A stretch of DNA of 51,586 bases. Source: an uncultured Bacteroidota bacterium (lineage in GTDB: Bacteria; Bacteroidota; Bacteroidia; Bacteroidales; SZUA-534). Positions within the stretch are counted from its first letter, which is position 1, and each line of letters starts with the position of its first letter. The position numbers and the translations under genes are program-made. Where the stretch lies: assembly GCA_937885735.1 (NCBI GenBank), contig CALABN010000348.1:1-51586 (forward strand), in the 5' to 3' direction. The notes under the pieces are model-generated. The model made no database searches, was not told the origin of the DNA, and was given only the letters and a program-made list of their open reading frames with translations. Shown here piece by piece: positions 1 to 51,586 of this stretch.

Positions 1-557
1 TTCCTTCTGCATCATTGGCCGATACAGCGTTCATGATGTTGATCTTCTTCCTGGTATCTACCACAATGGACACCGATGCCGGCATATCTCGTACATTGCC
101 TCAACCGGTTCCAAAAGACCAACAGAACGACGACCAAAAGATTAAGGAAAGAAACGTGTTTGTTGTCCTTATCAACCAATACGACCAGTTGCTGGTTGAA
201 GGCGAGCAATTGCACATTTCAGAACTTAAGAAAAAAGCAAAGGAATTTATTGCAAACCCTGCTGATGATCCTGAACTTCCTGAAAAATCAATGAAGGAAG
301 TGCCGTTCTTTGGCGAATATCCAGTTTCAAAACAGGTTATTTCACTTCAAAACGACCGCGGCACATCATACGGATTGTACATTCAAGTGCAAGACGAGTT
401 GGCCGCAGCATACAACGAATTAAGAAATGAGTTGTCACAAAGAAAGTGGAACAAAGCCTACGACGACTTGGACAAAGACCAACAGGATGCTATCAAGAAG
501 ATTTACCCAATGAGTATATCTGAAGCAGAACCTAAAAACTATGGAGGGAAAAAATAA
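1..557 (+). CDS. ExbD/TolR-family biopolymer transport protein (5' end cut off)
   Basis: The reading frame is already open at the left edge, so the true start lies outside the window; an internal TTG at 15 is not the start. ExbD proteins are inner-membrane components of TonB-ExbB-ExbD energy-transducing motors. The visible start, SLADTAFMMLIFFLVSTTM, is the end of the cytoplasmic tail plus the single membrane helix, with the conserved helix-entry Asp (in ADTAF) that carries protons. A periplasmic domain of about 160 residues follows, longer than in E. coli ExbD, as is common in Bacteroidota. The stop overlaps the start of a second ExbD by one base, so the two are co-translated and probably form a heteromeric motor with an ExbB upstream of the window. 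Confidence 0.9.
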   Translation, partial: PSASLADTAFMMLIFFLVSTTMDTDAGISRTLPQPVPKDQQNDDQKIKERNVFVVLINQYDQLLVEGEQLHISELKKKAKEFIANPADDPELPEKSMKEVPFFGEYPVSKQVISLQNDRGTSYGLYIQVQDELAAAYNELRNELSQRKWNKAYDDLDKDQQDAIKKIYPMSISEAEPKNYGGKK

Positions 558-1030
558 TGGGAAAATTTAGAGAAGGCGGAAAAAAAGAAGTTCCTGCAAT
601 TTCAACATCATCTCTTCCTGACGTAGTTTATATGTTGTTGTTCTTCTTCATGGTGTCAACAACCATGAAAGAGGTTGACCTAAAGGTAAATGTAAACGTT
701 CCACAGGCTTCTGAAATCAAGAAACTTGAAAAGAAGTCATTGGTTAGTTACATCTACATTGGCAAGCCAAAAGACAAGTTTACCAAAACTTATGGAACAG
801 AGCCTCGTATTCAACTGAACGACCAATTTGCTGATCCTAAGGACATTGCAAGCTACATTGAGTCGGAACGTGAGCAAAAAGACGAGAAGGAAGTTCCATT
901 GATGACAACATCTCTTAAGGTTGACGAGAATACCAAAATGGGTATTGTAACTGACGTAAAACAAGAATTGAGAAAGGTTAGCGCCTTGAAGATAAACTAT
1001 TCTACCAAGAAGGGTTTAAGACGCTACTAA
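557..1030 (+). CDS. ExbD/TolR-family biopolymer transport protein
   Basis: A 157-residue second ExbD copy. A short cytoplasmic N-terminus (residues 1-20) leads into one membrane helix (about 21-37) with the conserved Asp at residue 22 (LPDVVYMLLFFFMV), then a periplasmic domain. The same STTM motif closes the helix in both copies, which marks them as paralogues. The ATG overlaps the TAA of the preceding exbD by one base. Paired, dissimilar ExbD proteins behind ExbB are common in Bacteroidota. They usually energise TonB-dependent uptake or envelope maintenance; which motor this is cannot be decided without the upstream genes. A hairpin terminator follows 20 bases after the stop. Confidence 0.92.
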   Translation: MGKFREGGKKEVPAISTSSLPDVVYMLLFFFMVSTTMKEVDLKVNVNVPQASEIKKLEKKSLVSYIYIGKPKDKFTKTYGTEPRIQLNDQFADPKDIASYIESEREQKDEKEVPLMTTSLKVDENTKMGIVTDVKQELRKVSALKINYSTKKGLRRY

Positions 1031-1050
1031 TTTCAACATCTTCTAATACA

Positions 1051-1089
1051 AAGGATGGCTGCATTATATGTGCAACCATCCTTTTTTTT
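1051..1089 (+). terminator. Rho-independent terminator after exbD pair
   Basis: The stem AAGGATGG-TGCA pairs with TGCA-CCATCCTT with one C/A mismatch, and a run of T follows. It closes the exbD operon. Confidence 0.85.
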
Positions 1090-1096
1090 ACTAAAA

Positions 1097-1115
1097 GTGA
1101 GTTCTATAAATTCAC
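1097..1115. repeat. Short palindromic repeat with TTCTATAAATT core
   Basis: GTGAGTTCTATAAATTCAC is an almost perfect hairpin (GTGAGTT/AATTCAC, one G-T pair, loop CTATA). The same 11-base core with a different, also self-complementary, flank (GGGGA...TCCCC) occurs at 48167-48187, and the inverted core lies at 1270-1280. All three are intergenic. It may be a dispersed REP-like element; function unknown. Confidence 0.5.
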
Positions 1116-1294
1116 CGTTTGAAAAATAAAATAACAAATGGGCTATATGAACTTTTCGGCGCTTTTTGTTTTTTATCGTTATCTTTATGGGTGTCAGTCG
1201 TCAACAGTGCCCGCACTGTATTCTCCTTCCGTCCATAAATCTACCAAAATTCAAAAATCTCTCGAAATCAATTTATAGAACCCGCTTAAACAGA
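1116..1294 (+). other. Intergenic/leader region before lipoprotein gene
   Basis: No convincing gene. It holds a 16-base hairpin, ACAGTG-CCCG-CACTGT, at 1204-1219, a weak -7-like TATCTTTA near 1179-1186, and the inverted AATTTATAGAA core at 1270-1280. The frame upstream of the chosen lipoprotein start is open here but does not look like coding sequence. Confidence 0.4.
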
Positions 1295-1741
1295 ATGTCA
1301 ATAAAATCAATTATCGGAATAGGAATGCTGGCGGCAATGCTGCAAAGCTGCTGCGGATACAGAACACCTGAATTTGTCAACCTGGACAAAGTTGACGTAA
1401 AAGAGGTGTCAATGAAATATGTCACGGCGGATATTGAAGCAACCATTTACAATCCAGGACGACACGACATTACCATTGAATCGGCAGAACTCGACGTACT
1501 GTTTGCCGACAAAAATGCAGGCTTATTGACATTGCGTGACCAAAACACCATCAAAGCCAAAAGCCAAGCCAGATGCAACTTTGCCGTGAAAATCAGCACC
1601 AAAGAGGCACTGAAGGCTGGCATAACATCAATTGAAGAAATTGACAAAAACAAGTCCATAATCAGGCTTAAGGGCAAAGTGACAGGCAAATACTGGTTCT
1701 TTAGAAAGAAACTCAACGTTGACACCACATTGATACCATAA
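1295..1741 (+). CDS. LEA14-like (LEA type 2) lipoprotein
   Basis: The start was placed at ATG 1295, 43 codons into a longer open frame, because this gives a clean lipoprotein signal peptide (SIKSIIGIGMLAAMLQS) and lipobox LQS-C at about residue 17. The mature 130 residues have the pattern of LEA type 2/LEA14 domains (VKYVTADIEATIYNPG, then a hydrophobic strand and LKGKVTGKYWF), an Ig-like beta fold found in small envelope lipoproteins of Bacteroidota. The substrate or partner is unknown. The universal stress protein gene follows 34 bases later on the same strand with no terminator between, so the two may be co-transcribed. The fold assignment is by pattern only. Confidence 0.7.
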   Translation: MSIKSIIGIGMLAAMLQSCCGYRTPEFVNLDKVDVKEVSMKYVTADIEATIYNPGRHDITIESAELDVLFADKNAGLLTLRDQNTIKAKSQARCNFAVKISTKEALKAGITSIEEIDKNKSIIRLKGKVTGKYWFFRKKLNVDTTLIP

Positions 1742-1775
1742 TTAGTTTATTTTGGCAGAATAAATATCTACAACT

Positions 1776-2612
1776 ATGGATAAGTACATTTTAGTTCCCG
1801 TTGATTTCTCACCAAGCTCAATAAATGCAATGGAACACGCTGTTCTATATGCAAATGCGTTGGAATGCGATGTTAAAATGATAAACGTAAAACGCAAGAA
1901 TGCCGATTACGACCCATCCATAGCTTACAGCGACTACGATGAAGTATTGAAGTCAACTGCCATTGACAATTTCAAGAAAATAATAGCACACTTTAAGGGC
2001 AAGGTTAAGGGCCAAATAACATATTGCGTCCGTGACGGCCGTGTGTTTACCGAAGTCTGCAACCAGGCAAAATACGGTGATGCCCTTATGATAATAAGCG
2101 GCACCAACGGTGTATCAGGATTCAAGGAACAATGGGAAGGCAGCAATGCATTCAGAATTGTCAGCCACGCCACCTGCCCTGTAATTACAATTAAATACAA
2201 CTTCGTGCCAAAGACACCACGCCGCATTGTGGTTCCTATTGACAACACCGAACGCACAAGACTCAAAATACCTATTGTGGCTAACATTGCCAAATGCTTC
2301 GACGCGGAAATGATTCTTGTGGATTTGCGGACTGACACCAAATTTGCCACCGAAAAGAAAATGCAAGAGGCTATGAAGGCTGTGACAGTGTATCTTGACA
2401 GACACAAAGTCAAATACAGCAAAGACTACCTTCAGACAAAAAAAGCGAAAACGGCAAAATCTGTAATTGACTATGCTGTAGGCATTGATGCAGACCTAAT
2501 AGCTGCAACAAGTGAACGGCTTGACAACAGTTGGCAACAATTCTCCGTGTCAAACCCTCAAAAACTGGTAAACCACTCACCTATTCCTGTGATTACGATA
2601 AAGGTTGCATAA
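1776..2612 (+). CDS. Universal stress protein, tandem UspA domains
   Basis: A 278-residue cytoplasmic protein made of two UspA folds. The first (about 1-145) opens with YILVPVDFSPSSINAMEHA and ends in HATCPVITIK. The second (about 147-278) opens with RRIVVPIDNTERT and ends in HSPIPVITIK. The strand-1 (I/V)LVPVDFS and the terminal PV(I/V)TIK strand are family hallmarks. The ATP-binding G-2x-G-9x-G(S/T) motif is only partly recognisable: SGTNGVSGFKEQWEGSNA in domain 1, and it is degenerate in domain 2. Tandem Usps of this size are common in Bacteroidota and respond to stress or starvation; the molecular role is undefined. The gene converges on the SPOR gene 28 bases away. Confidence 0.9.
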   Translation: MDKYILVPVDFSPSSINAMEHAVLYANALECDVKMINVKRKNADYDPSIAYSDYDEVLKSTAIDNFKKIIAHFKGKVKGQITYCVRDGRVFTEVCNQAKYGDALMIISGTNGVSGFKEQWEGSNAFRIVSHATCPVITIKYNFVPKTPRRIVVPIDNTERTRLKIPIVANIAKCFDAEMILVDLRTDTKFATEKKMQEAMKAVTVYLDRHKVKYSKDYLQTKKAKTAKSVIDYAVGIDADLIAATSERLDNSWQQFSVSNPQKLVNHSPIPVITIKVA

Positions 2613-2640
2613 GAGGCATAACTGCTAAAGAGAACCTCAT

Positions 2641-3627
2641 TTATTTGGCCACTGTAAACAGCCAGGCATTGCCGTACTTTTCATTGGCACGAATGCGGCG
2701 AAGTTCGTGCAAGGCCTTTACCTTGTCGTCGAATTTGGCAAGCGACACTCTATAAAGATTGTCAGTGCAAATCACTTCAGATTCAAAACCCTCCTTCTCA
2801 AATGTTTTGGCGAGTTTGTCGGCATTTGACTTTTCGGCGTAACTGCCACCTATAATGTAGAATGTGCCCGATTGCGATTTTTGGTGACTGACAACGGCAT
2901 TCTCCTTAGAAACAGCCTCGTTATAGAACAATGCCGAACGCTTGTCAGTTGAAGATTCAATGGCATCCTCAACAGAAGATGCAGAGGCGTTGGCGCTATA
3001 AGAATCCTCAATGGATACGCTTGTGTTGACAGGTACTGGCGCCACACTTGCACTGTTGCTGAAATGCTGATTGAAAACAGGAATCAAGCCTATCAAAACT
3101 GCAACTGGCACCAATATTGCAGCATAACGCAGTATGGTCTTTGGTTCAATAGTTGGCATCCTTCTGATATTATCGTTATTAATAATTGCCTGTGGCTTCG
3201 TCTGGTAACTCAAAGGCGGAAACCTGAACGAGAACAATCCATAAGAATCCGTCAACAGGTTTTCAGTCAGTTGTGGATTGAAATTCAATGTACCATCATC
3301 GTTGTAGCGGAAAGTGCCTATGCCATCGAACTTCAACGTCTCTCCTTTTTCAAGCCTTATCCACGCATCCTCAACACTCTGCTTCACAAGTTGGTCCGCC
3401 TCCTCGTAGCTGATCCCCTTTTGACGCGAAAGGTAATTGATTAGCAGTCCGTCATTGTAAGAGAGATTGCTGTTGAACAGCAGTTTTTTTGACGGTGGCG
3501 AGAATGTGTTGCTCGATTCATCGTACACGGCATCGTTATAATTGGCGACAAAACCGCCAAATCCTGGCAGTATCACGCAATCGTGAATAAACAAAAGTCC
3601 TGTAATATAGTTGCTTAAATCGAGCAT
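2641..3627 (-). CDS. HU-CCDC81-like / SPOR domain membrane protein
   Basis: 328 residues from ATG 3627, chosen over an upstream start because the family begins with LSNYITGLLFIHDCVILPGFGGFVANY. Residues 1-125 match the paired HU-like CCDC81 modules seen in Bacteroidota proteins of this type (DGLLINYLS, GEXLKFDGIGTF). A single membrane helix follows (about 167-187, ILRYAAILVPVAVLIGLIPVF), then a low-complexity Ser/Ala periplasmic linker. The C-terminal SPOR domain (about 252-328, FYIIGGSYAEKSNADKLAK) normally binds denuded septal peptidoglycan glycans. The protein therefore links a cytoplasmic HU-like module to the cell wall, probably in division or chromosome-envelope organisation. It is transcribed alone. 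Confidence 0.88.
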   Translation of the reverse strand: MLDLSNYITGLLFIHDCVILPGFGGFVANYNDAVYDESSNTFSPPSKKLLFNSNLSYNDGLLINYLSRQKGISYEEADQLVKQSVEDAWIRLEKGETLKFDGIGTFRYNDDGTLNFNPQLTENLLTDSYGLFSFRFPPLSYQTKPQAIINNDNIRRMPTIEPKTILRYAAILVPVAVLIGLIPVFNQHFSNSASVAPVPVNTSVSIEDSYSANASASSVEDAIESSTDKRSALFYNEAVSKENAVVSHQKSQSGTFYIIGGSYAEKSNADKLAKTFEKEGFESEVICTDNLYRVSLAKFDDKVKALHELRRIRANEKYGNAWLFTVAK

Positions 3628-3720
3628 TTCAAAATAAACCAATAAACAAAAGTATGAAAATTCTTTCTGGTCTTGAAAATAATTGCCACTCAAAAAATTG
3701 ACATTCTGCCATTTTTAAGC

Positions 3721-3749
3721 AAAAAAAGGCGCAATGAAATGCGCCTTTT
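3721..3749 (-). terminator. Rho-independent terminator (barrel-protein gene)
   Basis: Stem GGCGCA/TGCGCC with a six-base loop. On the minus strand it is followed by a T run, just downstream of the stop at 3772. A/T tracts on both sides mean it could act in both directions. Confidence 0.85.
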
Positions 3750-3771
3750 TGCTTATTGACTGTAATTCATA

Positions 3772-4701
3772 CTATCTGAATTTGCGTTTAGAACGGTAGA
3801 ATGTAATGTGGTAATCCCAAATGACACCTGCAGAAAGGCCAACCGACATAAGGCTTGCCCTATCAATCTGGCTTGAACTCAACGTGCCATTGTATTTCTT
3901 GTCAGGTGAAAGAATCGGGTCAACGGTCTCCTTGTGCAGATTGCTCAAGCAGTAGCTGAAATAGACACTGGCAAATGCACGCAACGCCTTGTTGAATTTG
4001 TAACTCATTCCTCCCTCCAACAAAAGAGATACGTTGACGGAATTCACCTTGCTCTTTCCTTTTTCCTTGTCAGCCTCCATCTTTTCAAAACCGTGGTTTG
4101 CCATATCGTGGTATTCAACCTTGGTATATGGATAATAACCACGTGTCTCGTAATTACCATCAATCAGGCAATACTTTGTGCTTAATGGGAATCCCAACTT
4201 GAAACCTGCCTTTCCAATAACGTCGAACCTGTCATTAATAATCGGATATTGGCAGAATGCAGTAATTGGCACTTCCAACTGAAGAATATTCTGACGTTCT
4301 GAAAAATCGCTGTAATAAGTGCGGAATTCATAATCAAGAGGCTTGCCTGGCATTGCCAATGTATCGAGAGCATAACTGCTTTCCATTATGCTGTCGTATA
4401 TTACCCTTGACCTATATGATGACAAACCAACACCCGTGTTGACGCCCCAATTGTCATCTATCATAAATACGCATCCTGCATTGAAGCGGAATCCCATTCC
4501 CACCTTATGCTGACCATCGTGTGGCGAGAACTGAATGCTTTGAAGTCCACCGCCAAGGTCACCTGTGATATATCGAGGTATGAAATAATCGGCAATTTGT
4601 GCATTCACTCCCATTGGCAAAAAGAATGTTGCCAACGCTATTATCAGACTTGATAATTTGACTCTTCTCATAGTTCTATCAATAAAAGACTTATAATTCA
4701 T
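3772..4701 (-). CDS. Outer-membrane beta-barrel protein
   Basis: 309 residues with a signal peptide (VKLSSLIIALATFFLPMGVNAQ, cleavage after NAQ); the start could also be the Met at residue 11. The mature part alternates amphipathic strands with polar loops (GMGFRFNAGCVFMI, LQLEVPITAFCQYPI, SLLLEGGMSYKF, ASVYFSYCLSNL), as in small Bacteroidota outer-membrane barrels. It lacks an OmpA peptidoglycan-binding domain. It sits 12 bases downstream of the giant T9SS cargo gene on the same strand with no terminator between, so the pair is probably one operon; a role as surface partner of the giant protein is inference. The exact family is not recognised. Confidence 0.7.
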   Translation of the reverse strand: MNYKSFIDRTMRRVKLSSLIIALATFFLPMGVNAQIADYFIPRYITGDLGGGLQSIQFSPHDGQHKVGMGFRFNAGCVFMIDDNWGVNTGVGLSSYRSRVIYDSIMESSYALDTLAMPGKPLDYEFRTYYSDFSERQNILQLEVPITAFCQYPIINDRFDVIGKAGFKLGFPLSTKYCLIDGNYETRGYYPYTKVEYHDMANHGFEKMEADKEKGKSKVNSVNVSLLLEGGMSYKFNKALRAFASVYFSYCLSNLHKETVDPILSPDKKYNGTLSSSQIDRASLMSVGLSAGVIWDYHITFYRSKRKFR

Positions 4702-4713
4702 GTTTGCCAGATG

Positions 4714-7700
4714 TTACAGTTTAATGAATGGGATTGACTTGTTGTCGATTTTCACAATGTATAGACCTTGTGGAAGATTCAACAGATTGATGTCCTCGAC
4801 ATCGTTGTCGGTGATTTCACGCGAAAGCCAAACCTTGCCATTTTCATCGGTAATAATGATTGACTTGCCGACCTCAAGTGCACTGCCTTTTACAAGGACA
4901 CGCTCAACTGCAGGATTTGGATATACTGAAATTGAGACTTCAGGCTTTTTGCCGAAATCGCGCTCGCAAGAGCAAATCTCCTCGCCATCAGATGTGGTGG
5001 CAACCAAATAATACTTGCCAGTCAGGCCACCAACCTCGTTGTAGTATTCGGTGGTGTCAATCAAGGCATCGTTATGGTACCACTTATACGACTGGAACAT
5101 ATTGTCGGTATTGATAACAGAGACAACATCGTCCCACATTGTGGTAATCATATCTTTCTTGCGTATATACTTGATTTCCTTTGTCACTTCGGTGCCACCA
5201 AATGAACCTGTCACGGTAATTGTACCTGAGAACTTGGCATTGTCAGGCAAAGTGAATATAGTGCCAACTTGCGAAGGCTCTACAACTCCGTTCACCTTCC
5301 AAACAAACTTGACAGAATCGCTGACATTGGTCAATTCAACATACTTTTCATTCTCGCAAGTCTCAAATGATTCAGGTGCTGTAAACTCGACAATGCCTGC
5401 CCATATTGCATAGAATACGGCACCGTCGGCAGTCATAACGCCAAAGTCTGTTGTGACATCTCCATCAGCAGTTGCCGACCAACCCTTGAATTCATAGCAT
5501 TTGCGAGAAGGGTTGTCTACAGGTGCGACAATCTTTTCGCCAAGTACAACCTGCTGTGACATAAATGTCTTGCCACTGCCATCGTTCATATCCCAAACAA
5601 CAGTGAATTCGCCAGGTGCCCAAACAGCATAGAATGAGGTTCCGCCTGCAGTCATTATGCCAAAGTCAGTCAATGGCTCGCCATCGGCAGTTGAAGACCA
5701 TCCCTTGAAGATATACGAGCCGTGCTCTGGATTTCCTTCTGGTGCCACAAGTGTTGTGCTTACAGTTGCGTGTGTAGTAAAGAACACTTCGGCTGTTCCA
5801 TTGTTTGCATACCAAAGGGCATCGTAAAGGACATCTTCCCAAACAGCATAGAACTTTGTGCCTCCAACTGGCATTATGCCAAAGTCTGTTGTGACTTCGC
5901 CGTCTGCAGTTGCCGACCAACCCTTGAATGTGAAGTTGTCACGTGTTGGATTGGCTTCAGGTGCCGTCAATGTGCTGCTTACGCTTGCGTGCGTGGTGAA
6001 GAATATTTCGGCTGTGCCGTTGTTGGCATACCAGACTGCATCAAACATAAGGTTCTCCCAAACGGCGTAGAATGCAGTGTCATTGTCTGGCATTGTACCA
6101 AAGAGAGATGTTGTGTCACCATCGGTGGTTGCAGACCATCCATTGAATTGGTAATTCTCACGAGATGGAATATTCTTTGGTGCTGTAAGAACTGTGCCGT
6201 AATCAAGTGTGTCCGAATTGACAATTGCATCAGTACCGTCGTTAGCATACCAGTTGGCAACGTGCCTGTTGATTTCCCAAACGGCATAGAATGCTGTGTC
6301 TTTGTCTGGCATTGTGCCAAAACTTGTTTCGGCTGTGCCATCAACTTTAGCTGACCAGCCTACAAATGTGTAATGTTCCCTTGATGGCATGCTGTCAGGA
6401 ACTGGAATCACTGCATCATATTCAAGCGTATCAACATTGATTGTGTCGTTGGTGCCATTGTTTGCGTACCATACGGCAACGTGCTTGTTGAGTGCCCAAA
6501 CAGCATAGAATGCAGTGTCTTTGTCTGGCATTGTGCCAAACTCTGAAACGACGTCACCATCGGCAGTTGACGACCATCCCATAAAGGTATGGTGTTCAAA
6601 TGACGGGTCAGTTGCAGGTTTCTCGATGATATTGCCAAAATCAAAACTACTGCTGAAGAAGTTGGCACTAGTGCCATCGTTGAACTTCCAGTTGACAGTA
6701 TATGTGTTAACTGACCAAACGGCATAGAATGTGGTGTCGGCATCAGGCATTGTGGTTATTTCGACAGTGTCAGACACAGATGCGTCAGATGCAGAAGCCC
6801 AACCCTCAAAAGTATGACCCTTGCGAGTTGCTGTTGGCTTGACAATTTCCTTGCCGTAGTCAACGGCTCCACTTGTATATATCCCGCTCAGGTCACCACC
6901 ATTGGCATCCCAAGAAAGATTGTTGCTGTTGATTTGCCATTGAGCATAGAATGTCACTTTGTTGGCATTCATTGTGCCAAAGTCTGTTATGACAACACCG
7001 TCTTCGGTTTTCGACCAACCTAGGAATTGATAGTGCTCTCTTGTCGGGTCTGGTTCAATCTTGCTAATGGCATTGCCGTATGTTACATTGCTTGAGCCAT
7101 ATGGATTGCCAGTGCCATCATTCAGCAACCATTCAACCACATAGTCGTTAGCCACCCACAAGGCATAATACTTAACATCAGCGTCAGGCATTGTACTAGC
7201 AACGCTTGTTGGGGTGGTTAATGTTGCAGATTCGCCCCAACCTGCAAACTTGAAACCTGTTTTTGAATATTCCGTTGGTGCCACTATGGCTGTGCCATAA
7301 GCGACAGAACCACTTGTATAAGTGCCCCCCAACTCGCCACCATTGGCATCCCAAACAAGATTATGCTTGTTGGCCTCCCAGACGGCATAATATACAACGT
7401 CACTGTCAGGCATTGTGGTTATTTCAACAGTTTCGGTTGAACCGAGCGTTGTAGTCCAGCCCTTGAAAGTATAACCATAACGAGATGCCGAAGGTGCAGT
7501 AATAGTTGTACCATAAGTGACTGTGCCTTTTGTGTAGTTGCCACTTAATTCACCACTGTTGGCATTCCAGGTAAGAGTGTGCTGGTTGATTTTCCAAATT
7601 GCGAAGAATTCCTTGTCCTCGCCAGGCATTGTAAGCGGAATGTTTATGGTTGACGTTGCGGTAGCCGATTCACCCCAGCCAATAAATGTATAACCAGTAC

Positions 7701-10700
7701 GTGATGCATTAGGCTTGACAATGTCTGTGCCATAATCGACAGAACCAGAAGTGTAGCTTCCGCTCAAACTACCACCATTGGCATTCCAAGTAAGATTGTA
7801 TTTGTTTGGTATCCATTGAGCATAGAATGTGGCGCCTGCGGTAGTCATCTTGCCGAAATCGCCATTTGTGATGATTGCTCCATTTTTTGTCTTTGACCAA
7901 CCTGCGAATGTGTATTTGTCACGGTCAGGAACACCTGCAGGTGCCTCAATGTCTTCTCCGTAATTAAAGAAACTCGTAGGTTGTGGCGAGCCAGCATAGT
8001 TCCAATCCCAAATGACTTTATATTCGTTTACATCCCAAACATCATAGTAGGTCAAATCGGCATCTGGCATTTGAGTGGCAACAACAGTTGTATTGCCTCC
8101 ATTAGTCAATGACCAACCTTTGTGAGTATAGCCTTCACGGTTCAATTTAGGTTCGATGATAGTTGCTCCGAACATTACTGAGCCTTTTGTATACGATTCA
8201 CTTTCCAAAGTACCGTAACCTATTGACCAAGTAAGAATATGAATGTTACGCTTGTAATAGATTTCGACTACAGTAGTGCCGTCTTCCTTAATGGTTGCCT
8301 GTGAAAAATTCTGAGCAGTGAACCCTTCATAATTTTTGGCAGATGCGTTTGTCTGCAATCCCCAAATACCTGATCCATTATCAGTTGTGGTTGGTGTTGC
8401 AGGATAATTGCCATCAAGGCCCTCTTGATAGTGGTTGACAACATAAGACTTGTTGTCATTGTCAACAAAAATGGCATAATATATCACCGCAGATTCGACC
8501 GTTGCGTCTGTCAAAGTCAGTGCGCTTGTAGCACTGGCGTTAGTGTTCCAGCCAACAAAATGCTTGCCTGCTTCAGCCTTTTGGTCGGCTGGAATCTCCA
8601 ATGCAGAACCATATTTGTAATTGCCTGTTAAAACTGGTGCCGATCCATTGTACCACTTGACATCGTAACTGTTTCGAGTGTATTTAATATCTACAACGGT
8701 AGTCCCATCAGCCTTAATTATTTCTTGGCTGATAGTCTCTGGTGCAGTGAATCCGGTATATGTCTTTGCTGTTGCTTGTGTCTGCAAACCGACAGTGCCT
8801 GAACCGGTTTCGGTTTCCTCTGGGTCTGTAGGATATGTGCCGTCGAGATTTTGCTTGTAATGATTTACTGTGTATGACTTGCTGTCGTTTGTGGCAAAAA
8901 TAGCATAATAGGTTGCAGCGCCCTCAACTGTCTTGCCTCCTAAAGAAAGAGCCACAGTTGCATTGGCATCAGTGTTCCATCCTACAAAATGCTTGCCTGC
9001 CACAGCAGATGGATCGCTTGGTATCACCAATTCAGAACCATATTTGTAATTGCCTGCTAAAACTGGTGCCGATCCATTGTACCAATTGACATCGTAACTG
9101 TTACGGGTATAATTAATATCTACCACAGTGTTTCCATCTTCTGAAACGGTTCCCTGATTGATAGACGCAGGTGCGGTAAATCCGGTATATGTCTTTGCCG
9201 TTGCTTGTGTCTGCAAACCGAACACCTCCATAATGGTATCGGTGGCATATGGTGTTGTCGGATAATTGTTGTCATCAAGATTTTGCAGGAAGTGTCTTAC
9301 AACATAAGGCTTGCGGTCGTTTGTGGCAAAAATTGCGTAGAATGTGGTGTCTTTTCGCAAAAGGCTGTTCTCGTCAAATGTCACGGCAGTTGTTGCGTCG
9401 GGGTTTGGATTCCATCCGATGAAATGCTTGCCGGCATCAGGCGTAATTGTCACGTTTGGCATGGTCATTACCGTGCCGTACTTGTATGTTCCGTTGCTTA
9501 CAACCTCGCCTTTTGACTTCCAATTAACTGTATATGAATTACGTGTATAATATATCTTGACAATTATATTGGTGTTATCCAAAAGTTTTTGGTCAAAAGG
9601 CATTGGTGTAAAACCTTCGTAATTATTGGGTTCTGCTGTTGTATTGCATAATAAATACCCTTCGCATTTAACGCTTTCAGGTTCCAAGAAACCAGTGCCT
9701 TCAATATTTTGCTTATAGTGGTAAGTAAGGTAATCGTATTTCTTCGACTTTATATCTGACATAAATTGTCCGGTATCCCTTACAACGGCAAAACGATTCC
9801 AAATAGACGAATTGTTATATATATCGAAGGCATCTTTGGGAACGTACAAAATTACCTTTGTGTCACCAGAATACATTGAACTACTGAACGAACTAGTGGT
9901 GGCAGTTGGTGGCTGATTTGTACCAACCCTAATGAAACTAAGGCTTTGCATATATGCCATGTTGCCACTATTGCCTTCAATTACTGAAGTTATGTCGTTG
10001 CCTAAATCAAGACCCTGCAAATATTTATTATAATAAAATGCATGGACACCAACCTGCTTTGTACCATCGGCAACTTTGTAGAACAACCGTTTGTTACCAC
10101 GAGGATATGATATCAGTTTTGTTTTCGCCTTGTTATACAAGACTCCGCAAGTGTCGCTGCTATATGTGCCATTACCTTCATCTACATAATAATATTCCAA
10201 ATTTTCCAATGGATAAAGATATTCTCCATTGATAGAGTTTGCTGCCTTGTTTATGGAAAAAGTCTTTGTATTCGCATTGCTTTTAATTGTAGATACTGTG
10301 ATTGTAGTGGTTTTCTTCGGCATTACATAGTCTTTCAAGGTCACATCGGATCCGTAAATCACCATTGTCACTGTATCATCAGAATAAAAAACACCGTCGA
10401 TATTGACATATATGTTTTCTGCATTCTGGAATTTGACCGAATACTTGGTACTATGATAAGCGGTTGAAGCAATGTTGCCTGACTTTAACTTTGTGCAAAG
10501 TCCGTAGTCGATGTTTTTAATATATTGATGATTGTAAAATGCATAAGAGCCAATCTTATTGACATTTGCAGGGACGACAAATGTTTCTTGCTTATTGCAC
10601 TTAAAATAACGGCACAAAATGGTATCTGATCCAGAATAATTATATAAAGCACCGTCAATCAATTCAAACCATTTATTGTTTTCGTCAATTACAGGAAGGA

Positions 10701-11511
10701 ACCCTTCGGCGGCATACATTAATGCATCTGTCGACATTGAACTAACTTTAGCTCCAATGTGAAGGCTTGTCACTTTGCCGGACAAGACAGAACCCATACT
10801 TGTCACATTGTCGCCACCCGTAATGGTTTGCAGTACTTGCATTGCATAAAAAGCATAAGTGGATACCGTTTCAACAGAAGCCGGTATGTCATAAGTGGTA
10901 CTATCCAAGTATGGCGGAAAATAATACAGCTTCTTCATATCCTTGCTATACAATATGCCGTCGGCACTTGTGCACAACGTGGAACTCGACTCGTCAACAT
11001 AGAAATGCTTAACCCCTGGGAAAGTGGTCCAACTGAAAAAGTTGTCACGACCAGTTCGTCCGGTTACATTTTTGCCGATAGCCAATGTATCGCCCTTATT
11101 TGGCTTGAGTACTGCACAATGAAAAGCGTTTGCCTCAATAGTGGTAAGGGCGTCGCTGTCAAGGTTTATTTTTATACCTGAACCATTAGGCCCGCTGACA
11201 CGCTCAAAAGCATATGTCTTGATTGTTTTGACATTGCTACCCAATGTGACTGACTTCACATCATAGCAGTAATAAAACGCATCCTTGCCAATTGTAGTGA
11301 CTAGATAATCCTTGCCTCCGACCGTAATGCTGGACGGAATTACAACATCGCCACTATACTGCCATTCACCAGCAACAACTGTGGCCTCAAAATTCTTATT
11401 ATCCAAATTGTAATAAATTGCACCTGCCGTATCGCTTGATGCAAAATCGTAGGCAAACGTCTTTGACACTACTGACAAGACAATCAAAATAAAAGATAAA
11501 CGTTTGATCAT
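4714..11511 (-). CDS. Giant T9SS-secreted surface protein with LRR_5 and InlB-type repeats
   Basis: 2265 residues. The start was set at ATG 11511, which gives a signal peptide (IKRLSFILIVLSVVSKTFA); an upstream in-frame start adds 13 non-signal residues. Residues about 30-560 are BspA-type leucine-rich repeats (TIGKDAFYYCYDVKSVTLG; IGSYAFYNHQYIKNI). From about 590 come four composite units of roughly 125 residues that combine a MucBP-like part (YTVNHYKQNLDG...GLQTQATAKTYTGF) with an InlB B-repeat part. About 1090-2040 is 13 tandem InlB/Listeria-Bacteroides repeats of about 73 residues (W-ANNGT ... FKGWS ... FYAVW). An Ig-like stretch follows. The final 75 residues (from about 2190, SVYPNPAVERV ... 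LPQGLYIVKID) form a type A T9SS sorting domain. The protein is probably an adhesin anchored at the cell surface. Confidence 0.9.
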   Translation of the reverse strand: MIKRLSFILIVLSVVSKTFAYDFASSDTAGAIYYNLDNKNFEATVVAGEWQYSGDVVIPSSITVGGKDYLVTTIGKDAFYYCYDVKSVTLGSNVKTIKTYAFERVSGPNGSGIKINLDSDALTTIEANAFHCAVLKPNKGDTLAIGKNVTGRTGRDNFFSWTTFPGVKHFYVDESSSTLCTSADGILYSKDMKKLYYFPPYLDSTTYDIPASVETVSTYAFYAMQVLQTITGGDNVTSMGSVLSGKVTSLHIGAKVSSMSTDALMYAAEGFLPVIDENNKWFELIDGALYNYSGSDTILCRYFKCNKQETFVVPANVNKIGSYAFYNHQYIKNIDYGLCTKLKSGNIASTAYHSTKYSVKFQNAENIYVNIDGVFYSDDTVTMVIYGSDVTLKDYVMPKKTTTITVSTIKSNANTKTFSINKAANSINGEYLYPLENLEYYYVDEGNGTYSSDTCGVLYNKAKTKLISYPRGNKRLFYKVADGTKQVGVHAFYYNKYLQGLDLGNDITSVIEGNSGNMAYMQSLSFIRVGTNQPPTATTSSFSSSMYSGDTKVILYVPKDAFDIYNNSSIWNRFAVVRDTGQFMSDIKSKKYDYLTYHYKQNIEGTGFLEPESVKCEGYLLCNTTAEPNNYEGFTPMPFDQKLLDNTNIIVKIYYTRNSYTVNWKSKGEVVSNGTYKYGTVMTMPNVTITPDAGKHFIGWNPNPDATTAVTFDENSLLRKDTTFYAIFATNDRKPYVVRHFLQNLDDNNYPTTPYATDTIMEVFGLQTQATAKTYTGFTAPASINQGTVSEDGNTVVDINYTRNSYDVNWYNGSAPVLAGNYKYGSELVIPSDPSAVAGKHFVGWNTDANATVALSLGGKTVEGAATYYAIFATNDSKSYTVNHYKQNLDGTYPTDPEETETGSGTVGLQTQATAKTYTGFTAPETISQEIIKADGTTVVDIKYTRNSYDVKWYNGSAPVLTGNYKYGSALEIPADQKAEAGKHFVGWNTNASATSALTLTDATVESAVIYYAIFVDNDNKSYVVNHYQEGLDGNYPATPTTTDNGSGIWGLQTNASAKNYEGFTAQNFSQATIKEDGTTVVEIYYKRNIHILTWSIGYGTLESESYTKGSVMFGATIIEPKLNREGYTHKGWSLTNGGNTTVVATQMPDADLTYYDVWDVNEYKVIWDWNYAGSPQPTSFFNYGEDIEAPAGVPDRDKYTFAGWSKTKNGAIITNGDFGKMTTAGATFYAQWIPNKYNLTWNANGGSLSGSYTSGSVDYGTDIVKPNASRTGYTFIGWGESATATSTINIPLTMPGEDKEFFAIWKINQHTLTWNANSGELSGNYTKGTVTYGTTITAPSASRYGYTFKGWTTTLGSTETVEITTMPDSDVVYYAVWEANKHNLVWDANGGELGGTYTSGSVAYGTAIVAPTEYSKTGFKFAGWGESATLTTPTSVASTMPDADVKYYALWVANDYVVEWLLNDGTGNPYGSSNVTYGNAISKIEPDPTREHYQFLGWSKTEDGVVITDFGTMNANKVTFYAQWQINSNNLSWDANGGDLSGIYTSGAVDYGKEIVKPTATRKGHTFEGWASASDASVSDTVEITTMPDADTTFYAVWSVNTYTVNWKFNDGTSANFFSSSFDFGNIIEKPATDPSFEHHTFMGWSSTADGDVVSEFGTMPDKDTAFYAVWALNKHVAVWYANNGTNDTINVDTLEYDAVIPVPDSMPSREHYTFVGWSAKVDGTAETSFGTMPDKDTAFYAVWEINRHVANWYANDGTDAIVNSDTLDYGTVLTAPKNIPSRENYQFNGWSATTDGDTTSLFGTMPDNDTAFYAVWENLMFDAVWYANNGTAEIFFTTHASVSSTLTAPEANPTRDNFTFKGWSATADGEVTTDFGIMPVGGTKFYAVWEDVLYDALWYANNGTAEVFFTTHATVSTTLVAPEGNPEHGSYIFKGWSSTADGEPLTDFGIMTAGGTSFYAVWAPGEFTVVWDMNDGSGKTFMSQQVVLGEKIVAPVDNPSRKCYEFKGWSATADGDVTTDFGVMTADGAVFYAIWAGIVEFTAPESFETCENEKYVELTNVSDSVKFVWKVNGVVEPSQVGTIFTLPDNAKFSGTITVTGSFGGTEVTKEIKYIRKKDMITTMWDDVVSVINTDNMFQSYKWYHNDALIDTTEYYNEVGGLTGKYYLVATTSDGEEICSCERDFGKKPEVSISVYPNPAVERVLVKGSALEVGKSIIITDENGKVWLSREITDNDVEDINLLNLPQGLYIVKIDNKSIPFIKL
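5400..9735 (-). repeat. Coding tandem repeats: 4 composite units + 13 InlB-type units
   Basis: Within the giant surface protein gene. The 13 InlB-type units, roughly 219 bp each, occupy about 5400-8240, and four composite units of roughly 375 bp occupy about 8240-9735. Some neighbours are strikingly alike at DNA and protein level (for example the two units containing WYANNGTAE and FFTTHA, about 5640-6060), implying recent unit duplication. Boundaries are approximate. Confidence 0.85.
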
Positions 11512-11564
11512 ATCTGAATTGTTTTTTGTTATCAATAATGGATTCCCCAAAAAGTATTACGCCA

Positions 11565-11572
11565 CAAACTTA
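11565..11572 (-). promoter_or_regulatory. Bacteroidota -7 element for giant surface protein
   Basis: Minus-strand TAAGTTTG fits the TAnnTTTG consensus exactly, 54 bases upstream of the chosen start at 11511. No good -33 TTTG partner was seen at the usual spacing. Confidence 0.45.
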
Positions 11573-11781
11573 CTACAATACATTATTATAAATAAGCACG
11601 TTTTGAGCAACTGCCTATATTATATGGCTTAATGGCGTTTTTTATTGACAAATATCAATTATCAAAATAATTTTTGCATGTTTACAGCGTTTTAGATGTA
11701 TACACGGATTTGATGACATTGTCGAAACCCGATTTCGCCGAATCAAGAATATTTGCCATATTTGCACACAAAATCAACAAG

Positions 11782-12528
11782 ATGCCATTGTTCGGATTCA
11801 TAGGAAAAAAGAAAGAATCGCTTGTGCCGTTGCGCAACATAGGCATAACATGCGACACACACTCACACCTGTTGCCAAACCTTGACGACGGCTCACAATC
11901 GGTCAAGGACAGCATCGAATTGATTGTGAGGATGAAAAACCTTGGCTACAAGAAGATAATCTGCACACCTCACTTTATGACCGGATTTTACAATAATACA
12001 CATGAATCCGTACAGACATCGTTGAACTTTATGAAGAGCGAGTTGTTGCGTCAAAATATTGACATTGAACTTGATGCGGCCGCCGAATACTACATCGACT
12101 ACGATTTTATGCAAGACTTGGGCAAAAAGCCAATGCTCACTTTCGGCAACAACATGCTTTTGTTTGAATGCTCCTTCACCAACCAGCATAAAAACCTGAA
12201 CGAGACTATTTTTGAAATGCAGGTTAACGGCTACAAGCCTGTGCTTGCACACCCTGAACGCTACATCTACTGGCATGGCAACATCGACTTCATGAAAGAA
12301 CTGCACGACCGTGGTGTCTTGTTCCAACTCAACATGCTGTCCATTGCAAATGCCTATGCATCAAATGTCAACAAGGCGTCAAGGGCTCTTGTCGACAACA
12401 ATCTGTGCGATTTCATATCGACAGACCTTCACAATGAAGAACAACTGGCAATTATTGAAAATGCTCAAATAACTGAAAGTGCATTTGAAAAAATAAAGTC
12501 GCTTAAGTTATTGAATAATAATTATTAG
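11782..12528 (+). CDS. CpsB/CapC-type PHP-domain tyrosine-protein phosphatase
   Basis: 248 residues from ATG 11782 (MPLFGFIGKKKE); a longer open frame begins at 11674, but the extra 36 residues do not look like protein. PHP-fold metal-ligand motifs are present: DTHSHLLPNLDDG (H27, H29), CTPHF, the EYYID region, LAHPERY and STDLHN. In Firmicutes CpsB dephosphorylates the tyrosine kinase that controls capsule assembly. In Bacteroidota the same family usually lies near polysaccharide-export genes, but here no kinase or export gene is adjacent, so its substrate is open. It is read toward the xylanase genes with a 73-base gap; co-transcription is possible. Confidence 0.88.
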   Translation: MPLFGFIGKKKESLVPLRNIGITCDTHSHLLPNLDDGSQSVKDSIELIVRMKNLGYKKIICTPHFMTGFYNNTHESVQTSLNFMKSELLRQNIDIELDAAAEYYIDYDFMQDLGKKPMLTFGNNMLLFECSFTNQHKNLNETIFEMQVNGYKPVLAHPERYIYWHGNIDFMKELHDRGVLFQLNMLSIANAYASNVNKASRALVDNNLCDFISTDLHNEEQLAIIENAQITESAFEKIKSLKLLNNNY

Positions 12529-12601
12529 CACTCTTGTTGCTGATAGTTCGTGACTCTAACTTCATTGTTAGCCTTGTTTTTCCTAAATTGCAGACTTTAA
12601 A

Positions 12602-14404
12602 ATGAATGTTATGAGACGGATATTTTTTGCATCAATCTTGCTCTTTGGCGTAAACACAAGCCTTTGGGCTGGCAACATCACTCTGTTAGAGGATTCATTT
12701 GAAGATTCTTCAACCAATTGGAAATCACGCAGTTCAGAAACTGTGGCCATTTCAAGCGAGACGGCACATTCGGGCAACCAGTCGCTCAAGGTGTCAAACC
12801 GTACAGCCGTATGGCATGGTGCCCAACTCACATCGTCGGAATTCAAAAATGCAGGCACTTACACGGTTGAATGCTATGTTTCGTTCATCAACGACAACTA
12901 CACCAGCCATAAGTTCCAACTTTGCTGGCAAAACACTGCCGACGGTTCCACTTCGTACCCTACAATCAGCGAAGCGAGTTGCACAAACGGTAAATGGGCC
13001 AAACTGTCAGGCACGTTCACCATTATCGAAGGAATGACCAATGTAGCTGTCTATATTCAGACTGCATACACCGACAATCCTACCGACAAGGACTTGATGG
13101 ACTTCTACATTGACGATTTTACGTGCCAAAAGGCTGAAGAAGAGTCGTATGACATTGAATCGTTGTCAAACGGCATCTCCCTAAAAAAACAATACTCGCC
13201 TTACTTCAAGATAGGCACAGCCGTAACGGCCAGCGAACTTGCACTTCCGAAGGCAAAACCACTGATCGACTATCACTTCAACAGCATAACTCCAGGCAAC
13301 GAACTTAAGCCCGATGCATTGCTGAACCAATCGCAATGCCAAAAAGACAACAAGCCGGCTGTCAAACTGTCGAGCAATGCAAAATACATTCTGCAATATT
13401 GCTCCGACAACCACATTCCAATCCGCGGACACTGCCTTGTATGGCACAGCCAGACTCCAGCCTGGTTCTTCCGTGAGGGTTTCAAGGCCAATGGAACCCT
13501 TCTAGACAAAGAGTCAATGACCAAGCGCATGGAAGAATACATAAAATCGGTCATTGAGGTTGTCACCACATCATATCCTGACCTTGAAATATATGCCTGG
13601 GACGTTGTAAACGAAGCATTTGGCGATGGCGATGGAAATCTTCGCAAAGCCGGTTCAAATGCCAGCAATGGTGAATCTCCATGGACGGAAATCTACGGCG
13701 ACCAGTCGTTCATTGACAGCGCATTCGCATTCGCCCGCAAATACGCACCAAAAGGATGCAAGCTTTACTACAACGACTTCAACGAGTACATCGATTCAAA
13801 ACGAAATGCTATTTATGAACTAGTAAGCCGCCTGTATAAAAACGGCACCTGCGACGGCCTAGGAATGCAATCCCACCTGGCAACCAACTATCCGTCAGTG
13901 TCATTGTACAAAACGGCACTCGACAAATTCAGCCAGATAGGCTGCGACCTGCAAGTGACAGAACTCGACATCACCATTGAAAACGGTGCTACCGCTCATA
14001 CACAGGCAAAAATGTACAGCGACCTTTTCGACCTCTACACCAAGTATGCCGACCACATCAGCGCTGTGGTTTTTTGGGGAACACAGGACGGTACAAGCTG
14101 GCGCAGCAGCAAGAATCCACTGATTTTCGATGCCCAATTCAAGCCGAAAGAGGCATTCTTCTCCATTATCGGGATGGAAATGCCTTCGGGAATTGGATGC
14201 CACAATTCCGACTCACACAAGCTAAAAGTATACGGGACCAGCGATTCAATTGTACTTGAATCGGTAAACGGGGAAAAGGTTATGACATCAATATACAATA
14301 TTGAAGGCCGGAACATTGGCTGCTATTATGTTGAAGGCAGAAGAGAAATCAGTCTGCCAAGCGGCATCTACATTGTAGGCAAGCAAAAAATAATGGTCTG
14401 GTAA
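12602..14404 (+). CDS. Secreted GH10 endo-1,4-beta-xylanase with N-terminal CBM4_9-type module
   Basis: 600 residues. A signal peptide (MRRIFFASILLFGVNTSLWAG) is followed at about 25-178 by a carbohydrate-binding module of the CBM4/9/22 type (EDSFEDSSTNWKSRSSETV ... DFYIDDFTC). The GH10 catalytic barrel covers about 190-530: KIGTAV, ITPGNELKPD, RGHCLVWHSQTP, the acid/base Glu338 in WDVVNEAF and the nucleophile Glu454 in VTELDIT. Both catalytic glutamates and the WHSQTP subsite are intact, so it should cleave beta-1,4-xylan. The last 60 residues form a compact beta-rich tail ending SLPSGIYIVGKQK, resembling T9SS type A tails but without the YPNP motif. Another GH10 gene follows 96 bases later, so this is a tandem paralogue pair. 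Confidence 0.95.
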   Translation: MNVMRRIFFASILLFGVNTSLWAGNITLLEDSFEDSSTNWKSRSSETVAISSETAHSGNQSLKVSNRTAVWHGAQLTSSEFKNAGTYTVECYVSFINDNYTSHKFQLCWQNTADGSTSYPTISEASCTNGKWAKLSGTFTIIEGMTNVAVYIQTAYTDNPTDKDLMDFYIDDFTCQKAEEESYDIESLSNGISLKKQYSPYFKIGTAVTASELALPKAKPLIDYHFNSITPGNELKPDALLNQSQCQKDNKPAVKLSSNAKYILQYCSDNHIPIRGHCLVWHSQTPAWFFREGFKANGTLLDKESMTKRMEEYIKSVIEVVTTSYPDLEIYAWDVVNEAFGDGDGNLRKAGSNASNGESPWTEIYGDQSFIDSAFAFARKYAPKGCKLYYNDFNEYIDSKRNAIYELVSRLYKNGTCDGLGMQSHLATNYPSVSLYKTALDKFSQIGCDLQVTELDITIENGATAHTQAKMYSDLFDLYTKYADHISAVVFWGTQDGTSWRSSKNPLIFDAQFKPKEAFFSIIGMEMPSGIGCHNSDSHKLKVYGTSDSIVLESVNGEKVMTSIYNIEGRNIGCYYVEGRREISLPSGIYIVGKQKIMVW

Positions 14405-14500
14405 GGCATTTAAGTAACACTACACAACATTTTTGATACACATTTTCGAGTGACACATTCTTTATAGCCATATTTTAGCGGCACTAAAAAACTATATACT

Positions 14501-16375
14501 ATGAAATTTACAAAACTAACAGCCACCGCAATATCGGTTCTTCTGACATCGACATTGGCATTGGCGCAAACTGGCGAACTGATATTCAGTTACGATTTTG
14601 AAAGCAGCAAAGACGGCTGGTCAGGCCGCCAAAATGAAAAAGTGGAACTAACGGGCGATGCCGCACACAGTGGCATTCAATGTCTGAAAGTAAGCAACCG
14701 CCAAGCCTCATGGAATGGAGGAATGGTGAAAAGCGACGGACTTAAAGCAGGCCATTCATACTACTTTGAGTGCTATATAATGTACTACAACAGCAAGCAT
14801 CCGACTCATAAACACCAGCTTTGCGCCTCATATGATTTAGGCGGGAACACCGTATATGTGGACTTGCGCACAATAACTTGCAAAAGCGGATTCTGGTACA
14901 AGGTTTACTCAACCGTGTCATTTCCAAAGGATGCAACCAACCTATGCATATACGTACAATCAGAATACAAGGAAAGCAACGAAACTGACAACGACAAACT
15001 CGACATCTACATTGACGATGCCGTATGCTACGAAGACACAACCGTTGTCCCTGTAGAAACAGTGAATCCTGACAGCATCACATCACTGAAGGACTACTAT
15101 TCAAAGTATTTCAAGATTGGCACATCAGTATCCACTTACGAAATTTATAGGGAAAATGCACAAAAGCACATCAAAAAGCATTGCAACAGCATTACCTGCG
15201 AGAACGAAATGAAGCCAGATGCCCTTCTTGACCAAAAGAAAAGCCAGGAAGCAGGCAAAGTATGCGTCACCATTGGTAATAACACAAAAGCCATAATGGA
15301 TTTCTGCGTTGAAAACGACATAGCATTCCGCGGACATACCCTCAACTGGCACTCGCAGACCCCTGACTGGTTCTTCAAAAAGGATTTCAGCGATAACGGC
15401 GCACAAGTAGGCAAAGAGGAAATGTCAATTCGCCTTGAGCAGTACATTCAGGCTGTATTTGAAGCCATATCTTCCACTTGCCCGACACTTAAGCTATATG
15501 CATTCGACGTTGTAAACGAGGCGTTCGACAACGATGGTGGCGGCATTCGCAATTCTGGATGGTTCACTTCAAAATGGCCTGTCATCTTTGGTGGCGAGTC
15601 ATTCATGGACAGCGCATTCACATACGCAAGAAAATATGCTCCAAAGAACTGCAAACTATACTACAACGACTATAACGAGTATATTCCGAAGAAAACCGAC
15701 GACATCTACAAACTTGTAAAGAGACTTTATGACAACGGCGTCTGCGACGGCGTAGGAATGCAGTCACACCTCGATTGCAGCTATCCAACCGTTGACGATG
15801 TGCGCACAGCTATCGAAAAATTCCTTACCATTGGCGACAACATCGACCTTCAGGTAACCGAACTCGACATAACCATTAAAAACAATTACACCGACAAGGA
15901 CCAAGCCGCACTTTACAAAGAATTGTTCGATTTGTACGTTGAACACGCTGACCACATCAGTTCAGTAACGCTTTGGGGTACATCGGACGGCGTCAGCTGG
16001 CGCAAGGAGAACAACCAGCGTCCTCTATTGTTCGACGACTCATACTCTCCAAAACTGTCGTACTTCGCGGTTGTTAATGAAGAAGCACCTGAATACCTGA
16101 CCATTGAACCAGAAAAGATACCTAACCCTGACCCAGAGCCAGATGCAATTGGCAAATTAGGTAACGGCATCAACGACAATGCCATTCAGGAACTAACCGT
16201 TTACGGCAAGACCGGCGCAATAGTTATTGAAACAGCCAACGGAGTCAAGGCAGATGCCTGCATCTACCAAATCGACGGACGAATGGTTGGTCGCTACACC
16301 ATTGACGGACGTGCCGAAATAAGCTTGCCAAGTGGTGTATACATAGTTGACAAGCAGAAGGTTGTGGTAATGTAA
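14501..16375 (+). CDS. Secreted GH10 endo-1,4-beta-xylanase with N-terminal CBM4_9-type module (paralogue)
   Basis: 624 residues with the same architecture as the gene upstream. Signal peptide FTKLTATAISVLLTSTLALAQ; CBM4/9/22-like module about 25-178 (SYDFESSKDGWSGRQNEKVE); GH10 barrel about 195-535 with RGHTLNWHSQTP, acid/base Glu340 in FDVVNEAF and nucleophile Glu454 in VTELDIT. The Trp before DVVNEAF in the first copy is Phe here. A Pro-rich linker (PEKIPNPDPEPD) leads to the same 60-residue tail (SLPSGVYIVDKQK). The proteins are clearly paralogous but well diverged, so they probably differ in substrate detail or product size. A strong terminator follows, ending the xylanase unit. Confidence 0.95.
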   Translation: MKFTKLTATAISVLLTSTLALAQTGELIFSYDFESSKDGWSGRQNEKVELTGDAAHSGIQCLKVSNRQASWNGGMVKSDGLKAGHSYYFECYIMYYNSKHPTHKHQLCASYDLGGNTVYVDLRTITCKSGFWYKVYSTVSFPKDATNLCIYVQSEYKESNETDNDKLDIYIDDAVCYEDTTVVPVETVNPDSITSLKDYYSKYFKIGTSVSTYEIYRENAQKHIKKHCNSITCENEMKPDALLDQKKSQEAGKVCVTIGNNTKAIMDFCVENDIAFRGHTLNWHSQTPDWFFKKDFSDNGAQVGKEEMSIRLEQYIQAVFEAISSTCPTLKLYAFDVVNEAFDNDGGGIRNSGWFTSKWPVIFGGESFMDSAFTYARKYAPKNCKLYYNDYNEYIPKKTDDIYKLVKRLYDNGVCDGVGMQSHLDCSYPTVDDVRTAIEKFLTIGDNIDLQVTELDITIKNNYTDKDQAALYKELFDLYVEHADHISSVTLWGTSDGVSWRKENNQRPLLFDDSYSPKLSYFAVVNEEAPEYLTIEPEKIPNPDPEPDAIGKLGNGINDNAIQELTVYGKTGAIVIETANGVKADACIYQIDGRMVGRYTIDGRAEISLPSGVYIVDKQKVVVM

Positions 16376-16395
16376 CATCACACATCCAAAATACC

Positions 16396-16429
16396 AAAAA
16401 GGCTGTCTTTTACGGACAGCCTTTTTGTT
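16396..16429 (+). terminator. Rho-independent terminator after xylanase pair
   Basis: Perfect stem AAAAAGGCTGTC/GACAGCCTTTTT with a seven-base loop, then T-rich sequence. Confidence 0.92.
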
Positions 16430-16678
16430 TTTATGCAATAATGACTTTCGTCTCGCAACTTATAATAACAAACTCAAACACAAGATCAGTGGCATTCACA
16501 TAAAAAGATGCCTTTCCAATAGTAATGAATTGGTTTTTATACTATGTTTACGTCAAACAACTCTTTCATTAAATGACAATAAACAAACAGAGCCATTGTT
16601 GTTCACTGCCGACACTGGCAAAGTGAAAAACGACAGTGTTGTCACACACATGTTTGTAAATACAAAAACAACAAAAAT
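16430..16678 (+). other. Intergenic region upstream of giant BspA-like gene
   Basis: AT-rich, with no gene supported. A small open frame runs through it but has no recognisable start context or protein character. TATGTTTA near 16542 is one mismatch from the -7 consensus. The promoter of the following gene is probably here. Confidence 0.4.
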
Positions 16679-19600
16679 ATGAAGAAACTATTGCTATTGA
16701 TGGCATCGTCTCTCATGCTGACGGCAACTACAACTTATGCACAAAGTGTAAAGGCTTACAAAAACGGGAATGCAACAGACTATTCATTTTCAAGTTTGAA
16801 TTATGGCACCTTGAACAATGTTGATTCCATTGTGGTTAGTGGCACATTGAATAGTTCAAACATTACACTTCTGCATAATGCACTGGGAGAAAATGCGAAT
16901 TACTCATTGTTAAAGGCAGATTTTTCCAATGCTGTCTTTTCAACAAATAAACTCGACAGTCTGTTTAATTGTTTTTTTGGCTTGGAATCAGTAATCTTTC
17001 CCAATGCTACAAACAACAATTCCATATCAATGGAAAGTATGTTTTACAAGTGTTCTGCACTTAAGAGCATTGTCAATCTGGACAAATTGACAAATATTAC
17101 AAGCCTATTTGCGACATTCTATATGTGCGAAAACCTTACTTCAATAAAATTTTCAAGCACAACCAATAACAATGCCGTTTCATTCAGTGGTTGTTTTGTT
17201 ACATGTTCTTCGTTGACTGAAATAGAGAATCTTGAAAAGTTCACAAACATCACCGACATAACCACAGCCTTCTATGGTTGTTCCAAGCTGGGCATAATCC
17301 GCTTAAGCAACATTCCAGAACAATATACCATGGCATTTTCCAGTTGCAATGCTTATATTTTTCTGCCAGACGGAATGACTGACTACCCTAATAACATTAC
17401 CTGGACCAATGTTGTTTTGGAAATGACCAGCGTATCGATGTCTAAAAAGGCTACTTTTACCGAAGACTCGACAATAACCTTGCCAACATTCTCAATTGAA
17501 CCTGAATCGATGAAGAAATTCATCAAAGGGACAAAATATCAATTAAGCAATGACGGGTTTGCCACATTTGAAGAATATACACCAAACACCAATGTCACCA
17601 AAGATTATTCAGGTTACAAGCTACGTGTTGGCGTCACCAACCCAAGAATGACGGGCTACATATACAGCGAGCCTGTTGATGTGGAAAAACTCCCATTTAA
17701 GGTAACCGCTTATTTTGGAAAAACCGCAAAAAAATATGCAACCGAACAACTTGATTATGGTACACTTGCATCAGCAGATTCAATAATTGCCTATGGCACA
17801 TGGGTATCGAGAGATGCAAGCCAACTGAGACGTGCAATAGTCAAATCGAGTGACGACATGACCAACGACAAGACCAAAAAAGTTGACATGTCTGAAGTGG
17901 AGATAAGCGAAAGCTCATCATTTACCGGGTTTCAGAAGTTATTTATGAATGCCACAGCACTTGAAACCATAATATTACCGAATACCCCTAATGAATCTTA
18001 TAACATTATAAGCATGTGCAACAATTGCACCAATCTTAAGACTATCTTGAATTTCGAAAAGCTGACTAGTGTTACATTTGCAGAAAAGGCATTTTATAAC
18101 TGTTCCAAATTGAAGGAGATTCATTTGGGATCAAAAAGCAATTTGGCTTACAATGGCACCGATATTTTTACAGGATGCAATGCTCTTAAATATATGCCCG
18201 ACGGTGTAACAACCTTAGGTTCCAATCTGCAAAATTACAACAATTTTGTATTGCCATTTACAAGCGCCTCATTGAGCGGAACAGCAAGTTTCAATATCGG
18301 CGATGTATTCGTATTGCCGACAATTAATCCTACACCAGCCTACTGCGCCGCAACTGACATTGTTTACGAACTAAGCAACGATGACTTCGCCACTAAAGAG
18401 ACATACACACCAAACACCATTGTAACAAAGGACTATACTGGCTACAAGATGCGCATAGGCGCCAAAAATGCAAGCATGAACGACTATGTTTACAGCACCG
18501 ACATACTAGATGTAACCAAGGTAAACTATGTGCTCACCGCCTACACTAACGGCGTGGCCAACAAATATAGCATCGAGCAATTGGCAACAGGCACGCTTGC
18601 CACAGCCGATTCGGTTGTTCTGTATGGAGTTTGGACCGATGCCCAAATTGAAACATTCCGCAAATCACTTAAATCGGACGGCAACAATCTTACAACAAAT
18701 TCAGCACTCAAGAAAGCTGATTTGTCAGATGTGACGCTTTCCGGCGACATCACGTCAGGAATGGAATATTTGTTCCGCAGCTGTCAAAACCTTGTGTCTG
18801 TTGCGTTGCCATCATCAGAAACCGCAGGCAAGGTTTCGCTGTATAGCGCTTTTAATAATTGTACAACATTGGAAAGCATTGCCAGCCTTGACAAGCTTTC
18901 CAATATAACATGTTTGTACTATGCGTTTTATAATTGCTCAAATCTGGAAAGCCTGACATTTGCGTCAACCGAAAACAGCAACAGTGTCAACATGTTTGAT
19001 GCATTTTACAATTGTTCATTGCTAGAGAGCATTGCAAACCTTGAAAAGCTCACAAACGTTGTTAATTTGAGATATACCTTCAGCAATTGTGGAAAGCTGA
19101 AAGAAATACATATAGGCAGCAATCCAAACAGTTTGAGTGGTACAAGTACGCAATATGCTTTCGACAACTGCGACGCCTTGGTTTACTTGCCTGAAAGCGT
19201 GACAACCGTTCCAGACAACTGGAAGAATTATAAAAACTTCGTGTTGCCATTCACAGCCATTGAGCCATCTGGCATTGCAACAATTGATTCCAAGTCTGGA
19301 ACCATTTCTTTGCCAACAGTCACCTACACGCCATCATACTGTGTGGGCACAGATTTTGTGTATCAGATCAGCAACAACAATTTCAGCACATACACCACAC
19401 ATTCCGCTACCGATGTCTTGACGGGCAACTATGTTGGCTACCAAGTCAGGGTAGGTGCCAAAAACGAGCGCATGAACAACTATGTTTACAGCACCAATAG
19501 TGTGCTTGTTGTCAAGGCTCCATTAGCCAAAGCCTATGTAAATGGAGTGTCAACGGAATATGGCGTGTCAGATTTGGCAACAGGCACACTTGCCACAGCC

Positions 19601-22600
19601 GATTCGGTTATTTTGGAAGGTTCATGGAATGATGACAATATCCAAAAATTTGCTAAATCACTAAAAACCAGTTGGTACACACCTTTAACCAGTTCATTTG
19701 ATGGAAACAGCGCAACAAATTCATACCTGAAGAAAGTTGACATGTCTGAACTTACTCATACTGACACCATATTTTATGGTTCACTGTGCATATTCCACAA
19801 TTGCAAGGAATTGGAAACAGTAATCCTGCCTAAACAACAATTGGCTAAATGGGGATTCGGACTTTTCGGAGCGTTCAATGGATGCACAAAACTCAAAAAT
19901 GTAGTAAACCTTGACAAAATAAAGACTTACAGCATACAAGGTGCATTCATTGGGTGTACAAGTTTGGAAAGTGTGACTTTCTGCGAGGATCCTATTACAG
20001 ATGGCAAATACAAATTGACTAGAATCTTCGAAGGCTGCACAAGTCTTAAGGAAGTGAATAATTTTGAATCATTTGTCAACTGCACAGATTTCAGTTCTAC
20101 TTTTTATGGATGCAATAACTTGAAGGAAATTCACTTGGGTTTTGACCCTAATAAGATAAGTAGCATATCTAGTGCATTTTACAATTGCAACGCCATCAAA
20201 TATTTGCCAGACACCGTGGCAACCATTCCAAGCGCATGGCAGGGCTACACTAATTTTGTATTGCCGATAACGTCAGTAACCACGACAGGCACAGCCGGCA
20301 TAACTAAAGAAGGCGGCGTCATGTCAACTCCTTCCATTGCAGCCTCGCCAGCTTACTGTGCAATAACTGACACCATTTACCAACTAAGCAACAACAACTT
20401 CAGCACATACACATCGTTCAAGAAAGGCGAAATCCTGAAAGGCAACTATGTGGGCTACATGTTGCGCGCAGGTGTGAAGAACCAGAGAATGGCCAACTAT
20501 GTGTACAGTTCCGCTTCTATCAAGGTTGAAGAAATAATACTTCTTATCGCATATCGAGGCGATACTGCAACTGAATATACGTTCAATGCGATACAGCCTG
20601 GAGTTCTGTCCGATGCTGAAAAAATTGAATTGGCCGGAATGTGGGCCGACACCGATTTGCTTAACCTGCAAAAGGCATTGAAGAAAAACTGGACTGCACA
20701 AAACGACGAGGAAAACACAACATTGATAAACGCCGACTTGCAAAAGGCTTCGTTCTATGGCAATATCAGCAACACTTCACGCCTGTTCAAAAACTGCACG
20801 GCACTTGTCGAGGTTCAGTTGCCATCCACAAATACTGCCAATAGCATCAGCTTGAGTTCTACTTTCAGTGGCTGCTCACTGCTGAAATACATTATAAACC
20901 TTGAAAAACTGGACAACATTGTAAAGATTGACAGCGCATTCTACAACTGCAAGACAATAAGCAGACTGAAGTTCAGCACTACCGCAATGACAGCCAAGAT
21001 AGATTTTGCAGCAGCATTCTACGGATGCTCCTCCCTTTCTGCAGTAACCAACCTGGAATCTTTCCAAAACATATGCGGCCTGACATACGCATTTGCCAAT
21101 TGCAAAAGTTTGTTCAGCTCTCTTTATTTCAGCCAAATCACAAATAAAAACAGCATTGACGCCACAGGCGCATTCGACGGTTCTTATGTATCAAGCATTT
21201 ATTACTTCAACTATTTCGAAAACATAACCAACCTGAGCTATACATTCCGTAATTGCAACAACTTAGGTTCCATCACCTTGGGAGTTGACCCAAACAAACT
21301 GGCTGAAGCCAACATTGTCGGAACATTCGATGGATGCTCAAGCGTCAATAAATATCTGCCTGACGGAGTCGACACCATACCAACTATTTGGCAAAAGGCC
21401 AACTACAACAATTTTGCTGTGCCAATCAAGTCTATCGATGCCGATATTGTAGCATACATTACAGAAGATGGCGAGGCAAAAGTCAACCTTCAATCTTGCA
21501 CCACAAATCCATCTTATGCGTTGTGCGATTGGACTAATTGGAAATTCAGCAACGACAATTTTGCCACGACTTCTTCCAGCCTAAGCAACATGACAGCCGG
21601 ATTCAAGGCCGTTTATGGAGTTAAGAACAATTCGATGAGCGATTACATTTATTCCGATACCGCGACAGCCACAACATTGTCAACAAACATCATTGTTTAC
21701 CGAGGCAAATCCAAATCCACTTACACGGCAAGCACATTGGAAAATGGACTATTAAGCGATGCCGACTCCATTGTGTTGGAAGGCTCGTGGTACGATGACA
21801 ATCTAGGCAAGTTGCAAAAAGCATTGAAAACAGATGGCAGCATATACTCATACAACCACGTACTAAAATCTGTAAACATGGCAAATGCCACATTTATAGG
21901 CGAAATTTCCAATGGCATGAAATCTATGTTTTATAAGTGTGACAGCTTAAAGAATGTTATTCTGCCTTCAAGCACCTTCGCTGGCAAAATCAGTTTATAC
22001 GAAACATTTTATTATTGTTATAAACTAACAAGCATAGAAAACCTCGACAAACTTCAAAACATAAGCAACTTGTATAGCACATTCGAAAGATGCAACGAAC
22101 TTGACAATGTGAAGTTCTCCGACAAGGCGAACAAAAATAGCGTGAGTGTTTCATATGCATTTGAACTTTGCTACAAACTTGATACTATTGACTTAAGTGC
22201 TTTCACAAACATTACTGATTTGGATTACGCCTTCTACGACTGCATAAACCTAAAGAGCCTGACATTTGCATCAGCCAATAACGTCAACCACGTTGGATTC
22301 CATTTTATATTTAGTGGCTGCTCGAAACTGTCCACAATAAAAAATCTTGACAAATTCACCAATCTGTATGATTTCAGAAGGTCATTCAATAATTGCAATT
22401 CGCTTGCTAAGATAGAATTAGGCACTGACCCGAATAGTAAAAGTGCCAACCAGTTTAGCAGTAATTCGTGGACTTCAAGCGAATCTGCTTATGATAATAC
22501 ATTTGACAATTGCAATGCCATAAAGTACTTGCCTGCTAAGGTAACAACCATTCCAGAAAACTGGAAAAGCTACAACAACTTCGTAATGCCAATCGACAGT

Positions 22601-24169
22601 GTCGCAATAACCGGCAAAGGAATGATAATGAATTCCAACGATGCTATCATGCCTGCGTTTACAACATACCCCTCGTATGTGGTTGTAACCGACACTATTT
22701 GGCAATTGAGTTCCGACGGATTCAAGACTGTTATTGACTACAATGCCAATACCCAGGTTGATTTTTCAATGTACGCTTTACGCTGTGGCGTGAAGAATCA
22801 GTCTATGTCAGACTATGTATACAGCAAAAATGACGTACAGTTCGAGAAAATCGAATGTTATGTAAAGGCTTACATTGCCGGTGGCGTCAAGACATATGTG
22901 CCAAATGATTTGGCAGTCGGCACACTTGCTACAGCCGACTCCGTATTCTTGTTTGGCAAATGGAACGACAACTATATCCAAAACTTTGCCAAATCATTAA
23001 AAACCAGTTGGCACACACCTTCAACCAGTTCATTTGATGGAAACAGCGCAACAAATTCATACCTGAAGAAAGTTGACATGTCTGAACTTACTCATACTGA
23101 CACCATATTTTATGGTTCACTGTGCATATTCCACAATTGCAAGGAATTGGAAACAGTAATCCTGCCTAAACAACAATTGGCTAAATGGGGATTCGGACTT
23201 TTCGGAGCGTTCAATGGATGCACAAAACTCAAAAATGTAGTAAACCTTGACAAAATAAAGACTTACAGCATACAAGGTGCATTCATTGGGTGTACAAGTT
23301 TGGAAAGTGTGACTTTCTGCGAGGATCCTATTACAGATGGCAAATACAAATTGACTAGAATCTTCGAAGGCTGCACAAGTCTTAAGGAAGTGAATAATTT
23401 TGAATCATTTGTCAACTGCACAGATTTCAGTTCTACTTTTTATGGATGCAATAACTTGAAGGAAATTCACTTGGGTTTTGACCCTAATGAATCTTATGAA
23501 AATAACATCAACATGTCATACACGTTCTATGACTGCAATGCCATAAAGTATTTGCCAGATGGTGTCAATGACATTCCTGAAACATGGAAATACTACAACA
23601 ACTTTGTCATTCCGTTCTCATTGTCAGCCAACGCTCCTGAATACGCAAACAACCAACTTTCATTGACATGCCCAAGTCAGACCCCATCTTATGCGGCAAT
23701 GACCGATGTTGTCTGGAGAATAAGCAATGACAAATTCGCCACTTATGATACGTATTCAATGACAAATACCTTAAGCCCGGAAATAGCCGCCGAGAACCCT
23801 GACTATGAAATATACGACAACCCGCTAAATGGTGATTTCACAGGATATATGCTGATGTGCATCGCATATAACCCGAAATACAATACAAGATACTATTATG
23901 AGATTACCGACAATGGCACAGTACAATTCATAGCCGATATTGACGAGTCGGAAATGGAAGAATTCACCATCTATCCTAATCCTGCCATTAATTCGTTCCA
24001 AATCAACGTTGGCAGCCAAGATGCCGAAATGTGTATCTTCAATGCCATTGGCAACATGGTTGTCAAACAACAGGTATTTGAAACGGCCACTATCGACATC
24101 AGCAACCTGCCTCAAGGCATCTACTATGTAAAGGTCGGCAACCAAGTAACCCGTCTTACTAAGATGTAA
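16679..24169 (+). CDS. Giant BspA-like leucine-rich-repeat surface protein, seven modules, T9SS cargo
   Basis: 2496 residues. Signal peptide KKLLLLMASSLMLTATTTYAQ. The body is seven modules of 277-391 residues, each opening with a strand like AY-NG---Y---L--GTLATADSV-L-G-W (module DNA starts near 16748, 17701, 18532, 19526, 20544, 21689 and 22862). Each continues with BspA/DUF285-type repeats (FYNCSNLESLTF; CTSLKEVNN) and closes with YLPDGV-TIP--W--YNNFV and an Ig-like stretch (Y-LSNDNF-T ... VGVKN--M-DYVYS). The last 75 residues (EFTIYPNPAINSF ... LPQGIYYVKVG) are a type A T9SS sorting domain. It is probably a surface adhesin or ligand-display protein. Modules 4 and 7 share a perfect 466-bp block. 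Confidence 0.9.
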   Translation: MKKLLLLMASSLMLTATTTYAQSVKAYKNGNATDYSFSSLNYGTLNNVDSIVVSGTLNSSNITLLHNALGENANYSLLKADFSNAVFSTNKLDSLFNCFFGLESVIFPNATNNNSISMESMFYKCSALKSIVNLDKLTNITSLFATFYMCENLTSIKFSSTTNNNAVSFSGCFVTCSSLTEIENLEKFTNITDITTAFYGCSKLGIIRLSNIPEQYTMAFSSCNAYIFLPDGMTDYPNNITWTNVVLEMTSVSMSKKATFTEDSTITLPTFSIEPESMKKFIKGTKYQLSNDGFATFEEYTPNTNVTKDYSGYKLRVGVTNPRMTGYIYSEPVDVEKLPFKVTAYFGKTAKKYATEQLDYGTLASADSIIAYGTWVSRDASQLRRAIVKSSDDMTNDKTKKVDMSEVEISESSSFTGFQKLFMNATALETIILPNTPNESYNIISMCNNCTNLKTILNFEKLTSVTFAEKAFYNCSKLKEIHLGSKSNLAYNGTDIFTGCNALKYMPDGVTTLGSNLQNYNNFVLPFTSASLSGTASFNIGDVFVLPTINPTPAYCAATDIVYELSNDDFATKETYTPNTIVTKDYTGYKMRIGAKNASMNDYVYSTDILDVTKVNYVLTAYTNGVANKYSIEQLATGTLATADSVVLYGVWTDAQIETFRKSLKSDGNNLTTNSALKKADLSDVTLSGDITSGMEYLFRSCQNLVSVALPSSETAGKVSLYSAFNNCTTLESIASLDKLSNITCLYYAFYNCSNLESLTFASTENSNSVNMFDAFYNCSLLESIANLEKLTNVVNLRYTFSNCGKLKEIHIGSNPNSLSGTSTQYAFDNCDALVYLPESVTTVPDNWKNYKNFVLPFTAIEPSGIATIDSKSGTISLPTVTYTPSYCVGTDFVYQISNNNFSTYTTHSATDVLTGNYVGYQVRVGAKNERMNNYVYSTNSVLVVKAPLAKAYVNGVSTEYGVSDLATGTLATADSVILEGSWNDDNIQKFAKSLKTSWYTPLTSSFDGNSATNSYLKKVDMSELTHTDTIFYGSLCIFHNCKELETVILPKQQLAKWGFGLFGAFNGCTKLKNVVNLDKIKTYSIQGAFIGCTSLESVTFCEDPITDGKYKLTRIFEGCTSLKEVNNFESFVNCTDFSSTFYGCNNLKEIHLGFDPNKISSISSAFYNCNAIKYLPDTVATIPSAWQGYTNFVLPITSVTTTGTAGITKEGGVMSTPSIAASPAYCAITDTIYQLSNNNFSTYTSFKKGEILKGNYVGYMLRAGVKNQRMANYVYSSASIKVEEIILLIAYRGDTATEYTFNAIQPGVLSDAEKIELAGMWADTDLLNLQKALKKNWTAQNDEENTTLINADLQKASFYGNISNTSRLFKNCTALVEVQLPSTNTANSISLSSTFSGCSLLKYIINLEKLDNIVKIDSAFYNCKTISRLKFSTTAMTAKIDFAAAFYGCSSLSAVTNLESFQNICGLTYAFANCKSLFSSLYFSQITNKNSIDATGAFDGSYVSSIYYFNYFENITNLSYTFRNCNNLGSITLGVDPNKLAEANIVGTFDGCSSVNKYLPDGVDTIPTIWQKANYNNFAVPIKSIDADIVAYITEDGEAKVNLQSCTTNPSYALCDWTNWKFSNDNFATTSSSLSNMTAGFKAVYGVKNNSMSDYIYSDTATATTLSTNIIVYRGKSKSTYTASTLENGLLSDADSIVLEGSWYDDNLGKLQKALKTDGSIYSYNHVLKSVNMANATFIGEISNGMKSMFYKCDSLKNVILPSSTFAGKISLYETFYYCYKLTSIENLDKLQNISNLYSTFERCNELDNVKFSDKANKNSVSVSYAFELCYKLDTIDLSAFTNITDLDYAFYDCINLKSLTFASANNVNHVGFHFIFSGCSKLSTIKNLDKFTNLYDFRRSFNNCNSLAKIELGTDPNSKSANQFSSNSWTSSESAYDNTFDNCNAIKYLPAKVTTIPENWKSYNNFVMPIDSVAITGKGMIMNSNDAIMPAFTTYPSYVVVTDTIWQLSSDGFKTVIDYNANTQVDFSMYALRCGVKNQSMSDYVYSKNDVQFEKIECYVKAYIAGGVKTYVPNDLAVGTLATADSVFLFGKWNDNYIQNFAKSLKTSWHTPSTSSFDGNSATNSYLKKVDMSELTHTDTIFYGSLCIFHNCKELETVILPKQQLAKWGFGLFGAFNGCTKLKNVVNLDKIKTYSIQGAFIGCTSLESVTFCEDPITDGKYKLTRIFEGCTSLKEVNNFESFVNCTDFSSTFYGCNNLKEIHLGFDPNESYENNINMSYTFYDCNAIKYLPDGVNDIPETWKYYNNFVIPFSLSANAPEYANNQLSLTCPSQTPSYAAMTDVVWRISNDKFATYDTYSMTNTLSPEIAAENPDYEIYDNPLNGDFTGYMLMCIAYNPKYNTRYYYEITDNGTVQFIADIDESEMEEFTIYPNPAINSFQINVGSQDAEMCIFNAIGNMVVKQQVFETATIDISNLPQGIYYVKVGNQVTRLTKM
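19687..20152 (+). repeat. 466-bp perfect direct repeat, copy 1 (module 4)
   Basis: Compared line by line with 23023-23488, with no mismatch found; the offset is 3336 bases (1112 codons), in frame. Similarity continues upstream with scattered substitutions, but the 3' side diverges abruptly after ACCCTAAT. Confidence 0.95.
23023..23488 (+). repeat. 466-bp perfect direct repeat, copy 2 (module 7)
   Basis: Second copy of the block at 19687-20152, inside the last module of the same gene. It encodes the same 155 residues, including FHNCKELETVILPK and FEGCTSLKEVNNFES. Confidence 0.95.
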
Positions 24170-24190
24170 TCAAGCTTGGCAACAAAAACA

Positions 24191-24229
24191 AGCCCCCGTG
24201 AATTGACTTTCACGGGGGCTTTTATTTTA
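24191..24229. terminator. Bidirectional terminator between convergent genes
   Basis: Perfect 12-bp stem AGCCCCCGTGAA/TTCACGGGGGCT. T-rich sequence follows on the plus strand and a T-rich run (TGTTTTTGTT) on the minus strand, so it can serve both the giant gene and radA. Confidence 0.9.
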
Positions 24230-24250
24230 ATCAGTTGTGTGAATTTATAA

Positions 24251-25618
24251 CTATTGATTGCCGAATGCGGCGCCAATCACCTGCTCCAACTTGTCGACAA
24301 ACCTAATTTCAATATTGTATTTCGATGTCTGGACATTTTTCTGCTGATTTGGCACAAATATACGCTTGTATCCTAGTTTGTCGGCTTCGGCTATGCGTTG
24401 CTCAATTCGTGCAGTAGGCCGTATCTCACCAGACAATCCGACTTCGCCGGCAAAGCAGTCGCCTTGACGCAACGGTTTGTCAACATCGGATGAAAGGATG
24501 GCACACACCACCGCCAAGTCAATGGAGGGATCGTTCACTTTCAGGCCTCCGGCCAAATTCAGGAACACGTCCTTTGTGGCAAGCTTGAATCCAACCTTTT
24601 TTTCAAGAACGGCAAGCAGCATATTCAGTCGGCGAGAGTCGAAGCCTGATGTCGCACGCTGCGGTGTCCCGTAAACAGCCGAACTGACAAGTGCCTGAAC
24701 CTCAACCATAAATGGTCGGACACCTTCAAGAGTTGCCGCTGTCGATATGCCGCTATATTGTTCACGATGATTGGCAAGCAAAAATTCCGATGGATTGACA
24801 ACCTCACGAAGTCCCTCTTCGCCCATTTCAAAAATGCCTATTTCCGATGTCGAGCCGAAACGGTTCTTGTGTGCGCGTAATATTCTGTAAAAGAAGTGAT
24901 TGTCGCCTTCAAACTGCAAGACTGTGTCAACAACGTGCTCCAGCACTTTTGGACCGGCAAGCGAACCGTCCTTTGTTATGTGGCCAACAATTAGAACCGG
25001 CGTTGAAGTCTCTTTTGCAAATTGCTGAAGCAGCGTGGCACTTTCCCTGATTTGTGTGATAGTGCCTGGTGACGATTCCAAATATTCCGTCCGCAAGGTC
25101 TGTATTGAATCTACAATCAGCAAGTCCGGCTTGAGGTTGCGGGCCTGCGCTATAATGTTCTCACACGAAATTTCCGCCAGGAAATAAATATTGTCGTCGT
25201 TGGTTTTCAAACGGGTGGCGCGCATCTTTATTTGCTCGGCGCTTTCCTCTCCCGATGCATACAATACTGTTCCCTTGTATTTACCAGCCACCTGAAGCAA
25301 CAATGTTGACTTGCCAATTCCAGGTTCGCCACCAAACAAGATGACAGCGCCAGGGACAAGCCCTCCACCCAACACACGGTCAAACTCCGAACTTTGCGTG
25401 GAAGTGCGTTGCTGAGTGTTTTCTACAATGTCCTTAATCAATATGGGTGCCGAACCTATGGCCGAACGGCCAACAGCGACAGACGATTTTGATGATGCAG
25501 ATTGCTGGATTTCCTCGTTGTATGTGTTCCACTCGCCACATGAAGGACACCTTCCAATCCATGTAGAAGACGATGCCCCGCAGTTGCTGCAGACAAATAC
25601 TGACTTTATTTTGGGCAT
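24251..25618 (-). CDS. radA: DNA repair protein RadA
   Basis: 455 residues, full length. An N-terminal zinc finger (Cys10, Cys13, Cys24, Cys27 in CSNC/CPSC) is followed by a RecA-like ATPase core with Walker A GGEPGIGKST (96-105) and Walker B LLIVDSIQTL (about 167-176). The RadA signature KNRFG is at 251-255. The C-terminal Lon-protease-like domain carries GGLKVNDPSIDLAVV. RadA acts as a hexameric helicase promoting branch migration in recombinational repair. The start lies two bases after the stop of the upstream lipoprotein gene, so they are translationally linked. Confidence 0.97.
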   Translation of the reverse strand: MPKIKSVFVCSNCGASSSTWIGRCPSCGEWNTYNEEIQQSASSKSSVAVGRSAIGSAPILIKDIVENTQQRTSTQSSEFDRVLGGGLVPGAVILFGGEPGIGKSTLLLQVAGKYKGTVLYASGEESAEQIKMRATRLKTNDDNIYFLAEISCENIIAQARNLKPDLLIVDSIQTLRTEYLESSPGTITQIRESATLLQQFAKETSTPVLIVGHITKDGSLAGPKVLEHVVDTVLQFEGDNHFFYRILRAHKNRFGSTSEIGIFEMGEEGLREVVNPSEFLLANHREQYSGISTAATLEGVRPFMVEVQALVSSAVYGTPQRATSGFDSRRLNMLLAVLEKKVGFKLATKDVFLNLAGGLKVNDPSIDLAVVCAILSSDVDKPLRQGDCFAGEVGLSGEIRPTARIEQRIAEADKLGYKRIFVPNQQKNVQTSKYNIEIRFVDKLEQVIGAAFGNQ

Positions 25619-25620
25619 TT

Positions 25621-26115
25621 CTACAACTTGACTAATTCAATGCGCAGATATGCTCCTCCCTTAATGCCACCCGGCTGCTTACGGCGAACCATCTTCATTC
25701 TCTTGCCCTTTTTCAGCTCATCAAGCCAATATTCGCCACAGATGCTAGGACTTCCTACAATATAAAGATAATCCGATTCTTCACCTGGCATAAAGATGCT
25801 TAATTCCTTGCCATCAGTGGTATAGGTGTATTGTAATTTTTGAATTGTGTCACAATTATTAAGGTCTTCTTTTGTCTTTGGCATTGGACCGTATGACACT
25901 CCACTGCTAGAAGAATCTGCCTTTGGCTTTACATCGATGACTTCAAGAACATCACCATCGTAGAATGTCCAAAACCTTGCAGTTTGAATCGAATCCGGAT
26001 CAGAAAATGGCACTTGCTTCCAATAACCAATCATCTTGTCCTGACGGTTTATCTTGCAACTCGAGAAGCAAACGGCAACTGCCACAAATGCCAATATTAC
26101 GCTTAACCTTTTCAT
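25621..26115 (-). CDS. Small lipoprotein, lipocalin-like pattern, function unknown
   Basis: 164 residues. A lipoprotein signal peptide (KRLSVILAFVAVAVCFSS) ends in lipobox FSS-C at residue 20. The mature part starts near IGYWKQVPF and has a strand pattern (FWTFYDGDVLEVIDV, LQYTYTTDGKELSIFM, YLRIELVKL) similar to small lipocalin-like lipoproteins of Bacteroidota that open with a G-W motif. There is no catalytic motif. It is tightly coupled to radA downstream, though no functional connection is evident, and lies 61 bases downstream of rfaE2 on the same strand. Confidence 0.6.
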   Translation of the reverse strand: MKRLSVILAFVAVAVCFSSCKINRQDKMIGYWKQVPFSDPDSIQTARFWTFYDGDVLEVIDVKPKADSSSSGVSYGPMPKTKEDLNNCDTIQKLQYTYTTDGKELSIFMPGEESDYLYIVGSPSICGEYWLDELKKGKRMKMVRRKQPGGIKGGAYLRIELVKL

Positions 26116-26176
26116 ACAGACTAATTTTTTGCAACGAATAAAAGTATCAAAAAAAATATATCACGTAAACATTTTT

Positions 26177-26665
26177 TTACAGACGGCTCTTTTTTAGTGT
26201 CGAAGTGGTTGAATAACCGTCAACAAAGTCAATTGTCACCACCTTGCCACCACGCCCGGTAACTATGTCGTAGCCGACTATCTCCTCAATTTTATAGTCG
26301 CCACCCTTGACCAAGACGTCAGGCTGAACCTTCTTAATCAACTCATACGGGGTGTCGTCAGCAAAAAAAGCCACTGCATCCACAAACTCGAATGCCGAAA
26401 GCACCAGTGCACGTGCATATTCGTCGTTCACAGGGCGAGTAGGCCCTTTCAGCCTGCGGACCGATTCGTCGGTGTTGAGCCCCATAATGAGTTTCGTGCC
26501 CAAATCGGCAGCCTTGGCAAGATACTCCACATGCCCCCTATGGATGATGTCGAAACAACCATTGGTGAATACAATCTTTTCACCATTGGCATGCCATTGG
26601 GCTATGGTCTGCTCCAATGCGGCCTCGTCAAGCAATTTCGATGTCAAGTTCCCGAAATGGCTCAT
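26177..26665 (-). CDS. rfaE2: D-glycero-beta-D-manno-heptose 1-phosphate adenylyltransferase
   Basis: 162 residues, corresponding to the C-terminal (adenylyltransferase) half of E. coli HldE as a stand-alone enzyme. It transfers AMP from ATP to heptose-1-phosphate in making ADP-heptose for the LPS core. The nucleotidyltransferase motifs are clear: [14 protein letters not shown] (HxGH at 42-45), [19 protein letters not shown], and the late GYSTTSTL motif. The kinase half (rfaE1) is not in the window. Its start overlaps the end of panD by four bases, so the two are translationally coupled. Confidence 0.95.
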
Positions 26666-27015
26666 TTAATAAGCATGTTGGTTGCTGTGTCAGGGAAAAT
26701 AAAGGTTGGCTTGAACGATTTTGCCTCTTCAAAATCCATTTGGGCGTACGAAATAATCACAACCACGTCGCCAACAACGGCCTTGCGAGCGGCAGGACCA
26801 TTCAGGCAGATGCATCCCGAGCCACGTTTCCCCTTGATAATGTAAGTTTCCAGACGCTCGCCATTGTTGACGTTCACAACCTGGACCTTTTCGTTTTCAA
26901 TCATGTTGGCGGCATCAAGCAAATCCTCGTCAATGGTTATGCTTCCTACATACTGAAGGTTTGCTTCAGTCACCGTTACCTTATGAATTTTCGACTTTAC
27001 AACTTCGATATTCAT
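26662..27015 (-). CDS. panD: Aspartate 1-decarboxylase (pyruvoyl-dependent)
   Basis: 117 residues, the usual length. It makes beta-alanine from aspartate for pantothenate and CoA synthesis. The self-cleavage site is intact: YVGSITID with Gly24-Ser25, where Ser25 becomes the pyruvoyl group. The rest of the signature ([35 protein letters not shown]-like strand) is also present. It is the first gene of a minus-strand unit panD-rfaE2-lipoprotein-radA, preceded by a consensus promoter. The usual Bacteroidota partner panC is not adjacent. Confidence 0.97.
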
Positions 27016-27038
27016 TTCGAAAGTGTGTTAAACGGCCG

Positions 27039-27067
27039 CAAAGGTAATAAAAGTTGCAATAAATCAA
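27039..27067 (-). promoter_or_regulatory. Promoter of panD unit
   Basis: On the minus strand, -7 element TACCTTTG (27039-27046) matches the Bacteroidota consensus exactly, with TTG at 27065-27067 as a possible -33 element at an 18-base spacing. The panD start is 24 bases downstream. Confidence 0.7.
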
Positions 27068-27158
27068 TTTAAAGTACCTATGTAAACATTTCGGACATTC
27101 CGAAACAAAAACAAAAATCTCCCACAATCAATTTAAATACAACTCTAAACAATTTTTC

Positions 27159-27166
27159 TACCTTTG
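27159..27166 (+). promoter_or_regulatory. Promoter -7 element of glyS
   Basis: TACCTTTG fits TAnnTTTG exactly and lies 33 bases before the glyS ATG. It also supports the downstream start at 27200, since an earlier in-frame start at 27164 would fall inside this element. Confidence 0.7.
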
Positions 27167-27199
27167 CGGTTCGATTATAATATAACAATACATATAATT

Positions 27200-28744
27200 A
27201 TGGCACAACAAGAAGACGTATTCAAAAAGATTGTCGCACACTGCAAGGAATATGGTTTCGTATTCCCAAGCAGCGAGATATACGACGGTCTGGGCGCTGT
27301 TTACGACTACGGTCAGAACGGTATCGAACTGAAAAACAACATCAAGAAATATTGGTGGGATGCAATGGTGAAGTTGAACGAAAACATTGTCGGCATCGAC
27401 TCGTCAATATTCATGCACCCAACCATCTGGAAGGCATCAGGGCACGTTGACGCATTCAACGACCCACTTATCGACAACAAGGACAGCAAGAAACGCTACC
27501 GCGCCGATGTGCTGATTGAAGAGCAGATTGCAAAATACGACGACAAGATTGAGAAGGAAGTGGCAAAGGCCGCCAAAAAGTTCGGCGACGCCTTTGACAA
27601 GGAAAAATTCCTTGCAACAAGCGCACACTGCCAAGAGCACATCGCAAAACGCGATGCACTGCACGAACGCTTCAAAAAGGCAATGAACGACACTGACCTG
27701 AACGAATTGCGCCAAATCATTCTCGACGAAGAGATTGTCTGCCCTATAAGCGGAACAAAGAACTGGACCGAAGTGCGTCAGTTCAACCTTATGTTCTCTA
27801 CCGAAATGGGTTCTACTGCCGACGGCTCAATGAAGATATTCCTTCGTCCAGAAACAGCACAAGGCATCTTCGTAAACTTCCTGAACGTTCAAAAGACTGG
27901 CCGCATGAAGATTCCGTTCGGCATCGCGCAGATTGGCAAGGCATTCCGCAACGAGATTGTGGCACGCCAGTTCATTTTCCGCATGCGCGAATTTGAGCAG
28001 ATGGAAATGCAATTCTTTGTCCGTCCAGGCGAGGAACTGAAATGGTTCGAACATTGGAAGAAAGTTCGCCTGAACTGGCACAAGGCTCTTGGCATGGGCG
28101 ACGAGAACTACCGCTACCACGACCACGACAAGCTTGCACACTACGCCAATGCCGCTACCGACATTGAGTTCAAGATGCCGTTCGGATTCAAGGAAGTGGA
28201 AGGCATCCACTCACGCACCAACTTCGACCTGAGCCAGCACCAGCAATACTCCGGCAAGAAGATTCAATACTTTGATCCAGACTTGAACGAGAACTACGTG
28301 CCATACGTCATCGAGACATCAATAGGTGTTGACCGCATGTTCCTGAGCATCATGTGCCACGCATACACTGAAGAGGTTGTTGGCGAGAACGACACACGCG
28401 TTGTATTGAAACTGCCAGCAGTACTTGCACCTATCAAGGCTGCCATTATGCCACTTGTCAAGAAAGACGGACTGCCAGAAAAGGCCCGCGAAATTATCAA
28501 CGACCTGAAGTTCGACTTCAATGTACAATACGATGAAAAGGATTCAATCGGAAAACGCTACCGCCGTCAGGATGCAATAGGCACTCCTTTCTGCATCACT
28601 GTGGACCACCAGACACTTGAAGACGGAACTGTAACCATCCGCGAACGCGACTCGATGGAACAGGAACGCGTGGCTGTAAGCGAACTTAAGAACATCATCA
28701 GTGCAAAGACATCGTTCTCTGAATTGTTCAAAAAATTGATGTAA
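27200..28744 (+). CDS. glyS: Glycyl-tRNA synthetase (single-chain, alpha2 type)
   Basis: 514 residues from ATG 27200 (MAQQEDVFKKIVAHCKEYGF). It charges tRNA-Gly. It is the homodimeric class II form typical of Bacteroidota, archaea and eukaryotes rather than the alpha2beta2 bacterial form. It shows the N-terminal EIYDGLGAVYDYGQNG, class II motif 2 region FRNEIVARQFIFRMREFEQMEM, the Gly-specific GIHSRTNFDL, class II motif 3 region ETSIGVDRMFL, and a C-terminal anticodon-binding domain starting at about VVLKLPAVLAPIK. A terminator follows directly. Confidence 0.98.
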   Translation: MAQQEDVFKKIVAHCKEYGFVFPSSEIYDGLGAVYDYGQNGIELKNNIKKYWWDAMVKLNENIVGIDSSIFMHPTIWKASGHVDAFNDPLIDNKDSKKRYRADVLIEEQIAKYDDKIEKEVAKAAKKFGDAFDKEKFLATSAHCQEHIAKRDALHERFKKAMNDTDLNELRQIILDEEIVCPISGTKNWTEVRQFNLMFSTEMGSTADGSMKIFLRPETAQGIFVNFLNVQKTGRMKIPFGIAQIGKAFRNEIVARQFIFRMREFEQMEMQFFVRPGEELKWFEHWKKVRLNWHKALGMGDENYRYHDHDKLAHYANAATDIEFKMPFGFKEVEGIHSRTNFDLSQHQQYSGKKIQYFDPDLNENYVPYVIETSIGVDRMFLSIMCHAYTEEVVGENDTRVVLKLPAVLAPIKAAIMPLVKKDGLPEKAREIINDLKFDFNVQYDEKDSIGKRYRRQDAIGTPFCITVDHQTLEDGTVTIRERDSMEQERVAVSELKNIISAKTSFSELFKKLM

Positions 28745-28750
28745 TACAAA

Positions 28751-28788
28751 AAAGCGACATTTGGCCTTTGTGTCATTTGTCGCTTTTT
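28751..28788 (+). terminator. Rho-independent terminator after glyS
   Basis: Stem AAAGCGACA/TGTCGCTTT with a loop of about 18 bases and a T tract. Confidence 0.8.
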
Positions 28789-28830
28789 ATTATTTTCGCC
28801 AATCAAAAAAAAATCTGAGTTTCAAACCTT

Positions 28831-29685
28831 ATGAAGAAAATAGCATTACTTGCGCTTCTTGCCGTAACAGGCATCCAAATGGCACAGGCACAAACATTGC
28901 CGTTTGAAATCCCGTCAGGCTACCGCTGGCAACACCGAATCAAAGGACCGGAATACAAGCACAGTGAGGTGCTTGAACTTGCAGTGGACGAATACGGCAA
29001 CTACCTTGTAGCAACATTCCGCGGCGAGAAATCATCGTTTGTATACCTATATGTCTATAATCTTTACACATGGGACGAGAAATACAAGATTAAGCTTGAC
29101 GACAACCGTTGCGAACTGTACAACAGTTTCTTCGACGAGGATGGCGACTATTTTTATGTGAACACTGATGTTTACCGCAACAAGTTCAAAAAAATAAACC
29201 TAAAGACAGGCGACATTGAAGAAGTTCCATGTTCCGAAACGCCTAAAGGCTGCCGCAAGATTGAACCGCAATACTACCGCGTCGATGCCTACACCATCGG
29301 CGACAACTACTTCATCTTCCGCGACAAGGAACACCTGAACTACATCAAGATCTACGTCAAGAAAGAGCTATACATTCCAAAAGACGAGGAAGTGGTTGTG
29401 GATCCGGCATTAGGCGGACTGATATTGCTAACACCTCAAGACATGCGCGATTTGGAGGCAGGACAAGAAATCACCAAAGGCGACATCCCTATCTTCTATG
29501 ATGCCAATTCAATAGATGCCGACGGAAATGTCATTCCGTACACTCCGGACGAATTTTCGGCATATAAAGTGCGCCTTACTCCAAATGATTTCGCAAAACT
29601 GAAAAAAAAGATTAGTTTTGTGTATGACAAACTTGTGATTAAACTTGATTTGGATGCTTTCGAAGCAGAGCAGAACAATCAGTAA
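28831..29685 (+). CDS. Exported protein of unknown function
   Basis: 284 residues with a clear signal peptide (KKIALLALLAVTGIQMAQAQ, cleavage after AQAQ). The mature part is rich in aromatic strands (GNYLVATFRGE, SFVYLYVYNLYTWDEKYKI, DYFYVNTDVYRNKFKKINLKTGD, YFIFRDKEHLNYIKIYV), which suggests a beta-propeller-like or beta-rich fold, followed by a polar helical C-terminus (TPNDFAKLKKKISF). I do not recognise the family. It probably resides in the periplasm, as there is no lipobox or sorting tail. The small exported protein gene follows 13 bases later, so the two are very likely one operon. Confidence 0.75.
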   Translation: MKKIALLALLAVTGIQMAQAQTLPFEIPSGYRWQHRIKGPEYKHSEVLELAVDEYGNYLVATFRGEKSSFVYLYVYNLYTWDEKYKIKLDDNRCELYNSFFDEDGDYFYVNTDVYRNKFKKINLKTGDIEEVPCSETPKGCRKIEPQYYRVDAYTIGDNYFIFRDKEHLNYIKIYVKKELYIPKDEEVVVDPALGGLILLTPQDMRDLEAGQEITKGDIPIFYDANSIDADGNVIPYTPDEFSAYKVRLTPNDFAKLKKKISFVYDKLVIKLDLDAFEAEQNNQ

Positions 29686-29698
29686 TGCGCTAAATATT

Positions 29699-30136
29699 AT
29701 GAAGAAACTGTATTTGATTTGCTTAATGTTGCTTTTGTGTGCAGGCTACAGCCAGGCACAATGCGACCAGGCTTTTATTGACAAATGCTCGTCGAAAGGT
29801 AGCAGTAACATCAAATACGTGAAACATTTCCGCATCAGGTTCTCTGAAGCAATGAAAGGCAAGAATGTGTCTGAAGGCAACTTCTCAATAATGCTGAACA
29901 AAGGAAGCCACTACCGTTTCTTTACCTGCAACGATGAGACTAAACCAGGCCACACCGTTGTTGAAATGTCAAACGATGCCGGCGCATGCGGAGGAAACAT
30001 CAACCCATCAACTGGTGCTGAATACAAGGCATTCGATTTCATCTGCACAAAGACCGGCCCTTACTACCTGAAAATGTTTTTCAAGGACGGCAAGGAAGGT
30101 TGCGGTGTCTGTGTCATGACAATAGTCACGGATTAG
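29699..30136 (+). CDS. Small secreted protein; same domain as BlaR1-like C-terminus
   Basis: 145 residues from ATG 29699; an upstream in-frame start lies inside the preceding gene and is rejected. Signal peptide KKLYLICLMLLLCAGYSQAQ. The mature domain (about 40-145) aligns by eye with the last 105 residues of the BlaR1-like protein encoded at 30798-33071. Both read KG-NVS, LNKG-HY-F, a Y--F-F-C--TG-Y-L-MF-K-G-E segment, then G-C and a final hydrophobic strand. It carries six Cys in the mature form, which could form disulfides. Function unknown; it could be a free form, ligand or competitor of the sensor's extracytoplasmic domain. It ends before a strong terminator. Confidence 0.75.
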   Translation: MKKLYLICLMLLLCAGYSQAQCDQAFIDKCSSKGSSNIKYVKHFRIRFSEAMKGKNVSEGNFSIMLNKGSHYRFFTCNDETKPGHTVVEMSNDAGACGGNINPSTGAEYKAFDFICTKTGPYYLKMFFKDGKEGCGVCVMTIVTD

Positions 30137-30161
30137 TTCTGTCAATTTTTCATTTCATCAT

Positions 30162-30197
30162 AATCCCGCTGTACCATGTATGGCGGGATTTTTTTTG
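30162..30197 (+). terminator. Rho-independent terminator
   Basis: Stem AATCCCGC/GCGGGATT followed by a run of T; it separates the small secreted protein gene from the blaI promoter. Confidence 0.92.
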
Positions 30198-30334
30198 TTT
30201 GTAGGTTTCCTGCCCAAACCCATTTAGACATTCAGTGCCTTTATCAAAAAGATCTATATTGCTGCATTTCTGCATATTGCATTACATTAGGCTCTTTTTC
30301 TTTTAAAAACTTCGTTATCAAACTAACTTTTTAA

Positions 30335-30365
30335 TTGTATAACTAAATATTTAGTTATAGATTTG
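30335..30365 (+). promoter_or_regulatory. blaI promoter with embedded palindromic operator
   Basis: A -33 element TTG (30335-30337) and a -7 element TAGATTTG (30358-30365, exact TAnnTTTG) are 20 bases apart. Filling the spacer is a perfect 22-bp palindrome (30338-30359), TATAACTAAAT plus its reverse complement, which overlaps the first two bases of the -7 element. A BlaI-family dimer bound there would block RNA polymerase, so autorepression of the blaI-blaR1 pair is the likely design. Confidence 0.8.
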
Positions 30366-30393
30366 CATTGTTAATTGATAAAACAAGACTGCT

Positions 30394-30795
30394 ATGAGCA
30401 AGAAAATTGATGAATTGAATAACGACAAACCAAAGGAACTCACACGAGCCGAAATGGACATAATGATGATTCTGTGGCAAAAGGAGCGCGCACTGGTTCG
30501 CGACATACTCGACGACATGAAAGAACCAAAGCCAGCCGTAAGCACAGTATCCACCATAGTAAGGATTCTTGAGACAAAGGGCTTTGTAGGGCACAAGGCA
30601 TACGGACACACTTATGAATATTACCCATTGATAACAAAGGACGAGTACACAAACACCTATATGAACAACGTTCTCGAAAACTTCTTTGAGGGCTCACTGA
30701 GCCAACTTGTAAGTTTCTTCTCAAACCAAAAATCAATCTCATTGAAGGAGACTGACGAGATACTGAAAATGCTAAACAACCAAAAGAACAAATAA
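30394..30795 (+). CDS. BlaI/MecI/CopY-family transcriptional repressor
   Basis: 133 residues. The N-terminal winged helix-turn-helix (LTRAEMDIMMILWQKERALV; AVSTVSTIVRILETKGFVGHK) matches the BlaI family, followed by the dimerisation half (NTYMNNVLENFFEGSLSQLVSFF). Family members are dimers that repress their own operon and are cleaved or inactivated when the membrane partner senses a signal. The next gene, two bases downstream, encodes that partner. A perfect palindrome inside the promoter is the probable binding site. The signal need not be a beta-lactam: in Bacteroidota such pairs often have non-penicillin-binding sensors. Confidence 0.93.
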   Translation: MSKKIDELNNDKPKELTRAEMDIMMILWQKERALVRDILDDMKEPKPAVSTVSTIVRILETKGFVGHKAYGHTYEYYPLITKDEYTNTYMNNVLENFFEGSLSQLVSFFSNQKSISLKETDEILKMLNNQKNK

Positions 30796-30797
30796 CC

Positions 30798-33071
30798 ATG
30801 ACACCAACACTGACCTACCTGCTCAAAGTGATGATTTGCAGTGGACTGTTCATCTCACTTTACATGCTCGCCTTTCACAAGAAGGTGCAATACAGCATCT
30901 GCCGTGCCTACCTTATGGCTACCATGGCATTGTCGGTGATAATTCCTGCAATGAACGTTCCCCTGTACAAAGGCGAGCCTGTTGAAATGCTAAACGACAT
31001 TCAAGTAAACATTACAAGGTCCAGCAACAACGCAATGGAAGAAACGCCAACTATTGCCACAACTGACAAAGTGGCTGAATTGGAATCAGTTGCAGAAACA
31101 AAACCGACAGCAACCACAACTCCTGCAACTGCATCCAAACTCAAAAATGTAGATTGGAGCCAGGTTGTCTATTGGACAATAGTCGCAGTAATGATGATTG
31201 TCATTGCAAAAGGCCTTGTTTCTATATTGAAAATCAGAAGAAAAACTGTCTCAAAAAAACTGCATAACTGCCACATTATTGAAAATGAAAGCATTGGCAC
31301 ACCGTTTACATTCTTCAGGACAGTATATATTGGCACCAACTACAGCGACAGCGAGCGCCAACAAATACTGAGCCACGAACTGAGCCACGCTCATCACCTT
31401 CATTCGGTTGAAAAACTTGCAATGTCAATCCTACGCGCGATGTTCTGGTTCAATCCGTTCTTCTGGCTTGCCGAAAGACGCCTTGAGGAAGTGCAGGAAT
31501 GGCAAGCCGACAACGATGCCATTGGCGAAGGGTATGAAATATCCAATTACCAACAGACAATATTCAAGCAGATATTCGGATGTTCACCTGAACTGGCATC
31601 GGGCATGAGCAATTCATTCACCAAAAACCGATTTCTGATGATGACACGAAGATTCAGCAACAGGTGCGGTTTGCCGATGTTCTTTTCGGTTACGCTGTTG
31701 ATGGTGCTATTCTTCACGTTCAGTTGCACGCAAAAGGAACCCGTTGTGGAATATGAAAAAAACATAATATTCACAGTCGACCATTTCTTTGATGACAATG
31801 ATGGGGTTGAGAAAAGGTACCATATTGCTAGCAAGAACAGGTTTATATTTATAGAAGTGTTTGAAGACTACAGTTTAAAGAACAGGCCCAATGTGTATGT
31901 GGCAGCAAACGGCATATCCGCAGTTCGGTCAATCGACTCAAGACAATTAAGGTGGGTTGATGAAAATATCCCCATTTTTTACGATGGCAAAAAAATATCG
32001 TACAGCGAATTCAAAAACCTTGAGACAGGCAGTTATAAGGCAGTGTATTATATGAAAAAGATGGGCAATCTCTCGTTTGTATATGTGAACAACGAAAATG
32101 TTTTGCCACAGTTCAACGATGAGATTAGAATTGACACACTATCCGAGCAAATACCTGGTCATTTCATAATAGGTGATTTTAACTGTGGTGAAGTGTTTGG
32201 TTGTGGCGGTTGGACAGATAGCCTGAAAACAAATTTCATACGCATATTTTCGCCTTATGCGGAACTGTTTTTAAACGGCAAGCCTTTTGACTACAACGTG
32301 TGGCGCAAGAATGTAGGTAGAGTATCTGGAGTCGAAGTTTACCGCAACGCAGAAGCGCGACACAGGTTTGGCGAGCAATACAAGTTTGTAGTAGATGTAA
32401 AAGGTTCTTTGGGTAGACATATTATGGTTGAAAGGGAAAATGGTCATACTAAATTTAGTATCAACAACAAAAAACACCAGGCAGATGATTTTTTTGCAGA
32501 GAAGAAAGATACAAACCAATACACGTATAACGATTTGAAACGTGAAATAGATTTTGACAACTACTATAATTCACAGATGGACGCAAATACAACTATTTGT
32601 TTTTATCGTAACAGTGATGATACAAAATCTGTTGTTGATTCCATTACTTTCAAAATCTATGACGATTATTCCGCTGCAAACATTGTTGTTATTGACCAAA
32701 AAACACCTGAAACAACAAAACGCATGAAAGGAAATCAGGATAAATATGGGAGGACAGTGCAGTTGAAGGACTTTCCCATCGATTTTAAAGGTCAAAATGT
32801 TAGCAGTGTGGATAAGTTCCATGTTACTTTAAATAAAGGCATACATTACTTGTTTCGTGTAACACGAGATTCAGATGCATCAGGACAAATTACTGCAACC
32901 CTGACAGACGCTAACGGCAATGAAGTTCCTACAACAATTAGGGAGGAAAACCAAGACAAATATGTTTTCATTTTCTCATGCGAACAGACAGGCACGTACC
33001 ATCTCAATATGTTCTCAAAAAACGGACAGGAGACACGCGGAACGTGCACTCTTTACTACATACCTGAATAG
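30798..33071 (+). CDS. BlaR1/MecR1-type M56 membrane metallopeptidase (sensor/antirepressor)
   Basis: 757 residues. Membrane helices lie at about 5-26, 35-52 and 122-143, with another at about 293-309. The M56 peptidase site is the gluzincin HELSH (193-197), followed downstream by the acidic EVQEWQADNDA segment that supplies the third zinc ligand. After the last helix comes an extracytoplasmic part of about 445 residues which has no SxxK/KTG penicillin-binding domain, so it does not sense beta-lactams in the BlaR1 way. Its last 105 residues match the small secreted protein at 29699-30136. By analogy, signal binding outside activates the cytosolic protease to remove the BlaI-type repressor encoded just upstream. 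Confidence 0.9.
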   Translation: MTPTLTYLLKVMICSGLFISLYMLAFHKKVQYSICRAYLMATMALSVIIPAMNVPLYKGEPVEMLNDIQVNITRSSNNAMEETPTIATTDKVAELESVAETKPTATTTPATASKLKNVDWSQVVYWTIVAVMMIVIAKGLVSILKIRRKTVSKKLHNCHIIENESIGTPFTFFRTVYIGTNYSDSERQQILSHELSHAHHLHSVEKLAMSILRAMFWFNPFFWLAERRLEEVQEWQADNDAIGEGYEISNYQQTIFKQIFGCSPELASGMSNSFTKNRFLMMTRRFSNRCGLPMFFSVTLLMVLFFTFSCTQKEPVVEYEKNIIFTVDHFFDDNDGVEKRYHIASKNRFIFIEVFEDYSLKNRPNVYVAANGISAVRSIDSRQLRWVDENIPIFYDGKKISYSEFKNLETGSYKAVYYMKKMGNLSFVYVNNENVLPQFNDEIRIDTLSEQIPGHFIIGDFNCGEVFGCGGWTDSLKTNFIRIFSPYAELFLNGKPFDYNVWRKNVGRVSGVEVYRNAEARHRFGEQYKFVVDVKGSLGRHIMVERENGHTKFSINNKKHQADDFFAEKKDTNQYTYNDLKREIDFDNYYNSQMDANTTICFYRNSDDTKSVVDSITFKIYDDYSAANIVVIDQKTPETTKRMKGNQDKYGRTVQLKDFPIDFKGQNVSSVDKFHVTLNKGIHYLFRVTRDSDASGQITATLTDANGNEVPTTIREENQDKYVFIFSCEQTGTYHLNMFSKNGQETRGTCTLYYIPE

Positions 33072-33091
33072 TTTGGTTAATTAAATACTTG

Positions 33092-33132
33092 AAAGCGCAA
33101 GTGGCAATCAAAGGCTGTCGCTTGCGCTTTTG
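33092..33132 (+). terminator. Rho-independent terminator after blaR1-like gene
   Basis: Stem AAAGCGCAAG/CTTGCGCTTT, with further pairing inside the loop, followed by TTTG. Confidence 0.8.
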
Positions 33133-33205
33133 CTGTTCAATTTGCGCTACAGAATAAAAAAGAATCAAGCGCAATTTTTAAATTCCAACTACACAATATT
33201 TTTAC

Positions 33206-33213
33206 TATCTTTG
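33206..33213 (+). promoter_or_regulatory. Promoter -7 element
   Basis: TATCTTTG matches TAnnTTTG, 31 bases upstream of the glycosyltransferase start. No clear -33 element. Confidence 0.6.
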
Positions 33214-33244
33214 TGGCCTAAAACTGCGCATTTAAATTTGTAGG

Positions 33245-34048
33245 ATGGAAAAGAAAAAGGTGTTGTTTGTTTCGCAAGAAATAACTCCGTATTTACCTGA
33301 GACTGAAATATCTAAAATCAGTCGCGAACTGCCACAAGGAATTCAAGAAAGAGGTCGGGAAATCAGAACTTTCATGCCACGCTACGGTTGTGTGAACGAA
33401 CGTCGCAACCAACTACACGAGGTTATCCGCCTTACGGGCATGAACCTAATCATCGACGACACTGACCACCCACTAATCATCAAGGTGGCTTCCATTCAAT
33501 CCGCAAGAATGCAGGTTTATTTCATCGACAACGAGGATTACTTCCAACGCAAGGCCGTATTGAAGGATGCCGAAGGCAACTATTTCAATGACAACGACGA
33601 ACGTGCAATGTTCTTTGCCCGTGGCGTACTCGAGACTGTGCAGAAACTACGCTGGTCGCCCGACATTATCCACTGCCACGGCTGGTTCACCTCGTTTGTA
33701 CCATTGTACATCAAGCGCACATTCAAGGACAACCCGCTGTTCAGCAATTCAAAGGTTGTCACCTCAATATACGATAACGATTTTGACAAACCACTTGATT
33801 CGCAGTTGAAGAAAAAACTGGTTTACGACTCCATTGCCGAAAGCGATGTTGAAGTGGTTTCCGACCCAACATACGAGAACTTGTCGAAATTGGCAATCAA
33901 CTTCTCCGACGGCGTCATTTTCGGTAGCGAGAAGGTCAACGGCACCGTTGCGGAATATGCAAAGGCATCGGGCAAGCCTGTGCTCGATTACCAGTCGCCA
34001 GAAACCTATATGGACGCGTTCAACGAATTCTACGACAGGTTTTTGTAG
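33245..34048 (+). CDS. Glycogen/starch synthase-like glycosyltransferase (GT5 N-terminal domain only)
   Basis: 267 residues: KKVLFVSQEITPYLPETEIS at the start and the starch-synthase catalytic-domain signature further on (PQGIQERGREIRTFMPRYG; DDNDERAMFFARGVLE; PDIIHCHGWFTSFVPLY). The length covers only the N-terminal Rossmann domain of GT5. The C-terminal nucleotide-sugar-binding half is absent, and the canonical KTGGL of GT5 is replaced by PETEI. This short form is widespread in Bacteroidota and often precedes panC-panD there; here panD is 6 kb away and panC is not seen. Whether it is catalytically active is uncertain. Confidence 0.85.
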   Translation: MEKKKVLFVSQEITPYLPETEISKISRELPQGIQERGREIRTFMPRYGCVNERRNQLHEVIRLTGMNLIIDDTDHPLIIKVASIQSARMQVYFIDNEDYFQRKAVLKDAEGNYFNDNDERAMFFARGVLETVQKLRWSPDIIHCHGWFTSFVPLYIKRTFKDNPLFSNSKVVTSIYDNDFDKPLDSQLKKKLVYDSIAESDVEVVSDPTYENLSKLAINFSDGVIFGSEKVNGTVAEYAKASGKPVLDYQSPETYMDAFNEFYDRFL

Positions 34049-34074
34049 CAGAAAGCGTTAGGGGTTGGGTGAAG

Positions 34075-34542
34075 TCAGTATTTATTGACGGGCTTTTCCA
34101 TTATAAAGGCCATAACCCCATTCCCCACAAGTTGCGTTCCTACCTCAACAAAACCATCTCTTCTATAGAATTGGTATGCGCCTTCGTCGCCACAGTAGCA
34201 ATGCAGGCTCTCCTTGCCGAATTCAAACATTGACTCCAACTTGCGTTGCAACACTCTGCCCAAACCCTGTCCCTGAAAGTCGGGGTCTACCATAAGCCGT
34301 CCGACATAGAGCACGCCGTCTGTAACCGAACCACGTACCGAGCCAATAATCTTGCCATTGCCACATACAAGTTTCAGAACCTTGTCGTTTGCAAAAGCCA
34401 CAATACTCTGGTCCATAGTTTCGGACATCTGCGGAATGCCATCCCACCCAAGTTTTTCGGCAACTGGTTTGAATGCTTTCTTCTGCAATGCGAACAAGTC
34501 AGGCACATCATTTATGGTGGCAACTTCTATTTTATAGTCCAT
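34075..34542 (-). CDS. GNAT-family N-acetyltransferase
   Basis: 155 residues from ATG 34542, preferred over a TTG start four codons upstream. The acetyl-CoA-binding motif A is clear: VGRLMVDPDFQGQGLGRVL, i.e. the Q/R-x-x-G-x-G/A signature, preceded by strand 4 (IIGSVRGSVTDGVLY) and followed by LHCYCGDEGAYQFYRRDGF. The substrate cannot be predicted. It converges on the glycosyltransferase gene with a 26-base gap and no visible terminator, and sits downstream of tRNA-Leu. Confidence 0.88.
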   Translation of the reverse strand: MDYKIEVATINDVPDLFALQKKAFKPVAEKLGWDGIPQMSETMDQSIVAFANDKVLKLVCGNGKIIGSVRGSVTDGVLYVGRLMVDPDFQGQGLGRVLQRKLESMFEFGKESLHCYCGDEGAYQFYRRDGFVEVGTQLVGNGVMAFIMEKPVNKY

Positions 34543-34581
34543 ATTGTGAGTCAAAAAGTTTCAGTAAAAACGTGTGAAGAC

Positions 34582-34618
34582 AAAAAAAAACACCTCAAAA
34601 TCTAACGATTGAGAGGTG
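34582..34618 (-). terminator. Terminator of tRNA-Leu
   Basis: On the minus strand, stem CACCTC/GAGGTG, with an inner AATC/GATT helix after a small internal loop, is followed by nine T. It starts a few bases after the tRNA 3' end. Confidence 0.88.
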
Positions 34619-34624
34619 CTTTTG

Positions 34625-34708
34625 TACCCAGGGCCGGGGTCGAACCGGCACAGGGGTGAACCTACTGGTGTTTGAGACCAGCGCGTCTACCGATTCCGCC
34701 ACCTGGGC
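34625..34708 (-). tRNA. tRNA-Leu (anticodon CAA)
   Basis: Minus-strand cloverleaf of 84 nt. The acceptor stem GCCCAGG pairs with CCTGGGT. The anticodon stem CTGGT/ACCAG encloses loop CTCAAAC, giving anticodon CAA, which reads UUG codons. A long variable arm, as expected for class II tRNA-Leu, precedes T-stem GCCGG/CCGGC with loop TTCGACC. The discriminator is A; CCA is not encoded. Confidence 0.97.
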
Positions 34709-35049
34709 TTGTCTAAAAGGCCTGCAAATATAGATATTTTCAATAACCCTCCAAACTTTTTTTCGCGGTTTTTAGAAATGGTGTTCCCCACTTGGCTATT
34801 TTGGTAAAATAGCAACAGATGTCAATAGTTATTTTATTGTGTTACAAACATTAACACTTGTGACAACATCCAATCACTGACACTGAAAATATCAATAGAA
34901 AATATTCATAAAAAAATTAATTATATGTAAAATATTGGCGTTCAATATATATATTTGGCCCCGAGATATTATCGGTTTTGACCTGTTTCCTGCCTCATTT
35001 ACAGGTTTTAACCAAAGCAAAAATTTGTACTTACTTATCTGCATTTACT
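34709..35049 (+). other. AT-rich intergenic region with -7 element
   Basis: No gene seen. It includes TATATTTG at 34950-34957, an exact TAnnTTTG match 92 bases before the next start, and a loose cluster of TGTTACA/TGTGACA-like words around 34840-34865 with no regular spacing. Confidence 0.5.
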
Positions 35050-36585
35050 ATGAAAGGTCTTTTGTTGCTGACCGCCTCATTGTGCATAGTGTCAATGGCG
35101 AATTCGCAAGAAAAAGCAATGCCTGATGTCCAGAAATCAGACAATGCAAAGTATTTTCATCTGGAAACCGACAAGCCTATCGGCAAACTGCAAAAAGATG
35201 AAGTGGCATTTATCTACAAAGGCGAAAATTATTACATGAAAAACGGCAAAATATTCAAAATGCGTGCCGACAAGGACAAACTGGCACGTCTGTCGTACGG
35301 TGAACTACATGATATGGCAAAAGACTGCCCTTCAGTGCAAGCAGGCATCCATTCGGCCGACATTACCAGCCGTGTCGCCCTGAGTTTTATGGAACTGACG
35401 GCCATTCCTGTCGCACTAAATGCTGTTGTAATAGTTGGAGCGGTGCCAATGATTGCTCCTCCTACTGTCGGCCTGATTGTATTGGGAGTGTCTGAGAGCA
35501 AGTCGAAAAAGGCCACTACGGCTTTCTATAACGACTATCTTACCAAGTTGCCTAAATATGACCTTAAATATTCAGTAAACTATGTTCCCGCACCTTTTGT
35601 GAAATCGACCGGGAAAGACGCTTCAAAACTGACCCGACACGAAGTCGCTTTCGAGTTCGACGGTGAAAAATACTATATCGACAGGGGACGGATGCTTTAC
35701 AAGGAAAGCACCTACACAAAAAAAGGCTTCCGCATGCTGTCGAAGCAAGAACGGCTTGCCTTGATGAAGAAACAGGGAAACTACGCATTCAACGAACTTG
35801 GCAGATTCTATGCCGAAATGAACAATGTACCTGTGGAAAAGCCTGATGTTGAAGATGTCCAGCCAGAACCAGTGATTGAAACAACTCCTACCGTAACACA
35901 GGAACCTGCTGTTGAAGATGTCGAAATTAAGGATGAAAAAGCAGAAGAACCTGCAAATGTTGAGGAGCCAAAAGAGGAGAAGCAACCAACCATAACAGAA
36001 GAACCAAAAAAGGTTGCCGAACCCAAACCGCAAAAAGTCCGTCCCGAGAAACTGAATGTCCGCAAGCCTAACGGAATAGGGATATTTGCCGATGCGGGCG
36101 GTCTAGCAACACGCGGGCCTCGCGCAGGCCTTGAGTTACGTTTAGGAACACTTATGCCTTCAATATTTGTGGGTTGCCCGCATTTAGGCTCAATGTACGG
36201 CAAGGATTACGAAGACTATGAATCGGTAAAGAGCATCTCGGCAGGCATTGGATGCAAGGCCTTGATACCTGCAAGTTGGGGCGGATTCTATGCTGGAGCA
36301 TACGCACAGTACAACCGCATCTCGGCCGAACTGAATGCAGGCAAGTACAATGAGCAGAAAATATTCGATACCGACATCGACATTATGGCTGGCGTTGGTT
36401 TCCGATTCCAGACTAAAGGCAATCTGTTCTGCAACATTGGTGGCTACGCCGGACCGGCCATCAACACTCCTTCATCACGTTATTCGAACGTTCTGCACAA
36501 CAATTATTCGCCTACTTACCAAAAAGGCGACAAGGATGTGAAGATAAAGGCAAATCTGGAACTGTCTGTTGGTTATGAATTTTAA
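35050..36585 (+). CDS. Exported protein with duplicated N-terminal domain and C-terminal barrel-like domain
   Basis: 511 residues from ATG 35050, which gives signal peptide KGLLLLTASLCIVSMANSQ; the open frame begins earlier at 34978 but without protein character. Two related segments stand out: KLQKDEVAFIYKGENYYMKNGK (about 46-67) and KLTRHEVAFEFDGEKYYIDRGR (about 193-214). A Pro/Glu-rich linker (about 260-360, many VE, EEP and KVAEPKP words) leads to a C-terminal part (365-511) with Gly/aromatic strands (GIFADAGG, GGFYAGAYAQYNRIS, LELSVGYEF) that ends in Phe, as outer-membrane barrels do. The linker probably spans the periplasm. The family is not recognised. A lipoprotein gene follows after 15 bases, probably in the same operon. 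Confidence 0.7.
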   Translation: MKGLLLLTASLCIVSMANSQEKAMPDVQKSDNAKYFHLETDKPIGKLQKDEVAFIYKGENYYMKNGKIFKMRADKDKLARLSYGELHDMAKDCPSVQAGIHSADITSRVALSFMELTAIPVALNAVVIVGAVPMIAPPTVGLIVLGVSESKSKKATTAFYNDYLTKLPKYDLKYSVNYVPAPFVKSTGKDASKLTRHEVAFEFDGEKYYIDRGRMLYKESTYTKKGFRMLSKQERLALMKKQGNYAFNELGRFYAEMNNVPVEKPDVEDVQPEPVIETTPTVTQEPAVEDVEIKDEKAEEPANVEEPKEEKQPTITEEPKKVAEPKPQKVRPEKLNVRKPNGIGIFADAGGLATRGPRAGLELRLGTLMPSIFVGCPHLGSMYGKDYEDYESVKSISAGIGCKALIPASWGGFYAGAYAQYNRISAELNAGKYNEQKIFDTDIDIMAGVGFRFQTKGNLFCNIGGYAGPAINTPSSRYSNVLHNNYSPTYQKGDKDVKIKANLELSVGYEF

Positions 36586-36600
36586 TAGGAGAATACCGCT

Positions 36601-38241
36601 ATGAAAAGATACATCATATTTATTTTGGCAATCGCGACAAGCATCACATTCTATTCGTGCAAAGATGAGGATGACTCACCTATGACAGGTGACGGCGGAG
36701 TATTGACTGGCGTTTGGACATTGCTAAACCCCGAAACAGACAATCCGTATGAAACCGAAACTGCTTCGTACGGACTCAAGATCAAGTCCGATGGCAAGAT
36801 TCAGACCGTGAAGATTAGCAATGGAAAAATAACTGAAACCCGCGACTATGCCATAGGAATGATAATGAATTTCAATGGAAACAGTTTCGATGTAAAGGGC
36901 ATTGACAAGGATGGTAAGGGCCAATTTCAGTTGGATACCACAATCCGAATTGTCGATAACAAGAAGTTTGTCCCGTATTTGACTATGCGTCTGTCATCAA
37001 CCGTATTCAGCAAGGAATATTTTTCTGATATAAACATCAAGGTCGACGGTGGCTATTATCTTAAAGACTATGACCACAATTCAAGTATGAGCCAAATCTC
37101 TGCCCAAAGAGATTCCAAACTGTATGGCGACTGGACGCTTCAAGACCAGGACCTGAAAACACTATATAGTTTCAGCGCAGACAAGATGTCGATAAATGAC
37201 AAGAAAATGATTGACTGGTGCACAAATAAAGGGCATCTGTATGTAATAAACTATATAGCAATAGATGAAACTTCACAACTGAACCTAATACAAAGTTTCA
37301 CATATAATATCAGTGGCAATACTCTTAAATTATATTCACCGGAAACTGGCGAAAAGACATTTGCCAAAGGGAAGTCTGTCACGCCTGACAAGCCAGTCAC
37401 ACCTGACACAACGATTACTCCGGTTACTCCTGACACAACAATTACTCCGGTTACGCCTGACACAACGGTTACCCCAGTCACGCCTGACACAACGGTTACC
37501 CCGGTCACGCCAATAACAGGCAACCCCGGTTCTTTGGCGGGCGCCTGGATGCGAATGGACGAAACTGGCTCATACCGTATTCTCACAGACTATGGCTACT
37601 ATGGATTCCAGATTAACACTGACGGCACATGCCAATTGGCTGAAAAAGACATTGAGACATTCACCGTCACAACAACAAGCGAGACTCCGCTGTTCACGAT
37701 AACCAGCGCCGAAAACGGATACTACACCGCAGTGACTTCCAATGGCACCGTGTTTGACGGAACGTATGAAAACGGTTTGTCACTTTCCATTAACGATTAC
37801 GGAAGCATGGCTTACGACAGATTATACATAAAGACTTGTTCATCAAATATATATCTTAACGGATCACAAACAATAGTTGGATATTACTCGCGTGTGACCA
37901 ATGCCGACGGAACATCGTACAACTACGACTGCACTCCTTATGAAATGGTAGGCCAATGGAATCATCAATATTCCAATGAATACTATGATGAATTCAATAA
38001 CTATCACTATGAATCAGGTACAGAATCATTCGATTTTGACTTGGGTGGCGAAGGAACCTATACCGACTATGGCTCTAACGACAGCTACCCTGTAATATGG
38101 GCCTGCTATGAGGAAAACTCAACCCAGTGGCTGTACTTGTATTATCCAAATCAAAATGTTTCAAGAATATACGAATACTATATAAACAAGAACACACTAT
38201 ATATAAAGGTGGAAGACAACTGGATAATATTCGAGCATTGA
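36601..38241 (+). CDS. Lipoprotein with two lipocalin-like halves and Thr-Pro repeat linker
   Basis: 546 residues. Lipoprotein signal peptide KRYIIFILAIATSITFYS with lipobox FYS-C at residue 20, followed by acidic KDEDD, a surface-export-like signal in Bacteroidota. The first half opens with LTGVWTLLNPE and the second with LAGAWMRMDETG; both are beta-rich, lipocalin-like patterns found in Bacteroidota lipoproteins. They are joined by a linker at about residues 260-303 with four PVTPDTT(I/V)T units. The C-terminal half is very rich in Tyr, Asn and Ser (EYYDEFNNYHYESG). The ligand is unknown. It is probably co-transcribed with the barrel-like protein upstream. Confidence 0.72.
   Translation: MKRYIIFILAIATSITFYSCKDEDDSPMTGDGGVLTGVWTLLNPETDNPYETETASYGLKIKSDGKIQTVKISNGKITETRDYAIGMIMNFNGNSFDVKGIDKDGKGQFQLDTTIRIVDNKKFVPYLTMRLSSTVFSKEYFSDINIKVDGGYYLKDYDHNSSMSQISAQRDSKLYGDWTLQDQDLKTLYSFSADKMSINDKKMIDWCTNKGHLYVINYIAIDETSQLNLIQSFTYNISGNTLKLYSPETGEKTFAKGKSVTPDKPVTPDTTITPVTPDTTITPVTPDTTVTPVTPDTTVTPVTPITGNPGSLAGAWMRMDETGSYRILTDYGYYGFQINTDGTCQLAEKDIETFTVTTTSETPLFTITSAENGYYTAVTSNGTVFDGTYENGLSLSINDYGSMAYDRLYIKTCSSNIYLNGSQTIVGYYSRVTNADGTSYNYDCTPYEMVGQWNHQYSNEYYDEFNNYHYESGTESFDFDLGGEGTYTDYGSNDSYPVIWACYEENSTQWLYLYYPNQNVSRIYEYYINKNTLYIKVEDNWIIFEH
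37387..37510 (+). repeat. 27-bp coding tandem repeat (PVTPDTT linker)
   Basis: Four imperfect 27-bp units encoding PVTPDTT(I/V)T, plus partial units at each end, in the linker of the lipoprotein. Synonymous differences between units show that they are not freshly duplicated. Confidence 0.85.
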
Positions 38242-38296
38242 TTCACTTGACAAACAATGACATCTACTGAATAGATTGTGATTGAAAACAAACGTG

Positions 38297-38347
38297 AAAA
38301 CAAGACTAAACCTGCAATTTTCTATGCAGAGTTAGTCTTGTTTTTAT
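38297..38347 (+). terminator. Rho-independent terminator after lipoprotein gene
   Basis: Stem AAAACAAGACTAA/TTAGTCTTGTTTT with an inner CTGCA/TGCAG helix, then T-rich sequence. It may also act on the convergent kinase gene. Confidence 0.9.
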
Positions 38348-38419
38348 TAGACAACTACCATCCTTAAATTGAGATAAAATCAGCAAAAATCGCCTTAGCC
38401 CTTTTTGGTGAATAAAGTG

Positions 38420-39634
38420 CTATTTCCCTAATCCCAATTCAACATAAATAGTCAAACCGCCGCCCGAAGTTTCGTAAGCATCAACCGAGCCACCATATTG
38501 CAGGGCTATGTTCTTGACAATTGCCAGTCCGAGTCCTGTGCCGCCGAGCCTGCGCGAGCGGCCTTTGTCGATGCGGTAGAAGCGCTCAAAAATGTGTGGA
38601 AGATGTTCATACGGAATGCCTACGCCGTTGTCGATGAAGTAAAATTGGCATTTGTCTTTTGCAAGTTCGGCCTGCACTTCAAAATAAGTGGCTTCGGTAG
38701 CGTATGTAACGGTATTGTTGAATATGTTGAGAAATAGCGAATAAATGAGCGACGGGTCGCCAAGCATTGGAATTCGGTCAGGAATGTTCATCTTGAGCCG
38801 AATGTTCCGTTCGCTGAACTGTACCACTGTTTCATCTTCAACCTGCCGCAGAATCAGTGCCGCGTCAATAGGGGTTGATGGGCGTTCCATATTCACCTCG
38901 TCGAGTCGCGACAGTGTTCCCATGTCGGCCAGCAGGCGGCTCATGCGCTGACTCTGCCTGTAGCATCGTTCCACAAACTCGTTGCGCTTGTCGTCAGGCA
39001 GCGACGGATTGTTGAAAAGAGTTTCCAGATACCCTTCAATGGTAGCCGCAGGCGTTTTCAGCTCGTGAGCGGCATTCTCGGTAAGCTGTCGCTTGATGCG
39101 CTGTTTCTCCTGTTCGCTGCGGTTGAATTTGTAGCGGAAAAACACCATTGTGCCGATAATGGCAAAGATGCCAATAGTGTAATAGAAAAACGTGTAGTCA
39201 TGTTCGAGCGACGAAGTGAGTTCGGCCGAATACGGCACTGAAGAACGTATTATTGTGTCGCCAAAACGTGTGGCCGAGTAGAAATATTTCTCGCCATTGG
39301 TTTCCGATGCACGTTTTATGGCGTAGCCGCTTCCTTTTTGCATGGCACTTTTAACCTCCTCGCGATACAAATGATTTCCCATCTTCTCCACATCGTCTTC
39401 TTCCGTGTCGGAAAGTACGTTGCCAAGAGTGTCGATAACTGTCACGCGGATGTGGCTGTCGCTCGAGCCTTCAGTGTAGTATCGGTAGTTGTTGAGTTGA
39501 AGTTGCGAGTGCAGAATGTCGATGCGGAAGGCATGCCCGTGCCTGTACTCGTAGATGCCAAGGCAGAGTGTAAAAACCACAGCTAGGCTTGTGGCAATCA
39601 GGAAAAAATTATTTTCAAACCCCTTTTTCATCAT
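38420..39634 (-). CDS. Sensor histidine kinase, PhoR-like
   Basis: 404 residues. Two membrane helices (about 9-27 and 149-167) enclose a periplasmic sensor domain of about 120 residues. The HisKA box NAAHELKTPA has the phosphoacceptor His190. The HATPase_c motifs are present: N box (LFLNIFNNTVTYA), G1 (DNGVGIP), F box (FERFYRID) and G2 (GGTGLGLAIV). It lacks a PAS or HAMP domain. Its start overlaps the response-regulator gene by four bases. Because the regulator sits directly downstream of a Na/phosphate cotransporter, phosphate limitation is the most likely signal; this is inferred from context, not from the sensor domain. Confidence 0.93.
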   Translation of the reverse strand: MMKKGFENNFFLIATSLAVVFTLCLGIYEYRHGHAFRIDILHSQLQLNNYRYYTEGSSDSHIRVTVIDTLGNVLSDTEEDDVEKMGNHLYREEVKSAMQKGSGYAIKRASETNGEKYFYSATRFGDTIIRSSVPYSAELTSSLEHDYTFFYYTIGIFAIIGTMVFFRYKFNRSEQEKQRIKRQLTENAAHELKTPAATIEGYLETLFNNPSLPDDKRNEFVERCYRQSQRMSRLLADMGTLSRLDEVNMERPSTPIDAALILRQVEDETVVQFSERNIRLKMNIPDRIPMLGDPSLIYSLFLNIFNNTVTYATEATYFEVQAELAKDKCQFYFIDNGVGIPYEHLPHIFERFYRIDKGRSRRLGGTGLGLAIVKNIALQYGGSVDAYETSGGGLTIYVELGLGK

Positions 39635-40302
39635 TCGCCAAACATATATCCGTAGCCGAATTTAGTGCGTAGCAATTCCCCGTATCGGCCTATTTTTTTG
39701 CGTATGCGGGTAATATTCACGTCAACAGTGCGGTCGAGCACTACAGTGTCGCCAGGCCATACCGTCTGCAGAATGCTCTCGCGTGACAATACCTGTCCGT
39801 GCTTTGAAATCAGCAATGCCAGAAGTTCAAATTCAAGTTTTGTGAATGTCACGCTATCGCCATCGACAGTACATTCCTTGCGGTCGGTATTCAGCACAAT
39901 TCCCTCGTAACTGATTGTGTGTTCCTGCGGGCATTCGGCCGATGTGCGGCGAAGCACGGCTTTAACTCGTGCCTTAACTTCGCTTATGCGGAACGGCTTG
40001 CAGATGTAGTCGTCGCTGCCGAGCGCAAATCCTTGGAGCATATCGTCTTCCATGGTTTTTGCGGTGCAGAAGATAATGGGGATATTGGCCGTGCGGTTGT
40101 CCGATTTCAGTTCGCTTGCCCATTCAAACCCCGACTTGGGAGTCATCATCACGTCAAGCAATATTAGGTCGGGGAAAGGTTCTTCCAGTGTTATTGGAGC
40201 CTCGGCTGTCTGTACGCCGTATCCTTCCATTTCGAGATTGAAACGTAGAATCTCGCAAATGTCGGGTTCATCATCTACTATCAGTATCTTCTTGTTTTCC
40301 AT
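39631..40302 (-). CDS. OmpR/PhoB-family response regulator
   Basis: 223 residues from ATG 40302 (MENKKILIVDDEPDI); a longer frame starting at 40341 adds 13 unlikely residues. The receiver domain (1-120) has acidic pocket D10-D11, phosphoacceptor D50 in LILLDVMM, T80 and K102 (ICKPF). The OmpR-type winged helix (about 130-223) has FTKLEFELLALLISKHGQVLSRESIL and VDVNITRIRKKIG. It is translationally coupled to the sensor kinase. Given the Na/Pi transporter upstream and the 11-bp direct repeats before it, it is probably the local PhoB and its own target site is the repeat array. Confidence 0.93.
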   Translation of the reverse strand: MENKKILIVDDEPDICEILRFNLEMEGYGVQTAEAPITLEEPFPDLILLDVMMTPKSGFEWASELKSDNRTANIPIIFCTAKTMEDDMLQGFALGSDDYICKPFRISEVKARVKAVLRRTSAECPQEHTISYEGIVLNTDRKECTVDGDSVTFTKLEFELLALLISKHGQVLSRESILQTVWPGDTVVLDRTVDVNITRIRKKIGRYGELLRTKFGYGYMFGE

Positions 40303-40377
40303 TTCATCTGCATAATTACACAATTGCTTCCAAAAAAACAATTGCCTGATACTGTGGCGTAAAGTTTTGCCGCGACG

Positions 40378-42066
40378 TTACAGCCTTGTTTGCCGAGCCT
40401 TGCTTTGCACTACATTCAGGACATAGTCGCCCAGTTTTTCCAGTCCGTTGATAAAGTCGATAAAGAAAGCGCCAAGTTTGTAATCGTAGAGTCCTGCCGA
40501 TAAATTCTGCAGGTTCTCGTTTCGGAGAGTTGTGCGCAAGTCATTTATCTCATTTTCAATATTGTAACTGCGAGTTATGTCGTGACCTTCGCCTTCGGGT
40601 TGTTGCAGTGTTTCGGTCATCAGTTCAAGAGCGTCGCCAACAAGATGCTCCATTGTAACAATCTGCTTTAGCTGGTCGGGTGTGAAATCAACGTTGCAGT
40701 TTTCACGTTTTCGCGACAATGTGCGTGCCAGCGAGAAACAGCAGTCGCCAATCGACTCCAAGTCGTCAACCTCGCGGAGCATGCGCTGAACCTGGCGTTT
40801 GGCGTCGTCGGAGAGATGCCCGTCGCTGACTTGCTGCAGATAGTGCGCTATCTCATATTCCATGTTATCGGTTATGCTTTCGTATTTTTCAACCTTGCCG
40901 TATATGTCCTTGAACTCGTCGTCGCGCTTTGCGCCGTGCATCATCAGCACGTAGTTGAACGATTTTTGGCACCGTTCGGCAAAATGCACAATCTCTTTGC
41001 GCGCCTGAAGCATCGACAGTTCGGCAGTCGAAAACAGTCCGCCCGATATGAATTTAAGGCCTTTGGCTTCAACATCTTCCTTCATTGGCAGCATATGGCA
41101 AACTATTTGCTCTATCTGTTTCACGAAACCTATTAGCAGCAACGTGTTGAAGACGTTAAAGGCTGTATGGAACATCGACAGCTTGTAAAGGTCGCTGTTG
41201 TCGGAGCCCGATACGTTTTCAACAAACCAGCTGACGGCGTTGCAGAACGGGTAGAAAATGAGCAGCACCACAACCACGCCGAACACGTTGAACAGCATGT
41301 GCGCCAGTGCCGCCCTTCGGGCCTGTGTGCCTGCCGTCATTGATGCCATCAGGGCGGTTATAGTCGTGCCAATGTTCTGGCCCATTGCGAGTGCGGCGGC
41401 CTGTTCAAATCCGAATCCAGGAATCTGCATGTCAAATAGCATCAGTGTTATGGCCATTGTGGCGGCCGATGCCTGAACTATCATTGTGAAAACTGCGCCA
41501 ACCAGTACAAACAGCAGAATGGTAAGAAATCCGCCACCGTCGATGCCTGCAAGCATGTTGGCAACCAGCGAGCCTATATTCAGGTCGTTGGCCGACTGCT
41601 GCAGAAAATTAAGCCCCATAAAGAGAAATGCAAATCCGAAAATGAATTCGCCTACCGATTTGCGTCTGCTCTGCTTGCTGAATATGAAAATGATGCCGAA
41701 TGCTATCAGAGGCAGCGTTATCGACGCTATGTTGACTTTGAAGCCAATTGCCGATATAATCCACGCCGTAACCGTTGTTCCGATATTGGCACCCATTATC
41801 ACTCCGATAGCTTGTATTAGGCTCATGAGCCCAGCATTGACAAACGATACAACCATGACCGTAGTCGCTGATGAAGATTGTATCAGGGCCGTCACTGTCA
41901 TACCTGTCAGCACGCCCATAAAGCGGTTTTTTGTCATGGCGGCAAGAATGCTTCGCAAGCGGTCGCCTGCAAATTTTTCAAGGCCTTCGCTCATTGTCTT
42001 CATTCCGAACAGGAAAAGCCCCAATGAGCCGAACAGTGAAAGCAGATTTGTGAATGTTCCCATCAT
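40378..42066 (-). CDS. Na/phosphate cotransporter with PhoU-like C-terminal domain
   Basis: 562 residues from ATG 42066 (MMGTFTNLL); a GTG nine codons upstream is less likely. It is the NptA/YjbB type: two inverted-repeat transport cores, each with the family motif, TALIQSSSATTVMVV in the first and MIVQASAATMAITLM in the second, with a conserved GANIGTTVTAWI and its repeat GQNIGTTITALM. The C-terminal PhoU-like helical domain covers about 350-560 (ELSMLQARKEIVHFAERC ... VDDLESIGDC). It imports inorganic phosphate with sodium, and the PhoU domain may regulate uptake. It lies first in a unit with the PhoB- and PhoR-like genes. Confidence 0.93.
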   Translation of the reverse strand: MMGTFTNLLSLFGSLGLFLFGMKTMSEGLEKFAGDRLRSILAAMTKNRFMGVLTGMTVTALIQSSSATTVMVVSFVNAGLMSLIQAIGVIMGANIGTTVTAWIISAIGFKVNIASITLPLIAFGIIFIFSKQSRRKSVGEFIFGFAFLFMGLNFLQQSANDLNIGSLVANMLAGIDGGGFLTILLFVLVGAVFTMIVQASAATMAITLMLFDMQIPGFGFEQAAALAMGQNIGTTITALMASMTAGTQARRAALAHMLFNVFGVVVVLLIFYPFCNAVSWFVENVSGSDNSDLYKLSMFHTAFNVFNTLLLIGFVKQIEQIVCHMLPMKEDVEAKGLKFISGGLFSTAELSMLQARKEIVHFAERCQKSFNYVLMMHGAKRDDEFKDIYGKVEKYESITDNMEYEIAHYLQQVSDGHLSDDAKRQVQRMLREVDDLESIGDCCFSLARTLSRKRENCNVDFTPDQLKQIVTMEHLVGDALELMTETLQQPEGEGHDITRSYNIENEINDLRTTLRNENLQNLSAGLYDYKLGAFFIDFINGLEKLGDYVLNVVQSKARQTRL

Positions 42067-42100
42067 TTGAATGTTTGATGCGCCAAAATTCACATATAGA

Positions 42101-42140
42101 TGTTACAATTTTGTTTCAAACTTGTGAAAGGGCTGTTACA
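42101..42140 (-). promoter_or_regulatory. Pho-box-like array: four 7-bp direct repeats, 11-bp period
   Basis: TGTTACA (42101), TGTTTCA (42112), TGTGAAA (42123) and TGTTACA (42134) start exactly 11 bases apart; spacers are four bases and vary. The first and last units are identical. The array lies 35-74 bases upstream of the Na/Pi cotransporter start. PhoB/PhoP boxes in other phyla are direct repeats of 6-7 bases at 11-bp period, so this is the likely binding site for the adjacent PhoB-like regulator. A minus-strand CAAGTTTG (one mismatch to the -7 consensus) lies at 42117-42124. Confidence 0.65.
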
Positions 42141-42188
42141 AATGGCAAAGAAGGCAAGGATGTGATAATGGAATAAGCCTAAAAATAC

Positions 42189-42413
42189 CTATTTCACCTC
42201 CTCATAATCAACATACTCGCCATCTGATTGTGAAAAGTGTTTCTTCTTTTGTCCTGTTTTTTGGTATGTAATATGTCCGTCGGCATATTGAGTGTGTTCC
42301 TGATTGGCATATTCTTCGGCCTTGCGGTGAAACTTCCTCAACTTGAACTTCACTATCTGGATTCCTAAAAAACCGAGCAGGTATAAGAATAATATGGTAA
42401 GTAAAAGAATCAT
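42189..42413 (-). CDS. DUF4834 family small membrane protein
   Basis: 74 residues. One N-terminal membrane helix (ILLLTILFLYLLGFLGIQI) is followed by a basic segment (KLRKFHRKAEEY) and a polar C-terminus ending VDYEEVK, the pattern of DUF4834 in Bacteroidota. Function unknown. It lies six bases downstream of the MntP-like gene, so it is the last gene of the PBP1A unit. Confidence 0.72.
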   Translation of the reverse strand: MILLLTILFLYLLGFLGIQIVKFKLRKFHRKAEEYANQEHTQYADGHITYQKTGQKKKHFSQSDGEYVDYEEVK

Positions 42414-42419
42414 TATGGC

Positions 42420-42971
42420 TTATTTTGAAACAATTGTATAAATGGCGCCGAACAAGGCCACCAAAACCATTATCCAACCGTTGTAGATATGGTGCAGGCG
42501 CTGTTGTCTTCTGCCAAGAATGCTTGTTGCGAGCAGTGCCACAAAAAATAGCGGTGCAAGCCACCCTGCCATTGAATATCTGACATTCATCAAGCCAAAC
42601 GCCAACGAGTAGATGAAGGCGTTTATTCCTGTGAAGACCGACAAGGCCAGCAATCCGCTGAACACGGTAGGGTTTATCGAGCGCTTGAACTTTGCTGTCT
42701 TCAATCCGTCGAAAACCATCTTGACGGCCAAAAGGAACATCAGGCTCGACGCGAACCAGTTGGCAAGTGTGCCGTCAACATATTGCGTGCCCAATTTGCC
42801 TAAAGCCATTCCGCCCAAAACAAGCAGACACACTGTCAGCGTGGTAGTCAAAAAACGGACAAGCAGGTCTTTAAGCGACCATTTCTTGTCAAAAAAAGAT
42901 GCCGTAAGGCCCAATGCAACAATGTCGAGCGTTGATGCAACGGCAAATGTCAGAAAAAGATATTCGGCCAC
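42420..42971 (-). CDS. MntP-like multi-pass membrane protein
   Basis: 183 residues, GTG start at 42971 overlapping the upstream stop by one base. Six hydrophobic helices in two halves match the MntP manganese-efflux layout: STLDIVALGL with Asp16 in the position of MntP D16, then GTLANWFASSLMFLLAVKMVFDGLK, then a second half opening GLLALSVFTGINAF. In MntP that second-half motif has an essential Asp; here it is Asn117. It may therefore be a relative with altered ion specificity or no transport activity. The assignment is based on topology and motif placement, not on a search. Confidence 0.6.
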   Translation of the reverse strand: MAEYLFLTFAVASTLDIVALGLTASFFDKKWSLKDLLVRFLTTTLTVCLLVLGGMALGKLGTQYVDGTLANWFASSLMFLLAVKMVFDGLKTAKFKRSINPTVFSGLLALSVFTGINAFIYSLAFGLMNVRYSMAGWLAPLFFVALLATSILGRRQQRLHHIYNGWIMVLVALFGAIYTIVSK

Positions 42972-45700
42972 TATTTATTGATTTTATAATTAAACAGATA
43001 CTGGTCATTTCCACCCACAATCAGGTTGTAGTACGATTGTCCCGACTGCATCACGCCAATGCTGAACCGAGTCTTGCCTCGTAGCGGGAACCCGTCAAGC
43101 GACTGACCCTTTGAGTCAATCAGGTAAATGTTGGCCGAGCCCGATTCGGTGATGCCAATGGCCGTCTGCGTGCTCGAAAACCTGTAGTAGGCTGGACGTT
43201 GCGTTATCACCTCGCCGAACTTGCGGTCGAAAATCTTCTTGCCGTCGAACGAGAACACTGACACCATATTGCTATCGACATAAATGAGTTCTGGCTTTGA
43301 GTCGCCACATATATCCTCGATGTCGAAGAAATGCTTTGGCGAAAAATCGCCGACCTTCCGACGTGTCACCGAGCCATCGAAATGAAGGAAACAAAGCGTG
43401 CCGTCAGTCGAAGTGCGGACAAGCGAAGCGCTTGAATCGCCTATTGGCTTGAGATATGCCAATTCGTTGTTGACCGAAGGGCGTATGCGCTCCTTGAAAT
43501 CGACACGCAGGTTTCCACGGCGGTCGATAAGATAGATGCGCGACGTGTCGGTTATGGCGATGTAGTCCTTGTCCTTGTCGATGAAATGCTGTGCTGGGGC
43601 TATCGGCATCTGGTTGGCACGCTGGAGCGAAAAGTCTGGCAATGTCTTACCGTCAATCGAATAGACGTGGATGTCAGAATTTGTGCATTCCGCAAACAGG
43701 CGGTAGTTCTTGTTTTTTGCATAGTCGAAAATGGCGACAGGCAAATGTGTCGGGCTGGGCAACGTTATCGGATAGCGCTCCACAGGATTGCCGTTTCGGT
43801 CGAGAAGGTACATCTTGGTTGCCGTGTTGAAGAATATCTGCAACTTTCCGTTGCGGTAGTAGTCAATCTGCTGGACCGTGCCGATGATTGGCTCTTCGAG
43901 TTGCTTTTTCCACAAAATGCGACCTGCAGAGTTTATCAGGTAAATGTTGTTGCGCAAATCCTGAACGAAGATTTCCTTTTCGCCAGTATTGTGGTTTTCC
44001 ACAAAGACGGGCTTGAATCCAGCCAAGGTGTCGAGATGCGTCTCCCACAATGTAGATGCGGTTTTTGAGTGTGTCGGCTGGTGACGCAGGAAAGTATTAT
44101 GAAACAAGAAATTATCTTCCGATGAGAATTGCCAGGCAAGACCATAGAAATTGTAGATTGATGCCTGGCCGTTGCGATAGTTCGCTATGTTGTTACTTGA
44201 CAGTATTCTGCTCAACAGCCCGTCGGAACCTGTCAACGAAACAAATACGTAGAAATTCGACTTGTTGGTGATGTAGTTTCCAAACTGGTCAAAATCAGGG
44301 TCGTACTGCAGTTTTTTATGGAGTACGTTATCATATACAAAACGTGAAACTACCGCATAAGTGTCGCCGAATATCACCATATTGTCGTAGGCGCATACGT
44401 GCAAAGCCTTGCATTGTCCGAACCAAGGACCGAAGACTCTTGCAGGCACCTGTCCTAACGGCATTTCGTAAATGTTGTAGCGAGTGTCCTTGTCAATCTT
44501 GAATTCCTGTACGGCGTTGCTCACGGTTTTCCCGTTTACAAGATAGTCGAGAAGTTGGCGCGCCTCGTAACTGCCTTTTGTCCCGATTGCGCAAATGCTT
44601 GACCCGTCGGGCATTGCCACTTGCATAACACCCTGGCCGAAGTTGTCGGCAATCTGGCTTAAGACCTTGTCGCCGAATGTCTGCTTCAGCGAATTCTGGT
44701 TAGTCTGGTGCCTGTTGAGTTGCCCAACGCTTTCCATATACGACTCAAGTGAACGCTGATATTTTCCGAAATTGCTAATGCCCAGCCACGTGAACCCGTT
44801 GACGCCGAGTGGAACGTTTTTGGTTAAATCAGACGAAACAGATTCTTGTCCGTCAAATAGTTGCGACCATTGATTCTTTACAGAACCCTGCAATGTGAAC
44901 CCGTTTATGAGCCAATTTTCGTTTTTAAGCGACACATCAAAACCTCCCCAATCGGAAAAGGTCTGAATGGCCATATTGCTGAAAAGATCGTTAACGAACT
45001 GTTTTTGTATCAGCGAGTTAAGATACTTGAACTGTACATATACATTGGCATCGACATTTTTTCCTGCCCACTGCCTGACCTTGACAAACGAAGGATTTTG
45101 GCTTATGCCGAATCCGTTGCCTGTCTGCCTGATTGACTCCTGCAACAGCATCTCGTTGGTTGAAGCCAGCAAATATCCCTGATGGAATGTCAAGAAAACC
45201 TGTTCCTTGCCGTTACGGCTTTCGAACTTGCTGATTTTAGCCGCATCGTATTTCGACACCGCTATTGAGCCCTGCGGCTCCAACATACCGACAATGGCAT
45301 CGAGAGCCCGCTTGCCCTGTGCGTTCGACGAAAACGCCACAACCGCCAAAGGCTCGTAGTTGAGCATTGTGGTGTTGTGGAACGATATCGCTATTGGCAA
45401 GCCCTTGAACATTCCTGACAATTCAGCATCGGCCTTGAGCAACGAATCGAGCGACAACAGCCTGCCGGCAAACTGCCGTGCATTTGGCAACTCCTTTATA
45501 TCGGCAAATACCTTGTTGCCTTGCAACTTGTTTATCAGCAAATTGGCATCCTTAACCTCAATTATTGCTGCTGTGTTCACTGGTATTGCATCAATGGCCG
45601 AAACTGCATTGTTCTGCTGATCCTTGAAGTAGTAGTACGAACCTGCAAGTATCGCCACTACTGCCAAAATTGCTATTATGAAAATGCCTTTTTTCATCAA
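42971..45700 (-). CDS. DUF3352-like membrane-anchored protein with C-terminal beta-propeller
   Basis: 909 residues. A single N-terminal membrane anchor (GIFIIAILAVVAILAGSYYYF) leads to a DUF3352-like extracytoplasmic region (about 35-550) opening with SAIDAIPVNTAAIIEVKD. The C-terminal part (about 560-909) shows repeated PQQ/propeller-like blades (LRNNIYLINSAGRILWKK; TKMYLLDRNGNPVE; SDIHVYSIDGKTL; SRIYLIDRRGNLRV; ANIYLIDSKGQSLDGFPL). It starts 15 bases downstream of the PBP1A stop, so the two are co-transcribed. A scaffold or regulator of peptidoglycan synthesis is a reasonable inference from context, in the way BamB-like propellers act as scaffolds. No enzymatic motif seen. Confidence 0.7.
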   Translation of the reverse strand: MMKKGIFIIAILAVVAILAGSYYYFKDQQNNAVSAIDAIPVNTAAIIEVKDANLLINKLQGNKVFADIKELPNARQFAGRLLSLDSLLKADAELSGMFKGLPIAISFHNTTMLNYEPLAVVAFSSNAQGKRALDAIVGMLEPQGSIAVSKYDAAKISKFESRNGKEQVFLTFHQGYLLASTNEMLLQESIRQTGNGFGISQNPSFVKVRQWAGKNVDANVYVQFKYLNSLIQKQFVNDLFSNMAIQTFSDWGGFDVSLKNENWLINGFTLQGSVKNQWSQLFDGQESVSSDLTKNVPLGVNGFTWLGISNFGKYQRSLESYMESVGQLNRHQTNQNSLKQTFGDKVLSQIADNFGQGVMQVAMPDGSSICAIGTKGSYEARQLLDYLVNGKTVSNAVQEFKIDKDTRYNIYEMPLGQVPARVFGPWFGQCKALHVCAYDNMVIFGDTYAVVSRFVYDNVLHKKLQYDPDFDQFGNYITNKSNFYVFVSLTGSDGLLSRILSSNNIANYRNGQASIYNFYGLAWQFSSEDNFLFHNTFLRHQPTHSKTASTLWETHLDTLAGFKPVFVENHNTGEKEIFVQDLRNNIYLINSAGRILWKKQLEEPIIGTVQQIDYYRNGKLQIFFNTATKMYLLDRNGNPVERYPITLPSPTHLPVAIFDYAKNKNYRLFAECTNSDIHVYSIDGKTLPDFSLQRANQMPIAPAQHFIDKDKDYIAITDTSRIYLIDRRGNLRVDFKERIRPSVNNELAYLKPIGDSSASLVRTSTDGTLCFLHFDGSVTRRKVGDFSPKHFFDIEDICGDSKPELIYVDSNMVSVFSFDGKKIFDRKFGEVITQRPAYYRFSSTQTAIGITESGSANIYLIDSKGQSLDGFPLRGKTRFSIGVMQSGQSYYNLIVGGNDQYLFNYKINK

Positions 45701-45715
45701 ACCGCCGGTTCTCTG

Positions 45716-48088
45716 TTAATAATAGAATTCGTCTTCCTGATCCTCGCTTTGACTTTCACTCTCGCCTTCGCCTGGCCTTTCGTCATAATCAGGGCAATCG
45801 TACACCTCGTTCCAGTCGGCAGGCTTTTCAAATGTGTCGGTCTCGTAGTAAGGAAGTGTAGGATCGTCGTAAACCTTGCGCATAAACTTGGCCCAAATTG
45901 GCAATGCCATATTTGCACCTTGTCCGTATGTTGTTGAGTTGAAATGTATGCTTCGCTCGTCGCCACCTGTCCATACACCGCCCACCAGGTTTGGTGTGAC
46001 ACCCATAAACCATCCGTCTGAATTCTCGTTTGTCGTTCCTGTCTTTGCTCCTATCTGCGCTTTCAGTCGCCAAGGGTAGTTTTCGCTCCAAAGACGAACG
46101 GCAGTTCCCTTCTTTACAACGCCTTGCAGAAGCGTAAGCATCAGATATGCGGTACGTTCGCTTATAGCCTCGTGTTTCGAAGGCTGGAATGTGGCAAGTA
46201 CGTTTCCGTTCTTGTCCTCGATGCGCGACACGAAAATGGGTTGCGTATATACGCCCTTGTTGGCAAAGCAACAGTAGGCGCTCACCATCTCGCAAAGCGT
46301 AAGGTCGGCAACGCCAAGACAGATTGAAGGCACTTGCGGAATGTCGCTCTTGATGCCCATATTGTGTGCAAGTTGGACAACGGCTTTTGGCTTGAAACGG
46401 TTCATAAGCCAAGCCGATATGTTGTTGAGCGACTGTGCCAAACCGTATTGCAACGACAGTTCGCGACCAAGCAACCTGTCGCTACTGCCCGTCTTTGGCG
46501 ACCAAGTTTCACCTGTTGAAGGATCGGTGATGGTGACTGGCACATTAAGCACGCGGTCGCAGGGCGTGAATCCGTCCATCATTGCAAGCGTGTATAGGAA
46601 CGGCTTGAATGTCGAGCCTACCTGACGTTTTGCCTTTGTGACGTGATCATATTGGAAATAGCGGTAATCGTTTCCGCCGACGTATGCCTTTACGTTGCCC
46701 GTATGCGGATCCATAGCCATAAATCCTGACTGCAGGATAAACTTATAGTAACGGATTGAATCCATTGGTGTCATAACTGTATCAACATCGCCATGCCAAG
46801 AGAACACAGTCATTTCGGTTGGCGTGTTGAAATTCTTTTCAATCTCCGCCATTGACAAACCCTTGACTCTGTGCAATACGCGATAGCGCTCGCTTTGCTT
46901 CATAGCGGCTGTCATGTATGACTTAACCTGTTCAGGTGTCCTATCGGCAGCATATGGTGCATTTGCCTGTCCTCGCATCTCCCTATAAAAAAGATTTTGC
47001 AAATTGTCTTTCAGATAGTTGCGAACAGCCTCCTCGGCATAATCCTGCATCTTTGAGTTTACGGTGGTGTAGATTTTCAATCCATCCTTGTAGATGTCGT
47101 ATGGTGTGCCATCAGGCTTAAGGTTGCGGTTGCACCAGCCACGGAGCGGATTGTTTGCCCACTCGGTTGAGTCCTCAATATATTGTGCCTTCGAAGAATA
47201 GTTCGCACGCTCCGGCTTTTTGGCGTTCATCTCCATTCGCAGGAACTCGCGGAAATATGTTGCCGAACCCAGTTTGTGGTCAACCTTATGGTAATCGAGG
47301 CCAAGCGGAAGTTGCTTGAGCGAGTCGTACTCGGCACGTGTCAACTTGTCGTTGTTTAACATTTGGAAAAGCACCACGTTGCGACGTTGCACAGTCTGCT
47401 CGGGACGGCGAAGAGGATTGTACAAGGCAGGATTCTTTGCCATTCCTACAAGCATTGCGGCCTGCTCTATGCGTAGGTTTTGCGGTATGGTGTTGAAGTA
47501 TATCTTCGATGCCGACTTTACGCCTACAGCCAAGTTCAGGAAGTCGAACTGGTTAAGGTACATTGCAATAATCTCTTCCTTGGTGTAACTGCGTTCTAGT
47601 TTTATGGCGATTACCCACTCGCGGAACTTGCGGTTCACCATCTGCAGTGAATTGGTGAAATTTTCGCGAGGGAACAGCATCTTTGCCAACTGCTGGCTTA
47701 TGGTACTGCCACCGCCCGAACTCTTGTTGCCCGATATGATTGTCTTGAAGAATACACGAACCAAGCCAGGGAAGTCGACGCCCGAATGCTTGTAATAGCG
47801 CTGGTCCTCGGTGGAAACCAAGGCATCGACCAAGTAAGGCGACAATTCTTCGTAGGTTCCAGTTGAGCGGTTTTCCCTGAAATATGTTCCGAGAATCACG
47901 CCGTCTTCCGATATCACTTCCGATGCCAGATTGCTCTTTGGGTTCTCAAGTTCCTCAAACGAAGGCATAAAGCCGAGATTGCCAACCCAAATATTATAGA
48001 ACAGTATTATTACCAATAAAACTGGAAAAATAACTATGGACCAAAGAATTATCTTCAGTTGAAGTCGTTTCGAAATAGATATTGCCAT
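45716..48088 (-). CDS. mrcA: Penicillin-binding protein 1A (bifunctional transglycosylase/transpeptidase)
   Basis: 790 residues. A short cytoplasmic tail and membrane anchor (about 11-33, KIILWSIVIFPVLLVIILFY) are followed by a GT51 transglycosylase with motif 1 EDQRYYKHSGVD, motif 2 GGSTISQQLAKML and motif 3 REWVIAIKLER. The transpeptidase has active-site serine in STFK (about residue 490), the SLN motif (QSLNNISAW) and KTGTTN (about 683). All catalytic motifs are intact, so it both polymerises and cross-links peptidoglycan. The C-terminus is an acidic Glu/Asp/Ser tail ending in YY. It is first in a four-gene unit with the propeller protein, the MntP-like protein and DUF4834. Confidence 0.97.
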   Translation of the reverse strand: MAISISKRLQLKIILWSIVIFPVLLVIILFYNIWVGNLGFMPSFEELENPKSNLASEVISEDGVILGTYFRENRSTGTYEELSPYLVDALVSTEDQRYYKHSGVDFPGLVRVFFKTIISGNKSSGGGSTISQQLAKMLFPRENFTNSLQMVNRKFREWVIAIKLERSYTKEEIIAMYLNQFDFLNLAVGVKSASKIYFNTIPQNLRIEQAAMLVGMAKNPALYNPLRRPEQTVQRRNVVLFQMLNNDKLTRAEYDSLKQLPLGLDYHKVDHKLGSATYFREFLRMEMNAKKPERANYSSKAQYIEDSTEWANNPLRGWCNRNLKPDGTPYDIYKDGLKIYTTVNSKMQDYAEEAVRNYLKDNLQNLFYREMRGQANAPYAADRTPEQVKSYMTAAMKQSERYRVLHRVKGLSMAEIEKNFNTPTEMTVFSWHGDVDTVMTPMDSIRYYKFILQSGFMAMDPHTGNVKAYVGGNDYRYFQYDHVTKAKRQVGSTFKPFLYTLAMMDGFTPCDRVLNVPVTITDPSTGETWSPKTGSSDRLLGRELSLQYGLAQSLNNISAWLMNRFKPKAVVQLAHNMGIKSDIPQVPSICLGVADLTLCEMVSAYCCFANKGVYTQPIFVSRIEDKNGNVLATFQPSKHEAISERTAYLMLTLLQGVVKKGTAVRLWSENYPWRLKAQIGAKTGTTNENSDGWFMGVTPNLVGGVWTGGDERSIHFNSTTYGQGANMALPIWAKFMRKVYDDPTLPYYETDTFEKPADWNEVYDCPDYDERPGEGESESQSEDQEDEFYY

Positions 48089-48166
48089 AAGTAGATGTAT
48101 TTAGGCAGTAAAGATAAAAATTAATAATAAAGTTGAAGATTGAACACTTCACTGTTTAATGATTAG

Positions 48167-48187
48167 GGGACTTCTATAAATTCCCCG
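48167..48187. repeat. Short palindromic repeat with TTCTATAAATT core (second copy)
   Basis: GGGGAC-TTCTATAAATT-CCCC forms a hairpin GGGGA/TCCCC around the same core as at 1097-1115. It lies between the AAA ATPase stop and the PBP1A start. The two flanks differ while self-complementarity is kept, which hints at a selected hairpin. Confidence 0.5.
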
Positions 48188-48257
48188 ATTTTATTTAAAT
48201 GGATCATCCTCCAATCTTTGGGGTGCTTTTGAATAGCATTTCAGTTGGTATTTGAAA

Positions 48258-49556
48258 TTAAACACTTTTCTTTTCTAACAGCCAATCCAGCGCAGAGCAA
48301 ATCTGGACATTGTGTCCGGCAACTGTAACATTCCTTGTCTCGTCGAGACAGATAACCTTCATATTGTCACAGTGTAACGCTTCGCCAACAGCCACAAGCG
48401 ACTCTGTCTCTCGCTTGAACGTTTTGCCTTCAGAAACCGAATATGCCACCTGTATCAGTTCCCGCACCTGTCCTTGCTGACAAACCACAAAATCAACCTC
48501 CTTGCTACGCGGGCCTGGCTTGTAGTAATAAATGATGTCGGCTTCCAACTGATTGCGTCTCAACAGTTCCACATACACCGCATTCTCCAGTCTCCAGCCT
48601 ATGTTTTCTGGCAAAAGGCTGTTTTCGCGATTCGCTATGAAACCTGTGTCGATGACATACGATTTTTCTTTTGTGATTCGCTCAACACTTTTGTAACTGA
48701 ATTTTGACAGTCTGCGAATCAGGTAGGCCTGTTGCAGATAACTGACATACGACTGTACGGTTGTGTTGCTGTTCAGCAAGGCCATTTCGGCCAACTGCCC
48801 GTAATCAACCAATTGGCAATTGTTGTTAATCAAGTGGTTGGCTATGCGACGGAGTGCCTCGACATTCCTTATCTTGAATCGTCGGGCAATATCTTTTGAC
48901 ACTATTGTCTCCACCAAACCTGCCATATACGTTTTCCTGTTTCTGGCAGACTGTATTTTTTTCAGTTCGGGCATTCCGCCTTCCATAAGATACTGCAACA
49001 AAGCACTTTTGCGCATTGCGACAGCCTTTGTGGTTATGTCGCTGACATCAACTTTCATCAGTTGGCAATACTCAAGGAAAGAAAACGGATACAGCCTTAT
49101 TTCCATATATCTGCCCGTCAGATGTGTGGCCAACTCGCCCGACAGCAATTTTGCATTGCTTCCTGTGACAAACACGTGCATTCCTATTCGCAACAGCCTG
49201 TTGACAAATAAATACCAGCCGTCTACATTCTGAATCTCGTCGAAAAAGACATATCTGACATCGGGTCCGTAAAGTTGGTAGATGCATTCAAGCAAACTGT
49301 TCAAATCCGACGTCTGTATACCGTACAGCCTATCGTCGTCCAAATTGGCGTATCCGTACTTTACGCCTCTGTTTTTCAATGCTCTGTGGCACAGCGTCGA
49401 TTTCCCGCTACGACGGACACCTGTCACCACTTGTGCCATACTGCTGTCCCATTCAAACAACTTTTCCTCACTACGCTCACACCATCGCGACGGCTGATAG
49501 TTCGAAACCTCTTCCTGTTGCTCCCGAAGGACTTGTAATATTATTTTTGTATCCAT
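48258..49556 (-). CDS. AAA ATPase with DUF4143 and nuclease-like C-terminus
   Basis: 432 residues from ATG 49556; six upstream residues in the same frame are not needed. AAA_14-type ATPase: Walker A TGVRRSGKST (45-54), Walker B RYVFFDEIQN (101-110), sensor VFVTGSNAKLLSGE, then a DUF4143 region with GGMPEL and a winged-helix-like middle. The C-terminus has a degenerate PD-(D/E)xK-type pattern (LENAVYVEL ... SKEVDFVV ... LIQVAY) in which the usual E-x-K is Q-x-A. Such genes are abundant, often multicopy, in Bacteroidota; function unknown, with defence or toxin-like roles proposed. It is flanked upstream by a palindrome and a 32-bp-period repeat array, and is transcribed alone. Confidence 0.9.
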   Translation of the reverse strand: MDTKIILQVLREQQEEVSNYQPSRWCERSEEKLFEWDSSMAQVVTGVRRSGKSTLCHRALKNRGVKYGYANLDDDRLYGIQTSDLNSLLECIYQLYGPDVRYVFFDEIQNVDGWYLFVNRLLRIGMHVFVTGSNAKLLSGELATHLTGRYMEIRLYPFSFLEYCQLMKVDVSDITTKAVAMRKSALLQYLMEGGMPELKKIQSARNRKTYMAGLVETIVSKDIARRFKIRNVEALRRIANHLINNNCQLVDYGQLAEMALLNSNTTVQSYVSYLQQAYLIRRLSKFSYKSVERITKEKSYVIDTGFIANRENSLLPENIGWRLENAVYVELLRRNQLEADIIYYYKPGPRSKEVDFVVCQQGQVRELIQVAYSVSEGKTFKRETESLVAVGEALHCDNMKVICLDETRNVTVAGHNVQICSALDWLLEKKSV

Positions 49557-49558
49557 AA

Positions 49559-49582
49559 AATTACATTTTTGCAAATGTAATT
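49559..49582 (-). promoter_or_regulatory. Perfect inverted repeat at the start of the AAA ATPase gene
   Basis: AATTACATTT and its reverse complement AAATGTAATT surround a TTGC centre, directly in front of the ATG at 49556. It is a candidate operator or a translation-blocking hairpin. Its TTTTGCAAAT core also occurs in the last unit of the 32-bp repeat array upstream. Confidence 0.6.
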
Positions 49583-49603
49583 AATTTTCAACGTATTGCA
49601 ATT

Positions 49604-49720
49604 TTCTATTGGCTTATTTTGCAGTTTTTAGGCATTTCTATTGGCTTATTTTGCAGTTTTTGCACGATTCTATTGGCTTGTTTTGCAGATTTCAGGCGTT
49701 TCTATTGGCTTATTTTGCAA
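49604..49720 (-). repeat. Four direct repeats of 21 bp at exact 32-bp period
   Basis: Units start at 49604, 49636, 49668 and 49700. The core TTCTATTGGCTTATTTTGCA is conserved, except TTG for TTA in unit 3, and is separated by 11-base variable spacers; the 21st base is G in units 1-3 and A in unit 4. The array occupies the upstream region of the AAA ATPase gene. The period is about three helical turns, so bound proteins would line up on one face. Confidence 0.85.
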
Positions 49721-49830
49721 ATAGTAAGGACGACATTTTGAGTTAAGGCAACGGATGACTCTTTTTACATATAATTCTGTTTAACAACTTAGAGTGCGTC
49801 GGGTTTTGGTATTAGATGCAACGTGAATTT

Positions 49831-50217
49831 TTAACCTTTTACCGCTTTTATGGCAGAGCCGATGCCATGGGCAATACAAAGTAATCCGTATAACATTATG
49901 GGAATTTCTATGATTGCAATTTTCCCGGCAATAGAGGTATACTTGTACAGAATGATTCCAAAGACAATGACGAATATGCCTATTCCGGAATATTTGATGG
50001 ATTTACGTTTAGCGATTTGCTTGGCTTGATTATATTCTTCCTTTTCGACCATCATGTCTAAAACTTGTATTTTCTCTTGAATTTTAGTTCTTGCCTCTTG
50101 CGGCACGTCAAACCGATTGAAAGAATCCACAATCTCTCTTATAGACCAACCATGCGCATACTTATCAACGAAATAGGAGACCAGCTCTTCTTCGTTCATT
50201 TCATTAATTTGTTTCAT
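49831..50217 (-). CDS. Small two-helix membrane protein, unknown function
   Basis: 128 residues. The N-terminal 70 residues are soluble and acidic/helical (MNEEELVSYFVDKYAHGWSI; EARTKIQEKIQVLDMMVEKE). Two membrane helices follow at about 74-91 (YSGIGIFVIVFGIILYKY) and 98-120 (IAIIEIPIMLYGLLCIAHGIG). The family is not recognised. The ATG directly abuts a perfect 37-bp tandem duplication, so the leader of this mRNA contains the repeat. It is near the AAA ATPase gene on the same strand but separated from it by the repeat array. Confidence 0.6.
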   Translation of the reverse strand: MKQINEMNEEELVSYFVDKYAHGWSIREIVDSFNRFDVPQEARTKIQEKIQVLDMMVEKEEYNQAKQIAKRKSIKYSGIGIFVIVFGIILYKYTSIAGKIAIIEIPIMLYGLLCIAHGIGSAIKAVKG

Positions 50218-50291
50218 AATAAATTTTCAACTGATCAATTCCTACAATTATACTAATAAATTTTCAACTGATCAATTCCTACAATTATACT
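50218..50291 (-). repeat. Perfect 37-bp tandem duplication in a gene leader
   Basis: Copies at 50218-50254 and 50255-50291 are identical by eye. On the minus strand each begins AGTATAATTGTAGG and ends AAAATTTATT, the second ending right at the ATG. TATAATTG in each copy is one mismatch from the -7 consensus, so a promoter may have been duplicated. Confidence 0.92.
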
Positions 50292-50574
50292 CTTCACTCA
50301 TAAGAACCTGCTAAACAATAAAAGTAACGGATGTTTTTCGTATACACACCTAAAACTATAAATATAAAAAATTCAGAAATTCAGTATGATTACGCACTTT
50401 TTGCCATACTGCAAACAATAGTAGCAAACAAAATGTCCGCTTTGGGGCGGAGGACAAACTTGCCCGTTTGTTACGCAAGAAACGGAAGGCGGTCTTTCAG
50501 GCACAAAATTACGGTTTTCCGCTTGAAAAGAAAAAGCCGTGTGTTTTAGGTTTCTGTTTTCGTTTACGTTTTAT
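50292..50574 (+). other. Intergenic region with GC-rich structured element before metG
   Basis: The first 130 bases are AT-rich without features. A GC-rich block (about 50432-50530) has several self-complementary pieces: TGTC-CGC/GCG-GACA around 50434-50456, ACAAAC/GTTTGT at 50454-50471, and CTTGC/GCAAG. A 72-codon open frame runs through the block but its residues look non-protein. It could be a structured leader, a small RNA or a protein-binding site. Confidence 0.4.
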
Positions 50575-50582
50575 TAGTTTTG
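50575..50582 (+). promoter_or_regulatory. Promoter -7 element of metG
   Basis: TAGTTTTG fits TAnnTTTG, 17 bases before the metG ATG, which implies a very short leader. No clear -33 element. Confidence 0.5.
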
Positions 50583-50599
50583 CGCAAAATTTCATAATC

Positions 50600-51586
50600 A
50601 TGACTGAATATAAAAGATACACAATCACTTCGGCACTGCCTTATGCCAACGGCCCTGTGCACATCGGCCACTTGGCTGGCGTCTATGTTCCTGCCGACAT
50701 ATATGCGCGCTACCTGCGTGGCAAGGGAAAAAACGTCGTATTCATTGGCGGTAGCGACGAGCACGGCGTGCCTGTCACCATTCGCGCCAAAAAAGAAGGC
50801 ATAACGGTTCAGGAAGTTGTTGACCGTTACCACGAGTTGATTAAAAAGTCTTTTGAAGAATTCGGCATCTCTTTCGACATCTACAGCCGAACAACATCTT
50901 CGATACACCATAAATTCGCATCGGACTTCTTCCGTACACTCTACGACAAAGGCCAACTCGAGGAACATATTGAGGAGCAATACTGCGACGAGGTTACTGG
51001 CGAGTTCCTGACCGACCGCAACATTGTCGGCGAATGTCCGCGCTGTCACGCGCAAGGCGCCTACGGCGACCAATGCGAGAAATGCGGTGCCACCCTTTCC
51101 CCCGACGAACTGATCAATCCTTATAACGCCGTCAACGGCAACCCTCTCACCAAAAAAGCCACGTCCCATTGGTATCTGCCCCTGGATCAATATCAGGAAT
51201 GGCTGGAAAACTGGATCCTCGAAAACCATAAGGAATGGCGCTCCAATGTGTACGGTCAATGCAAATCGTGGCTCGACGGCGGTTTGCGTCCACGTGCCGT
51301 GACACGCGACCTGGATTGGGGAATCCCCGTGCCGGTGGAAGGCGCTGACGGCAAAGTGCTGTATGTATGGTTTGACGCACCGATCGGATATATCAGCAAT
51401 ACCAAGGAACTGTGTGACGCGCAACCCGAAAAATACGGAAAATGGGAAACTTGGTGGAAAGATCAGTCCACCCGGCTTATCCACTTCATCGGCAAGGACA
51501 ATATCGTGTTCCACTGCATAGTGTTCCCCTCTATGCTCAAGGCGGACGGAAGCTACATACTTCCCGACAATGTGCCCTCTAACGAG
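50600..51586 (+). CDS. metG: Methionyl-tRNA synthetase, N-terminal 329 residues (3' end beyond window)
   Basis: Starts at ATG 50600 ([19 protein letters not shown]) and stays open to the last base. It attaches Met to tRNA-Met. The class I HIGH motif is in [20 protein letters not shown]. The zinc-binding connective peptide has [18 protein letters not shown]. The WFDAPIGYI catalytic region and [16 protein letters not shown] precede the KMSKS motif, which lies beyond the edge. Codon use changes near 51,070: proline CCC is absent before that point but dominant after it (7 of 12 Pro codons), unlike most of the window. The change could be mosaic descent or an assembly chimera. Confidence 0.97.

Follow-up and report, generated by a model that had tools for sequence, protein, structure and literature searches.

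A predicted Pho box of four 11-bp direct repeats upstream of an nptA-phoB-phoR gene cluster in an uncultured Bacteroidales bacterium

The PhoB regulator of the Bacteroides/Phocaeicola/Prevotella family is known from a mutant and from EMSA, and no defined site for it was found in the open-licence literature, among the matches listed. A 51,586-nt stretch of DNA from an uncultured Bacteroidota bacterium (contig CALABN010000348.1; the whole stretch is referred to here as the window) carries an array of short direct repeats directly upstream of a Na+/phosphate cotransporter gene, with a phoB and a phoR-like gene behind it. We asked whether this array could be the site to which PhoB binds. Our analysis indicates that the array is, with high probability, a Pho box, the predicted docking site of PhoB, because it matches arrays that precede many phosphate genes of the family.

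The initial annotation had described four 7-base words beginning exactly 11 bases apart between positions 42101 and 42140, and re-reading the sequence reproduced both the positions and the 11-base period: on the plus strand, the words are TGTTACA (42101-42107), TGTTTCA (42112-42118), TGTGAAA (42123-42129) and TGTTACA (42134-42140). The strand of reading, however, had to be reversed. As the surrounding genes lie on the minus strand, the meaningful reading is of TGTAACA-type words that point into nptA, in the order TGTAACA-gccc-TTTCACA-agtt-TGAAACA-aaat-TGTAACA. The distal unit A (minus strand, 42134..42140) and the proximal unit D (minus strand, 42101..42107) are exact copies of TGTAACA; unit B (TTTCACA; minus strand, 42123..42129) has two mismatches and unit C (TGAAACA; minus strand, 42112..42118) has one, and 3 of the 28 word positions thus deviate. 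The TCACA ending of unit B is also found in two relatives (L001 and L002). A Pho box is expected to have at least two 7-base direct repeats at an 11-bp period, and this array has four. Its word, TGTAACA, does not fit the E. coli-type CTGTCAT consensus when compared alongside the E. coli boxes, a difference already pointed out in the initial annotation. The array is intergenic, spanning the region from 35 to 74 nt ahead of the likely nptA ATG at 42066, and the small same-strand ORF upstream of it ends at 42189. Nine bp downstream of the array, and 16 nt from the start of unit D, is a probable -7 core promoter element, GAATTTTG (minus strand, 42084..42091). It has one mismatch to TAnnTTTG, which we take to be the -7 consensus of Bacteroides/Bacteroidota (the T of TA is replaced by G), and it stands in the register seen in relatives.

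The array matches TGTAACA at 25 of 28 positions on the minus strand, the highest four-unit score of the window; at the other periods from 8 to 15, the top score was 20. A score of at least 25/28 would be expected by chance about 2e-7 times per strand of the window, with word and threshold both derived from the array itself. A loose pattern search of the window returned two overlapping matches, both at the array, compared to a mean of 0.05 in 100 shuffles. By a consensus-free score (pairwise identity among the four 7-mers), the array reached 33/42, a value found at period 11 nowhere else in the window and nowhere in 10 shuffled windows, and attained at period 15 at one unrelated position of the window (34899).

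The genes downstream of the array agree with their earlier description as a Na/phosphate cotransporter gene in an operon with PhoB-like and PhoR-like genes. The first, nptA (minus strand, 40378..42066), encodes a Na+/Pi cotransporter with a C-terminal PhoU domain (Pfam PF02690 and PF01895) and scores 245.8 bits against NCBIfam TIGR00704 (Na/Pi cotransporter II-related), above the cut-off of 210.1. Its start is likely the ATG at 42066, the GTG at 42093 given by the ORF finder probably being too early. Relatives of NptA in phage records were all under 60% identity. The second gene, phoB (minus strand, 39631..40302), encodes an OmpR/PhoB-type response regulator that starts with MENKKILI at about 40302, within an ORF of 39631..40341. 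Its product exceeds the cut-off of the Bacteroidota PhoB model NF053854 (287.7 bits; cut-off, 270) and aligns with E. coli PhoB at 38% identity. The third gene (minus strand, 38420..39634) overlaps phoB by 4 bases and encodes a histidine kinase with HisKA and HATPase_c domains. This kinase resembles PhoR, scoring 373.1 bits against the Bacteroidota PhoR model NF053855, under the cut-off of 500; within the 404-aa protein, the match is best over the kinase core, at positions 354-577 of the model's 583. Pfam listed no PAS family for it; this says little, since two longer PhoR-like proteins from the family gave no PAS listing either. On the strand of nptA, the window also contains a small membrane ORF directly upstream of it (42189..42413) and, upstream as well, a gene for a small MntP-like protein (42423..42971; manganese efflux, PF02659).

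How far is the array kept at other nptA loci? We fetched 80 such loci, at which array positions were measured from the start of the protein match and not from the true gene start, and built a 39-row tree from 38 of them and the window. The best four-unit score was 24-27 of 28 at nine of the 80 loci. Seven of these nine (L001-L006 and L028) form one clade with the window (support 100/99 in the 39-row tree), and the remaining two, X. ruminicola L018 and its near-copy L020, lie elsewhere in the tree. The initial annotation had made conservation of the period upstream of orthologues its refuting test; in all seven fetched relatives of the window's nptA clade, arrays of TGTAACA words with an 11-bp period occupy the same place, with flanking DNA that is unalike. 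The second unit of the L003 array is degenerate.

Aligning the eight clade members (the window and the seven relatives) on the array, we found 84% identity at the 28 word positions (85% between the window and the others), compared to 56% (44%) at the 16 linker positions, 71% (51%) over 13 nt at the -7 element, 39% (23%) over the 44 nt upstream of the array and 42% (33%) over the 31 nt downstream. Conserved words with less conserved linkers and flanks are what would be expected of a site that its protein reads from a single side of the helix. Across the nine genomes of the relatives, there are eight exact matches to TGTAACA-N4-TGTAACA, found in seven of the genomes, and all lie on nptA contigs, upstream of nptA.

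The neighborhood of nptA varies among these relatives. Both phoB and phoR follow nptA in L001, L005 and L028, and in L003 with two small ORFs in between; only the end of a phoR is visible in the truncated L004, and neither gene lies within the fetched DNA of L002 and L006. A PHO4/Pit transporter gene diverges from nptA in L001, L004, L018, L020 and L028 (identified by ORF) and in L006 (by sequence), these calls resting on the N-terminus, with Pfam tests for L018 and L028 and blast for L001. Upstream of nptA, TGTAACA-type arrays of opposite orientation occur in L018 (5702..6001), L003, L001 and L006, and those of L018, L001 and L006 point to the divergent transporter. One intergenic region can therefore hold two back-to-back Pho boxes. 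The window has no divergent PHO4/Pit gene. We considered the Phocaeicola/Bacteroides nptA loci as further support and rejected them: their partial matches (scores of 18-22) run across the opening codons, start codon included, of a divergent gene. Its product has the N-terminus LQIYCKNN at the few loci inspected by eye. Conservation there may be coding, and these matches were therefore left out of the evidence.

If the array is a Pho box, the same motif should precede other phosphate genes of the lineage. Among 201 Bacteroidaceae-family genomes, we found 55 exact TGTAACA-N4-TGTAACA pairs in 42 genomes (159 had none), compared to 9 matches for the reversed pattern. Raw counts by spacing are not cleanly peaked at N4. 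They were tried as a control and set aside because genomes such as G134, G175 and G187 hold dozens of TGTAACA pairs, and we used the downstream genes instead. The word came from the window and its relatives, and the reference proteins, taken from the window, L018, L131, L133 and L134, were fixed beforehand. The test set comprised 54 of the 55 exact-pair places, or 50 loci, with the X. ruminicola nptA place (G006) excluded; the control set comprised 40 loci (48 matches) with other spacings, picked from the listed places outside G134, G175 and G187. A phosphate gene lay within 400 bp downstream on the same strand at 26 of the 50 exact-pair loci but at only 1 of the 40 loci with other spacings (Fisher, 9e-8). 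The 26 genes comprise 16 pit/PHO4, three nptA, three pstS/pstC, two first genes of a pst operon and two phoB. The word and period are thus found before several classical Pho genes of the lineage: before nptA- and pst-type genes, as the initial annotation had proposed to search, and also before pit and phoB.

The pre-set references left 24 of the 50 loci without a phosphate gene, and some of these matches sit inside ORFs. Adding PhoU, Porin_O_P, Ca-ATPase and phosphodiesterase (Pfam) to the reference list after the hits had been seen raised the counts to 34/50 and 2/40 (31/47 and 2/40 without L082, L132 and L193), with 16 loci still unassigned. A "porin" label for the first gene of a pst operon was dropped, its homologue in L132 having no Pfam match. 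In the genomes rich in TGTAACA pairs (G134, G175, G187, G146 and G192; 13 to 50 pairs each), the pairs are probably a multi-copy repeat family; among the matches listed for G134, G175 and G187, spacing is mostly 9 and 14 bp, in places with both strands close together.

Two further gene sets bear on the association. Five Bacteroides/Phocaeicola pst operons were examined, and four are preceded by the best or joint-best four-unit array of their 10 kb. The fifth, L134, shows just two units, and a better array exists within its 10 kb; in L132, the array runs into what is predicted as the 5' end of the first ORF, the real start of which is uncertain. We also selected 30 PHO4 loci by protein alone: 20 long genes, seven short ones, two fragments and one of insufficient length for use. 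PHO4 transporters of two kinds coexist in the family, a long one of about 750 aa and a short, PitA-like one of about 340 aa. Eight of the 20 long genes have a period-11 array scoring at least 20; when seven other periods were tried, the count was 0 or 1 of 20 each time. The other 12 score below 20 at period 11. These eight overlap with the earlier sets in L294, which is X. ruminicola again, and L289, also found in the exact-pair search. No array scoring at least 20 was found at any of the seven short PitA-like genes examined. Phylum-wide, the exact pair occurs in 20 of 394 genomes (25 matches, versus 10 for the reversed pattern), with genes from the extended list at 4 of 23 loci. Two of these four loci belong to a single genome within the family, and one match is at 24% identity. 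As the phylum-wide link is weak, the exact word appears to be mainly a trait of one family.

A Pho box should also hold a fixed position relative to the core promoter. At 33 loci with phosphate genes or genes of the later-added classes, 16 of the 20 TAnnTTTG elements within 60 nt downstream of the arrays fell in one of 11 registers (binomial, about 7e-14, treating related loci as independent); an exact element in this register was present at 16 of the 33 loci and absent from 17. All seven TAnnTTTG elements of the nptA set lie in that single register, as does, with its one mismatch, GAATTTTG of the window. At four of the loci (L001, L003, L006 and L028), the top-scoring four units extend into the -7 element. 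Among the protein-selected Pit genes, TAnnTTTG is found at a distance of exactly 16 nt, counted from where the last unit starts, at six of the eight high-scoring arrays, and there is none at the other two.

This geometry recalls E. coli. At phoA, phoB and pstS, the Pho box likewise consists of head-to-tail direct repeats of 7+4 bases before phosphate-uptake genes and phoB, and the distance from the TGT of the last unit to the start of what we take to be the -10 hexamer is 16 nt (counted by hand), as it is to the TA of the -7 element here. The E. coli word is CTGTCAT, whereas here it is TGTAACA, and the core promoter is TATAAT there but of the Bacteroidota -7 type, TAnnTTTG, here. This suggests that the geometry between PhoB and polymerase has been kept across phyla, though operator word and core promoter differ. 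Unlike in E. coli, the array here precedes the gene of a secondary Na/Pi transporter, with phoB and phoR behind it. The PhoP box of Bacillus subtilis, from another phylum and with another core promoter, consists of TTAACA-like repeats, a word that shares AACA with TGTAACA. It too is built of direct-repeat units of 11 nt before phosphate genes, the unit length by which a Pho box is defined (PMC4415409).

Taken together, these data support a model, to which we assign a probability of about 85%, in which two tandem dimers of phosphorylated PhoB occupy the four units and activate the operon, phoB itself included. The operator would comprise four 11-bp direct-repeat units, each of TGTAACA and a 4-base linker, bound by the PhoB encoded downstream of nptA. 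When phosphate is scarce, PhoR would phosphorylate PhoB, and two PhoB dimers would then line up head to tail on the four units along one face of the helix. The proximal unit would set PhoB beside RNA polymerase at the -7 element 9 bp away, and the dimers would recruit polymerase to a promoter that lacks the full consensus. If nptA, phoB and phoR share a single transcript, as we infer, they would be switched on together, generating positive feedback. The identity of the operator is much firmer than the sign of the regulation.

Data from Bacteroides fragilis are consistent with this assignment. There, PhoB binds a 512-bp pstC promoter fragment in EMSA, and in a phoB mutant at low phosphate the pst genes are down 103- to 542-fold and a phosphate/sulphate permease is down 52-fold (PMC3547664). 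The window's PhoB fits the Bacteroidota PhoB model, and the targets of the B. fragilis PhoRB system (BF1575/BF1576), namely pst, phosphate permease, Na-dependent phosphate transporter, porin O and Ca-ATPase (PMC3547664), recur among the genes behind TGTAACA pairs here. The available text of that study gives no box sequence, nor was one found in the available parts of PMC8115612 or PMC11253607. The initial annotation's remark that this lineage has no established Pho box thus stands for the box sequence, as none stated for Bacteroides/Prevotella turned up in the open-licence literature among the matches listed; it is qualified by the B. fragilis PhoB-pstC EMSA (PMC3547664) and by a TTTAACA motif from Riemerella (PMC9603813). 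TGTAACA at an 11-bp period, in register with TAnnTTTG, is offered as a concrete candidate Pho box for the Bacteroides/Phocaeicola/Prevotella family, by which the phosphate regulon of major gut bacteria becomes in part predictable from sequence.

The most serious alternative accepts the array as a PhoB site but has PhoB repress nptA under phosphate limitation, NptA being a high-phosphate transporter or an exporter. The PhoU domain of NptA and the proposal that YjbB, its E. coli relative, is an exporter both fit such a role. In B. fragilis, the annotated Na+-dependent phosphate transporter BF4351 falls 101-fold under phosphate limitation in the wild type and does not change in the phoB mutant, which indicates that PhoB can repress an nptA-like gene (PMC3547664). 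Judging by BF numbers, phoRB of B. fragilis lies away from BF4351. We nevertheless regard repression as unlikely in the window. Between its array and the -7 element lie 9 bp, the register seen at pit promoters, and the B. fragilis pst genes and phosphate permease need PhoB for expression (PMC3547664). The window's operon also encodes PhoB and PhoR themselves. Furthermore, inspection by eye revealed no comparable clean upstream array at the fetched Bacteroides/Phocaeicola nptA loci.

Considerably less probable is binding by another OmpR/PhoB-family regulator for which phosphate genes form only part of the regulon. Regulators of the ArcA, RprY and PorX type also use 11-bp direct repeats, and 16 of the 50 exact-pair loci lie before genes outside the extended phosphate set. 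The "PhoP" of Riemerella anatipestifer, a Bacteroidota regulator that is up in phosphate starvation, yielded a DAP-seq motif, TTTAACA, one base from TGTAACA, with 583 peaks; this motif resembles that of ArcA, and in the available text the targets are mostly not phosphate genes and an 11-bp repetition goes unmentioned (PMC9603813). Here, however, the matched genes are those of the classical Pho regulon, including phoB itself (L170 and L182), and the regulator of the window's operon scores above the cut-off of the Bacteroidota PhoB model. Chance similarity, coding constraint or a simple repeat, to which the many TGTAACA pairs at other spacings in some family genomes and the coding-confounded Phocaeicola nptA matches might point, is hardly credible for an intergenic array with a chance expectation of about 2e-7 and with words conserved where linkers and flanks are not; the spacing controls speak against it as well.

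With PhoB binding as the preferred reading, we also asked which other Pho components accompany the array. The survey covered the nine genomes of the array-bearing relatives (G001-G009, of L001-L006, L018, L020 and L028), most of them MAGs whose completeness is not stated. In eight of the nine, no PstC was detected, and neither PstB nor PhoU scored above cut-off in any; G002 has pieces of PstC and a PstB just below cut-off (336 versus 343.2 bits). The PhoU-like hits of the nine genomes were confined to NptA-sized frames (562-623 aa), with no hit in G006; seven of the nine relatives have two such frames with a PhoU-like stretch. That incompleteness accounts for the missing genes in eight genomes is unlikely. 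The lack of a stand-alone PhoU is not peculiar to the clade, as no such hit was obtained in the Pst-bearing Bacteroides/Phocaeicola genomes G010, G011 and G015 either. With no Pst and no stand-alone PhoU detected in eight of nine relatives, the operon may be a Pst-less phosphate-sensing unit. A lineage with PhoB/PhoR and no detectable Pst or free PhoU would have to sense phosphate in another way. Speculatively, the clade could have rebuilt its phosphate-starvation system without Pst, NptA with its fused PhoU domain serving as both transporter and sensor partner of PhoR in one self-amplifying nptA-phoB-phoR operon behind a four-unit Pho box; we think this doubtful as a whole, and signalling from NptA-PhoU to PhoR is put forward as a hypothesis only.

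Elsewhere in the window, an ORF at 36601..38241 shows, by eye, an N-terminus like that of a lipoprotein and a linker repeated in tandem (VTPDTTITPVTPDTTVTP). In other genomes, TGTAACA pairs lie about 130-150 bp before genes for P-type Ca2+ ATPases (L167 2535 and L177 2502), and L210 has such a pair with 3-base spacing. The response of a Ca-transporting ATPase of B. fragilis changes sign upon deletion of phoB (PMC3547664), and together these observations raise the possibility of a calcium branch of the Pho regulon. The gene for a Fur-family regulator is preceded, at a distance of about 140 bp, by an exact TGTAACA pair at L163 1501, which hints at a possible link between phosphate and iron or peroxide.
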